NCBI GenBank assembly: GCA_002011125.2
Contig: MTMF02000009.1
Span: forward strand, 609,095-673,094
Source: Candidatus Hydrothermarchaeum profundi
GTDB taxonomy: Archaea; Hydrothermarchaeota; Hydrothermarchaeia; Hydrothermarchaeales; Hydrothermarchaeaceae
Reading direction: 5' to 3'
DNA: 64,000 bases
Part shown: piece after piece, positions 1-64,000 of the stretch
How positions within the stretch are numbered: the stretch's first letter is position 1
Layout of the letters: each line of letters begins with the position of its first letter
Notes under the pieces: generated by a model
Told to the model about the DNA's origin: nothing
The model's database searches: none
Seen by the model: only the letters and a program-made list of their open reading frames with translations
Made by a program: the position numbers and the translations under genes

Positions 1-781
1 TAAATCTTTCATAGATAATCTCGGCGCGCTCCTTTAACTCCTCCTCAGATACTTCATATTCAGCTTCAGCTTCTAACTCAAGTTTTCGAAGCTTATCTTC
101 AACTTCTCTTAGTCGAGCTTTTTTTTCCTCCAACTCCTCCTTCTTCTTATCTATTTGAGGACCGATCTCCGCTATCTCCTTGTTTATTTCATCTATTTTA
201 GCTTCTAATTCTTTTATTTTTTCAACAGCGGCTAGGAATTTCTCATGATGGGTTTGAGATTCCTCTGAGAGATTAAGGATTTTTTCATGTATTCTCTTTG
301 ATATCTTTCTCTGGTTATCTATCTTTTTAGAAAGTTCGAGTAGGTCTTTATGTTCTTCAAGTTCTTTTCTCAGGTTTTCAATTTTTTCTACTAATTTATC
401 TTCCTTATGGATTTCCATTACACTTGTCTGAAGTTTCCATTCTAATGCCTTAAGTTCTTTCTCCATTTTCTTGAAATTTACTTTTGGGGCGCCCTCTCGA
501 AGTTTTTTGTACTGCGCGACCAGCTCCTTAACTGTGTTATTTGCTTGTTCACGTTCCTTTTTTAACCTTTTTATTTTTAAGTTGATTTGCTCTCTAAGCT
601 CTCTCTGCTTATTGGCCTCGCTATTCTTTATTTTAATGGAATTTATAATATCCCGTTTCCTTAGATTATGTTTCCGTAAGAGTGCCTTACTCTGGGATAT
701 CTCGTTCTTGAGCTGTCTTATACTAATCTTCAGCTCGTTTCTCTCTCTAAGTATCTCTTTGATGTTCATTTCTTGTTGCAT
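1..781 (-). CDS. COG1340-type archaeal coiled-coil protein, 3' end cut off by the window
   Basis: The minus strand is open from an ATG at 781-779 (MQQEMNIKEI...) to the window edge, 260 codons. Almost the whole product is heptad-like and charged (Lys/Glu/Arg/Leu), as in the conserved archaeal coiled-coil family COG1340, which is about 290 residues long. Roughly 30 C-terminal residues would then be missing; the last visible part (EEELKERAEIIYERF) resembles the start of that family's conserved tail. The function of the family is not known. glyA starts on the same strand upstream, with only 17 bases between the glyA stop and this ATG, so co-transcription is likely. An open frame on the opposite strand over 471-788 is a shadow of this low-complexity gene. 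Confidence 0.8.
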   Translation of the reverse strand, partial: MQQEMNIKEILRERNELKISIRQLKNEISQSKALLRKHNLRKRDIINSIKIKNSEANKQRELREQINLKIKRLKKEREQANNTVKELVAQYKKLREGAPKVNFKKMEKELKALEWKLQTSVMEIHKEDKLVEKIENLRKELEEHKDLLELSKKIDNQRKISKRIHEKILNLSEESQTHHEKFLAAVEKIKELEAKIDEINKEIAEIGPQIDKKKEELEEKKARLREVEDKLRKLELEAEAEYEVSEEELKERAEIIYERF

Positions 782-798
782 ATTCTAAACCCTTATCC

Positions 799-2070
799 TC
801 AAAAACAAAATTTAACTTCTTGAAATCCGTCCTTTAACTCTATTACGTAGTTTTTAATATTTTCGGCATCTTCCTTATTTAAAGCTAGTTTTGCCATTAA
901 TTCTGCAATCTCTGTCATCTCACTTTCCCGCATACCATATCTAGTAACTTCCGGAACTCCAATTCTAATACCCGATGGGTTTGCTGTTCTCTCCAGAGAA
1001 TCCCATGGTAATAAGTTTTTATTAACGATGATATTTGCCTGCTCAAAAAGTTCTGCAATCTCTTTGCCTCCACCAAGATTTGATACATCTACTACTACCT
1101 GATGGCTTTCAGTAAATCCTTTTTCCTCACATAGAACATTAAATCCTCTCTCATATAGAGCCTGAGCTAAGGCCTTTGAATTTTTTATCATCTGCTTGGC
1201 ATAGTCTCTGCCAAACTTTTTCATTTCTTCCGCTGAGATCGCAAAGCCGACCACATGGTGTAAGTGGTGGTTGCTCATAAGACCGGGAAAGGCGGCTCTA
1301 TCTATTTTTTCAGCAAGATAATTCTTGCATAGCACCATGCCACCCTGAGGACCAGGGAAGGTTTTATGAGTACTTGAAGTTATTACATCTGCTCCTTCAG
1401 AAAAAGGATCCTGAAATTGTTTCCCAGCTATTAAACCTGCCACGTGTGCTGCATCATATACGATATAGGCATCAATTTCATCTGCAATCTCTTTTAACTC
1501 TTTAACGGGGTGGGGAAATAAAAATAAGCTTCCACCAAATAACATCAGTTTAGGTTTTTTCTCTAGTATCAGTTTTTTTGCTTTATCTACATCTATGTTC
1601 ATTTCTTCATAGTTAAAGGGGTACGGAAAATCTTTCAACCCTCTTATTCCTGCAGCACTAATATGTGTATGACTTATATGCCCCCCGCATTGAATACTCA
1701 GCCCAGTTATTGTATCACCATACTCTGCTAATGCAAAATATGCAGTTAAATTTGCAACCGCACCAGATATAGGTACGAGATTTGCATGATCTGCGCCAAA
1801 AAGCTCCTCAGCGGATTTCATTGCTATTGCTTCTATTTGATCGTAAAACTTCGTTCCTTGGTAGAATCTTTGGAAAATTTGAAAGCCTTCTTCATCCCTA
1901 CCACCTAAGAGACCCTCGGCATATCTATGCCCGAAATCACTTGCAAGGGCTTTTCTAACCGCAGGAGAGGTTATGTTTTCGCTAGCTATCATATTAAGGC
2001 AATGTCCTCTCCATTCTTCTTGTTTATTTATCAGGGCTAATATTCTCTCGTACAATCTTATATCACCCAT
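799..2070 (-). CDS. glyA: Serine hydroxymethyltransferase
   Basis: PLP enzyme that interconverts serine and glycine and transfers the one-carbon unit to tetrahydrofolate or, in many archaea, a tetrahydropterin such as tetrahydromethanopterin. The 423-residue protein has the family's usual length. The PLP lysine is K236 in VITSSTHKTFPGPQGG, and the cofactor-binding YDAAHVAGLIAG is at 205-216. The N-terminal NMIASEN motif is at 26-32. The start codon overlaps the end of the upstream Lrp-like regulator gene by 13 bases, so the two are probably translated from one mRNA. No unusual residues were seen. Which pterin is used cannot be read from the sequence. Confidence 0.97.
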   Translation of the reverse strand: MGDIRLYERILALINKQEEWRGHCLNMIASENITSPAVRKALASDFGHRYAEGLLGGRDEEGFQIFQRFYQGTKFYDQIEAIAMKSAEELFGADHANLVPISGAVANLTAYFALAEYGDTITGLSIQCGGHISHTHISAAGIRGLKDFPYPFNYEEMNIDVDKAKKLILEKKPKLMLFGGSLFLFPHPVKELKEIADEIDAYIVYDAAHVAGLIAGKQFQDPFSEGADVITSSTHKTFPGPQGGMVLCKNYLAEKIDRAAFPGLMSNHHLHHVVGFAISAEEMKKFGRDYAKQMIKNSKALAQALYERGFNVLCEEKGFTESHQVVVDVSNLGGGKEIAELFEQANIIVNKNLLPWDSLERTANPSGIRIGVPEVTRYGMRESEMTEIAELMAKLALNKEDAENIKNYVIELKDGFQEVKFCF

Positions 2071-3008
2071 AGGTCTTCTAGGATTACATTTCTAGCTAAT
2101 GAGGTCCTTGTAGTCCTTACGTAGTCTTGATTTCTAATAGTCCCCATTATATCTCTAAGCTTAGCGATATTCTCAACTTCACACTCCACTAACATACCGT
2201 ACTGACTGTAGGGTATTTGAACCATTGCGCGAATCTCTTTTGAATATTCTTTTTCAAGCAATGAATAAAGGTCGTTAAATTTTGCATATAGCGCGTCAAC
2301 TTGTATAAAAGCCTTAATAAAATTCCACTCTCTACTTGGATATACATTTGGCTTAATTACGACCGAATAACCTCTAATTACCCCTTTTTCTTCGAGATCT
2401 TTAACGTCTAACCTATTTACCTTCCGTGGATCTTTTTGTAATTTTACTAGGACCTGCCTATCAAATTTTACTTTTTCAAGTTCAGCGGCTCTTTCTTCGA
2501 AGTCCTCAGAATCGAAAGTAGAATTCCAGAATTTTTTTATGCATCTCGGTATTTCAACCTGTGTCGTGAGATAATTATGGATTTTTTCTCCTCCCATCTT
2601 TGTTAAAACACGGTGGACAAACTCTTCAGCAAGTCTCCCCCTAGTGCCTTCAGTTAGACCTATTAAAATAAAATCGGGTTTTCCTATTAAATCATAAACT
2701 GCCAATAGATTCCTCCCTGATACTTTTCCAATATTTTCATTTATTGAATCAGTTACGCGTTTGAAATTTTCTCTCACATTGATGAACGCATAAAAAGGCG
2801 TCAAACCCTTAAGCGCAGGGTCGATAACCGCAGAATACCTGTCTATTATGAAATCTACTTTTTTTCGCTCCCGCTTAAAATCTTCTACCTCGATTTCTGG
2901 AATATGCTTTTTAATACTTTCGAAAATCTCTTCATCAGATTTAAGGGAATAGTTTCTAAGTTCCCTTAGGATATAAAAATCAATTTCATGTGTGCATACG
3001 TCGGTCAT
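2058..3008 (-). CDS. Tandem Lrp/AsnC-like regulator (two RAM-type halves)
   Basis: 316 residues that look like two Lrp/AsnC-type units in one chain. Residues about 1-165 and about 180-316 each have a helical N-terminal part followed by an alpha/beta ligand-binding (RAM-like) part. Similar segments recur: a YxVVIxP-like strand (YSAVIDP at about 58, YSVVIKP at about 214), then FINV/FIQV. The helix-turn-helix parts are poorly conserved, particularly in the second half, so DNA binding is inferred. A GAGGTG ribosome binding site (complement of 3015-3020) lies 6 bases before the ATG. It is immediately upstream of glyA on the same strand and divergent from the DHH gene, so it may control amino-acid or one-carbon genes. 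A B12- or heme-linked AsnC-like protein (AhbA/B) is an alternative, but those are shorter. Confidence 0.6.
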   Translation of the reverse strand: MTDVCTHEIDFYILRELRNYSLKSDEEIFESIKKHIPEIEVEDFKRERKKVDFIIDRYSAVIDPALKGLTPFYAFINVRENFKRVTDSINENIGKVSGRNLLAVYDLIGKPDFILIGLTEGTRGRLAEEFVHRVLTKMGGEKIHNYLTTQVEIPRCIKKFWNSTFDSEDFEERAAELEKVKFDRQVLVKLQKDPRKVNRLDVKDLEEKGVIRGYSVVIKPNVYPSREWNFIKAFIQVDALYAKFNDLYSLLEKEYSKEIRAMVQIPYSQYGMLVECEVENIAKLRDIMGTIRNQDYVRTTRTSLARNVILEDLWVI

Positions 3009-3120
3009 AAATTACACCTCAAAATGTTAAGCCCAAAATTTTGTAAAAGGGCGTTTATTTTTTTACCAAAATGTATTAATATAGGTTTATTAATATTACC
3101 ATGCTATTCGAGGGATAGCT
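3009..3120. promoter_or_regulatory. Divergent promoter region between the Lrp-like gene and the DHH gene
   Basis: An AT-rich 112-base spacer. The 9-mer TATTAATAT occurs twice, at 3074-3082 and 3088-3096, a 14-base period. The second copy sits where a TATA box for the plus-strand gene would lie (25-33 bases before the ATG at 3121). A GAGGGAT Shine-Dalgarno-like sequence precedes 3121. The repeat may be part of the promoter or a binding site for the adjacent regulator; this is inference. Confidence 0.4.
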
Positions 3121-4545
3121 ATGTATCTTATTCTCGGTTGTGGGACAGCAGGTTATTTAGTTGCTAATAGATTACATGAGCAAAAAAAAGACATAGTGAT
3201 TGTTGATAAAAGTCCAGAGAGAGTGAAAGGTCTAAAAGAGATGGGGTTTAGGAAAGTTATCGAGGGGGACATGACGTCTACCGAAACTCTAGCTGAGGCG
3301 AAAATAGGTAAGGCCGAGGCGGTTTTAATTCTCACCACAGATGTCGACTTGAATAAAAAAGCCATAAAGGCAGTTAAAAAAGTTAACCCAGAAGTTCCAG
3401 TAATTGTTAGAGCCGGGGTATATAGTACTGAAGAGGATTTTAAAGAGGATGAAGCTGAGGTTGTGATATATCCCACGGACGTGGTTGCAGAATATGCGCT
3501 ATCTAGCTTAGAAAAAATAGAGTTTAAAAAGAAGATGAAAAAACTTAAAAAAATAATAAAGGAAGCAGATAAAGGAGTCGCTATTGTGACTCAAGATAAT
3601 CCAGATCCAGATGCAATTGCAAGCGCACTAACATTAAAAAGAATCATTGAAGCCGAAGGTAAGAGAGCTGATATTATTTACGGTGGAGAAATCGGCCATG
3701 AAGAAAATAGAGCTCTAGTTAATTTGTTAGGGATACATTTAGTTCCATATTCAGATGTTAGAGATCTAAGGGACTACTCAAAAATTGCTTTGATCGAGGC
3801 CTCTATTCCGGGGGAAAATAATCCCTTAAATCCCGAGATAGCGCCAGATATAATCATTGATCATCATCAAGTTGATATGAAAATGGTAAAAGGCGATTAC
3901 ATAGACATCCGGCCTGAATTAGGTGCAAGTTCAACTATACTAACCCAATATCTCGTTAATATGGGCTATGAGTTAACAGAGGAGCTTGCCACTGTCCTTT
4001 TATACGGAATAAAGACGGATACTCAAAACTTTACTAGAGGTACAACTCCAGCGGATCTCAATTCAGTAGCATTGTTATATCCGAAGGCTGATCACGATTT
4101 ATTAGCTAAGATAGAAACTCCTCTAATGTCGACTGAAACATTAGATGTTCTTGGGCAAGCTATTATCAATAAAAAAATATATGGTAGTTACCTGCTTTCA
4201 AATGTGGGGTTCATAAGGGATAGAGATACACTTCCTCAGGCAGCGGATTATTTATTGAAACTTGAGGGTATTTCGACTGTGCTAGTTTATGGTATAGGTA
4301 AGGATGTTATCCACATTTCAGCGAGGAATAGAGATATTAGAATAAATCTTGGCGAAGTCATGCAAAAAGCCTTTGGGGATATAGGTCAAGCAGGAGGACA
4401 TGCCACGGCTGCTGCAGCAAAGATATCCCTAGGTCTCTTTCAAAACGTTAAGGATAAATCATCGTTATTGAACTTGGCAACCGAAGCCGTCACCGATAGG
4501 TTTCTTAATGCTGTAGGAGCGAAAGAAAAGGAAGAAAATAAATAA
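3121..4545 (+). CDS. TrkA-N (Rossmann) + DHH/DHHA1 phosphoesterase
   Basis: Three domains in 474 residues. A Rossmann NAD-binding TrkA-N/RCK domain spans about 1-130 (GCGTAGYLVA at 6-15). A DHH phosphoesterase domain follows, with DNPDPDA at 159-165 and the signature DHH at 247-249. A DHHA1 domain has GGHATA at 425-430. DHH proteins are Mn-dependent phosphoesterases acting on nanoRNA, cyclic dinucleotides (c-di-AMP) or pAp. The RCK-DHH fusion is widespread in archaea; its substrate is not settled, but an ion-transport or nucleotide-signalling role is often proposed. The stop overlaps the next gene's ATG by one base (TAATG), implying translational coupling. Confidence 0.9.
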   Translation: MYLILGCGTAGYLVANRLHEQKKDIVIVDKSPERVKGLKEMGFRKVIEGDMTSTETLAEAKIGKAEAVLILTTDVDLNKKAIKAVKKVNPEVPVIVRAGVYSTEEDFKEDEAEVVIYPTDVVAEYALSSLEKIEFKKKMKKLKKIIKEADKGVAIVTQDNPDPDAIASALTLKRIIEAEGKRADIIYGGEIGHEENRALVNLLGIHLVPYSDVRDLRDYSKIALIEASIPGENNPLNPEIAPDIIIDHHQVDMKMVKGDYIDIRPELGASSTILTQYLVNMGYELTEELATVLLYGIKTDTQNFTRGTTPADLNSVALLYPKADHDLLAKIETPLMSTETLDVLGQAIINKKIYGSYLLSNVGFIRDRDTLPQAADYLLKLEGISTVLVYGIGKDVIHISARNRDIRINLGEVMQKAFGDIGQAGGHATAAAAKISLGLFQNVKDKSSLLNLATEAVTDRFLNAVGAKEKEENK

Positions 4546-5336
4546 TGATAGAGGAACTGAATTCTGCGATTACCCGCTCTGTTTTAAGGCAAGTTGAAAA
4601 TGTGGCGAAATTCGGAATTTTATTTTCTGGTGGGATAGATAGTGCTTTAATTGCTCAGATATGTCAAAATTCTGGGTTAAACGGTGAATTGTATACAGTA
4701 GGGGCAAAAGGCTCCCATGATCTTGAGGTTATAGAGCTAGTGAGAGAGCATTTCATGTTGAAAATAAGGACGAAAGTATTGGAGGAAAGCGATATAGAAG
4801 CTTATGCGGCTAAGGTGATGAGAATCACCGGCTTTCATGATCCTGTGAATGTTGGTATAGGCATCCCTTTGCTTGCTGGATTTGAGTTAGCTGCTAAAAA
4901 TGGTAAAAGAGTTGTTTTAGCTGGGCAAGGCGCAGATGAGCTTTTTGGGGGATATTATAGATATTTGAAATTTTCGGACATAGATTTTCTTAAGGAAACG
5001 GAGAAAGATATAAAGCAGCTTCCGTATATTTTAAAAAAGAGGGACTATGCATTAGCAAGAGCGAATTCTATTGAATTGAGACTACCGTATTTGGATCCCT
5101 CTATAATGCAGATTGCTTCTCAAATTCCTGTGGATTTTAAAATAAGAAACGGAGTTAGAAAATATATTCTGCGAGAAATAGCAAAATTGCAGGGAGTGCC
5201 GATCGAGATAATCCAGAAGGAAAAAAAGGCAGTACAGTACTCGAGTGGAGTAACAAAGGTATTACGAAAACTAGCTAAGAAAAAAGGTAAAAAGTTGAGG
5301 GAATATTTAATAAGTATATATTTTAAAGGCACGTGA
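4545..5336 (+). CDS. Asparagine-synthase-like PP-loop protein without the glutaminase domain
   Basis: 263 residues corresponding only to the C-terminal synthetase half of AsnB. The N-type ATP-pyrophosphatase P-loop is SGGIDS at 28-33, and the characteristic GADELFGG is at 129-136. There is no N-terminal Cys2 glutamine-amidotransferase domain, so it would need free ammonia or a separate glutaminase, or make another amide. The gene starts inside the preceding stop (TAATG) and ends 1 base before gatC. That places a potential asparagine-forming protein inside the operon of the tRNA amidotransferase that makes Asn-tRNA or Gln-tRNA. The function is inferred from the fold; the substrate is uncertain. 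Confidence 0.75.
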   Translation: MIEELNSAITRSVLRQVENVAKFGILFSGGIDSALIAQICQNSGLNGELYTVGAKGSHDLEVIELVREHFMLKIRTKVLEESDIEAYAAKVMRITGFHDPVNVGIGIPLLAGFELAAKNGKRVVLAGQGADELFGGYYRYLKFSDIDFLKETEKDIKQLPYILKKRDYALARANSIELRLPYLDPSIMQIASQIPVDFKIRNGVRKYILREIAKLQGVPIEIIQKEKKAVQYSSGVTKVLRKLAKKKGKKLREYLISIYFKGT

Positions 5337-5337
5337 T

Positions 5338-5568
5338 ATGGTGGAAGAAATTGAAAGAGAAGCGGAAAAGGTTTTGAGAGAGCTTTCTCAGGTATTGGGA
5401 GAGGTGGACCTCGAGGAAACATACTATGTAGTGGAAGAAATCAACGTAACGAGAAACGACGAAAATCCGGATTTAGATAATGAATTCATAGAAATTTCAA
5501 AGAAAAACGCACCCCGGGTCGATGAGGAAGGGTATTTTATTACGGAGGTAGGTCGTTGGGTGGAATAA
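5338..5568 (+). CDS. gatC: Asp/Glu-tRNA amidotransferase subunit C
   Basis: A 76-residue acidic protein in the size range of archaeal GatC, the small subunit that wraps around GatA and GatB and stabilises the complex. The conserved C-terminal half includes NVTRNDE and a proline-containing APRVDEEGYFITEV segment, like the APxxxxGxFxVP region of GatC. Assignment rests mainly on position, directly before gatA and gatB, and on this C-terminal pattern. The ATG is 1 base after the upstream stop. The 3' end overlaps the gatA start by 13 bases and contains the gatA ribosome binding site. Confidence 0.88.
   Translation: MVEEIEREAEKVLRELSQVLGEVDLEETYYVVEEINVTRNDENPDLDNEFIEISKKNAPRVDEEGYFITEVGRWVE
5544..5549 (+). 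promoter_or_regulatory. Ribosome binding site that fixes the TTG start of gatA
   Basis: GGAGGT at 5544-5549, inside the end of gatC, lies 6 bases before TTG 5556-5558. No ATG lies at a suitable distance in this frame, so the SD decides for the TTG start. Confidence 0.75.
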
Positions 5569-6875
5569 ATGCCGTTCAACGAACTTCGACTTACTTAGAA
5601 AAAGTTGAAGAAAAAGACCCAGAAATAAATTCATTCATAGAGATTAATCCTAAAGCAATAAAGGAAGCAAAGCAAGTTGATGAAGGAAAAAGGAAAGGCA
5701 GGCTAGCGGGTCTGGTGGTTGGAGTAAAGTCGAATATAAATGTAAAAGGTCTAAGAGCTACCTGTGCATCCAAAACGCTAGAAAACTACATTTCGCCGTA
5801 TGATGCGACGGTGATTGAGCGAGTAAAGGCGGAGGGAGGGGTGATAATAGGTATGACCAATATGGATGAATTTGCTTGCGGTAGTTCTGGTGAGACGTCC
5901 TATTTTGGGGAAACTAATAATCCTGCAGCATTGGGGAGAATCCCAGGAGGTTCTTCTTCAGGATCTGCAGCTGCAGTGGCGGCGGGTTTTTGTGATGTGG
6001 CCTTAGGTTCAGATACAGGTGGATCTATTAGAAATCCTTCATCTCATTGTGGCGTAGTAGGACTTAAACCTACTTATGGCCTAGTTCCCAGATATGGTCT
6101 AATTGATTTAGCTATGAGTCTTGATCAGATAGGACCTATCTCGAGGGATGTATATACTCTTGCATTAATGCTGGAAGTAATTGCTGGTTACAATCCGAAA
6201 GAAGCAACAACATTGAAAGTCTCAAAAAAAGAATATTCTAAGCACCTCAACAGCGATATCTCGGGATATAAAATCGGAGTGGCAAAGGAGTTTGAAAAAG
6301 TTACTGATCCTAGAATAATGAAGATAATAAAAAAGTCGTTAAAAGTTTTAGAAAGTAGGGGCGCAGAAATAAAAGAAATATTCCTACCAAACTTGGAAAA
6401 AGGTCTTCCAACATACTATCTATGCGTATTCGTCGAATTTTTTTCAGCGACCCGTAAATTTGATGGAAGGAGATATGGCTATAGGATAGAAGAAGTATGT
6501 GGTAAAGAGGTTCTGAGAAGAATACTCTTGGGGAAGTACATTAGTCAGAAAGAGTATTCAGGCAAATATTACAAAAGGGCTCTACAGTTTAGGTCCCTCA
6601 TAAAAGAAGAGTTGCTTAAAGCATTGGAGGGCGTAGATGTAATTGTAGGTCCGACTGTGCCAAAACTTCCACACAAACTTGGAACAGAAATTGAGGATCC
6701 ATTGGTCATGTATGGATATGATCTACTAACTGTTCCTGCGAACTTGGCCGGGATACCAGCTGGTGTTATAAAATCTGGGGAAGTAGGCGGGGTACCTGTT
6801 GGACTTCAAATTCAAGCAAAGCCCTTAGACGAACAGAAGATTCTAAACGTAATGTTTGCACTAGAAAATAGCTAA
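5556..6875 (+). CDS. gatA: Asp/Glu-tRNA amidotransferase subunit A (amidase)
   Basis: Amidase-signature enzyme that hydrolyses glutamine and supplies ammonia for converting Asp-tRNA(Asn) or Glu-tRNA(Gln) to the amide form. The catalytic Ser-cisSer-Lys triad is visible: K58 (VGVKSN), S133 in GGSSSGSAA and S157 in GSDTGGSIR. The 24-residue spacing between the two serines is the same as in S. aureus GatA. At 439 residues it is slightly shorter than bacterial GatA at the N terminus. The start is TTG (see the SD entry). It is read in an overlapping set with gatC, and gatB follows after 26 bases. Archaea usually use GatDE for Gln-tRNA, so GatCAB here most likely serves Asn-tRNA. Confidence 0.97.
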   Translation: MGGINAVQRTSTYLEKVEEKDPEINSFIEINPKAIKEAKQVDEGKRKGRLAGLVVGVKSNINVKGLRATCASKTLENYISPYDATVIERVKAEGGVIIGMTNMDEFACGSSGETSYFGETNNPAALGRIPGGSSSGSAAAVAAGFCDVALGSDTGGSIRNPSSHCGVVGLKPTYGLVPRYGLIDLAMSLDQIGPISRDVYTLALMLEVIAGYNPKEATTLKVSKKEYSKHLNSDISGYKIGVAKEFEKVTDPRIMKIIKKSLKVLESRGAEIKEIFLPNLEKGLPTYYLCVFVEFFSATRKFDGRRYGYRIEEVCGKEVLRRILLGKYISQKEYSGKYYKRALQFRSLIKEELLKALEGVDVIVGPTVPKLPHKLGTEIEDPLVMYGYDLLTVPANLAGIPAGVIKSGEVGGVPVGLQIQAKPLDEQKILNVMFALENS

Positions 6876-6901
6876 ATTACCAAAAGGTTAGGTTGTGACC
6901 T

Positions 6902-8272
6902 ATGAGGACAGATATAGGTTTTGAAATTCATGAGCAGTTAAATACGGCTACAAAATTATACTGTGATTGCCCCACAGACTATAGGAACGCTAAGCCTAAT
7001 ACAAATATTTGTGAAGTTTGCGTTGGTATACCGGGAGCTAAACCTTTTCCTGTTAATCAGGTAGCTATAGATTCGGTAATTGAGATCGCTCTGATGCTTA
7101 ATTGTGAAATTGTTAGAGAGCCGATCTATATCCAAAGGAAACATTATGATTATCCGGATCTGCCTTCGGGATATCAGAGAACTTCTTTACCTATAGGTAA
7201 GAATGGGAATTTGCTGGGAGTAGGCATCTGGGAGGTTCATTTAGAGGAAGATCCCGGGAAATATGATCCGACGAGTGGGAAGGTAGATTATAACCGGTCC
7301 GGTGTGCCCCTAGTTGAAATTGTAACTGCACCTGACTTGCATACGCCGGAAGAAGCAAGAAACTTTCTTAAAGAGCTAACAAAGGTTTTAAGTTATACCG
7401 GGAAGGTTAGATCAGAAGGCGGCACTATGAGGATGGATACCAATATTTCCATTGAAGGTGGTGCCCGAGTAGAAATAAAGAATATAAACTCGATTAAGGG
7501 GGCCTATCGGGCACTAAAGTTTGAGATAACTCGCCAGAAAAATTTGATGAAAAAAGGTAGAGCGGTAAAAAGAGAGACAAGAGCTTTCTTGGAAGCCCAG
7601 ATGATAACTAAGACCATGAGGGTCAAGGAGGAGGCAGAAGACTATAGGTATATCCCTGATCCCGATCTGCCTCCACTTCTAATATCTCAGGAAAAGATAG
7701 CTAAGATAAGAGAAATAATGCCCGAGGCACCTCATTTAAAGCTTGAGAGGTTTATGAAACAATATGAGATAGGAAGAGATGATGCATGGGCAATAACAAG
7801 TGAGATTGAGATGGCCGATTCATTTGAGGAGGTCTGCAAGTCTATGCCCGAGATAGATCCGAAATATATTGCATCTTTCTTCCGTCATTTAATTAAGAAA
7901 AAATTGAATTACGATAATATAAGTTTCCGTGAAAGTGGTTTGACATCAGAAGATATTAAAACTATAATTTCCAAATTAAATTCAAAAGAGATAACTTCTA
8001 GTGGAGCGGAGCTTGCAATAAGAGGGGTAATTGAAGAAAAAAAACCAGCTTCTGTAATAATAAATGAAAAAGGGCTTACAAGAATTGAAGAGGAAGATGT
8101 TGTTGTTAAAGCCATTGAAGAAGCTATAAAGGAAAATCCTCAGGCAGTAAGTGACTATCTGGGAGGGAAGACTGAGGCATTAAATTATATCGTGGGACAA
8201 GTTATGAAGAAGACTCGGGGTAGGGCAGATCCTGCAGAGGTATTAAAAGCGTTAAAGGCTCGTTTAAAATGA
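6902..8272 (+). CDS. gatB: Asp/Glu-tRNA amidotransferase subunit B
   Basis: 456 residues, the length of GatB and without the extra GAD insertion of GatE. The N-terminal cradle begins IGFEIHEQLNT. Zinc ligands are C21, C23, C37 and C40. The RSGVPLVEIVT and YRYIPDPDLPP motifs of the kinase/transferase domain are present, and the C-terminal YqeY-like tail domain ends EVLKALKARLK. GatB binds the misacylated tRNA, phosphorylates the side-chain carboxylate and uses the ammonia from GatA. The stop overlaps the next start as ATGA. Confidence 0.97.
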   Translation: MRTDIGFEIHEQLNTATKLYCDCPTDYRNAKPNTNICEVCVGIPGAKPFPVNQVAIDSVIEIALMLNCEIVREPIYIQRKHYDYPDLPSGYQRTSLPIGKNGNLLGVGIWEVHLEEDPGKYDPTSGKVDYNRSGVPLVEIVTAPDLHTPEEARNFLKELTKVLSYTGKVRSEGGTMRMDTNISIEGGARVEIKNINSIKGAYRALKFEITRQKNLMKKGRAVKRETRAFLEAQMITKTMRVKEEAEDYRYIPDPDLPPLLISQEKIAKIREIMPEAPHLKLERFMKQYEIGRDDAWAITSEIEMADSFEEVCKSMPEIDPKYIASFFRHLIKKKLNYDNISFRESGLTSEDIKTIISKLNSKEITSSGAELAIRGVIEEKKPASVIINEKGLTRIEEEDVVVKAIEEAIKENPQAVSDYLGGKTEALNYIVGQVMKKTRGRADPAEVLKALKARLK

Positions 8273-9198
8273 GGAAAGTACTTAAAACTACTCTTGGAAT
8301 AAAAAAGAGAGAGACTGTGCTGATAGTTACCGATGATAATAAGGTAGAAGTCGCTAGTATTATTGAGAGAGCAACTAAAAGCTTGAGTGATGAGGTTTTA
8401 ACTATTAAAATGATGCCCCGAAGTAGGCATGCAGAAGAACCGCCGAGGGCTGTGTCAGAGGCTATGAAAGTTAGTGATGTAGTGATAATGCCTACTACTA
8501 TGTCGCTGACGCATACCAATGCTAGAAAGAAGGCTTGTGAGGAGGGTGCCCGGATTGCCTCTATGCCTGGCATAACTCTTGAGATGCTAACTAAGGGGGG
8601 AATGAGAGCGGACTACAAAAAAGTTAAGAAGATCTCAGATAAATTAACTGAACTTCTAACAATTTCTAACTCAATAAAAATAGAATCGTCTCTAGGAACT
8701 AGCCTTACAGCTAGCTTAAAAGGTAGAAAAGGCATATCAGATAGCGGTATATTTACTGAAAAAGGTGCATTCGGTAATCTTCCAGCTGGTGAAGGTTTTA
8801 TTGCTCCGGTTGAATCTGAGTCTGAAGGTACTATAGTTTTTGACGGTTCTATAGCTGGTGTAGGAGTACTAGACTCTTTAGTTGAAGTTTCAATTCAAGA
8901 TGGAAGAGTAGTAAAAGTGCGGGGAGATAAGGGTAAGCTAGGTAGGATGCTCAGAAAATATAAGAACGCAGACCACATTGCTGAGATTGGTATAGGCGCG
9001 AATCCTAAAGCCAGAATTATAGGTAATGTGCTGGAAGACGAAAAAGTTTTAGGGACTGCACATATTGCTTTTGGAGATAATCATACTTTCGGTGGGAATA
9101 TTAGTGCAGAAGTCCACATAGACGGTATAATAAAAAGCCCTACTATTTGGCTTGATGACAGGCTCATAATGTTGGAGGGAAAATTACGCTGCCTGTAA
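8269..9198 (+). CDS. Leucyl aminopeptidase (M29/COG2309)-like protein
   Basis: 309 residues with the layout of the archaeal COG2309/M29-like family: an N-terminal alpha/beta part, then glycine-rich beta segments (SIAGVGVLDS) and a C-terminal GIGANPKA...EKVLGTAHIAFGDNHTFGG segment with possible metal-binding Glu/His/Asp residues. M29 enzymes are two-metal aminopeptidases, but several members of this short archaeal group have no proven peptidase activity. It overlaps gatB by 4 bases (ATGA) and lies directly before the tetrapyrrole genes. Whether it has a role in either pathway cannot be told. Confidence 0.75.
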   Translation: MRKVLKTTLGIKKRETVLIVTDDNKVEVASIIERATKSLSDEVLTIKMMPRSRHAEEPPRAVSEAMKVSDVVIMPTTMSLTHTNARKKACEEGARIASMPGITLEMLTKGGMRADYKKVKKISDKLTELLTISNSIKIESSLGTSLTASLKGRKGISDSGIFTEKGAFGNLPAGEGFIAPVESESEGTIVFDGSIAGVGVLDSLVEVSIQDGRVVKVRGDKGKLGRMLRKYKNADHIAEIGIGANPKARIIGNVLEDEKVLGTAHIAFGDNHTFGGNISAEVHIDGIIKSPTIWLDDRLIMLEGKLRCL

Positions 9199-9200
9199 TC

Positions 9201-9818
9201 TTGAATGTTAAGGGGAAAAAGGCAATAGTATTTGGTGGTGGAAGAGTAGCTTCTAGGAGAACAGCTAAGCTTTTAGATGCTGGCGCAAAAGTTAAGGTGG
9301 TAGCTAAAACATTTTCTGAAAGCATTAGAAAAATGAGTAGCAAGAATCTTCAAATGGTGGAAGAAGATTTAAATAATATAAATATTAGCAATTTGATAAA
9401 GGAAGGAGACTTGATTTTTATTTCTACTAATGATAGAAATCTTAATGATAAAATAGAAAAAGAAGCGAGAAGACAGCGGAAGCTCGTAAATAGAGCTGAT
9501 GGAGTTAGTGATTTTGTGATCCCAGCAAGTCTAAAGGTTGGTGATGTTTTGATATCTATTTCTACTGAGGGTAAGAGCCCAGCCGTAGCTAAAGCCCTTA
9601 AAAAACGCATTAAGAAAACAATTACACAGGAAGATATTATGTTGGTAGAGTTGCAAGAATTTGCTAGGAGTATTCTTAAGAGAAAATTTAAAGACCAGCA
9701 ATTGAGAGAGAGTATACTACGGGAAATCATTAGCATGCCTGAAATATTAGAATACCTCAAAATCGGTGATACTGCAAAAGCTAAAAGATTAGTTTTAGAT
9801 CATTTGGAGGAGGCATAA
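9201..9818 (+). CDS. Precorrin-2 dehydrogenase / sirohydrochlorin ferrochelatase (Met8/CysG-N type)
   Basis: 205-residue Met8p-like enzyme that oxidises precorrin-2 with NAD to sirohydrochlorin, a step to siroheme and, through the alternative archaeal route, to heme and d1-type hemes. The Rossmann motif FGGGRVASRR is close to the N terminus, and NRADGVSDFVIPA and STEGKSPAVAKALKKRI are typical. The only conventional start is TTG 9201. The in-frame codons before it read ITLPVIL, which continues the family's usual LPLFLNLKGK beginning. The nearest SD (GGAGGG 9174-9179) fits CTG 9189 better (9-base spacing) than TTG (21). The true N terminus is therefore probably upstream. The stop overlaps the hemA ATG by one base. 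Confidence 0.9.
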   Translation: MNVKGKKAIVFGGGRVASRRTAKLLDAGAKVKVVAKTFSESIRKMSSKNLQMVEEDLNNINISNLIKEGDLIFISTNDRNLNDKIEKEARRQRKLVNRADGVSDFVIPASLKVGDVLISISTEGKSPAVAKALKKRIKKTITQEDIMLVELQEFARSILKRKFKDQQLRESILREIISMPEILEYLKIGDTAKAKRLVLDHLEEA

Positions 9819-11197
9819 TGCACACGGTAAATATGAGGGTTACTCATCATACAGCCGATATACCTACTCTAGAGCTCTTTGCATTTAAAGATGTCAAAAA
9901 AGCTTTGGAGGACCTAATTTCTTTACCTTCCATTAAAGAATGTGTGATCATCCAAACATGTAACCGAGTTGAGATTTTTGCCGCAGGAGATGATATCGAT
10001 GATGTTTGGCATGATTTAAGGGACTATGTAAGTAGAGATGTTATACTGAAAATGAAGGAGAAACTGGAAGTCTCCCATGGGCTACCTCCAGAAAGTATCG
10101 TAGAACATGTGAAAATGATGTCTAAGAAGTATCACGAAATAATTGAAACAGAATTTCATACATCTGCGTTAAGACATCTTCTAAGATTAACTTCTGGCAT
10201 TGAGTCGATGATAGTTGGTGAAGATCAAATACTAGGGCAGGTAAGAGAAGCATTTAATCTTGCAAAAGAAACCGGTACAGTAGGGCCTCATTTTGATAAC
10301 ATATTCACTAAGGCTATAAATGTTGGAAAATTGGTTAGGAATAGGACTCAAATAAATAGAGGAGCTGTATCAATAGGCAGCGCAGCGGTTGAATTAGCTG
10401 AATCGACGTTAGGAACCTTAGAAGGAAAGAGCGTGCTCCTTACGGGAGCGGGTAAAATGGGTAAACTTGTTACAAAGTCTTTAAAGGAAAAAAATCTGGC
10501 TAGGACGTATGTAGTTAATAGGACTTACGAAAGGGCAGTTAAAGTCGCTAAAGAATTGGGAGGAGAAGCGCTACCCTTCTCTGAATTAGAAAGAGGTATA
10601 AGAGAAGTAGACTTAGTTATAACAGCTACTTCTGCTCCCGGAGTACTCTTAACCAAAGAGATGGTATCCAACGCGTTAAAAGAAAGAAGAAAAAAAGGCA
10701 TCGTTATAATAGATGTTGCTATTCCAAGAGATGTTGATGAAGAAGTTGGAAAGCTGAGGGGTGTTAAGCTTTTTAACATCGATGGGCTTAGAGAAATTGC
10801 AACAAAAAATAGGATAAAAAGAGAAAAGGAAGTAATAAAAGTTGAAAAAATCATTGAAAAAGAACTATCCCTATTGATAAAGCAGGTTTACAGACTAGAC
10901 ATAGAAGATGTGGTTAAAGTGCTTTTTGAGAAAGCTGAAAAAATTCGTAGAAGGGAACTAGATAAGGCATTAAGAATGCTGGGGAATGGTATAGGTGAAA
11001 GAGAGAAAAAGATAGTTGATGATTTAACAAAGGTAATAATAAAAAGGACGATCTCTCCTATTGCAGATAATGTTAGGAGGGCAGCGGAGGTAGGGGACTC
11101 AGATGCTGTTGCATTTGCTCAAAAGTGGTTTGCAGAGGATGTTCATCATCACTACAGGAGGAAGCATGTTTCCGGTAAAAAGAATGAGAAGGCTTAG
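9818..11197 (+). CDS. hemA: Glutamyl-tRNA reductase
   Basis: First enzyme of the C5 tetrapyrrole pathway; it reduces glutamate on Glu-tRNA(Glu) to glutamate-1-semialdehyde with NADPH. The catalytic cysteine is C48 in [10 protein letters not shown]. The [21 protein letters not shown] block follows, the NADPH Rossmann motif is [10 protein letters not shown], and a C-terminal helical dimerisation domain ends the chain. At 459 residues it has a charged, His-rich tail (VHHHYRRKH) after the usual end. The start overlaps the previous stop by one base, and the 3' end overlaps hemB by 32 bases, so the genes are coupled. Confidence 0.98.
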
Positions 11198-12137
11198 GAG
11201 AACAAGTAAGATTCGTGAAATGGTTAGAGAAACAAGTCTAACCAAGAATGATTTAATCTATCCTATTTTTATAGATGAAACAATTGACGAGAAAACCGAA
11301 ATAAAAGCTATGCCCGGCCAATATCGCCTTCCTTTACAAGAAGTTAGAGATGAAGCCCTAGAATTAGTTAGTTTGGGGATACCCGCAGTTATTTTATTTG
11401 GTATACCCAGAAAAAAAGATGCGTTAGGCTCAGAGGCATATAATTCTAATGGGATAATCCAAAAAGCCATCAAAGAAATAAAAGATGAAGTAGGGGATGA
11501 CCTAGTTTTAATCACTGATGTATGCCTCTGTGAATATACCGATCATGGGCACTGTGGTATAGTTAAAGGAGAAAAAGTCTTGAACGACCCTACTTTAGAT
11601 TTATTAGCTAAAATGGCTGTGACACATGCAGAAGCCGGAGCGGATATCGTAGCTCCGAGTGATATGATGGACGGCAGGGTTTCTGCGGTAAGAAATGCTT
11701 TAGATGATGCAGGGTTTACTGAAACTATTATAATGTCTTATGCCGCTAAATATGCTTCTGCTTTTTATGGACCTTTTAGAGAAGCAGCTTCTTCTACGCC
11801 TGCTTTCGGAGATAGAAAGTCCTACCAGATGGATTGTGGGAATTCGGATGAAGCCTTATTGGAAGTTAAAATGGACTTAGAAGAAGGAGCGGATATTGTG
11901 ATGGTGAAACCGGCTCTTTCCTACTTGGATATAATTTACAGAGTAAAAAATGAATTTAAAGTACCAGTTGCCGCCTATAATGTTAGCGGTGAATATTCTA
12001 TGATAAAAGCAGCATCTGAGGAAGGTTTTATTGATGAGAGAAAGATAGCTTTGGAGGTTCTCACTTCAATAAAGCGTGCTGGAGCAGATTTTATTCTCAC
12101 TTACTTTGCAAAGGATGCCTCTAGGTGGCTTGAGTAA
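11166..12137 (+). CDS. hemB: Porphobilinogen synthase (delta-aminolevulinic acid dehydratase)
   Basis: Condenses two 5-aminolevulinate molecules to porphobilinogen. The frame is open further upstream, but the ATG at 11166 ([12 protein letters not shown]) matches the family start and has GGAGG at 11157-11161, giving 323 residues. The zinc-type active site is seen in [14 protein letters not shown] (C120, C122, C130). The Schiff-base lysines are K195 (SYAAKYAS) and K248 (MVKPA). The gene begins inside the end of hemA. Confidence 0.98.
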
Positions 12138-12162
12138 TATTCAAAGTTTTAAGGGAGTAGTT

Positions 12163-13425
12163 ATGAGGTCTAAGGAATTCTTCGAAGAAGCTAAAAAAGT
12201 CCTCGTGGGCGGTGTCAACTCTCCAGTTAGAGCTATGAAACCTTATCCTTTTTTTACCGGGAGAGGAGAAGGATGCCGTATTTTTGATGTTGACGGAAAA
12301 AGTTATATAGATTATTGCTTGGCGTATGGGCCTTTAATATTGGGACATGCGTATCCTAAGATAGTTAATGAGCTTAAGGAGCAGTTGAAAAAGGGTACCG
12401 TCTATGGTACTCCCACAGAGCTGGAGATAAGGTTTGCTGAAAAAATTGTTAAACTTGTTCCTAGTGCGGAGATGGTAAGGTTTGTAAACACGGGTACTGA
12501 AGCTACTATGGCCGCTATTAGACTTGCTAGGGGATATACTGGGAGAAGGAAGATAGTTAAATTCGAGGGAGCTTTTCATGGTGCACATGACTATGTCCTT
12601 GTTAAAGCGGGAAGTGGTGCAACGACTCATGGGGTGCCTGATTCTTATGGCATTCCAGAGGAGACTACAAGGAATACTATAGTAGTGCCCTTTAATAACC
12701 CGGATGCTATCGAGAAGATAGTTAAAGATAAAGATGTTGCAGCTATTATACTAGAGCCTATAATTGGGAATTCTGGATGTATCCTTCCTAAGGAGGGATA
12801 TCTAGAGTTTCTTAGAGAAGTCACCCAAGAAAATGGTATTCTGCTCATATTTGATGAAGTAATTACAGGTTTTAGGGTATCTTTAGGAGGCGCTCAGAAG
12901 TATTATAATGTGTTGCCTGACATTACTACACTAGGCAAAATTTTAGGGGGGGGATTACCTATTGGAGCAATAACTGCCAGTAGAGAAATCATGGAATATT
13001 TTTCTCCACTGGGTAAAGTATACCAGGCTGGAACATTTAATGGGAATCCTCTCTCTATGGTGGCAGGGTATACAGCTATTAGCGAGCTTGAAGATGGACA
13101 GGTTCATAAAAAATTGGAAAAACTAGGAAATAAAATGCGTGAGGGACTTGAAGAGATATGCGATGACCTTAGGATAGATGCAAGGATCTATGGGATAGCC
13201 TCAATGTTTCAAATTTACTTTACAGACAAGGATGTAGTTGATTATAGAACTGCTCTATCTGCTGACAAGGAATTATTTTTAGAGTTCCAAAGAAAGCTGC
13301 TTGAAAATGGCGTATTTTTCCCTCCTTCACAGTTTGAGTGTAATTTTATCTCCTATGCGCATAGGGATGAAGAAATAGAACAAACTTTAAGTGCTGTCAG
13401 TCAGGCGTTAAAAGAGTTAAAATGA
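12163..13425 (+). CDS. hemL: Glutamate-1-semialdehyde 2,1-aminomutase
   Basis: PLP enzyme that turns glutamate-1-semialdehyde into 5-aminolevulinate. The product from ATG 12163 (MRSKEFFEEAKKVLVGGVNSP) has 420 residues and the standard start; a GGGAG SD lies 5 bases upstream, and the longer open frame to 12076 would overlap hemB and add a non-homologous tail. The PLP lysine is K259 in TLGKILGGGLPIGA; FDEVITGFR at 230-238 is the cofactor-contacting motif. The stop overlaps hemC as ATGA. Confidence 0.98.
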   Translation: MRSKEFFEEAKKVLVGGVNSPVRAMKPYPFFTGRGEGCRIFDVDGKSYIDYCLAYGPLILGHAYPKIVNELKEQLKKGTVYGTPTELEIRFAEKIVKLVPSAEMVRFVNTGTEATMAAIRLARGYTGRRKIVKFEGAFHGAHDYVLVKAGSGATTHGVPDSYGIPEETTRNTIVVPFNNPDAIEKIVKDKDVAAIILEPIIGNSGCILPKEGYLEFLREVTQENGILLIFDEVITGFRVSLGGAQKYYNVLPDITTLGKILGGGLPIGAITASREIMEYFSPLGKVYQAGTFNGNPLSMVAGYTAISELEDGQVHKKLEKLGNKMREGLEEICDDLRIDARIYGIASMFQIYFTDKDVVDYRTALSADKELFLEFQRKLLENGVFFPPSQFECNFISYAHRDEEIEQTLSAVSQALKELK

Positions 13426-14336
13426 AACTAATTATTGGTACTAGAGGAAGTAAGCTCGCACTTCGGCAAAGTGATCTTGTTGTATCTCTGTTAATAGAAA
13501 AATTCCCAGAGCTTACTTTTGAAAAAAAGATTATAAAAACAACTGGAGACAAGATTACTGATGCTCCTCTAGCAAGAATAGGGGGGAAAGGTCTTTTTGT
13601 TAAGGAGATTGATGAAGCGGTTGCTAAGGGAGAAGTTAGTTTTGCAGTTCACAGCATGAAAGACGTTCCTGTAGACCTTATAGATGGTTTGGAAATCGTC
13701 TGTGTACCGAGGAGAGAAGAAGTTAATGATGCTTTGATCTCTAAGAAGGGATTAAGGATAGATGAGTTGCCTAGCGGGTCTACTATAGGTACAAGTAGTT
13801 TGAGAAGGAAGGCCGAAGTCTTAAATTATAGGAAAGATCTTGTAGTAAAGGACCTGAGGGGAAATGTCGATACACGCATACGGAAATTAAAGGAAGGACA
13901 ATATGATGCCATCATAATGGCTAAAGCGGGATTGAAAAGAATGGGACTTGATAGGTATATTACGCAGGACTTACCTCTGAAGCATTTTTATCCTTCAATA
14001 GGGCAGGGTGCTATTGCGGTTGTAGCGAAAAAAGATTTTGGAGCTAAAGGATATTTGGAATCGATAAATCACAAAGAAAGCATGTTCGCAGTTATTGCTG
14101 AAAGAGCCTTATTAAAGGAACTGGGAGGAGGGTGCCAGGTTCCTATAGGTGCGGTTACGTGTGTTAACGCTAGGTTAGAACTTAATGCAGCTGTTTTTTC
14201 ACCTGATGGGAAAAAGAAAATTGAGGTAACGTTACTTGGTAAGTTGAAGGATGCCGAAGATATAGGCAAGAAGGCGGCTAGACTTCTTATCGAAAAAGGA
14301 GCAGATAATATTTTGAAACAAATATATAAGAAATGA
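13422..14336 (+). CDS. hemC: Porphobilinogen deaminase (hydroxymethylbilane synthase)
   Basis: Polymerises four porphobilinogens to hydroxymethylbilane. At 304 residues it has the normal length. The dipyrromethane cofactor is carried by C238 (GGGCQVPIGA), and the catalytic aspartate is D81 in HSMKDVP; GTSSLRRKA (123-131) and DLRGNVDTR (144-152) are the substrate-binding arginine motifs. It is the last gene of the overlapping plus-strand series. No uroporphyrinogen-III synthase (hemD), cobA or ahb gene occurs in the window, so the pathway is completed elsewhere. Confidence 0.98.
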   Translation: MKLIIGTRGSKLALRQSDLVVSLLIEKFPELTFEKKIIKTTGDKITDAPLARIGGKGLFVKEIDEAVAKGEVSFAVHSMKDVPVDLIDGLEIVCVPRREEVNDALISKKGLRIDELPSGSTIGTSSLRRKAEVLNYRKDLVVKDLRGNVDTRIRKLKEGQYDAIIMAKAGLKRMGLDRYITQDLPLKHFYPSIGQGAIAVVAKKDFGAKGYLESINHKESMFAVIAERALLKELGGGCQVPIGAVTCVNARLELNAAVFSPDGKKKIEVTLLGKLKDAEDIGKKAARLLIEKGADNILKQIYKK

Positions 14337-14354
14337 TTTACATGTTAGAAAAAA

Positions 14355-14388
14355 TTTATATCCAAGTTTTATTAAAGAAAAAGGTGAT
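14355..14388 (+). promoter_or_regulatory. TATA box and SD of the S8e gene
   Basis: TTTATAT at 14355-14361 in the 57-base spacer after hemC, about 35 bases before the ATG, and AGGTGAT at 14382-14388 as the ribosome binding site. This gives the ribosomal protein gene its own promoter, separate from the heme genes. Confidence 0.6.
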
Positions 14389-14393
14389 TAATA

Positions 14394-14771
14394 ATGGCTC
14401 TTTGGCAGGGAAGATCTACTAGGAAGATAACTGGAGGACGTCTTAGGCGACATAGAAAAAAGAGAAAAAGGGAGATGGGGCGAGAACAAATTGAAATAAA
14501 ATTAGGTGAATCTAAATCCAAAAAGATTAAAGCTCGAGGTAATAATTATAAGATAAGGTTGATTAATGCCGAATATGCAGAGATAGTGGATCCTAAAACT
14601 AAAAAAAGTGAAAAAGTTAAAATATTATCCGTAATCGAGAACACAGCAAACCCTCACTATGTAAGGAGGAATGTTATAACCAAAGGGGCGATAATTGAAA
14701 CCGAAAAAGGTAAAGCTAGAGTAACCTCTCGCCCTGGTCAAGAGGGAAGCGTAAGCGCCGTCCTACTTTAG
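14394..14771 (+). CDS. rps8e: Ribosomal protein eS8 (S8e)
   Basis: 125 residues, typical of archaeal eS8. It begins [19 protein letters not shown], the highly conserved rRNA-binding N terminus, and has the [13 protein letters not shown] and [19 protein letters not shown] segments of the beta-barrel body. It is a component of the archaeal/eukaryotic 30S/40S subunit and absent from bacteria, so it supports the archaeal assignment. The stop overlaps a GGAGG (14771-14775) that probably serves the next gene. Confidence 0.98.
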
Positions 14772-14786
14772 GAGGATAAATAAAAG

Positions 14787-16031
14787 GTGCCAGATTGGCT
14801 TATAATCTTTGAATTTGTGGTATTAGTAGTTTTGATATTGCTTTCAGGCGTTTTTTCAGGAGCTGAGATTGCTCTTTTCTCGCTTAATAAAATAAAAATC
14901 AAAAAATTAGCTGAAGATGGAAATAAGAACGCTATTTTAATAGAAGATCTTTTGAGCCGTCCGAATAGATTGCTTGCAACGATTTTAATTGGTAATAACT
15001 TGATCAATATATCAGCTGCCGCTATCGCGACCTCGCTTGCCATCAAATATATGGGTAGTAAAGGTATAGGTTTAGCCACCGGGCTAGTTACTTTATTTGT
15101 GTTAATCTTTGGGGAAATAACACCTAAAGGCATTGCAACCAAAAACGCTGAAAAAATATCGTTGTTTTTATCGAGACCAATATATATGCTTGTAAAAGTT
15201 TCTTATCCTTTGGTCAAACTATTAACTTTAATCACTCGTCCTTTGATTAATCTTTTTGGAGGAGAGTCTAAAAGCCCATTTATCACTGAGGGAGAAATAA
15301 AAATGTTAGTTGAGCTAGGTGAGAGGGAGGGAGTCATAGAGAAAGAAGAAAAAGAAATGATAAAAGGAATATTTGAGTTCGGTGAAACTACGGCAAAGGA
15401 AGTCATGGTTCCTCGAATAGATATGCGGTGCATTGAAGCAAATAAAACTATAAGTGATGCTATTAAACTTGTGTTAGAAACTGGGCATTCTCGTATCCCT
15501 GTTTATGAAGGAAGTATAGATAACATCATTGGAATACTATATACAAAAGACATATTCAATTATCTCGATAAAATGGAGCTTCAAGTTAAACACCTTGTAA
15601 GAACTGCTTACTTTGTTCCAGAATCTAAAAAATTAGATGAAATATTAAGGGAGATGCAGGATAAAAAAATCCAGATCGCGATAGTTGTTGATGAATATGG
15701 TGGTGTAGCAGGGTTATTAACATTAGAGGATGTTATTGAAGAAATTGTTGGAGAGATTTGGGAAGAGCATGAAGTGGTAGAAAAGCCTATTCAAGAGATT
15801 GATAGTAAATCTGCTATAGTGCTATCTACAGCAAGTATAGAAGATGTCAATGAAGCGCTTGGCCTTTATCTTCCAGAAGGAGAATTTGAAACAATAGGTG
15901 GACTTTTTTTTAACGCATTAGGTAAAGTTCCTGTAGTGGGCGACGTTGTGGAAATAAATGGAGTGAAACTAATAGTAGAAAAGATGAGAGGTAGGAGGAT
16001 TTTAAGTTTAAAAGTAATTAAAGAAGCATAA
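14787..16031 (+). CDS. CNNM/DUF21 + CBS pair + CorC_HlyC membrane protein
   Basis: 414 residues in the layout of the hemolysin C/CorC/CNNM family. An N-terminal DUF21 domain has about three membrane helices (residues 4-22, 50-110, 125-150). A CBS pair follows at about 200-320 (MVPRIDMRCIE, IAIVVDEYGGVAGLLTLEDVIEEIVGEI). A C-terminal CorC_HlyC FAD-like domain spans about 335-414. Members are linked to Mg/Co efflux or magnesium homeostasis. The start is GTG 14787 with GGAGG 11 bases upstream. It is probably read through from S8e or co-transcribed with it. Confidence 0.9.
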   Translation: MPDWLIIFEFVVLVVLILLSGVFSGAEIALFSLNKIKIKKLAEDGNKNAILIEDLLSRPNRLLATILIGNNLINISAAAIATSLAIKYMGSKGIGLATGLVTLFVLIFGEITPKGIATKNAEKISLFLSRPIYMLVKVSYPLVKLLTLITRPLINLFGGESKSPFITEGEIKMLVELGEREGVIEKEEKEMIKGIFEFGETTAKEVMVPRIDMRCIEANKTISDAIKLVLETGHSRIPVYEGSIDNIIGILYTKDIFNYLDKMELQVKHLVRTAYFVPESKKLDEILREMQDKKIQIAIVVDEYGGVAGLLTLEDVIEEIVGEIWEEHEVVEKPIQEIDSKSAIVLSTASIEDVNEALGLYLPEGEFETIGGLFFNALGKVPVVGDVVEINGVKLIVEKMRGRRILSLKVIKEA

Positions 16032-16032
16032 A

Positions 16033-16803
16033 GTGGAAAACTTTAAATCAGGAGGATTACGCTCTAATTTTAATATGAGGAAACTCCCTGACCCTCTTGT
16101 TCACACCATCATGGTGCTTGCATTTTTAATGATGTTTTTTAATGTTGTGTTTGTTGAGGATGAGAATATCTATAGGGGGGTAACGTTTCTTTTCCTTTTT
16201 ATATTCGGCTTTTTGATTTTTAATCAACTTTATGGAAAGATTGATGAAGGAAGAATTGGACCAAGAAAAAAAGTACTTTTGTATTCTGAACTCCTAGGAA
16301 AAAGTGTATTGATTAAATACACCCCTTTAAGCCACTACGAGCAAATTATATCTGAAATCGTTGAACATTTTGTAGAAAAGATTCCTATTTTAATAATATC
16401 CACTTTACCTAAATCTAATTTATATTTCGAAGCTTTTGAAAGAGAGATCAAGAAAGGAAAAGTTAAGCTGGTAGAAATCACGATAACTGGAACCCGCTCA
16501 GCAAATACAACTCCAATGAAACTCCCTATTTCGGAACTTGATTGGTTGAGAGAAGTTTATGCTGAGATACCTAAAGGGGGCATAATAATATTTGAACCCT
16601 TATCTGATACTATAATTAACCTAGGTTATTTGCCAAGTTATAAATTAGTGAGGCATTGGATTGAGATGTGTTCAGAAAAAAATCTGAGTTTTATAGCCTT
16701 ATTAAACTACACCTCACATCACAAGGAGACAATAAGTGCTTTCGAAGGGCTGTTTCTTACGGTTGCTCTTGTCGAAGACAAAAAATTGCTCAAAGTGAGA
16801 TAA
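16033..16803 (+). CDS. Membrane-anchored protein of unknown function, RecA-like/DUF835-like soluble part
   Basis: 256 residues. Two hydrophobic helices (about 24-41 and 47-65) are followed by a soluble alpha/beta domain with strands such as KIPILIISTL and GGIIIFEP. The pattern, a strand, a hydrophobic acidic strand (IIIFEPLSD) and a final SFIALLNY strand, resembles the degenerate RecA-like DUF835 fold found in archaeal signalling proteins, but no Walker A motif is present. This link is a guess. The start is GTG 16033, two bases after the preceding stop; an internal ATG at 16075 preceded at some distance by GGAGG (16051-16055) is an alternative. It is convergent with the next gene, overlapping by 14 bases. 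Confidence 0.55.
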   Translation: MENFKSGGLRSNFNMRKLPDPLVHTIMVLAFLMMFFNVVFVEDENIYRGVTFLFLFIFGFLIFNQLYGKIDEGRIGPRKKVLLYSELLGKSVLIKYTPLSHYEQIISEIVEHFVEKIPILIISTLPKSNLYFEAFEREIKKGKVKLVEITITGTRSANTTPMKLPISELDWLREVYAEIPKGGIIIFEPLSDTIINLGYLPSYKLVRHWIEMCSEKNLSFIALLNYTSHHKETISAFEGLFLTVALVEDKKLLKVR

Positions 16804-17563
16804 GACTTTCGAGCGTTTCTTTACTTTTTACTGCAGAGGGTTCATTCTTAGATTCTATCATGATATATTCATATTTTTTAAAGTAGGGGATCAAGTTTTT
16901 AATATTCATTGTTCCTTTTCCGATTTCCATATGCATGTCACTTTTCCCATCATTATCATGAAGATGTAAGTGCCGTATCCGAGTATTTAGTTTTCTAAAA
17001 TATTCTATTACATCACCACATGTGTGGGCGTGGCCTACATCAAGCGTTAAAAAAAGCCGACCGTCTTCATTTAAAACGCTCTGGATCTCATCTAATGATG
17101 AAAACATCGATCCATAGAAGTTTGGAGAGTTTTCTACACAAAGCGTTAGGTTATAGTTTGAAGCATAATCTAGTATCGCCTTTAGGCTTTCTATTTGGGT
17201 CTCTCTTGCCTTATCAGGAAAAAACATGCCTAGAGGGGATATTCTGCCAGGATGTATGTTTATGAGAAGTGCATCCAGAACTCTCGAGATTTCAATAGCG
17301 TCATAAATCTGATTCAATGTTTCTTGTCTAATTTTTTCATTAAGGCTCGCGATATTCAAATCTGAAAAGGGAGCATGAATAAATATAGGCAAAGAATATG
17401 AACTTAACAAGTTTTTAAAATTTCTATAGTTGTTTCTATAATGTTTCCCTTCAAGTACAATTTCCCAAGCTTCAAAACCTATTTCATTAATTCTCCGTAG
17501 AGCGTTTTCTAAAGAATAATTAAAAAATGCAAGAGAAGAGGCTCCTATCTTCATAGTGAACAA
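16790..17563 (-). CDS. Xylose-isomerase-like TIM-barrel protein (sugar phosphate isomerase / AP endonuclease 2 family)
   Basis: 257 residues forming a TIM barrel of the AP endonuclease 2 superfamily. Metal-binding residues typical of the fold appear in IHAPFSD, IHPGR, VENSPN, LDVGHAH and HLHDNDG. Family members include endonuclease IV, inosose dehydratase and several sugar isomerases; the HLHDNDG pattern is commoner among sugar isomerase/epimerases. Substrate unknown. There are two closely spaced ATGs (17563 and 17554). It is transcribed alone on the minus strand, convergent with the preceding membrane protein. Confidence 0.75.
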   Translation of the reverse strand: MFTMKIGASSLAFFNYSLENALRRINEIGFEAWEIVLEGKHYRNNYRNFKNLLSSYSLPIFIHAPFSDLNIASLNEKIRQETLNQIYDAIEISRVLDALLINIHPGRISPLGMFFPDKARETQIESLKAILDYASNYNLTLCVENSPNFYGSMFSSLDEIQSVLNEDGRLFLTLDVGHAHTCGDVIEYFRKLNTRIRHLHLHDNDGKSDMHMEIGKGTMNIKNLIPYFKKYEYIMIESKNEPSAVKSKETLESLISL

Positions 17564-17585
17564 TCAGACCCAAGATTAATAAAAA

Positions 17586-18575
17586 TTATGCATCAGCCAT
17601 GCTGTTTACTTTTCGAAAAATAAGTGCGGTTGCCTCTAGGGTTACTGATAATTCTGTGTCTGGCTTCCATAGAAGATTAGAGGAACACTTAGGACATTTA
17701 TAATCTAACTTAAAAATCTCTTCGAATGATAGTATATAATTATCTTTTTCGCAAATAAAATAGCCATCTTCAATCTCATTTACTAATTTCATAAGTTTTT
17801 CCGCATTTTTTTGGCAAATTTTCTTTAATAAAAATTTTATTCTTTCTCTATTTATTGAACACTTTATATTTTCTTGTTTTAAGGCTATATTGTCAGTATA
17901 CGGGATTTTAATAGAAATAAATCCTTTATCGTAGAGTGAATGTAATATCTCATTAGCCTTTTTAGGGTCCTTCCCAGTTTTTTGGATGAGTTCAGTATAT
18001 TTAATTTCTCGGTCAATAGCCTTCAATATTCTTTTTTCGTCCTCGCTTTCTACTAGTTCAACAATGTCAATAGTTCCCCCGTTTCGGTAGGCATTAAAGC
18101 AGTATTCTAAAAATTTCTTATTAATATTACATTTGGTGGAGATAGTGAAAATTATATCCCTAATTTTCTCTTCTTTCATGGTTTTTATACACATTTTTTT
18201 GCTATGAGCCCTTCTCTCCCTTAGCGGAGTATTTTCCCATTTCTTTAAACTTAAATTCTTAAAATAATCTTTTCCAAAAATTTCTTTCTTTTTTTTGGTC
18301 GCTTGGAGGTGATATTTTAGCTCTTTTTGTCCATCTACAAATACTTCGATATTGTCTTTTATACTTTCATAATCTATTTTAGTTTTTTTAAGAATTATAT
18401 CTAAACTTTTCTTTGGAATCCAATTTGATGTTTTACCTATCCTCCTAAATGTATGGAAAGGTACGCCGCAGTTGGAAGCCGCCATTTTGTGGCTTTTAAA
18501 ATTCTTTACATATCTTTCTTTTATTTCAAACCAAACATCACTATCTTTAAAGTATACCCAAACTTGGGTTGACAT
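17586..18575 (-). CDS. Unknown protein with winged-helix-like and C-terminal zinc-knuckle segments
   Basis: 329 residues, lysine-rich, not recognised as a family. Residues about 20-75 may form a helix-turn-helix (VPFHTFRRIGKTSNWIPKKSLDIILKKT). Residues about 190-240 look like a winged helix (YTELIQKTGKDPKKANEILHSLYDKGFISIKI). Near the C terminus CPKC (YKCPKCSSNLLW) is the kind of zinc knuckle seen in TFE-like factors, but the second ligand pair is lacking. A DNA-binding or transcription-associated role is inferred. It is divergent from the KaiC-like gene across a 64-base spacer that carries a 13-bp direct repeat, so the two genes are probably co-regulated. Confidence 0.6.
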   Translation of the reverse strand: MSTQVWVYFKDSDVWFEIKERYVKNFKSHKMAASNCGVPFHTFRRIGKTSNWIPKKSLDIILKKTKIDYESIKDNIEVFVDGQKELKYHLQATKKKKEIFGKDYFKNLSLKKWENTPLRERRAHSKKMCIKTMKEEKIRDIIFTISTKCNINKKFLEYCFNAYRNGGTIDIVELVESEDEKRILKAIDREIKYTELIQKTGKDPKKANEILHSLYDKGFISIKIPYTDNIALKQENIKCSINRERIKFLLKKICQKNAEKLMKLVNEIEDGYFICEKDNYILSFEEIFKLDYKCPKCSSNLLWKPDTELSVTLEATALIFRKVNSMADA

Positions 18576-18592
18576 TTTCTCAATTATAATTT

Positions 18593-18626
18593 AATTATGT
18601 GCATATACTTGTAAATTATGTGCATA
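18593..18626. repeat. Two perfect 13-bp direct repeats in a divergent promoter
   Basis: AATTATGTGCATA occurs at 18593-18605 and 18614-18626. The start-to-start distance is 21 bases, two helical turns, so both copies face the same side of the DNA. They fill most of the 64-base spacer and overlap the probable TATA regions of both flanking genes. This is the usual geometry of an operator for a cooperatively binding regulator such as a ribbon-helix-helix protein, and one gene beside it encodes such a domain. Confidence 0.7.
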
Positions 18627-18639
18627 AAATTTTTATTCT

Positions 18640-19506
18640 ATGGAAAAATATAAGATATCTATGAAAAAAAAGAGGATTCACACTACACTTAGTGAAGAAG
18701 CGTATAGGATACTTCAAAAATTTGAAGGTGAGGCGGGAGGTAAAAATGCAGTATTGGAAAAAGCATTGCATAATTTAGATAAAACACGTTATAAAGCAAA
18801 AATATCTTTAAGAAGTTTCATATCTACTATCAGAAGGATTGAGAGCGGTACACCCGGATTTGATAACTTAATTGAAGGAGGTATCCCAGAAGGATCTGTA
18901 GTAGTTATTACAGGACCTCCAGGAACCGGAAAAACAACATTTTCTTTACAGTTCCTGAAAAGAGGAGCTGAACTAAAAGAAAAAGGGTTATATTTCTCAT
19001 TTGAAGAAGATGCCGAGCAACTAGTGCAACAGTGTTTTAGATTTGGATGGAACTTAAGCAAGTATGTTGAAGATGGTATAATAGAAATTTTCGGTTTTTC
19101 ATTATTAACTTCCGAAGAAATTGCAGATATTTTGGAGAGTTATAACCCAAAGCGCGTAGTTTTTGATTCTATAAATATTTTTTCAAACATGCAGGATTTC
19201 AGGAAAAGCTCCTCATGGAGGGCGGTTCTTAAAACTTTAAAGAAAAACAAGATTACTAGCTTTATGATAACTGAAAAGCAATATGGTTTAGAGGCCAAGA
19301 GATTCGATAATTTTGATTTTATGGGAGATGGCCTAGTCTTTATGGACAGAGTTGTAAGTGAAAAAGAGGATATCTTCTTAATTGCTGTAAAAAAGATGAG
19401 AGGTACTAAAATAGATGGAAGACCAAAACTTTTCAGGTTTAGTGAGAAGGGAATTGAAGTGAGTGACATATCCCCTATAGGTTTTACGATTTTCAAAGTC
19501 GGATGA
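18640..19506 (+). CDS. Ribbon-helix-helix + KaiC/RecA-like ATPase fusion
   Basis: 288 residues. The N terminus (about 11-45, KRIHTTLSEEAYRILQKF...) fits a ribbon-helix-helix DNA-binding domain. It is followed by a KaiC-type RecA domain beginning RRIESGTPGFDNLIEGGIP. Walker A is GPPGTGKTT at 92-100, and the Walker B strand is VVFDS at 173-177. KaiC-like archaeal proteins are ATP-dependent signalling or regulatory proteins, some controlling flagella or phosphorylation circuits. The fusion suggests an ATP-responsive transcription regulator. The adjacent 13-bp repeats could be its own operator. Function is inferred from domains only. Confidence 0.8.
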   Translation: MEKYKISMKKKRIHTTLSEEAYRILQKFEGEAGGKNAVLEKALHNLDKTRYKAKISLRSFISTIRRIESGTPGFDNLIEGGIPEGSVVVITGPPGTGKTTFSLQFLKRGAELKEKGLYFSFEEDAEQLVQQCFRFGWNLSKYVEDGIIEIFGFSLLTSEEIADILESYNPKRVVFDSINIFSNMQDFRKSSSWRAVLKTLKKNKITSFMITEKQYGLEAKRFDNFDFMGDGLVFMDRVVSEKEDIFLIAVKKMRGTKIDGRPKLFRFSEKGIEVSDISPIGFTIFKVG

Positions 19507-19509
19507 AAT

Positions 19510-19914
19510 TTAGATTGTTGAGGGTGCTAGCCAATCAATAAGTTTGTCTATTTCCTTATCTCTAATCTCTACTCTTATTGACCCTAAAAGGTGAGATTTT
19601 GAAATATCATCTTGGGAAGTCTTTAAAAAATTAACAATACCCATATATGCAGCTTGCTTATTAAGTTCAAAGACGACTTTTTCTTTGTCTATCGAGGATT
19701 TTAAAATTTTTCTCGCTGAATCTAGGATATACTGGCTACGTATTAAGCTATAAAGTTTATTTAAACTTTTTTTGTTTTTTGCAGAACCAATAACAGATGT
19801 TTTGCCGTCTTTTTTCACAAGTTGGACTTCTAAATCGAATAAATTTGAAACTGCTTTCTTAACTCTCTCAGGATCCTCAGTAGGAAAAAGCTCTGCACTA
19901 ACTATGACTTCCAT
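19510..19914 (-). CDS. UPF0201 family protein (COG1325, possible exosome-associated RNA-binding protein)
   Basis: 134 residues. It begins MEVIVSAELFPTEDPERVKKAVSNLF and continues with IRSQYILDSARKIL, both features of UPF0201. The family is archaeal and sometimes listed as a predicted exosome subunit or RNA-binding protein because of its fold and gene context; biochemical proof is lacking. It stops 3 bases after the KaiC-like stop on the other strand and starts 63 bases from the DUF1512 gene, which is divergent. Confidence 0.88.
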   Translation of the reverse strand: MEVIVSAELFPTEDPERVKKAVSNLFDLEVQLVKKDGKTSVIGSAKNKKSLNKLYSLIRSQYILDSARKILKSSIDKEKVVFELNKQAAYMGIVNFLKTSQDDISKSHLLGSIRVEIRDKEIDKLIDWLAPSTI

Positions 19915-19936
19915 ATAAAAAGCTTGATAAAGGCAA

Positions 19937-19973
19937 TTTTATATATTTTGGTGGATTTCATTTGATAAGGTGA
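19937..19973 (+). promoter_or_regulatory. Promoter and SD of the DUF1512 gene
   Basis: TTTTATATA at 19937-19945 is a good archaeal TATA box about 33-41 bases before the ATG. AAGGTGA at 19967-19973 is the ribosome binding site, 4 bases before the ATG. Confidence 0.65.
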
Positions 19974-19977
19974 AAAA

Positions 19978-21207
19978 ATGTTAAATGTCGAACAATCTTG
20001 GGTAGGGCAAGCAGTCTGGATGGCTTTATTTTTCGTATTTATAATGATCTATCCTAAGTATCTATTATACAGAATGATAGCGGATATGGAGGAAGTCGCG
20101 GCAACCTTGGAAGAATATACTAAAGATGCTATTAATCTTATCATCGAATCCGCAAAAAAAAGAGGTAAACCCGAGGGGGATATAAGGAGAACTGTAGAAA
20201 ATGCCATGGAATTTTTCTTGATACCTCCTGTTGACTTAGACCCGTATGGGATATTAGTCAAAGTAGAACATCTAGTGGATAAGGCAGAGGATAGGTTTAA
20301 CTCTATTGCTGAATCAATAGCTCCAGAAGCAGATTCGGTCTGGAAATCTAACATAGTTTCTCTAGTTAAAGGCGGAGTTGGATTAAACAATATCGCTAAA
20401 ATCGTTCGCCATTATGTGGAGTTTGTTAAGAAGTTCAATAACCTCCAAATGGCTATGATTATGCAGATGCAGCTTCCTATAATAAAGAAGATAGCTAAGG
20501 CACAGAAAAAAGGGATCGAAGCTATCTCTGAGGGCAAACCTATTGGAGATGGGGTAGGGCCTCTAGTTGCTGCTACCCTGGTAAAGGACGGTAACTCCTA
20601 CGAAATAGCTAAGGATGTAATATGTAGCGAGGTAAATATTGACAGCAAAAAAGTTTATGTAATAAAGGCGAATGGTCCTGGAGCTAATCTAGGTAAATTG
20701 GGAGATGCTGTAAAAAAGCTATGTGAAAAAAACAATGTAGCGAAAATAATTACAGTAGATGCTAGCTTAAAGCTTGAAGGAGAAAAAACGGGTAAAGTTA
20801 CGGAAGGTATCGGTGCTGCAATTGGGGATCCTGGTCCAGAGAAAGCCAAGATGGAAGAGATTGCTGCAAAGAAAAATATTCCACTAGAAGCTTATGCGAT
20901 TAAAATGTCCCTTGAAGAAGCTATTTCTCCAATGACGAAGGATATAGGCGATGCTGTACCTCGGGCTGTGGAATTTATCGAAGATAGTATAAAAAGGGCA
21001 AAGAGCGACAGCGGTGTTATTGTAGTGGGGGTTGGAAATACATGCGGCATTGGAAATTCTTATAGTTCGGTAAAAGACCTACAATTGCCTGAAAAGGAGG
21101 AAGAAGAAGAAAAGATTCCTACCATAGATAGATTTATCAAAACTTTAGTGAAGAAACCGAAAAAACCTGAGGAAAAGCCGCAAGAGAAAGTAAAGGTAGG
21201 CAACTAA
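19978..21207 (+). CDS. DUF1512 archaeal membrane-anchored protein
   Basis: 409 residues. One N-terminal membrane helix (about 10-30, WVGQAVWMALFFVFIMIYPKYLL shortened) is followed by a long soluble part. In it, a helical region (30-190) precedes a domain with KVYVIKANGPGANLGKLG, TVDASLKLEGEKTG and VVVGVGNTCGIGNS segments, and a charged Lys/Glu/Pro tail. This matches my recollection of DUF1512, a family restricted to archaea with no established function. The glycine-rich strands suggest nucleotide or peptide binding. It has its own promoter and is followed closely by a membrane protease gene. Confidence 0.8.
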   Translation: MLNVEQSWVGQAVWMALFFVFIMIYPKYLLYRMIADMEEVAATLEEYTKDAINLIIESAKKRGKPEGDIRRTVENAMEFFLIPPVDLDPYGILVKVEHLVDKAEDRFNSIAESIAPEADSVWKSNIVSLVKGGVGLNNIAKIVRHYVEFVKKFNNLQMAMIMQMQLPIIKKIAKAQKKGIEAISEGKPIGDGVGPLVAATLVKDGNSYEIAKDVICSEVNIDSKKVYVIKANGPGANLGKLGDAVKKLCEKNNVAKIITVDASLKLEGEKTGKVTEGIGAAIGDPGPEKAKMEEIAAKKNIPLEAYAIKMSLEEAISPMTKDIGDAVPRAVEFIEDSIKRAKSDSGVIVVGVGNTCGIGNSYSSVKDLQLPEKEEEEEKIPTIDRFIKTLVKKPKKPEEKPQEKVKVGN

Positions 21208-21244
21208 TTATAGGGGAGTTTATAGAGAGCTATCTTTAATTATT

Positions 21245-22093
21245 ATGAGCAAACAAGTAACCCTACTTATAATATTATTAATGTTTTCTATTACCCAGTT
21301 GCTTGGAACTTTTTTTCAGCTCACTATATTTGAAATAGAGAAACGGGATAATCCGCATTTTACAAAGCAGACTTCTGAAAGTCTGTCACCATATAGAGGT
21401 TCTAATATACCTCTTTTCCTATTGCCGATAGCTTTTGTTATTATGCTAAACGTATACCTTTTCCTCTTCAGATTTTCTTTGATATTGAAGTTAGCTAAAG
21501 CCTACATTTACATCTTTTCAATAATATGTTTCGCTATCACAACGCAGATAATCGGAGCCTATATACTCACACCCTACCTTCAAAACATCAATCTAATATT
21601 ATCGCTATTAGTGCCATCTTTCCTACTAGTTTTAGGTAAATTAAAAAACATAGTAAATAACATATTAGGGATAAGTCTCTGCGGTATTACAGGTAGTTTT
21701 TTGGCTTCTTTTTTTACTGTAAATAGCATGTTGGCGTTGTTAGGTATTATTTCTTTTTTAGATTATTATTTTGTTATCCGTGAAAAGAAGATTCCTAGAA
21801 TAGTTGAAACTTTGAGTGATTACGAAATACCTCTCGCAATAAGTTACTCCTCAAAGTCGATAGAATACCAGCTTGGGTATGGGGATTTAATTTTTGCTAC
21901 AGGTATTACGGTAGCTTTTTTTATAGATATAGATTTATTATCGGCTATTAGGACTATAGCATTTACTACGCTTTTTCTAATGCTCTATATAATTTCGTTA
22001 TCCAAGAAAGAAGGAGGTAAACCTTATCCAGCGATACCAGCCATATTCGCTGGTGGAGTAGTTAGCGCTATTTTTGGCGTGCTGCTGCTCTAA
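21245..22093 (+). CDS. Presenilin/signal-peptide-peptidase-like intramembrane aspartyl protease
   Basis: 282 residues with about eight or nine hydrophobic helices. The catalytic pattern of the A22 family is recognisable. D173 lies in a membrane helix (SFLDYYFV, the counterpart of the YD motif), D214 in LGYGDLIF is the GxGD motif, and PAIPA at 262-266 stands for the PAL motif near the C terminus. Archaeal members cleave substrates inside the membrane, probably signal peptides or membrane anchors. The YD motif is altered (LDYY), so activity is likely but not certain. It is convergent with mvhD and overlaps it by 26 bases. Confidence 0.72.
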
Positions 22094-22499
22094 GAGGGCT
22101 TGGACCTATTTTCTTAATAGTATTAGTAAATTCCTTTACGATAGTAGCAAACTTCTCTCCCTCCGCTGCAGAAACCCAATCGAGCATCAGTCTCTCTTTT
22201 TCAATACCCATATTCTCAAGGATTTCGTGTACGAGGGTCACTCTTCTCTTTGCTTTATAGTTTCCTGCTACATAGTGACAGTCACCAGGATGGCATCCTG
22301 CTACCATAACTCCATCTGCACCCTCTGAGAAAGCTTTTAAAATAAACTGAGGGTCCATCCGCGCCGTGCACATCACTCTTATTGCCCGGATAGATGGGGG
22401 ATACTGGATCCTGCTGGTACCTGCTAAGTCCGATCCGGCGTAAGAGCACCAATTACACAAGAAAGCCAAGATTTTAGGTTCAAACTCTGCCATTTTCAA
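22068..22499 (-). CDS. mvhD: MvhD/FrhD-type iron-sulfur electron-transfer subunit
   Basis: 143 residues resembling the delta subunit of F420-non-reducing hydrogenase. Its conserved cysteines hold a [2Fe-2S] cluster: [12 protein letters not shown] at the N terminus, VMCTARMDP, and GCHPGDCHY. In methanogens and sulfate reducers MvhD passes electrons into HdrA for flavin-based bifurcation. The ATG overlaps the hdrA stop by 4 bases, so it is made together with HdrA. No hydrogenase large or small subunit is nearby, so the electron donor is not defined. Confidence 0.92.
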
Positions 22500-24454
22500 T
22501 CTTCCTTGAATGCTGCATGAATCATAGCCATTATTTGATTATCACTAAAATGCTTTATTTGCATCGCTCCAGTGGGACATGCTCCTGCACAACCTCCACA
22601 TCCTTTGCATAAGGCTTGATTAACCCTCGCTTTTCTTTCCACGATCTGAATTGCACCAAAGTCACAGACTCTTTCACATATCCTACATCCGATGCATTTC
22701 TCAGGATCAGCCTCAGCTAATATAGGCTCTATTTCTACTTCTCCCTTAGACATGGGAATAGCAGCTCTAGCTGCAGCGGCACTACCCTGTGCTACAGTAT
22801 CAGGAATATCTTTAGGCCCCTGTGCAGTCCCCGCTAGAAAGACTCCCTCTGTTAGGGTATCTATGGGCCTTAATTTTGGATGAGCTTCCAAAAAGAAGCC
22901 ATCTGCACCTCTTGATATACGCAGGATTTTTTGAAGCTTTTCTGCATCCTTAGGAGGTTCCATACCCACTGAAAGAACTACAAGATCGAGATCGACTTCT
23001 ATAGTTTCTCCTAACAAAGTGTCTTCAACTCGCAGTATTAAGTTCTTAGTTTGTGGGTCCTCTAATATCTCTCCAGGACGCCCTCTTATAAATTTTATAC
23101 CGTATTCATCTTGAGCAATTTTATAAAACTCTTCATAGCCCTTCCCAAAAGCTCTGATATCCATATAAAATATGTAGATATCAGTTTCAGGATGCTTCTC
23201 CTTGTATAGCCTAGCATTTTTTATGGCGTACATGCAACAAACTCTTGAACAGTATTTATTAGTCGCTTCATCTCTAGAGCCTACGCACTGGATAAAGCCT
23301 ATGCTTTTAGGCTCTTTCCCATCAGATGGTCTGAGAAGCTTTCCACCTGAAGGACCTGAAGCATTTATGAGCCTCTCAAATTCTAGACCATTTATGACAT
23401 TGTCGTATATCCCATACCCATATTCCTCTTTTCTCCGAGCATCAAATATATCAAAGCCAGTAGCAACGATAATTGTGCCAACCTCGATCTCTATTTCTTC
23501 TGGTCCAGAGTCGAAATTAATAGCGTCAGGATCACATACATTCAGGCACATTCCGCATCCTACACAATTTTCTTGGTCTATAGTATAAATGAGAGGTACT
23601 GCCTGTGGAAAGGGTACGTAGATGGCTTTCCGTGTGCCTAATCCTAGATCAAATTCGTTTGGCACTTCAACAGGGCATACATCAGCGCAAATCCCGCAAC
23701 CTGTACAGTCATCTGTCACGAAACGCGGTTTCTTCTCTACTTTAACCTTAAAGTTTCCTATGAAACCGTCTATTTCTTTAACCTCTGAGTACGTAAGTAA
23801 TTCAATATTTGGATGTCTTGCTACATCTACCATCTTTGGAGTTAGGATGCAAGCCGAGCAGTCCATAGTTGGGAAGGTTTTATCTAGCATGGCCATTTTT
23901 CCGCCTATTGTCGGGCTCTTCTCCACTAAATAAACCTTAAACCCTTGATCAGCAAGGTCTAAGGAGGCCTGAATACCAGCTATACCCCCACCAATCACTA
24001 GTGCCTTATCTGTTACTTTTACTTTCGGTTTTTCTAAAGGCTCCAATAGCCGGGCCTTTGCTACCGCCATCCTCACTAAGTCTTTTGCTTTCTCCGTAGC
24101 TTTTTCGGGCTCTTTCATATGGACCCAAGACGAATGTTCTCTAATGTTAGACATCTCCATCAAGAAAGGATTAATGCCCGCTTCTTCGCATGCCGCTCTA
24201 AAAGTAGGCTCGTGCATTCTAGGAGAACATGCGGCAACTACTATCCTATTAAGATTATGTTCTTTTATGTCTTTTATTATCATTTCTTGCCCAGGATCTG
24301 AGCACATATATTTGTAATCCTTCGAAAGGACTACGTTCTTTAGTGTTCCAGCATACTTGGCGACCTCTTCAACATCAATCACTCCAGCGATGTTTATGCC
24401 ACAGTGGCAAATATAAACTCCTATCCTTGGTTCTTCCTTATTTCCCTCTACCAT
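22496..24454 (-). CDS. hdrA: Heterodisulfide-reductase subunit A (HdrA), FAD and iron-sulfur protein
   Basis: 652 residues, the normal HdrA length. The FAD-binding Rossmann motif is GGGIAG at 155-160. Two ferredoxin motifs lie at C250/C253/C256/C260 and C297/C300/C303/C307, and two more near the C terminus ([22 protein letters not shown]). The N-terminal CHC and the [10 protein letters not shown] motif of the HdrA-specific cluster region are also present. HdrA bifurcates electrons between ferredoxin and a disulfide or quinone-side acceptor. Only mvhD follows; hdrB and hdrC are not in the window. AAGGTG (complement of 24460-24465) lies before the ATG. Confidence 0.95.
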
Positions 24455-24484
24455 TTAAGCACCTTCATTATCAGTCATTCAAGA

Positions 24485-24499
24485 TTTTTTATAAATATT
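24485..24499 (-). promoter_or_regulatory. TATA region of hdrA-mvhD
   Basis: On the minus strand the AT block complementary to 24485-24499 (AATATTTATAAAAAA) lies 31-45 bases before the hdrA ATG and is the best TATA candidate in the 71-base spacer. Confidence 0.5.
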
Positions 24500-24525
24500 A
24501 CTGTCTATAAAAAATTTAGAAAATC

Positions 24526-25257
24526 CTATTTCTTCTCTAATCTTAAAGATATAGTTATCCTATATATTTTCTTTCCATTTTTATCGATACCGCTCAATGT
24601 TGGCGATATCTTTAACTCTCCTTCATATTTTTTCTTAAGAATTTTAGCTATTTTTTTAGCTACTTTTGATGAACCAAAATAGATGTCAATTCCTTTTTTA
24701 AGTTTTTTGACTTTTGTGATGAATGCTTTGCTCTCTTTTTTAGCATAAGCATCAGTAATCTCTTCTACTTCTTCTAAGATGCCAATAGGAATTTCGTTCC
24801 TTATCTGTAAAATAGCTTCGTAGTAGCCTCCATGCATTCGGGAACAATCTTTGCACAGCTCGGTTATCACATTTACTTCTATATTCTTTGAGTCTTCAAA
24901 GGTTTCTCCTTCAATGCATCCTTTAACTCTAAGCAGCAGTGATACTTCATATCTATTCTTTGATTTCTGCTTTATTTTCTCTACGCTTATTATTTGCTCC
25001 GGGTCCTTCAGATCTAATATAGTTATAGAATTTTGTAAAGAGACTATAGATGCGCTTTCCAGCACTTCTCCTAGTTCGTTACCGATATATTTCCAATTTC
25101 CCTTTTCATAATATCTTAGGCAATTACCACATATCTTTACTTCTATTTTATTCGGAACCCTTAGAATCTCTTTTTCCTTTATAAAACAGTCAAAGCATTT
25201 ACCTTCTACTAAATTGTTAGTAATTTTTCCACAGATATAACAAAAACGTTTTGGCAT
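24526..25257 (-). CDS. NMD3-type ribosomal subunit protein, archaeal
   Basis: 243 residues with zinc-binding CxxC pairs: C6/C9 (FCYICG), C21/C24 (KCFDCF), C43/C46 (ICGNC) and a later CKDC with a following MHGGYYEA motif. This is the N-terminal NMD3 zinc domain plus an OB-like part. In eukaryotes NMD3 is the 60S export adaptor; the shorter archaeal protein probably acts in late large-subunit assembly. The gene is 4 bases from the DUF424 gene and lies in a run of information-processing genes. Confidence 0.88.
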   Translation of the reverse strand: MPKRFCYICGKITNNLVEGKCFDCFIKEKEILRVPNKIEVKICGNCLRYYEKGNWKYIGNELGEVLESASIVSLQNSITILDLKDPEQIISVEKIKQKSKNRYEVSLLLRVKGCIEGETFEDSKNIEVNVITELCKDCSRMHGGYYEAILQIRNEIPIGILEEVEEITDAYAKKESKAFITKVKKLKKGIDIYFGSSKVAKKIAKILKKKYEGELKISPTLSGIDKNGKKIYRITISLRLEKK

Positions 25258-25261
25258 AATT

Positions 25262-25558
25262 TTACATGATTGCCATTTGGGCGTGGGATACTCCTTTGAT
25301 TTTCAATACGTTTTCTGAGTCAATTATTCCTTCTTCAATGGCTAACTTCACTATATTATTGCCTACTAAATTTGCAATCGTTGCAGTCGATAAATGATGA
25401 CGCATCTCTTCTTCTCCTACTATCTCTCCACCATAAAATTCCTCTGTAATTTTGAGGATAAGTTCTCCATCCTCCAGAATCTTTCCACACAAATCCTTAT
25501 CACACGCTGCTACGATTATTTCGTTTTCGACTCTATATATCTTAGTATAAAATTTCAT
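25262..25558 (-). CDS. DUF424 family protein
   Basis: 98 residues. The sequence (FYTKIYRVENEIIVAACDKDLCGKI..., then HHLSTATIANLVGN...) matches the small archaeal DUF424 family. It has two nearby cysteines (AACDKDLC) and no known function. The family usually sits with translation or replication genes; here it lies between NMD3 and the RPA-MCM pair on the same strand, which supports an information-processing role by association only. Confidence 0.8.
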   Translation of the reverse strand: MKFYTKIYRVENEIIVAACDKDLCGKILEDGELILKITEEFYGGEIVGEEEMRHHLSTATIANLVGNNIVKLAIEEGIIDSENVLKIKGVSHAQMAIM

Positions 25559-25587
25559 AAATGCGGCCTGCTTTAAATTCTATTAAA

Positions 25588-26247
25588 CTAAATTTTCTTA
25601 AACCTGCCAATTTTAGGCTCGTATATCTCTCCATCACCCATAAGTTCTCCCAAAACTTCTTCAAGGTCTTCGTCATTAAGATTACTTTCATTCAACAAAG
25701 TTATATATTTTACTCCCTCTCCCTCATCTAGTTCTTCTATTAAATTCAAAACAAGCATTTTTTTATCAGTTATAGCAGATTCCTCTTCAATTTTCTCAGA
25801 CACCTTTTCATGCTCACTTTTTTCTTTTTCCCCTCCTAACTTATGAACTTTTAAAAGTAACTCAAGTTTTCTAACTAGCTCCCAATTAGGGTCGTCTATT
25901 TTTCGAACAGACTCAACATTAATGTATTTTTCACCCTCGTATTCTTTTATTTTACCAACTATATCTACAATATCCCCCTCATTCACATTTTTGACAAATT
26001 CCACATCGCCCCTAAAAGCTCTACACGCTATCGTGTCAGTACCGTCGTCCAAGGTTAAAGCTCCAAAATTTTCTTCTTCATTTATATATTTTGATACTAC
26101 TGTGCCCATAATCCTAACTCTTGAAATTTCTTCTCCTAAAGGCGTAATTAAAAGATTTGGATCAAGCCTACCCTCGCCTTTGATAAAGTCACCGCCGATT
26201 ATATCTTTTATTCTAACTTTTGAGGCTATGCTTCTCTGCAATACCAT
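25588..26247 (-). CDS. RPA32-like single-stranded DNA-binding protein (OB fold + winged helix)
   Basis: 219 residues. An OB-fold domain occupies about 40-120 (RIMGTVVSKY...FGALTLDDGTDTIACRAF...EGDIVDIVGKIKEYEG), a flexible charged linker spans about 135-165, and a C-terminal winged-helix part covers about 165-219. The layout is that of the COG3390/RPA32-like archaeal proteins that work with RPA in replication and repair. The start abuts the MCM stop with no spacing, so the helicase and the ssDNA-binding protein are made from one mRNA. Confidence 0.88.
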   Translation of the reverse strand: MVLQRSIASKVRIKDIIGGDFIKGEGRLDPNLLITPLGEEISRVRIMGTVVSKYINEEENFGALTLDDGTDTIACRAFRGDVEFVKNVNEGDIVDIVGKIKEYEGEKYINVESVRKIDDPNWELVRKLELLLKVHKLGGEKEKSEHEKVSEKIEEESAITDKKMLVLNLIEELDEGEGVKYITLLNESNLNDEDLEEVLGELMGDGEIYEPKIGRFKKI

Positions 26248-28293
26248 TTATACCACCTTATACCTATCATTTCGCTTTGGATCATAAATGTAGCCATCTA
26301 ATTTCAATCTTTCAATAGCTTTTTCAACTTCTTTTTCTGGGATTCCATATTTTCCGGCTCTCTCTATTATTTCAGATTTCTTTACAGGGGCGTTGAGTTC
26401 ATTTTCTAGCTCCTTAATTATATCTAGTACCTGAGTGAGGCGCTCTCTTTGGGATTTAGTTACTCCCACCATTATTTTATCTATATCATATTTACCCGTC
26501 TCTAAGTCAAGTCCAGCTTGTTTTAAAGATTCTGTAATAAGCCTAATAGCTCGATTTACGTCCTCTACATCTGTCTGTTGAGATAGCCGAACTCTAGCTG
26601 AAGCCCGTGCTATTCTTATGATGGCCCAAAGCTGTCTAGCCGTGAGAGGTATGGGTACTCCTTCTGCCTCCTTAGCGGCTTCTCTCATTTCCACATAAAA
26701 TTCTTCTATCTTTTTTTTAGCATCCTCGGTCAGAAGAGGATAGCAATTTTGCCGTGCATATGCAATATATTTTCTCAGGAGATCTGTAGGTATTCTTGGG
26801 CCTATCTGGGTTGGCGATGTAACGGTATTCAGTATATGCTTTGCTACTTCTCTGGTTTCCTCTAATTCATCTCTTACAAAAAATATTAGATCAAACCTTG
26901 ATAATATGGTAGGAGGGAGATTAATTTGCTCCGATATAGATCTGTATTCGTCAAATCTCCCATATTTAGGATTTGCAGCAGCTAATATGGAACATCTAGC
27001 TCTAAAAGTCGCTAATAAACCCGCTTTCGCTATACTAACAGTTTGCTGTTCCATGGTTTCATGCATTCCCGCTCTGTCATTAGGCTCCATTTTCTCGAAT
27101 TCATCTATGCACGCAATCCCTTTATCAGCCATTACCAAAGCGCCGGCTTCAAGACTCCATCCACCATCACCAAATTCATCCTTTACTGCGGCAGCTGTTA
27201 ATCCTGCCGCAGAAGCTCCCTTTCCTGAAGCATACACTCCTCTTGGTGCAAGTTCTTTTGCAACGTATTGCAGAATCTCTGATTTTCCGGTGGCAGGCTC
27301 ACCTATGATTATTATATGACTATCGCCCCGAATTCTGCCTCCATCCGGTAACTTGAGTGCAGGAGAAGAAAATAGCTGGTACATTATTGCCTCTTTAATG
27401 TCATTGTATCCGAAAATATGTGGAGCTATGCTGTCTCTAATCTTCTCATAAATTAGAGGGTCTTTAGAAAGTTCTTTTATTTTTTCCTCATCTTCCTTAC
27501 TTATCTCAAGCTCTTCAAATTCCATTTCTATTGTTCTAACAGAATTTGCTTCCAAATAAATTTCAAATACCCTAGAGTTTTTTTCTTTGTACTTTTTTTT
27601 AATGGCTCTAAGTATACCAACAACTTCAATCTTATCTCCAGGCGTGATTCTCCCGGTTATATCGTCTTCTAGATAGATAGATATCTGTTTAGGATGCTCA
27701 CCTCCGCGAAGGTCTTCCAAGGACTCTTGAATCAATATTTTTTGAGAATCTATTAGAACCGACTCGGAGATTTTCAACTTAAAGGGCCCCCGAGTTTCGC
27801 AATTTTCACAGAGAAAAGGTTGCTTTATTCTTTCTCCTTCTTGATCTACAAGTGTAACATCTCCGCATCGTTGACATTCAAAAGCTCCAACAACTAGTTT
27901 AGGTCTAACGTCGGTTGATTTCCTCACAATCCCCTCTACCATTAGGAGCTTTCCGACATCTTCGCTTCGAAGGTCGCGAATCATCATTTTATGGGTCTGG
28001 GGGAGATTCACGAACCTAACGTTTATTTTAACAGTTTCATGGTCTAATGGTAGATCAATATTTTTTAGAGCTTTCTCCATACTTGATATAAGATAGTCTG
28101 GGTTAACGATAAGTTCATCTGCTAGAGTCATATCGAACTTATCAAGGTCGTTGAAATCAATGTGAAGGCTCCGGATTTCTGGGTAACTCTCGGATACCTT
28201 TAATATTTCCCTCGTATAATAGGTCCTCAAGAATCTCTCCAATTTTGTTTCTAGGTCTACTATTCCGGTGCTCTTTGTTTCTGTATCATCCAT
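26248..28293 (-). CDS. mcm: Replicative DNA helicase MCM
   Basis: 681 residues, typical for a single archaeal MCM without an intein. The N-terminal domain carries a zinc site (C140, C143, C162, C165). In the AAA+ domain, Walker A is GEPATGKS at 331-338, Walker B is CIDE at 395-398, and the arginine-finger motif is ILSRFD at 463-468. A C-terminal winged helix ends the protein. MCM forms the hexamer that unwinds DNA 3' to 5' at forks. A TATA-like GTTATATTA on the minus strand about 27-35 bases upstream suggests its own promoter and a very short leader. Confidence 0.98.
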   Translation of the reverse strand: MDDTETKSTGIVDLETKLERFLRTYYTREILKVSESYPEIRSLHIDFNDLDKFDMTLADELIVNPDYLISSMEKALKNIDLPLDHETVKINVRFVNLPQTHKMMIRDLRSEDVGKLLMVEGIVRKSTDVRPKLVVGAFECQRCGDVTLVDQEGERIKQPFLCENCETRGPFKLKISESVLIDSQKILIQESLEDLRGGEHPKQISIYLEDDITGRITPGDKIEVVGILRAIKKKYKEKNSRVFEIYLEANSVRTIEMEFEELEISKEDEEKIKELSKDPLIYEKIRDSIAPHIFGYNDIKEAIMYQLFSSPALKLPDGGRIRGDSHIIIIGEPATGKSEILQYVAKELAPRGVYASGKGASAAGLTAAAVKDEFGDGGWSLEAGALVMADKGIACIDEFEKMEPNDRAGMHETMEQQTVSIAKAGLLATFRARCSILAAANPKYGRFDEYRSISEQINLPPTILSRFDLIFFVRDELEETREVAKHILNTVTSPTQIGPRIPTDLLRKYIAYARQNCYPLLTEDAKKKIEEFYVEMREAAKEAEGVPIPLTARQLWAIIRIARASARVRLSQQTDVEDVNRAIRLITESLKQAGLDLETGKYDIDKIMVGVTKSQRERLTQVLDIIKELENELNAPVKKSEIIERAGKYGIPEKEVEKAIERLKLDGYIYDPKRNDRYKVV

Positions 28294-28341
28294 AAATAAC
28301 CCACGACCTTTTACTTAATTCTAATATAACCGCATTTCTAT

Positions 28342-28482
28342 TTACGAAGGATAGCTTCTTTGGTGGACGTCTTCCTTTGAAAGACTCTCCTCGTAATAAG
28401 GGGGCATCCAATAGAAATAATGGGGGGATACTACTTCTTCTTTATCCGAGAGAGCATAGGAAAAGTGCCACTTTACTTCCAC
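28342..28482 (-). CDS. Possible 46-residue protein downstream of the TatD-like gene
   Basis: In the 195-base gap before mcm, the minus strand is open for 46 codons from GTG 28482, starting 6 bases after the TatD-like stop, to TAA at 28344-28342. The product begins with V/MEVKWHFSYALSDKEE and is very rich in aromatic residues (WHFSY, HYFYW, PPYYEE) with acidic and proline residues between. There is no clear SD, and I know no such family. The position right behind the stop and the protein-like composition support it, but an open frame of this length can occur by chance. Confidence 0.35.
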   Translation of the reverse strand: MEVKWHFSYALSDKEEVVSPHYFYWMPPYYEESLSKEDVHQRSYPS

Positions 28483-28488
28483 TACATT

Positions 28489-29383
28489 TTAGTAATCTAA
28501 ACTAATGCCATAGGCATGCTCAATATTGTCTTTATGTATCTTCCAAAGGTCTTCTTCGTTTATTACTCCTCTTTCATATAGCAAGCGGCTTATTCTAGGA
28601 ACACTTTTGGGACCTACTACAGCTCCGGGTCGTGATAGGTCGTCAATATAATCGCTTTCCATTAAGAACCTATTACCCTCCCTTACAGCTCTCGCTATAT
28701 TCTCTTTAGATGCAATTAATGATGGCAATATTCCGGTCTTTTCTCCGGCCTTTATAAGGGGTGGAGAGTAGTGTTTTATCACTTTATAGGGTTTCAAGCC
28801 AGCTTGCAGGGCCATTTCTCTAAACTCAGTGAAATGTGTATCCGTGACGGTTTCGGTATGTAATTGTACTGCGCAATTTATATCTGCTGCAGTCTCCATA
28901 ATTTTTAAAAGGAAGTCATTGCATGCTTCATAGACTTCATTTTCTACCTCGAAGTGTGGCCTACCTACTTCTCCTAGGGCTATTGCTTCTTCATTAACTA
29001 TTTTTTTCCCCATCTTTTCTATGACTTTAAATCCTATTTCTTTGGCTGCTTTAATTGAGAATCTATTACACATTAAAACAAAGTCAGCAGGATGGATACC
29101 TATAACAGGAAATGACTTCACATTCGTTTCTTTGTTAATAGTTTTAGAGATCGAGATTGTCTTGTCTGATAGTTTTAAAAGTCCCTCTTCAGTAGGTTGG
29201 AGTTTCCAGTCGGCAGTAGTTTTACACACCAAAAAGATAAATCTACCTCCAGCGTGTTCAAACTTCTTAACTGCATTTAACCCCTCCCCATTAATAGGGT
29301 CAATATGTATATGGTTGTCCGTATAGCCTTCAATGGGAATTTTTCTTGGGATTTCCTTATATACCGTATTTGAATAAAGGACT

Positions 29384-29403
<20 letters not shown>
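28489..29403 (-). CDS. TatD-related metal-dependent hydrolase (COG1831-like)
   Basis: 304 residues of the amidohydrolase-type TIM barrel. Metal ligands are visible in order: DNHIHIDP (29-36), GIHPAD, GEVGRPHF, QLHTE, KHYSPP and ESDYIDD. This set fits the archaeal TatD-like group COG1831 rather than classical TatD DNases. The substrate is unknown. The start overlaps the end of the DUF116 gene by 20 bases (an internal ATG two codons later, M3, shortens the overlap), so the two are coupled. Confidence 0.82.
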
Positions 29404-31403
<2,000 letters not shown>

Positions 31404-31527
31404 ATAATATTTTTGAACTGCTCACATTTTTTAGCTTCCCTTAAAGAGCTGAAAAAGGGGTTCTCTGATTTTATTCCTCACGCTATTAAGGGCTTTAAGT
31501 AATTGGCAGCAGCGTGCTTGCATAAAC
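31404..31527. other. Spacer between ahcY and the trp promoter
   Basis: No gene or RNA was recognised. The part just after ahcY has a T-rich stretch (ATATTTTTGAA) that may end transcription. Confidence 0.4.
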
Positions 31528-31535
31528 TTTAAATA
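31528..31535 (+). promoter_or_regulatory. TATA box of the trp operon
   Basis: TTTAAATA at 31528-31535 is the best TATA box before trpC. A start of transcription about 25 bases on would fall near 31558, inside the first palindrome. Confidence 0.6.
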
Positions 31536-31552
31536 AGAGCACCGCTACTCTG

Positions 31553-31572
31553 AATGAGCATAAATGTTCATT
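31553..31572. promoter_or_regulatory. Palindromic operator 1 of the trp operon
   Basis: A 20-base imperfect palindrome, AATGAGCAT at the left and ATGTTCATT at the right, with 16 of 20 positions symmetric. It covers the predicted transcription start. Its centre is 20 bases from that of the second palindrome. Confidence 0.6.
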
Positions 31573-31592
31573 AATGTATAAAAATATACATT
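31573..31592. promoter_or_regulatory. Palindromic operator 2 of the trp operon
   Basis: Two perfect 8-base arms, AATGTATA and TATACATT, flank a 4-base A centre. It follows operator 1 without a gap and shares the AATG...CATT ends. The arms contain TGTATA/TATACA, near the TGTACA TRP-box bound by TrpY in Methanothermobacter. It ends 10 bases before the probable trpC ATG. Confidence 0.65.
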
Positions 31593-31602
31593 GTGCATGT
31601 GT

Positions 31603-32349
31603 ATGAATTTTAAAACGATTCTCGAAGATTGCAAATCCCGTTATAAGGGCTTTGACCAAAAAGTAGTGCAAACTAGAAAACCTAGAGATTTTGTCACTTC
31701 AATTTTACAAGCAAAGAAATATGGATTAAACCCCATTATTTCAGAGATTAAGCCAGCTTCGCCTAGTGGAGTGTTAAGGGAGATAAACAATGTTAGGGAA
31801 TTAGCTCTAGAGATGACCGCAGGGGGGGCATGCGGAGTATCGGTTCTTACAGAGGAAAAATATTTTCAGGGGGCTCTCGGAAATCTAAAAGCAGTTTCGG
31901 AAGTTTCTAATATTCCTGTTCTGAGAAAGGATTTCATTTTCGATGAAGCTCAGATAGATGAGTCTTATTATTATGGCGCGGATTCTCTACTATTAATATC
32001 CAGCTTTTTAAAAAAAGACCATTTAAAAAAGTTTATTGCGAGAGCTAGGGGTTATGGGATGGAACCATTAGTGGAGATCCATTCTCTAAGGGATGTCAAA
32101 AAAGCTAAAGTTGCGGGAGCTAAAGTTTTTGTTATTAACAATAGAGACAAAGATACTCTGAAAATAGACCTAGGGAAGAGTAAGAGTCTTTCTAAATATA
32201 TTGAAGGGATAAAAATTAGCGCTTCAGGCATTAAAAATCTAGACGATTTGAATTTTGTGCTTGAGTATTGCGATGCAGCATTAATAGGTACGTCCATCAT
32301 GAAGGCAGATAATATTCTAGAAAAGGTGAAGGAATTTGTTCGCGCTTGA
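31603..32349 (+). CDS. trpC: Indole-3-glycerol phosphate synthase
   Basis: TIM-barrel enzyme that closes the indole ring in tryptophan synthesis. The product has 248 residues from ATG 31603 (MNFKTILEDC); upstream in-frame TTG 31591 and ATG 31597 are possible, but TTG 31591 lies inside the second operator palindrome. Motifs: ISEIKPASPSG, the catalytic lysine region VLRKDFIFDEAQI, VEIHS, INNRD and ISASGI...ALIGTSIM. First gene of trpC-E-G-D; its end overlaps trpE by 14 bases. Confidence 0.96.
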   Translation: MNFKTILEDCKSRYKGFDQKVVQTRKPRDFVTSILQAKKYGLNPIISEIKPASPSGVLREINNVRELALEMTAGGACGVSVLTEEKYFQGALGNLKAVSEVSNIPVLRKDFIFDEAQIDESYYYGADSLLLISSFLKKDHLKKFIARARGYGMEPLVEIHSLRDVKKAKVAGAKVFVINNRDKDTLKIDLGKSKSLSKYIEGIKISASGIKNLDDLNFVLEYCDAALIGTSIMKADNILEKVKEFVRA

Positions 32350-33784
32350 GGAAGTCTACGATATAGCGGAAGAGTTAGGATACCCCTGTGTTATACCTCT
32401 TGTTAAGACCATAAAAAAAATTAGATTAAAGCCTACTGATGTATATGCTTCTCTAAAAGACAGTGATTATTCATTCTTGCTAGAATCAGCGATCGTAGGA
32501 GAAAAAGTTGCAAGATACTCTTTTCTGGGAAAGGAGCCTTTGGATGTTATTAAAATTAAAGATGGAGTATTGTATACCAATAAAGACAAAAGGGTATTTT
32601 CAAATCCAATAGAACTGCTCAGAAAATTCATAGCTCGGTATAATGTCTACGAGAATAGACTACCCCGCTTTTTTGGGGGGCTTTTAGGCTATTTTTCTTA
32701 TGATTTCATAAGATATTTTGAGGAAATTGGAAATTCTTCTAAACCAGATTTAATAAACGACGCCGAGTTCATGTTTGTAAAGGATTTAATAGTGTTCGAT
32801 CACTGGAGGGATGAGATTCTATTGATTTCAAATCTACTAATAGAGGAGGAAAGGGAAATAAGGCCTAAATTCAAAATAGCTCAAGAAATAATAAGAGAGC
32901 TACAGCAAATAGTAGGAGTTTCTAAGCCCTATAAAATAGAATTTAACGGCCAGGAAGTAGATGTAGAAAGCAATTTCAAAAAGGAAGAGTTTGAAGATGC
33001 AGTATATAAAGCAAAAGAATATATTTACGCTGGAGATATCTTTCAAGTCGTTCTTTCTCAAAGATTTTCATGTAAGACAGATGCTGACCCTTTCCATGTA
33101 TACTTGGCTTTAAAGGAGATAAATCCTTCGCCTTATATGTACTTTCTCAAATTTGGTGATTTGAATATTATAGGTTCTAGCCCTGAGATCCTTGTGAAGA
33201 CAGAAAGGTCTAAAGTCATCCTGAGGCCTATAGCAGGTACAAGACCTAGGGGGAGGGATATAGTTGAAGATGAAGCGTTAGGAAGGGAGATGGTAAATGA
33301 TCCTAAAGAGAGGGCAGAACATGTTATGCTAGTGGACTTGGGTAGAAATGACATCGGCAAAGTCTCGAAATTTGGAACTGTGCATGTGAATGAGTTCATG
33401 GCTATTGAGAAGTATTCTCATGTGCAGCATATAGTTAGTAATGTGGTAGGCGAGTTGAGAGAGGGTATGGATTCTTACGACGCCCTACAAGCCACTTTTC
33501 CAGCAGGAACAGTGAGTGGGGCTCCAAAGATTAGGGCGATGCAAATAATAGAGGAGCTGGAGCCAGTGAGACGGGGTATCTATGCGGGTGCAGTGGGATA
33601 TTTTTCATTTAATGGAGATATGGATTTCGCAATCACAATACGTACAATAGTTATGTACGGCAAGGATGCACAGGTACAAGTAGGGGCAGGAATAGTAGTG
33701 GACTCGAATCCTGAAAGAGAATATCAGGAGACGGTTAACAAAGGAAAAGCTATGTTAAAAGCTATAGAGATGGTGAACAAATGA
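32336..33784 (+). CDS. trpE: Anthranilate synthase component I
   Basis: Converts chorismate and ammonia to anthranilate. 482 residues from TTG 32336, supported by GGTGA at 32325-32329 six bases upstream. The N-terminal LLES motif (feedback tryptophan site) is present (SFLLESA). Catalytic chorismate-binding motifs are in the C-terminal half: GDIFQVVLSQRF, SPEILV, IAGTRPRG, HVMLVDLGRNDIG and the GAPKIRAM segment. The presence of LLES suggests tryptophan feedback control. It overlaps both neighbours in the operon. Confidence 0.97.
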   Translation: MFALEEVYDIAEELGYPCVIPLVKTIKKIRLKPTDVYASLKDSDYSFLLESAIVGEKVARYSFLGKEPLDVIKIKDGVLYTNKDKRVFSNPIELLRKFIARYNVYENRLPRFFGGLLGYFSYDFIRYFEEIGNSSKPDLINDAEFMFVKDLIVFDHWRDEILLISNLLIEEEREIRPKFKIAQEIIRELQQIVGVSKPYKIEFNGQEVDVESNFKKEEFEDAVYKAKEYIYAGDIFQVVLSQRFSCKTDADPFHVYLALKEINPSPYMYFLKFGDLNIIGSSPEILVKTERSKVILRPIAGTRPRGRDIVEDEALGREMVNDPKERAEHVMLVDLGRNDIGKVSKFGTVHVNEFMAIEKYSHVQHIVSNVVGELREGMDSYDALQATFPAGTVSGAPKIRAMQIIEELEPVRRGIYAGAVGYFSFNGDMDFAITIRTIVMYGKDAQVQVGAGIVVDSNPEREYQETVNKGKAMLKAIEMVNK

Positions 33785-34353
33785 AAGTTCTAATTATCGA
33801 TAACATGGACTCATTTGTTTATAATCTGTATCAGTATATTGGGGAACTTGGAGCAGATGTAGAGGTAAGGAGAAATCACATAACGATTGAGGAAGTATTT
33901 AGAATTGACCCTGATAAAATAATAATAAGTCCCGGACCTGGAGTGCCTGAAAAAGCAGGAAGTAGTGTTGGAATAGTGAGAAGGTTTGGCCAAAATACGC
34001 CTATTCTTGGGGTTTGTTTAGGACACCAGGCCATTGGAGTAGCTTACGGTGCTAAAGTAAAAAGAGCTAAGACTCTAATGCACGGCAAAATTTCCTATAT
34101 AACTCATGATGGGTCCGGTATTTATAAAGGAGTTAAAAATCCGCTAATAGCTACAAGGTATCATTCATTAGCAATTGCAGAAGAGGATTTCCCTAAGACT
34201 CTAAAAGTAACCGCGAAAAGTGAAGACGGAGTGATAATGGGGGTAAGGCATGTTAAGTATCCCGTTGAGGGAGTACAATTCCATCCGGAATCTATTCTCA
34301 CTACTGAAGGGAAAAAATTGCTTAAAAACTTTCTGGACGGTGATATAGATTGA
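33781..34353 (+). CDS. trpG: Anthranilate synthase component II (glutamine amidotransferase)
   Basis: 190-residue class I glutamine amidotransferase that feeds ammonia to TrpE. The catalytic triad is C79 (GVCLGHQ), H168 and E170 (QFHPES). The SPGPG oxyanion region is at 50-54. The start overlaps the trpE stop as ATGA. Confidence 0.97.
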
Positions 34354-35366
34354 AGTATTTCATATCTAAACTGGTAGAAAAAGAAGACTTATCAGAGGAA
34401 GAGGCGAGGCAGGCAATGCAGACAATAATGTCGGGCAATGCCACAGATGCCCAAATCGGATCCTTCCTTACAGCCCTTAGAATGAAGGGTGAAACAGTAG
34501 AAGAGATATCAGCCTTTGCAAAGGTGATGAGAGAATTCGCGGAGAATATTAATCCTAGGGTTACCGGTACTCTAGTAGACACATGCGGGACTGGAGGAGA
34601 TACGGTAAAAACATTCAACATCTCAACTATAGCATCCTTCGTTGTCGCTGGTGCAGGGGTACCAATAGCGAAGCATGGAAATCGATCTGTGACATCAAAG
34701 TCTGGGAGTGCTGATTTAATAGAGGCATTAGGAGTGAAGATAGATCTCCCGCCAAAGGAAGTGGAGACGTGCATTGAAAAAGTTGGTATTGGATTTATGT
34801 TTGCCCCGATTTTCCATAAAGCGATGAAATATGCTATCGGCCCTAGAAGAGAGATGGGTATAAGAACAGTATTTAATATTCTTGGACCTTTAACTAATCC
34901 TGCCAATGCGAATGCGCAATTGTTAGGAGTATTTGATATCAATCTTACTGAGAAAATGGCACGTGTTCTCTATAGGCTGGGGGTAAAACGGGCTATGGTT
35001 GTGCATGGAATAGATGGCCTTGATGAAATATCTACTTTGGGAAAGACTCAGGTTTCTGAGCTTAATAATGGCGAAGTAAGGAGTTATCAAATAAAGCCTG
35101 AAGACTTTGGTCTAAAGAAAGCCTCTGTTTCCGAGTTAGCTGGAGGTAATGCGGAGAAAAACGCAGCAATAGCACTTAAAATATTAAGGGATAAGGAGAC
35201 TGATCCAAGAAGGGATATTGTAGAGCTTAATGCTGCTGCGGGCATCTATATTGGAAATAAAGCCTCATCTCTAGAGGAAGGATTAGAAGTAGCTAGAGAT
35301 TCTATAGACTCAGGCAAGGCTTTAGAAAAATTGGATGCCCTTATTAAGGAGACTAATTATAAGTAG
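34350..35366 (+). CDS. trpD: Anthranilate phosphoribosyltransferase
   Basis: Transfers phosphoribosyl from PRPP to anthranilate. 338 residues; motifs [36 protein letters not shown] and the metal-binding GIDGLDE are all present. The start is TTG 34350, overlapping the trpG stop (TTGA). It is the last trp gene here; trpF, trpB and trpA are not in the window. A frameshifted winged-helix gene runs against it from the other strand and overlaps its stop. Confidence 0.97.
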
Positions 35367-35643
35367 CCGGACATCAGCATTCTCCCTAATTCACTTAGCT
35401 TTACTTCAACTTTTTTTCTTTTCTCAAAGGTTTCAATTAGCTCCATTTGTACTAGACCCTCTACTTCTCTGCTACCATTTATATGATATGACAAGAGAGG
35501 GGGACTCATTTTTGTCTCTTTACTTAACTCGTTAAGTGAGGCAGAGCCACCAGCCGCAAAAAGAATCTCCTACGTGGCCTGTTGATAGTCCAGTGCCAAC
35601 AAAATTCACTCTCCCTAATGGTATAGAGCAACTTTTCATCCAT
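35357..35643 (-). pseudogene. Frameshifted winged-helix transcription regulator (ArsR/TrmB-like)
   Basis: On the minus strand, ATG 35643 opens MDEKLLYTIRESEF... as far as RPRRR near 35571. One frame over, translation continues as ILFAAGGSASLNELSKE, then MSPPLLSYHING, EGLVQMELIETF and VKLSELGRML, ending at TAA 35359-35357. Joined, this is an ordinary winged-helix of about 95 residues (RRREILFAA, recognition helix SPPLLSYHI, wing, C-terminal LSELGR). The total of 287 bases is one short of a whole number of codons, consistent with loss of one base near 35567-35571 (the complement of a GGGAG run reduced to GGAG). Either a recent inactivation or a sequencing error. Position next to the trp genes suggests it once controlled them. 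Confidence 0.7.
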
Positions 35644-35698
35644 GTGAACTTTTATAAAGTCAGCATAAAGGGAGATAGATTTCTAGACTAAAACTCAA

Positions 35699-35728
35699 GG
35701 GAGACCCTCTCTCCCATTTTCCTTTTTT
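35699..35728 (+). terminator. Possible intrinsic terminator after the trp region
   Basis: GGGAGA at 35699-35704 and TCTCCC at 35710-35715 form a 6-bp stem with a 5-base loop, followed by a T-rich run (ATTTTCCTTTTTT). It lies 333 bases after trpD, beyond the broken regulator. Confidence 0.45.
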
Positions 35729-35785
35729 AATATACTAAATTTGTTTTCAAGAAACATATAGTTCATTGCAAAACCCAGAGTAACC

Positions 35786-35808
35786 GGAAGATTTATGTTA
35801 GATCTTCC
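35786..35808. repeat. Short inverted repeat before the lamin-tail gene
   Basis: GGAAGAT (35786-35792) and ATCTTCC (35802-35808) flank a 9-base loop. The nearby gap 35644-35842 otherwise holds only the terminator-like hairpin; no other gene was found in it. Confidence 0.35.
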
Positions 35809-35842
35809 AATACTAAGCTAAAAAAGCCGAGGAACATCATGT

Positions 35843-37348
35843 ATGTATGGGAAAATAGCTTTAATTTTAATAATTATTTTCCTTCCTAATGTTGTTTACT
35901 CTCATGATGCTTTAAAAGTCGTTGTAGTTGCAAATTCCATCGACTATCAACTTGCCCAAGATTTCTTTGATTTTCTTAGAGACAAAGGCATAGAAGTATT
36001 ACATCTAAATGCTTCCGAATTTCCTAAGTACAAAAACGAGAAATTCATAATCATTTTAGGCGGTCACAGGGCTTACGCAGGGGTAGGTGAGATAGCTGGA
36101 CAGGTTCTCCTACCAGAAGAGCGAAGCTCTATCGAAATCGCTGGCAATAAGAAATTATTTTTCAAGACTAACATTTGGTCAAAAGGGCAAGTGGTGATCG
36201 TCATTGCCGGTTCTAATCGTCATCAGACTAGACAGGCTCATAATGAGAATAGAGCAATTGTTATCGAGAATTTAAAAGAAGCGGCTGAAAAAATATCTAC
36301 GTCTATAGAGGTTTTTAATATAACCATTAGGGAAAATGAATCGGCTATCATAAAAGCCCGTCTTATAGATGAAAATGGAAATTCCTTAGCTGGTAAAAAA
36401 CTAAGCTTTTATCTCAAATGGGGGGAAAAACTAGGCTCAGCTATGACTGATGAGGAGGGGTTTGCCTCTATAAGCTATAAGCCTAAGAACTGGGGTGTTT
36501 ACAATATCCTGGTTTCTTTCCCGGAAGATGCGACATATGCCCAGTCGCAGGCTGAAGGAACGCTGAAAGTAGCACCATTGAAGATACCGACTTCACTAAG
36601 GATGGCAAAACCAATATTCATAGGGGAAAGCAGAGAAGAAGTAACTCTGGTAGCTGTTCTAGAAGACATATTAGAACTTGTAATGAACAGAGGATCGCTT
36701 AAAACCGCTATTGCTAAACCTATATCTGGAAAAACCATTTCATTCACTGTTGATGAAACCCTTGCGGGAACCGCAGTTACGGATAGTGACGGTCAAGCAT
36801 CACTTAACTTCACTATCCCTTCTACATGGATAAGTGGCTATAAAGAGATTGAAGTTAGTTTTTTGGGAAGCTCCGAGTACAGTTCCTCACAAGGAAGCGG
36901 CAGATTAGCAATAACCTCCGCAACTGCTAGGTTAGTAAGGATTAATGAAGTTGAGCTAAATCCGGCAGGCGATGACCGTAGCGTAGGAGAATGGATAGAG
37001 TTTTATAATCCGTCCTCTTATGATATAAATCTGGAGGGGTGGAGGCTTGGCTTAGCGCGATTTGAAATACTCCAAAAAGAGATAGCTCCACCACTTTACA
37101 TACCATTATTTGGTACTATACCTGCTAAAGGCTATTTTGTAAAAACCTTCTATAAAGGTATTTTTGGAGATGAAAACGAATTTACCCTACTTGACGTAGC
37201 TGGTAATGAGGTGGATAGGACACCAATTTTAAGTGACTATGAAGACAATAACAAAGCGTGGGGAAGGTATCCGGATGGCATGGATACGAATTCTAACTCT
37301 GATTGGAAATTCCGAAATTCAAGCAAAGGAGGAGTTAATAAACCGTGA
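35843..37348 (+). CDS. Secreted protein with Ig-like repeats and a lamin-tail domain
   Basis: 501 residues. An N-terminal signal peptide (about 1-20, cut after VYS) is followed by a domain with VVVVANSIDYQLAQDFFDFL (S-layer/protease-like alpha/beta part, about 23-150). Two Ig-like beta domains follow, at about 155-245 (KARLIDENGNSLAGKKLSF, TDEEGFASISY) and about 250-355 (GKTISFTVD, TDSDGQASLNFTIP). A lamin-tail domain covers about 363-470 (VRINEVELNPAGDD, GEWIEFYNPSSYDINLEGWRL). There is no membrane anchor at the C terminus. Such proteins are extracellular and often bind surfaces or nucleic acids. Function unknown; an acquired, fast-evolving surface gene is plausible. Confidence 0.75.
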   Translation: MYGKIALILIIIFLPNVVYSHDALKVVVVANSIDYQLAQDFFDFLRDKGIEVLHLNASEFPKYKNEKFIIILGGHRAYAGVGEIAGQVLLPEERSSIEIAGNKKLFFKTNIWSKGQVVIVIAGSNRHQTRQAHNENRAIVIENLKEAAEKISTSIEVFNITIRENESAIIKARLIDENGNSLAGKKLSFYLKWGEKLGSAMTDEEGFASISYKPKNWGVYNILVSFPEDATYAQSQAEGTLKVAPLKIPTSLRMAKPIFIGESREEVTLVAVLEDILELVMNRGSLKTAIAKPISGKTISFTVDETLAGTAVTDSDGQASLNFTIPSTWISGYKEIEVSFLGSSEYSSSQGSGRLAITSATARLVRINEVELNPAGDDRSVGEWIEFYNPSSYDINLEGWRLGLARFEILQKEIAPPLYIPLFGTIPAKGYFVKTFYKGIFGDENEFTLLDVAGNEVDRTPILSDYEDNNKAWGRYPDGMDTNSNSDWKFRNSSKGGVNKP

Positions 37349-55165: not shown

Positions 55166-56092
55166 TCAGCTATGAGGAACATCCCAGAGATAACCTATCA
55201 TGCTAAGGACAATAAAGAATCCTATTATAATTAAGCCGATTATAGTTCTCTTTCTCTTTGTGGATTGGGTTTCTTTGCTTCTATCGATATAAGGAAGAAG
55301 CGTAAGCAACGAGGCCGTTAAGAGGAGTACCAAGATGTAAAGAAAGTTTAGCGAAGGGCTTAGAAACCCGATTCCTCTTTCTATCACGTACAGCCATAGG
55401 AACAGCCATATTGGCTTAAGTTGGGTTTGAAGTTCAGGACCAACTTTAGGAGATAGGCTAAAAGGCTCTATTACTGAATAAAGCAGAAGAAATCCCAATG
55501 TAATCATCCCAATACCAACTTCACTCCATTCGAGTTTTCTTTTCCTTACATAAGAGTAGTGAAGTGCCAGAAATATCATTGAAACAATTGGAAGAAACCC
55601 AATATGCATCATGTAAAATCTCGCTAGAGAACGGGAGGTTATCTCACTTCCCCCAAGCACTAGGCGTTCTAAAGCCCCTCCTACAAGTGGAGTATAGGCT
55701 ATTATTGAGGCAGTTACTCTGGCACTCCAATACCCTACTTCGTCCCATCTCAGGAGATAGCCTGAGAAAACAAATAAAACAGTTATAATCAAGAGCAATC
55801 CGCCCATGACCCAAGGCTTCTTATGAATCTTATAGGTTCCCATAAAGAAAACCCTAACCATGTGGAGAAGGATTGAGATGAGTAGAAGATGAGTAGACCA
55901 GTGATGAAGAGATAAGAGAATTTTCCCGAAATAGACATATTCTGAGATGTACTGGATGCTCTCGTAAGCCCTTTCTGGCGCGGGTTCATACCAAAAGCTA
56001 AGCAAGATTCCAGAAGATACGAGAATAACAGCATTTGTTACGCTAATAACACTAAACCAGTAGATAGGGTTAAATTCTTTGGACATTTTCAT
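55166..56092 (-). CDS. Cytochrome b (b6/subunit-IV-like fusion)
   Basis: 308 residues. Four N-terminal helices carry the expected heme ligands: H63 and H77 in helix B, H163 and H178 in helix D. The 15-residue helix D spacing is that of b6-type proteins. Three further helices correspond to subunit IV. The Qo-site PEWY motif is altered: KPIWLFLWLY at 226-235 has Ile in place of Glu. It is the membrane part of a quinol-cytochrome c oxidoreductase-like complex and is encoded with the Rieske protein (4-base overlap). Confidence 0.9.
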   Translation of the reverse strand: MKMSKEFNPIYWFSVISVTNAVILVSSGILLSFWYEPAPERAYESIQYISEYVYFGKILLSLHHWSTHLLLISILLHMVRVFFMGTYKIHKKPWVMGGLLLIITVLFVFSGYLLRWDEVGYWSARVTASIIAYTPLVGGALERLVLGGSEITSRSLARFYMMHIGFLPIVSMIFLALHYSYVRKRKLEWSEVGIGMITLGFLLLYSVIEPFSLSPKVGPELQTQLKPIWLFLWLYVIERGIGFLSPSLNFLYILVLLLTASLLTLLPYIDRSKETQSTKRKRTIIGLIIIGFFIVLSMIGYLWDVPHS

Positions 56093-56520
56093 TTCTCTGC
56101 GTAGACCTCGCCGTTCTTAACTTCTATCTTGATAGGCGTGAGTCCTCTAGGAGCTGGACCTGAAATCCTTTCACCAGTTACTGGATCAAAAGTTGAACCA
56201 TGGCATGGACACTCGAGTAAGCCTTTGCCGGGAAGTGCCCTGCCGCTCACGGGACACCCCATATGAGGGCAGGAGGCAAGAAAAGCATGTAGCCCTTGGT
56301 AGTTTACGAGAATACCGGGCTCTCCTAAGAAATCAAAGACTTTTACACTTCCTACCCTTATCTCGTCTACACTACCTATTAGAACAGACTCCTGAGGCGA
56401 AGAGTAAACTTGTTCTGGTGCTCCACGCTTTAGAAAATATACCGAACTTAAGAAAGAAAGACTGGTAATGGATACTACTATCTTAGCCATATACTCGAGG
56501 AACTTTCTTCTTTTCATCAC
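56089..56520 (-). CDS. Rieske iron-sulfur protein
   Basis: 143 residues. The N terminus KRRKFLEYMAKI plus a hydrophobic helix looks like a twin-arginine-type signal anchor. Cluster motifs are C84/H86/C89 (CPHMGC) and C104/C106/H107 (CPCHGS), where C84, H86, C104 and H107 hold the [2Fe-2S] and C89-C106 form the usual disulfide. It takes an electron from the quinol at cytochrome b and passes it to a cytochrome, here probably the multiheme protein encoded upstream. Confidence 0.95.
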   Translation of the reverse strand: MMKRRKFLEYMAKIVVSITSLSFLSSVYFLKRGAPEQVYSSPQESVLIGSVDEIRVGSVKVFDFLGEPGILVNYQGLHAFLASCPHMGCPVSGRALPGKGLLECPCHGSTFDPVTGERISGPAPRGLTPIKIEVKNGEVYAEK

Positions 56521-58307
56521 CTAAACCTCTTCATTAAGTAAACTAAAAAAATGACTCCCAGTAGAGCCATTAAAAAGATATATTCTAGAAAAGGCCTAAC
56601 GTTAAGATATTTTGGATTTATGACTCTGTGAGAATCAGAGTGGCAGTTTACACACTCATCCGGCTCAGTTTCCCTATCTTTTTCAGGGAGGCCTAAATCG
56701 TCAGGAGCATTCCACTCTAACCCAAAAAGCCAAGGAGCGAAGTTCACAGTATAAGGAAGAGCATTTTCATCTATCTCGGAGGTATTTCTAATATTAATTA
56801 TAAACAACCCCGAAGAATTGGCTACAATCTCGTGTCCGCCATATACCGGGAAATTCAGCACAGGATAAATGTGCGAATCTTTTGTTCCGAATAGAACCCA
56901 CGTCGCCTTTGCCCGTTGCTCAGATGCGTTATGGCAGCTTATACAATCCCTAGCCTTACCGAAGCCGTGGGAAACTTTGTCCATATGGATCCAAAGTATG
57001 GCTTTATTGTTGCTTGGCAAGCTATCTATCGTTCCTACTATTGCATAGGCATCTCTAGATTTTTCTCTTATGCCTGGGATGTTTCTGAATTTTATGCCTG
57101 TTTGATTTAACTCAAATTTTTGATTAAAAACAGCATGAGGTACAGGTTTAACAGGTATCCATATACCCTTTTGATCTCGAATCAAAATAGGCTCCGATAA
57201 AGCTCCATAGTATGCTATTTTGGTTAGCGGATTTAGCTGGCCATAGAAGCTTCCGTTATTCCAAAAGACCATTTGATATCCTCCCAATTCCTGGATGTGG
57301 CATGCTTCACAGGAAACTTTTTCATGAACACTTTTCTTTATCTCTTTCTCAATTTCCAAGTGGCAGTTACCACATGTAGCTTCTCTGGAGATATTGTGGT
57401 CCTGATATATGTGACAATCTAGGCAACTTAAATTCTCTTCAAAATGTATGTCCGGTGGGAGGAAAGGTATAGAAGATTCTTGACGGTAAAATCCAGCTCC
57501 TCTACGATAGTCTTCAGCTCCTACATGACATATGCCTCTTCCTCCTCCAAGACCACAGCTTTCTGCGGGTGGCCTCTTGTTAAAAAAATGTCTTCCTTCA
57601 GCAGGATTATAATGGCAGTCAAGACAGGAGGTATGGCACTGCTGGCATGCACGTTCATTTAGCTTTGCTTGTTCTATCGTATAGTCGGTTGATAGGGTCT
57701 CTGCAATGGTATCTAAGTTCTTAAGCCAGTAGCCACAGTCATGTGGCCCCATCGGTGGAGTAACGAAATCTGAGTACTGTCTCTGCGTCAGCGTAAGTCC
57801 CATCGGCGTTGTTAGAAAATCTTTCAGTTCTTTGGGGTGACACTTGCCGCAAGTAGCATTAGCTATGGAAGGACTAAAGGCAAGAGTTATTGGGTCTCTA
57901 TCATGGTAGAGTACGCTTCTTATCTCGAAATTTGGGAAAAAAAGATAAGGAGGCTCTGACCGCTGGGGAACCAACGCAGGTAAGATCTTATACCTATCTT
58001 CTACAGGTTTAACTCTCTCCTTAGATATAACTAGAAGTCTAGGCATTCCTTCGTGAGCCCCTATGAGTGTTTTATTTTCAGGATTTCCTAGGTGGCAGTC
58101 TTGGCAGTTTGGTCCGCCTAAGCCTAACCTAAACATCTTGCTCTCTTTCCAAACTTCTTCATTTGTGAAATAAAACTGTGGAAAACCCAGCTCTTCCAGT
58201 CTACTCTGGTTAGAATGGCACTCTATACAACTATTTTGAGCGTAAGCCAGCCCGATTACCCATATATAAATGAAGATAATCGCCTTTTTCATACTACCCT
58301 TTCTCAT
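56517..58307 (-). CDS. Multiheme cytochrome c, ten CxxCH plus one CX8CH
   Basis: 596 residues with an N-terminal signal sequence and a C-terminal membrane helix (about 573-592), so the heme domain lies outside the cell. Ten CxxCH motifs were counted: CIECH, CQDCH, CGKCH, CQQCH, CLDCH (twice), CGNCH, CEACH, CISCH and CVNCH. An eleventh, CGLGGGRGICH, has eight residues between the cysteines. There are further conserved His residues that may serve as distal ligands. It takes the place of cytochrome c1/f in the operon thioredoxin-multiheme-Rieske-cytochrome b. M6 (58292) with an AAGGG upstream is an alternative start. Confidence 0.93.
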   Translation of the reverse strand: MRKGSMKKAIIFIYIWVIGLAYAQNSCIECHSNQSRLEELGFPQFYFTNEEVWKESKMFRLGLGGPNCQDCHLGNPENKTLIGAHEGMPRLLVISKERVKPVEDRYKILPALVPQRSEPPYLFFPNFEIRSVLYHDRDPITLAFSPSIANATCGKCHPKELKDFLTTPMGLTLTQRQYSDFVTPPMGPHDCGYWLKNLDTIAETLSTDYTIEQAKLNERACQQCHTSCLDCHYNPAEGRHFFNKRPPAESCGLGGGRGICHVGAEDYRRGAGFYRQESSIPFLPPDIHFEENLSCLDCHIYQDHNISREATCGNCHLEIEKEIKKSVHEKVSCEACHIQELGGYQMVFWNNGSFYGQLNPLTKIAYYGALSEPILIRDQKGIWIPVKPVPHAVFNQKFELNQTGIKFRNIPGIREKSRDAYAIVGTIDSLPSNNKAILWIHMDKVSHGFGKARDCISCHNASEQRAKATWVLFGTKDSHIYPVLNFPVYGGHEIVANSSGLFIINIRNTSEIDENALPYTVNFAPWLFGLEWNAPDDLGLPEKDRETEPDECVNCHSDSHRVINPKYLNVRPFLEYIFLMALLGVIFLVYLMKRFR

Positions 58308-58708
58308 TTAAGGAGTAATTCTATTTCTCTCTCCATTCCCTTCTTACTTAAGTAGCCTATGAACTTCTTTTCAACCTCCCCCTTATTATTAAAGAAAACA
58401 AATGCTGGAAGGCTATCTATCCCATATTTTTGTGCCAGCTCTTTTTCTTCATCAAAGTTTGCGGTGAGGAAATTTACTTTCCCGCTATACTCTTTTTTCA
58501 GCTCTCTCATAGTTGGAAGCATTTCCCAACAGTAGATACACCAGTCTGCAGCGAATTCAAGCACAATGGGATTTCTGCTTGATAGGGCAGCTTCAAACTT
58601 TTCAGGTGAGTAGTCGTACTCTATTGACTCGCCAGCAGTTTTTTCAATAGATTTCTCGCTAGATATACATCCAACAAGAATTATTAGAAGAAGTATTATC
58701 TCTTTCAT
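58304..58708 (-). CDS. Thioredoxin-like lipoprotein
   Basis: 134 residues from ATG 58708 (MKEIILLLIILVGC), chosen because a lipoprotein signal with C14 follows at once; an upstream in-frame ATG at 58786 would precede the signal by 26 residues. The redox site is WCIYC (C57/C60), with GIDSLPAFVFF carrying the cis-proline. It probably reduces heme-binding cysteines or otherwise matures the multiheme protein. The stop overlaps the multiheme ATG (ATGA). Operon with Rieske and cytochrome b. Confidence 0.88.
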   Translation of the reverse strand: MKEIILLLIILVGCISSEKSIEKTAGESIEYDYSPEKFEAALSSRNPIVLEFAADWCIYCWEMLPTMRELKKEYSGKVNFLTANFDEEKELAQKYGIDSLPAFVFFNNKGEVEKKFIGYLSKKGMEREIELLLK

Positions 58709-58839
58709 TAAGGAGAAATAGTTTTTAGACGGATAAAAATTTTGCCAGAAAGAATAGTTTTGTGTAGATTTGGCATTATCGTGCATTAAATATACTTAAT
58801 ATGTCCTTTTTCCCACACAAACTATGGAAGAAGAAAAAA

Positions 58840-58900
58840 TTTATATATTGTTTAGGCAACCCCCTACTAGATTAGGTTAAAATTTTTGGATAGGAGGTGA
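58840..58900 (+). promoter_or_regulatory. Promoter and SD of the propeller lipoprotein
   Basis: TTTATATA at 58840-58847 is a TATA box, and GGAGGTGA at 58893-58900 is an unusually full Shine-Dalgarno sequence 4 bases before GTG 58905, supporting that start and strong translation. Confidence 0.65.
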
Positions 58901-58904
58901 AGAA

Positions 58905-60140
58905 GTGAAATATATTTTCAGCGCTACCTTTGTCGCTCTGTTGTTTATGGCCGTACTAGCATCGGGATGCATAGGGGGGGAAAAAGCAGCACCATCTGAA
59001 ACAGTAGCTCCTGAAGAAACTGCCCCGCCGGCTGTAACACTAGCTAAAGGAAGAGCTTTCACAGCGGGGCATGGGGGACACTTAGCGGTTATAGATTTTG
59101 CGATAAATCCTAAAACTAAGGAATTTACAATATATAGCATAGGTAGGTTGGTGGCATATAGTCCTGATGGAAAAAAATACGGTGCAGAGAAAGCTTCTCA
59201 TACAGTGTCTCTTTCTAAGGATGGCAAAACTCTCTACTGGGCGGCATTAGATGGAACGATAACTGAGATTGATCTGGATGCGGTAGGATTGACTCTAGAT
59301 AAGGCTCCAGTAGGCACTCTGAAAGAATGGAGGACTTATAAGGCAAAGGATGTTGAGTGGGCTGAATTAGGTGGAGAAACTGATAATCTCCATTGTGGTT
59401 CAAGTCTAAGTCCTGATGGAAAGACGCTCTATGTTTCCAGTATAGGCAGCGGTGCAGTGCTCGTATATGATACCACAACGCATAAAAAAGTGGACAAAAT
59501 ACCTGTAGATGCGTTTGGTTGTACTGCTGAAGTTACCCCGGATGGCAAATACTTATACTTCGCAAATATGGCGGCAGGCGTAGTCGACAAAGTTGACCTT
59601 TCTACTAGGGAGATCGTTAAGAAAATAGATACTACACAATACAATGGATATTTCTTGCATATAGGAGAGTTAGCGCCTGATGGTAGATACCTCTGGCAGA
59701 CTGCGGCTAATGAATTTAAGGAAGGTAAGCCATACAATATACCCATCGAAGGAGCTTCAGGCATAGGCCAGGGCTATGTGATAATAATAGATACGGTGAA
59801 TGATAAAGTCGTAGATGCACTTAATGTCCCAGGTAACCCGCATGATGTGACCTTTACTAAAGATGGAAGGTTTGCCATTCTTTCAGCGAGGCATCTGCCT
59901 GAGAATCCAACTAGTAGTGGCTTAGTCCTTGTTGATACTACTGAGAAAAAAGTTATCAGCGAGCATGATGTTTGTGGAGCATGTCATGATGAACTAGGTG
60001 CTGATGTCAGCGAGTTTATAGATCCTGAGACTCAAGTGCTAACGAATCTAGGCTTGCTTGAACATCCTGAAACCGGACTCGCTTTGGCTTGCGGTATAGA
60101 TATTACCTGGGAAAAGAGTACTACCTTAGGGTGCATGTAA
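58905..60140 (+). CDS. Beta-propeller lipoprotein with one c-type heme motif
   Basis: 411 residues from GTG 58905. Signal peptide with lipobox (LASGC, C22), a Pro/Glu/Ala-rich linker, then a YVTN-like beta-propeller with repeated SPDGKTLY / TPDGKYLY / APDGRYLW / TKDGRFAI blades, and a CxxCH site at C357/C360/H361 near the C terminus (VCGACHDELG). The propeller plus heme recalls heme-d1 and nitrous-oxide reductase-type folds, but the diagnostic residues of NirS and NosZ were not found. A secreted redox protein, maybe the partner of the divergent cytochrome operon. Ended by a hairpin terminator. Confidence 0.85.
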   Translation: MKYIFSATFVALLFMAVLASGCIGGEKAAPSETVAPEETAPPAVTLAKGRAFTAGHGGHLAVIDFAINPKTKEFTIYSIGRLVAYSPDGKKYGAEKASHTVSLSKDGKTLYWAALDGTITEIDLDAVGLTLDKAPVGTLKEWRTYKAKDVEWAELGGETDNLHCGSSLSPDGKTLYVSSIGSGAVLVYDTTTHKKVDKIPVDAFGCTAEVTPDGKYLYFANMAAGVVDKVDLSTREIVKKIDTTQYNGYFLHIGELAPDGRYLWQTAANEFKEGKPYNIPIEGASGIGQGYVIIIDTVNDKVVDALNVPGNPHDVTFTKDGRFAILSARHLPENPTSSGLVLVDTTEKKVISEHDVCGACHDELGADVSEFIDPETQVLTNLGLLEHPETGLALACGIDITWEKSTTLGCM

Positions 60141-60168
60141 AATAGACTGCACCCTTTTTTTTATTTTT
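60128..60168 (+). terminator. Intrinsic-type terminator of the propeller gene
   Basis: AGGGTGCA at 60128-60135 and TGCACCCT at 60148-60155 form an 8-bp stem with a 12-base loop, followed by a long T-tract (TTTTTTTTATTTTTT region, 60155-60168). The left arm lies in the last codons of the gene. This is one of the clearest hairpin/T-run terminators in the window. Confidence 0.75.
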
Positions 60169-60209
60169 TAAAAATATTTTTTTATTTTAATACTATCTGA
60201 GGATTTTGC

Positions 60210-61427
60210 ATGGAAAAATTGAGCTTAACGTATGTAGCAAGGAAAAATATTAAGCGAAAGCTCTTTCGCAGTATTGCGTTAATACTAGCGGTAGGTATAG
60301 CAACTGGGGCTCTGTTTTCGAGTATTCTTATAATGAAAAGTGTGGAGCGTGGTTCTAAGACTGCTGTCTCCATGTTAGGGGCAGATTTAATGGTAGCACC
60401 TACTGGTTATGAAGCTGCGGCAAGAAGTTCTTTACTGGCTGGAGAACCACAGACCTTCTATATGGATCGCTCTATAGAAGAAAAAATAGCTAAGATAGAT
60501 GGCGTTGAAAAAACTTCATCACAAGTTTACGCGGAGACCTCTTCTTATCCCTGCTGTGGATTTAGGAAATCCTTTTTAGTCGGGTTTGATCCGAAAACGG
60601 ATTTCACCGTCATGCCTTGGCTTAATAAAAAATTAGATAGGCCTTTTGGTGGGAATGATGTTATAATAGGCAGCGAGATTCCGGCTTACCCTGGATTTAC
60701 AACCTATGTGCATGGTCATGAGTTAACAATATGGGGGACTCTTCATCGCACAGGTCTGAAATATTTTGATAACACCATTTTTATTCCTATCGAGACTCTC
60801 TATAAAATAGCCGAGGAAACTAGGCTGAATAGCAATGTAGCACCATTAGAAATCAACCGAAATCAAATTTCTGTAGTACTTGTTAAAGGAGAAGAGAAAG
60901 TCAGGCCAGACGTGTTAGAAGTTAGAATCGAAGGAAGAGTGCCCGGCGTTATTGCAATTCCTGTTGAGAGCGTAGTTCATACGGTTAAAATACAGGTTTC
61001 CTCTCTTTTTGGGAGCCTCTTCATTTTATCAGCGGTTTTGTGGGTTGCTAATACTCTTATGATTAGCGCTATTTTTTCTACGATCGTTTCTGAGAGGCAG
61101 AGGGAGCTGGGTATTCTTAGGGCGATTGGGGCTGATAGGAACGCGGTTTTTAGGCTTATAATATTGGAGGCGGTTATCTTAACAAGCATCGGAGGCATAC
61201 TCGGAATAGCTTCTGGCCAGCTTATATTTTTAGCATTTAAAAATAGTATAACATCATCATTTACTTCTTTAAAAATACCATATATATGGCCTAGTGCCGT
61301 GAACATTTTGATGATTTCTCTGCTGAGTTTTATATCCGCGGTTAGTATGGGCGTCTTTGGGGCCATTTACCCAGCATTCAATAGCACTAAAATGGAGCCT
61401 TATCTAGCAATTAGGGCCGGTGAGTGA
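60210..61427 (+). CDS. FtsX/MacB-type ABC transporter permease (first)
   Basis: 405 residues. One N-terminal helix, a periplasm-side MacB_PCD domain (about 45-260) and three C-terminal helices of the FtsX fold. The segment FSTIVSERQRELGILRAIGA is the typical coupling motif. It belongs with the following ATPase and second permease. Residues 274-333, the coupling part, are encoded by DNA identical to that of the second permease. Confidence 0.9.
   Translation: MEKLSLTYVARKNIKRKLFRSIALILAVGIATGALFSSILIMKSVERGSKTAVSMLGADLMVAPTGYEAAARSSLLAGEPQTFYMDRSIEEKIAKIDGVEKTSSQVYAETSSYPCCGFRKSFLVGFDPKTDFTVMPWLNKKLDRPFGGNDVIIGSEIPAYPGFTTYVHGHELTIWGTLHRTGLKYFDNTIFIPIETLYKIAEETRLNSNVAPLEINRNQISVVLVKGEEKVRPDVLEVRIEGRVPGVIAIPVESVVHTVKIQVSSLFGSLFILSAVLWVANTLMISAIFSTIVSERQRELGILRAIGADRNAVFRLIILEAVILTSIGGILGIASGQLIFLAFKNSITSSFTSLKIPYIWPSAVNILMISLLSFISAVSMGVFGAIYPAFNSTKMEPYLAIRAGE
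61029..61210 (+). repeat. 182-bp perfect repeat, copy 1 (in first FtsX permease)
   Basis: Bases 61029-61210 equal 62924-63105 at every position, whereas the flanks of the two genes differ. Offset 1895 bases, same orientation. Confidence 0.95.
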
Positions 61428-61428
61428 A

Positions 61429-62106
61429 ATGATAGTTACAGAAAATCTGACTAAAATATATAGGGTTGGAGACAGGGATATAGAGGCAGTCATTGATGTA
61501 GGACTTAGAATTAGTGATAATGAATTCGTATCTATTGTAGGCCATTCTGGTAGTGGGAAGACAACATTATTAAGCATGATAGGCGGTCTTACAAGGCCGA
61601 CTAAAGGGAAAGTGTTTGTAGATGGTATAGATATTTGGTCGCTAGGAGATAAGGAACTTTCTAAGTTGAGGAATGAGAAGATCGGGTTTATTTTTCAGTT
61701 CTCAAGTCTAATACCTACTTTAACCGCACTTGAAAATGTCATGCTACCGGCGACCTTCAGCCAAAATAAGAAAAAAGAGGTGGCTATACGAGCTGAAGAA
61801 ATGCTTGATCTTGTAGAACTCTCTCATAGGATCGATTCTTATCCATCACAACTTTCAGGAGGTGAGCAGAGGAGAGTTGCCATAGCTAGGGCGTTAGTAA
61901 ATAAGCCAAAGATAATTCTCGCAGATGAGCCGACAGGCGATTTAGATCATGAAACGGAAAAAGATGTAATAGACCTCTTTCTCAAAATAAATAAAGAATT
62001 TAATACGACTTTTTTGCTCGTAACTCACAACATAGAATTAGCCATGAAGGCTGATAGAAAATTAGTGATGGATCAAGGTAAAATAATAGAAGATCCAAAT
62101 GACTAG
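61429..62106 (+). CDS. ABC transporter ATPase (MacB/LolD type)
   Basis: 225 residues from ATG 61429, with GGTGAG just upstream; a GTG at 61420 would add three residues. Walker A is GHSGSGKTT, the signature LSGGEQRRVAIARAL, Walker B ILADEPTGDLD, and the His switch THN. This close LolD/MacB-type ATPase drives the two flanking FtsX-like permeases in mechanotransmission rather than classical transport. The end overlaps the second permease by 8 bases. Confidence 0.95.
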   Translation: MIVTENLTKIYRVGDRDIEAVIDVGLRISDNEFVSIVGHSGSGKTTLLSMIGGLTRPTKGKVFVDGIDIWSLGDKELSKLRNEKIGFIFQFSSLIPTLTALENVMLPATFSQNKKKEVAIRAEEMLDLVELSHRIDSYPSQLSGGEQRRVAIARALVNKPKIILADEPTGDLDHETEKDVIDLFLKINKEFNTTFLLVTHNIELAMKADRKLVMDQGKIIEDPND

Positions 62107-63322
62107 TGTAAGTTTGTCTTATTTAGCACGAAGAAATATAGTTCGCAAATCTTTCCGGAGTATTGTACTTATATTTGCGGTGAGCATCTCAGTCGGCGTC
62201 TTATTCTCTACCACTTTGATGCTTAAAAGCATCGATAAAGGAATAAAAGTGGAAATGGAGAGGTTAGGGGCAGACTTACTTGTGGCTCCGGTAGGATATG
62301 AAGCTAAGGCCCGTACAGTACTTGTTAGTGGAGAGCCGCAAATATTCTATATGGGCGAAGAAGTTGTTGATAAAATAATAGCTATTCCAGGGGTTGTAGC
62401 TGCTTCTCCGCAGATTTTTATGGAAACCTCTTCTTATTTGCTGTGTTGCGAGATTTTAGAAACTTTGTTAGTCGGGTTTGACCCAGAAACAGACTTTACA
62501 GTGACCCCATGGATAGAGTCTAGGGTAGATGGGCCTATTGATTATGAGCGTGACATTATTACAGGAGGGATGGTGGCTGTGTATGAAGGATATGCATATT
62601 ATATCTACGGACAGGAGTTTAGAGTTTATGCGAGACTTCAGAAGACAGGGTTAAATTATTTTGATAGGACGATCTTTATCCCTCGAGCTCGAGCATATAA
62701 GTTGGCACAGCAAACAAAAGAGAGGAAAGGGGTAGCTCCACTGAAATTATCTTCTGGAGATGTCTCGATTGTTTTAGTGAGAGTTTCGCCTAATGCGAAT
62801 GTAACAAAAATAGCGGAACAGATAAAGAGAGATATCCCTGATGTAAGTGTTTTAAAGATACAGGATATGCTTGCAAATACTAAACAGATATTCCTTAAAT
62901 TGTTTGGAGGCTTACTAGTATTTTCAGCGGTTTTGTGGGTTGCTAATACTCTTATGATTAGCGCTATTTTTTCTACGATCGTTTCTGAGAGGCAGAGGGA
63001 GCTGGGTATTCTTAGGGCGATTGGGGCTGATAGGAACGCGGTTTTTAGGCTTATAATATTGGAGGCGGTTATCTTAACAAGCATCGGAGGCATACTCGGA
63101 ATAGCCGTGGGAAGTATTACTTTTACTATTTTTAAGAGCCATATATTATCCTCTTTTACTATGCTTAAGTTCCCTTATATCTGGCCTTCCTCTCCTGAAA
63201 TTTTGGCAATCGGTTTAGGTAGCTTCTTGGCATCCCTAGCTATGGGGATTATTGGAGCATTATATCCTGGCTTTATATCTACAAAATTAGAGCCATATTT
63301 TGCAATAAGAAAAGGAGAATAA
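62099..63322 (+). CDS. FtsX/MacB-type ABC transporter permease (second)
   Basis: 407 residues, paralogous to the first permease over the whole length. One N-terminal helix, an extracytoplasmic MacB_PCD part (with CC in SSYLLCCEILE, where the first copy has SSYPCCGFRK) and three C-terminal helices. A 182-bp block in the coupling region is identical to copy 1. The paired Cys residues in the extracytoplasmic part of both copies may bind metal. Unusual only in that both permeases come from the same operon and one recent conversion. Confidence 0.9.
   Translation: MTSVSLSYLARRNIVRKSFRSIVLIFAVSISVGVLFSTTLMLKSIDKGIKVEMERLGADLLVAPVGYEAKARTVLVSGEPQIFYMGEEVVDKIIAIPGVVAASPQIFMETSSYLLCCEILETLLVGFDPETDFTVTPWIESRVDGPIDYERDIITGGMVAVYEGYAYYIYGQEFRVYARLQKTGLNYFDRTIFIPRARAYKLAQQTKERKGVAPLKLSSGDVSIVLVRVSPNANVTKIAEQIKRDIPDVSVLKIQDMLANTKQIFLKLFGGLLVFSAVLWVANTLMISAIFSTIVSERQRELGILRAIGADRNAVFRLIILEAVILTSIGGILGIAVGSITFTIFKSHILSSFTMLKFPYIWPSSPEILAIGLGSFLASLAMGIIGALYPGFISTKLEPYFAIRKGE
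62924..63105 (+). repeat. 182-bp perfect repeat, copy 2 (in second FtsX permease)
   Basis: Identical to 61029-61210. It codes for the sequence running from SAVLWVANTLM to SIGGILGIA, the conserved C-terminal coupling helix and adjacent helices. Confidence 0.95.
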
Positions 63323-63348
63323 AGTAATTAAAACTAATTTCCTAACCT

Positions 63349-63744
63349 TTAAGAACGTTGGGCTTTTACTTCAACGCTGCCAAATTTTTCGAATTCTAAT
63401 ATGAGAGTTATCTCATCTTCTGAAGGATCAGCTCCAAATGCCATTATATGATAGCCGCCTCTTTTAAGTGGCACCGTTTCTCCTTTTGGAATCTCAATTT
63501 TATCAACCTTTAGCATCATTCCGCCTGCTATGGTATGAAGCTCTACTTTTGCATTTGGAAACTCCTTTATTTTAGCCGAGATTAGATTATCTGCTCCTCC
63601 ATGATTCTCTATAACCATAAAAATGGAGATAGCATTAGACATCCCGGAAGACATGAAATATACATCATGGACCTTGATCTCCGGAGGATTATTTATGCAT
63701 CCTGCTGCTACTATAAATATAGCGAGTAGAAGATATCTTCCCAT
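63349..63744 (-). CDS. PCu(A)C-like copper-chaperone lipoprotein
   Basis: 131 residues from ATG 63744 (MGRYLLLAIFIVAAGC), chosen because a lipobox with C16 follows; an in-frame ATG at 63783 precedes it. The Cu(I)-binding pattern MX21HXM is present exactly (M77, H99, M101), preceded by H70 in VELHT, as in the PCu(A)C family that loads CuA or other copper sites of respiratory enzymes. Convergent with the FtsX system. Its presence hints that a secreted copper protein is made by this cell. Confidence 0.8.
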   Translation of the reverse strand: MGRYLLLAIFIVAAGCINNPPEIKVHDVYFMSSGMSNAISIFMVIENHGGADNLISAKIKEFPNAKVELHTIAGGMMLKVDKIEIPKGETVPLKRGGYHIMAFGADPSEDEITLILEFEKFGSVEVKAQRS

Positions 63745-63915
63745 ATTGGTTGAATAAGCGTAGAATAATCTAGAAAATTTCATATTTCAGAGGCCCCTAA
63801 ATTGGATTTCTTTTATTCTTTATACGATTGATGTTTTAACTTTTTTGCTACTTACTGCTAAAAAGGCTCTGAGCTAGTCTTTAAATTTATTATATTCAGA
63901 AGAAATAATAAAAAA

Positions 63916-63924
63916 CTATATTAA
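63916..63924 (+). promoter_or_regulatory. TATA box of purB
   Basis: CTATATTAA at 63916-63924 lies 23-31 bases before the ATG at 63947, so transcription would begin at or next to the start codon (leaderless). Confidence 0.5.
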
Positions 63925-63946
63925 CCATAGGAAATACGCTGTTAAT

Positions 63947-64000
63947 ATGCCTATCCATCCTATTGATTTCAGGTACGGAAGTCCTGAGATGAAGGCTATT
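63947..64000 (+). CDS. purB: Adenylosuccinate lyase, first 18 codons
   Basis: The window ends after ATG 63947 and 17 further codons, MPIHPIDFRYGSPEMKAI. This matches the conserved N terminus of archaeal PurB (MxIHPIDYRYGSEEM). The enzyme acts twice in purine synthesis (SAICAR and adenylosuccinate cleavage). The rest lies outside the window. Confidence 0.85.
   Translation, partial: MPIHPIDFRYGSPEMKAI

Follow-up and report, generated by a model that had tools for sequence, protein, structure and literature searches.

A predicted pair of operator sites accompanying an archaeal gene for a ribbon-helix-helix–KaiC fusion

Two palindromes between divergent genes

In the 64 kb stretch of DNA analysed here (the window), which its gene content and relatives mark as archaeal, a gap of 64 bases (18576-18639) separates two divergent open reading frames, one on the minus strand (17586-18575) and one on the plus strand (18640-19506). 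The gap contains an exact repeat, which raises the question of what the repeat is for and which of the two genes it serves. The original prediction had described a 13-mer recurring with a 21 bp period, and this was borne out, as AATTATGTGCATA is found without mismatch on the plus strand at 18593-18605 and again at 18614-18626. The further description as a plain direct repeat held for the exactness of the copies and failed for the asymmetry of the unit, since each copy reads as an almost perfect palindrome with two bases at its centre, TATG-NN-CATA (here TTATG-TG-CATA), and the object is therefore better called two palindromes. The core ATGTGCAT lies at 18597-18604 in the first predicted operator site (site 1) and at 18618-18625 in the second (site 2), and the centres are 21 bp, or two helical turns, apart. 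Counted from 18640, the sites stand at -43 and -22.

A repeat of this kind might arise by chance in an A+T-rich intergenic region such as this one, and the counts are partly compatible with that reading. When two mismatches were allowed, the 13-mer was no rarity (three matches against 2.61 expected). In the organism's own genome (2.19 Mb, 97.65% complete), the pair pattern ATGNNCATN{10,15}ATGNNCAT had its sole occurrence in this gap, with one-mismatch places elsewhere at C9:346887 and C9:1911140, but the backward control pattern was likewise found once, so that the genome count of the pair pattern alone is not striking. The element TTATGTGCATA occurs three times in the genome, twice in this gap. 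Against chance, when the gap was shuffled 5000 times with its dinucleotides preserved, only 5 of the shuffled sequences held an exact repeat of at least 13 bases, and the window held no other such repeat at offsets of 13-51. The weightiest evidence against it came from promoters of other organisms, as described in the next section, and taken together these results leave coincidence a very improbable explanation.

The plus-strand gene encodes a KaiC-type ATPase domain preceded by a short N-terminal domain, and is referred to as RHH-KaiC. Its start was probably placed seven codons too early by the mechanical reading frame from 18640; the sequence points to the ATG at 18661 (Met8, MKKKRIHTT), because the orthologues at loci L101 and L105 open with MNKQRIHTT and MTKQRIHTT, respectively. 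In the aligned orthologues the N-terminal methionine precedes the histidine of IHTT by 5-7 residues, and Met8 precedes it by six, which agrees with L101 and L105 to within one residue. With the gene thus at 18661-19506, the true gap would be about 85 bp, and both sites would lie upstream of its plausible core promoter. The ATPase region (about residues 68-275, 18841-19464, plus strand) matched PF06745 with an E-value of 1.5e-43 and 149.3 bits against a cut-off of 26.6, and contains a P-loop and the glutamate pair E122-E123; G92, G95, G97, K98, E122 and E123 were invariant in an alignment of 14 orthologues. Identity with the circadian clock KaiC was rejected, as the protein has a single domain in place of tandem CI-CII and scored 75.1 bits with TIGR02655 against a cut-off of 546.25.

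The N-terminal domain (residues 9-51 of the mechanical reading frame, 18664-18792, plus strand) had been predicted to be of the ribbon-helix-helix (RHH) class, and this assignment gained support from a comparison of profiles. A profile of 14 orthologous N-termini was aligned by hhalign with eight CopG proteins over 39 columns, giving a score of 24.85 (P 3.5e-5, Prob 71.7%) that none of 100 column shuffles reached, the best of them scoring 16.69. The first 50 residues had no credible Pfam match; across Pfam, NCBIfam and PHROGs the domain returned weak matches only, among them an Arc-like repressor PHROG for two of the 14 sequences and CcdA for one. CopG (E 0.48) and CcdA (E 1.0) were among the weak top matches in a PDB search, in which RET kinase entries ranked between the two were taken as chance. 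On the strength of its sequence profile, we take the domain to be an RHH domain of the CopG/Arc/MetJ type, a fold in which a beta-strand is followed by helix A, a turn with glycine and helix B within about 45 residues. A structure prediction for RHH-KaiC from two sequences (mean pLDDT 37.1) was too poor to use.

The site pair beside orthologues of RHH-KaiC

Orthologues of RHH-KaiC were found at E ≤ 1e-45 in 49 of 392 genomes of the phylum of genome G050, mostly in family f36. This family was named Methanosarcinaceae through locus L057, from Methanosalsum, which is listed under Methanosarcinaceae and grouped with the f36 rows L025 and L099. A narrow peptide-pattern scan of genome contigs had yielded two loci, L057 and L058 (Halopseudomonas), of which the latter, at 25% identity, was left out of the locus set. 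A 14-row profile at E ≤ 1e-75 recovered 11 of 394 archaeal genomes, namely the organism's own and ten of f36. Of 23 genomes of its own phylum, one had the gene at E ≤ 1e-32, which suggests, though only that, transfer of the gene from a Methanosarcinaceae-like donor. The placement of the window sequence in the tree was weak, loosely near L101, L105, L107 and an outgroup row. A viral or plasmid origin was considered and rejected, the viral and plasmid sequences searched containing no relatives of either protein encoded beside the gap.

Upstream DNA was compared at 51 loci with an orthologue, of which 50 came from 49 genomes and the last was L057; 44 belonged to f36. The window's own form of the motif, ATGNNCAT, was present within 120 bp at 37 of the 44 f36 loci (shuffle mean 3.75, maximum 12) and in two copies at 14. 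A looser motif, RTGNNCAY, chosen after reading the orthologues, occurred at 41 of the 44 and at least twice at 38. Pairs of RTGNNCAY at 19-22 bp in the upstream 130 bp were found at 31 f36 loci and in none of 11,810 segments taken from these loci as controls; a further four loci had a pair at 32 bp, or three turns, which brings the total at either spacing to 35 of 44. Sites 43 or 44 bp apart were seen at 13 loci through a third site closer to the start, and the common spacings therefore lie near two, three and four turns of the helix. At least one member of each of the six f36 genera carries a pair at 20, 21 or 32 bp. The two central bases vary freely (GG, AA, TT, TG, TA and others). The cores were better conserved than the spacers in g82 (0.87 versus 0.57) and g65 (0.94 versus 0.71), figures inflated by the choice of loci for having the pair, and the downstream flank of site 2 was equally conserved in g82 (0.86). 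The arrangement that defines this conserved operator, in which a pair of RTGNNCAY sites separated by two or three turns precedes the RHH-KaiC gene, is shared by the window.

The pair is not universal. It was missing from the f36 subgroup g49 loci L061, L063 and L089, and no regular 20 bp pair was found at the g82 loci L066, L070, L073, L077 and L079. Outside f36 it was present at two of seven loci, L103 (f74) and L107 (f70), and absent from L059, L101, L104, L105 and L106, of which L101 and L105 stand closest to the window sequence in the tree. Genome G447 carries two RHH-KaiC copies (L061 and L089), with the pair at neither.

The weightiest comparison used a position matrix to which each of the six f36 genera contributed equally and the window not at all; the whole 64 kb was scored with it for pairs spaced 20, 21, 31 or 32 bp. 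The best pair in the window was 18597/18618 at 22.6 bits (10.2 for site 1 and 12.4 for site 2), the next best reaching 6.2, and shuffling the upstream region 1000 times never gave a score as high. The repeat was thus recovered from the promoters of other organisms, and a chance origin would have to account for the selection of exactly this pair. For L103 and L107, too, none of 1000 shuffles each was as good. Among the matches listed, from 20 of the 49 orthologue genomes with coding and intergenic positions pooled, the pair pattern was commoner than its backward control, an excess to which we attach no weight.

The neighbouring genes differ, with pyrC upstream at those f36 loci that were read, the TFE-like gene in the window and others at L103 and L107. 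RHH-KaiC is the common item, and the sites thus go with it. We predict from these sequence comparisons, and consider it very probable, that the repeated stretch represents two DNA switch sites that travel as a pair with the RHH-KaiC gene in archaea. The IHTT strand hardly varies among 52 orthologues (H in 52, the first T in 52 and the second in 51), as would be expected if a DNA-contacting strand and its site were kept together.

Proposed control of RHH-KaiC and of the divergent gene

Dimers of RHH proteins recognize short palindromic DNA through their paired strands, and many such proteins regulate the genes that encode them; KaiC proteins form ATP-dependent rings (hexamers). Because two or three palindromes on the same face of the helix would suit a protein that carries several RHH dimers, we propose, with a probability of about 0.68, that the repeat is an autoregulatory operator of the RHH-KaiC gene, formed by two palindromic sites to which RHH dimers would bind. 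Each palindrome (consensus RTGNNCAY, here TATGTGCATA) would suit one dimer, and the 21 bp spacing would bring dimers of one oligomeric KaiC-type protein onto one side of the helix, immediately upstream of the core promoter. RHH-KaiC probably controls its own gene through these sites, presumably by repressing or tuning its transcription, and repression appears more likely than activation. By analogy with other KaiC proteins, assembly of the KaiC domains would need ATP and would set the number of RHH dimers joined and hence the strength of binding to the operator. A more elaborate version, in which an ATP-assembled ring with three RHH dimers clamps two or three same-face palindromes (20-21, 31-32 or 43-44 bp apart), so that the energy state sets expression of both RHH-KaiC and the TFE-like gene, is speculative and we consider it doubtful.

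The same conserved sites might instead be bound by another regulator, perhaps one resembling TrpY or some different helix-turn-helix protein that recognizes a box like ATGTACAT, with RHH-KaiC a mere target. The absence of the sites from some orthologue loci would fit this, and so would a pair of ATGTACAT boxes at 20 bp spacing upstream of a trpC-like gene in an f36 genome (G265, L132, 1501-1528). At 22.8 bits that pair is as strong as the one in the window, which means that other regulators may use similar DNA; the gene downstream looks by eye like trpC, for indole-glycerol-phosphate synthase, and the pair is reminiscent of what we take to be the TRP boxes of TrpY (presumably TGTACA). The central bases of the conserved sites, however, vary freely from locus to locus where that box is fixed, and an RHH domain is encoded by the adjacent gene itself. 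In addition, the exact pair pattern occurs in its own genome at this locus only, which favours local self-control over a regulon, although there are places with one mismatch. Control by a separate regulator thus appears unlikely, and autoregulation by RHH-KaiC is the reading that we prefer.

The minus-strand gene (17586-18575) encodes a TFE-like protein, with an N-terminal extension of ~170 residues, then a winged helix resembling that of TFE-alpha and a zinc ribbon that is degenerate, having three of the four cysteines. It matched TIGR00373 with an E-value of 2e-8, far below the cut-off (33.9 bits versus 149.5), and the TFE structure 6pln in the PDB with 3.6e-5. Given this score and the incomplete ribbon, it was rejected as a true transcription factor E alpha; the canonical TFE is located elsewhere in the genome, at C9:1872598. 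A structure prediction from one sequence (mean pLDDT 47.1) was too poor to use.

It had been predicted that the repeat overlaps both promoters and that one binding event could switch both genes. Site 1 occupies -29 to -22 relative to the start of the minus-strand gene, which is where a leaderless archaeal promoter would have its TATA region. As site 1 sits in the likely core promoter of this gene, its occupancy would probably hinder transcription in that direction, and the TFE-like gene may be repressed together with RHH-KaiC. Such an effect differs from a true bidirectional switch, in which the repeat would have evolved to co-regulate the two genes as a unit. The divergent arrangement over 64-85 bp and the place of site 1 would fit such a switch, but many loci have the sites beside RHH-KaiC without a TFE-like gene, which indicates that the pair did not arise for co-regulation. 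Of the 394 archaeal genomes searched at E ≤ 1e-11, the other 393 yielded no counterpart of the TFE-like protein. A tblastn search of the 51 orthologue loci at E ≤ 10 returned a single match of 11 residues (E 8.2), and no relative carrying both genes was found among the genomes, viral and plasmid sequences searched. Judged by these searches, the TFE-like gene is no conserved partner of RHH-KaiC and may have been captured secondarily, and an origin of the repeat as a two-gene switch is improbable.

Relation to known systems and a further site in the genome

The closest parallels are small RHH repressors such as CopG, the copy-number repressor of plasmid pMV158, which represses its own synthesis. 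RHH-KaiC resembles them in the RHH domain, over 39 columns, and in the short palindromes by its own promoter; unlike CopG, it is archaeal and fused to a KaiC-type ATPase, and its two or three sites are 20-21, 32 or 43-44 bp apart. The operators of MetJ and Arc consist of palindromic boxes of ~8-10 bp that bind one RHH dimer each, cooperatively. MetJ boxes abut at 8 bp, whereas those of RHH-KaiC are two or three helical turns apart. Among archaeal RHH proteins, CdrS and CdrL are regulators of cell division (PMC7439475). CdrS is a single-domain protein of 55 residues, reported there to have a perfectly conserved beta-strand, and CdrL has a zinc ribbon; an ATPase is present in neither. RHH-KaiC would share with them the conserved strand of an archaeal RHH domain and differ in its ATPase.

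With KaiC and the single-domain archaeal KaiC-like ATPases (PF06745; KaiC_arch_3, TIGR03880), RHH-KaiC has in common the ATPase domain, the P-loop and the glutamate pair; it differs in the RHH domain in front, and its scores fell short of the cut-off for each of the named NCBIfam KaiC subfamilies listed. Makarova and colleagues are said to have proposed in 2017 that KaiC-like ATPases are archaeal signalling hubs. Passages found by full-text search for KaiC and ribbon-helix-helix in archaea described neither the RHH-KaiC fusion nor its operator, although the work of 2017 may already list the fusion. A subfamily that combines a DNA-binding domain with a conserved predicted site would allow the connection of a KaiC ATPase with a promoter to be put directly to experiment, which bears on the little-understood action of these ATPases on transcription.

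Another intergenic ATGTGCAT site is present in the same genome at L113 (1493-1537; C9, near 1911141), with the near-match TTGCACAT 21 bp on. It lies downstream of a gene that by eye resembles prolyl-tRNA synthetase and upstream of a small open reading frame. Rfam gave no match in L110 or L113. Two interleaved perfect inverted repeats at L113 (1675-1684/1717-1726 and 1684-1694/1730-1740) form a pseudoknot-like arrangement that falls, at 1675-1740, in a small open reading frame or in an RNA.

Follow-up and report, generated by a model that had tools for sequence, protein, structure and literature searches.

A non-canonical Rieske/cytochrome b operon with a putative ten-heme cytochrome partner and a divergent propeller lipoprotein in Hydrothermarchaeota

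Gene organization of the locus

The window analyzed here, a stretch of 64,000 nucleotides (G000:C9:609095-673094) with a GC content of 38%, belongs to an archaeal genome of 2.19 Mb that is 97.7% complete. It carries the following features (MHC, multiheme cytochrome; TM, transmembrane segment):

55166..56092, minus strand: cytochrome b, b6 type with a fused subunit-IV-like C-terminus, 308 aa (PF00033, 120.9 bits; PF00032, 25.0 bits)
56089..56520, minus strand: Rieske [2Fe-2S] protein, 143 aa, one N-terminal TM (PF00355, 49.5 bits)
56517..58307, minus strand: MHC, 596 aa, with signal peptide, 10 CxxCH, CX8CH and a C-terminal TM
57525..57557, minus strand: CX8CH of the MHC (C251-H261, CGLGGGRGICH), putative atypical 11th heme or other metal/sulfur site
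57735..57737, minus strand: lone Cys191 of the MHC (PHDCGYW), candidate axial or substrate ligand
58304..58786, minus strand: thioredoxin-fold lipoprotein with a CxxC motif, WCIYC (PF00085, 70.7 bits)
58787..58904: divergent intergenic region with an AT-rich TATA-like stretch (AATTTATATATTG) and a ribosome binding site, GGAGG, ahead of the propeller gene; putative promoter region
58905..60140, plus strand: beta-propeller lipoprotein, 411 aa, one CxxCH (59973-59987), PD40/Cytochrom_D1-type repeats
60210..61427, plus strand: FtsX-type permease 1 (PF02687)
61420..62106, plus strand: ABC ATPase (PF00005)
62099..63322, plus strand: FtsX/MacB-type permease 2 (PF02687 and PF12704)
63349..63783, minus strand: PCu(A)C copper-chaperone lipoprotein (PF04314, 58.8 bits)

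The four minus-strand genes reported in the initial annotation do overlap by 4 bases each (56089-56092, 56517-56520 and 58304-58307, checked by start and stop codons), and coordinates, Pfam assignments and codons agree. Matches above the Pfam cut-offs were obtained for Cytochrome_B and Cytochrom_B_C, Rieske, multiheme cytochrome and thioredoxin, and propeller repeats were matched as well. The thioredoxin-fold lipoprotein probably starts at 58708 rather than at 58786, a clean lipobox (LVGC) being read from 58708. The overlaps and the conserved gene order suggest that the minus-strand genes are co-transcribed; a sigma-70 promoter scan was set aside, this bacterial-type model having no meaning for an archaeal host. 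The divergent beta-propeller lipoprotein with its CxxCH was also correctly described, as was the ten-heme nature of the cytochrome: ten CxxCH motifs are far above chance for 596 residues. The five genes originally grouped together are all present, but the module is larger than proposed, the FtsX-ABC-FtsX and PCuAC genes (60210-63783) belonging to it in relatives.

The multiheme cytochrome is restricted to one archaeal class

At its C-terminus the MHC has a transmembrane anchor with basic residues behind it. Across 12 homologs from 9 genomes, nine CxxCH motifs are conserved; the first motif is absent only from one homolog, which was called from a downstream start codon, and the tenth from four paralogs. 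Residues C251, C260 and H261, together with Cys191, are invariant (12/12), and CX8CH could be the site of an 11th heme. A TauE/SafE-like gene, itself below the Pfam cut-off, is found close to some MHC paralogs.

The MHC family was detected in 9 of the 394 archaeal genomes searched, all inside one class of 23 genomes, and no relatives were found outside this class among the 394. A tblastn search against plasmids gave no match, and a contig scan returned two loci, both from unclassified metagenome-assembled archaea. With the MHC confined to this class among the 394 genomes, the arrangement is not simply the one of ANME-2d or Archaeoglobales.

NrfA-type proteins are the closest solved structures, a stretch of heme motifs of about 90 residues being aligned (E-value 1e-6 to 6v0a). 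In contrast to NrfA, the MHC lacks the CxxCK catalytic heme motif, all of its cysteine pairs being CxxCH or CX8CH, and it carries the unique CX8CH and the lone cysteine. An AlphaFold2 prediction of the MHC (three sequences) reached a pLDDT of 31 and the model was not used for fold search.

Cytochrome b carries an altered quinol-oxidation motif

The heme-ligand histidine pairs of cytochrome b are present with b6-type spacing (H63/64-77 and H163-178) in a protein with about 7 TM, and the Rieske boxes are canonical (CPHMGC ... CPCHGS). The PEWY motif of the Qo site is replaced by PIWL here and in the related genome G007, and by PPWL, PPWM or PYWL in the six other genomes with the fused protein. 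In a tree of 26 cytochrome b sequences from this class and other archaea, the eight fused cytochromes b, all PxW[LM], form one clade (support 100/99) separate from the Nar-linked type, which the source genome also has. By Pfam and by this tree, the predicted cytochrome b and Rieske protein are kin to the bc superfamily. PEWY varies in other accepted members of the bc-complex family, and its loss alone excludes no membership. The missing glutamate may mean that protons are handled differently at Qo and, the motif being degenerate, a normal Q-cycle is not assured.

The heme-bearing propeller

The propeller lipoprotein matches several Pfam repeat families weakly. Its match to Cytochrom_D1 (29.1 bits for a cut-off of 25.5) covers only 86 residues and would fit a shared repeat type equally well. 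AlphaFold2 predicted all-beta blades (pLDDT 65, pTM 0.68). Residues H59, H99, H313, D314, R329, C164, C206, C357, C360, H361 and C396 are invariant in seven propellers. Fold search assigned the protein to no family, generic propellers scoring similarly. N2O reductase was also rejected: the L-NosZ model gave 48.9 bits for a cut-off of 700, over about 60 residues, which reflects shared repeat similarity.

Module components co-occur and are re-linked in relatives

The long-form MHC, the propeller and the fused cytochrome b are found in the same eight of the 23 genomes of the class (G000, G007, G013, G014, G016, G017, G020 and G021), the fused cytochrome b with PxW[LM] occurring only in these eight. 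The propeller is also present as a fragment in the incomplete G001; that the eight MHC genomes all fall within the nine propeller genomes of 23 has a p-value of ~2e-5, uncorrected for shared ancestry. Rieske relatives were detected in all but one of the eight, G017, which is 82% complete. In all eight genomes the propeller gene adjoins that of the MHC or sits within a few genes of it. The link between propeller and cytochrome, first put forward as a possibility, is thus stronger than proposed, and these two proteins form the conserved core.

Comparison of gene order among archaeal genomes, a check called for by the initial annotation, revealed that MHC-Rieske-cytochrome b recurs in the same order as in the window in G007, a member of another family (48-58% identity). 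Only in these two families is Rieske-cytochrome b joined to the MHC operon. The overlaps, the histidine pairs, the Rieske motif, the anchored MHC and the G007 gene order give good support to the proposal that a modified Rieske/cytochrome b complex works with a multiheme partner. In G013, G014, G016 and G017 the propeller is divergent from thioredoxin-MHC, the tetraether lipid synthase Tes comes next, and cytochrome b lies outside the MHC operon, adjoining a three-heme lipoprotein, which counts against the explanation that we favor below. In G021, PCuAC is divergent from ABC-FtsX-FtsX-Rieske-cytochrome b. In G020 and G021 the propeller or Rieske-cytochrome b is again accompanied by FtsX/ABC genes, and in G014 and G017 by FtsX alone; the thioredoxin lipoprotein gene adjoins that of the MHC in five genomes. 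Parts that are shuffled yet repeatedly re-linked support one functional module.

Sulfur genes in the vicinity of module components

Whereas the notion of a modified complex stood, the initial interpretation missed an association with sulfur genes in relatives. In G020 the order is FtsX-ABC-FtsX-propeller-DsrH-DsrE-DsrE-MHC-TusA-YeeE-YeeE, with cytochrome b nearby and FtsX-Rieske on a different contig; the MHC, flanked by DsrE/F/H and TusA-YeeE-YeeE, has the same arrangement in G021. The G007 MHC operon is convergent with a sulfur island (DsrE, YeeE, TusA, rhodanese, YeeE, TusA, DsrE, YeeE), in which TusA and rhodanese were assigned by Pfam and the other genes named by reading the open reading frames. 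The Rieske gene lies about 30 bases from TusA in G013, G014 and G016. In G014 and G017, propeller paralogs with FtsX and the dsrAB genes are 2-3 kb apart. The source genome itself encodes two dsrAB sets, DsrK, YeeE pairs and five TusA genes. No sulfur gene stands beside the window copy, the nearest TusA being about 80 kb away, and this counts against a sulfur role.

TusA is present in 22 of the 23 genomes of the class, in one to twelve copies each; being so common, it makes each single proximity weak evidence, and some may be due to chance; gene density gives an estimate for chance proximity of 0.2-3% per case. A sulfur role of the module is likely, since relatives place its parts beside TusA, DsrE/F/H, YeeE, rhodanese and dsrAB.

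Comparison with described systems

Two described systems resemble this locus in design, a likeness that does not amount to demonstrated membership. The Geobacter ext cluster extM-N-O-P-Q-S encodes a 12-heme and a 10-heme cytochrome, a Rieske protein, cytochrome b, a membrane protein and a 4-heme lipoprotein, includes a rhodanese-like gene and is tied to chalcogen (selenite/tellurite) reduction (PMC5877670). It shares with our locus the order ten-heme cytochrome-Rieske-cytochrome b, but the latter is archaeal, has a fused cytochrome b and a different cytochrome, and lacks a porin. Membership in Geobacter ExtN/O/P was rejected by NCBIfam models (ExtP, 182 bits for a cut-off of 290; ExtN, 21 for 200), the better ExtP match being the other Rieske-b operon of the same genome (C8 complex, 292.5 bits). 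Methanoperedens (ANME-2d) encodes Rieske/cytochrome b with pentaheme cytochromes, one cluster being expressed, and these are linked to nitrate reduction (PMC4683180). Likened by description, both are archaeal Rieske/cytochrome b systems with multiheme partners; the window MHC, in contrast, has ten CxxCH and a family found only in its own class among the 394 archaeal genomes.

The locus shares with bc1 and b6f complexes the histidine pairs and C-terminal domain of cytochrome b and the Rieske cluster motif, but it has no mono-heme c1/f, it has lost PEWY, and its multiheme partner is anchored at the C-terminus. The YeeE/YedE, TusA and DsrE genes of YTD/DsrEFH type II sulfur-transfer clusters (PMC13293266, PMC12998232) flank the MHC in G007, G020 and G021, whereas these flanking genes are absent around the window copy. 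Neither of the two papers on such clusters mentions multiheme or Rieske proteins.

Hydrothermarchaeota JdFR-18 has, according to the available portions of PMC6775978 and PMC6759336, a GC content of 39.1%, an additional bacterial-like dsrA and MHCs with up to 67 motifs. The 38% GC of the window, together with the two dsrA types and the giant cytochrome gene of at least 66 motifs in the source genome, would fit this type. The complex is not described in the portions available of the Hydrothermarchaeota genome papers PMC6775978, PMC6759336 and PMC6946796, and the Rieske protein is not mentioned in PMC6775978 and PMC6946796. The locus is real and conserved, and it encodes an apparently undescribed bc complex variant that combines a lineage-specific multiheme partner with a consistently altered quinol-oxidation motif.

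Proposed function and alternative readings

In quinol oxidation by Rieske/cytochrome b complexes, one electron goes to a c-type heme. What we favor, with a probability of about one half, is that a multiheme cytochrome and the propeller work with a non-canonical Rieske/cytochrome b complex that probably serves respiratory sulfur metabolism. From the gene set, overlaps, motifs, co-occurrence and neighborhoods reported above we infer a physical complex, its electron direction, its substrate and its sulfur role as follows. The Rieske/cytochrome b complex would sit at the outer face of the archaeal membrane, the Rieske protein being coupled to the anchored ten- or eleven-heme cytochrome instead of cytochrome c1/f; being co-encoded and membrane-anchored, the MHC would be the obvious electron acceptor. 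Menaquinol would most likely be oxidized by cytochrome b/Rieske and electrons would leave via the MHC, which may exchange them with the heme-bearing propeller lipoprotein; the propeller heme, other cytochromes or sulfur compounds could then receive them. The thioredoxin lipoprotein, PCuAC and the FtsX-ABC transporter would have a part in exporting these surface proteins, in loading them with copper or in their thiol chemistry, and the host cells would move sulfane sulfur by YeeE/TusA/DsrE to the Dsr system. The module is probably part of an undescribed route that carries electrons between the membrane and either sulfur compounds or acceptors outside. It makes sulfur respiration of archaea and multiheme electron transfer testable in an uncultured deep-sea lineage and, if the sulfur link is true, provides concrete proteins by which archaea with a Dsr pathway could exchange electrons with sulfur compounds in either direction.

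That electrons are sent outside the cell, as initially proposed, is possible. Fully developed, this becomes extracellular electron transfer without any special sulfur link, from menaquinol through Rieske/cytochrome b and the MHC to giant surface cytochromes, with a partner cell or Fe(III) as the final acceptor; we consider this somewhat unlikely. The genome does contain about 230 CxxCH motifs above background, with one giant cytochrome gene of at least 66 motifs and another of 33, and the Geobacter ext cluster and Methanoperedens offer a comparable design; however, the giant cytochromes lie about 250 kb from the locus, and the recurrence in relatives of sulfur genes next to the MHC, Rieske and propeller genes argues otherwise.

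Rather improbable, in our estimate, is a reversed flow in which the propeller and/or the MHC oxidizes external reduced sulfur and electrons are driven uphill via Rieske/cytochrome b into the quinone pool, or bypass it to other cytochromes. The presence beside the MHC of DsrEFH/TusA/YeeE genes, linked in the literature to the oxidation or disproportionation of sulfur (PMC13293266, PMC12998232), the altered Qo motif and the invariant lone Cys191 would suit it, whereas the canonical Rieske motif and b hemes suit forward quinol oxidation, the uphill direction needs a high proton motive force and the substrate site is only putative. We are equally doubtful of a sulfur-oxidation or disproportionation electron outlet in which the MHC (CX8CH, invariant cysteine) and a metal/heme propeller act directly on sulfur species and exchange electrons with the quinone pool through the PEWY-less Rieske/cytochrome b.

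It is very unlikely that an ordinary bc-type complex is merely encoded beside an unrelated cytochrome and propeller. It is true that cytochrome b and Rieske clearly belong to the bc family and that the MHC and cytochrome b are unlinked in G013, G014, G016 and G017, but an overlapping operon is kept in two families, the co-occurrence in eight genomes is exact and the Qo change is specific to the clade.

Least credible of all, the propeller could be a copper enzyme like thiocyanate dehydrogenase (TcDH), receiving copper from PCuAC, assembled with the ABC/FtsX genes and donating electrons to the MHC: it matches 8q9x marginally (E-value 0.0079, about 70 residues; Foldseek probability 1.00) and has three invariant histidines plus HD, but many unrelated propellers score equally or better and TcDH is lost from the profile search at an E-value of 0.01. 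TcDH clusters share with the locus a propeller, an ABC permease/ATPase, copper genes including a chaperone and, sometimes, a thioredoxin-fold neighbor; the locus differs in having an extra heme motif, no convincing sequence match and no cyanase, which is absent from the module genomes, though also from thiocyanate-oxidizing Thioalkalivibrio. The C-terminal heme motif is, to our knowledge, not part of known TcDH. The TcDH copper-site set comprises K103, H135, H136, H206, D314, H381, H437, H482, H528 and others, for which the propeller's invariant H59, H99, H313, D314 and R329 are at most candidate counterparts, the model being too weak to match them up.

Returning to the Rieske/cytochrome b complex with its multiheme and propeller partners, the search for terminal reductases elsewhere in the genome that the initial annotation advised yielded candidates outside the window. 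One is a second Rieske-b6-IV-six-heme cytochrome operon that also includes a DMSO-reductase type II/Nar-like enzyme; the other is a COX1/NorB-like protein, encoded next to the second dsrAB together with a two-heme cytochrome. The Nar-like operon, the COX1/NorB-like protein or the giant cytochromes could be the electron receivers.

Other redox loci and gene neighbours

The window genome (G000) carries a second Rieske-cytochrome b6-subunit IV operon (locus L031), the cytochrome b of which scores 292.5 bits against ExtP, the cytochrome b of the Geobacter ext cluster, as compared to the NCBIfam cut-off of 290 bits. This operon, at G000:C8:32.1-42.0 kb, also includes a cytochrome and a molybdoenzyme:

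Six-heme cytochrome
DMSO-reductase type II/Nar-like molybdoenzyme, encoded by alpha, beta, chaperone-like and EB_dh gamma genes

Giant multiheme cytochrome genes were also observed in the same genome (G000:C9:916-943 kb), with at least 66 CxxCH motifs in one and 33 in another:

L081 11461-L082 3235, giant multiheme cytochrome
L082 11624-17731, giant multiheme cytochrome

Elsewhere on this contig, a second, divergent dsrAB pair directly adjoins a gene for a COX1/NorB-like protein, which is accompanied by genes for a ccoN-like protein and for a cytochrome c with two hemes (L100 7310-13435, corresponding to G000:C9:122-128 kb).

The multiheme cytochrome of the module has a second paralog group (L026, L027, L028 and L029) characterized by nine CxxCH motifs plus CX8CH and a longer C-terminus. 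A LysR-like regulator lies nearby in three of these four loci, as does, in two, a TauE/SafE-like gene scoring below the Pfam cut-off. In one genus, each of the four genomes has the tetraether lipid synthase gene tes directly after the multiheme cytochrome (L020, L021, L022 and L023). Additionally, an unnamed family of approximately 185 aa comes after the propeller lipoprotein gene in one genus, and its G000 relative is found close to DsrE, TusA, a DsrMK-like pair and a lipoprotein of the thioredoxin type:

L102 5109-5672, ~185-aa family
L022 183-755, ~185-aa family
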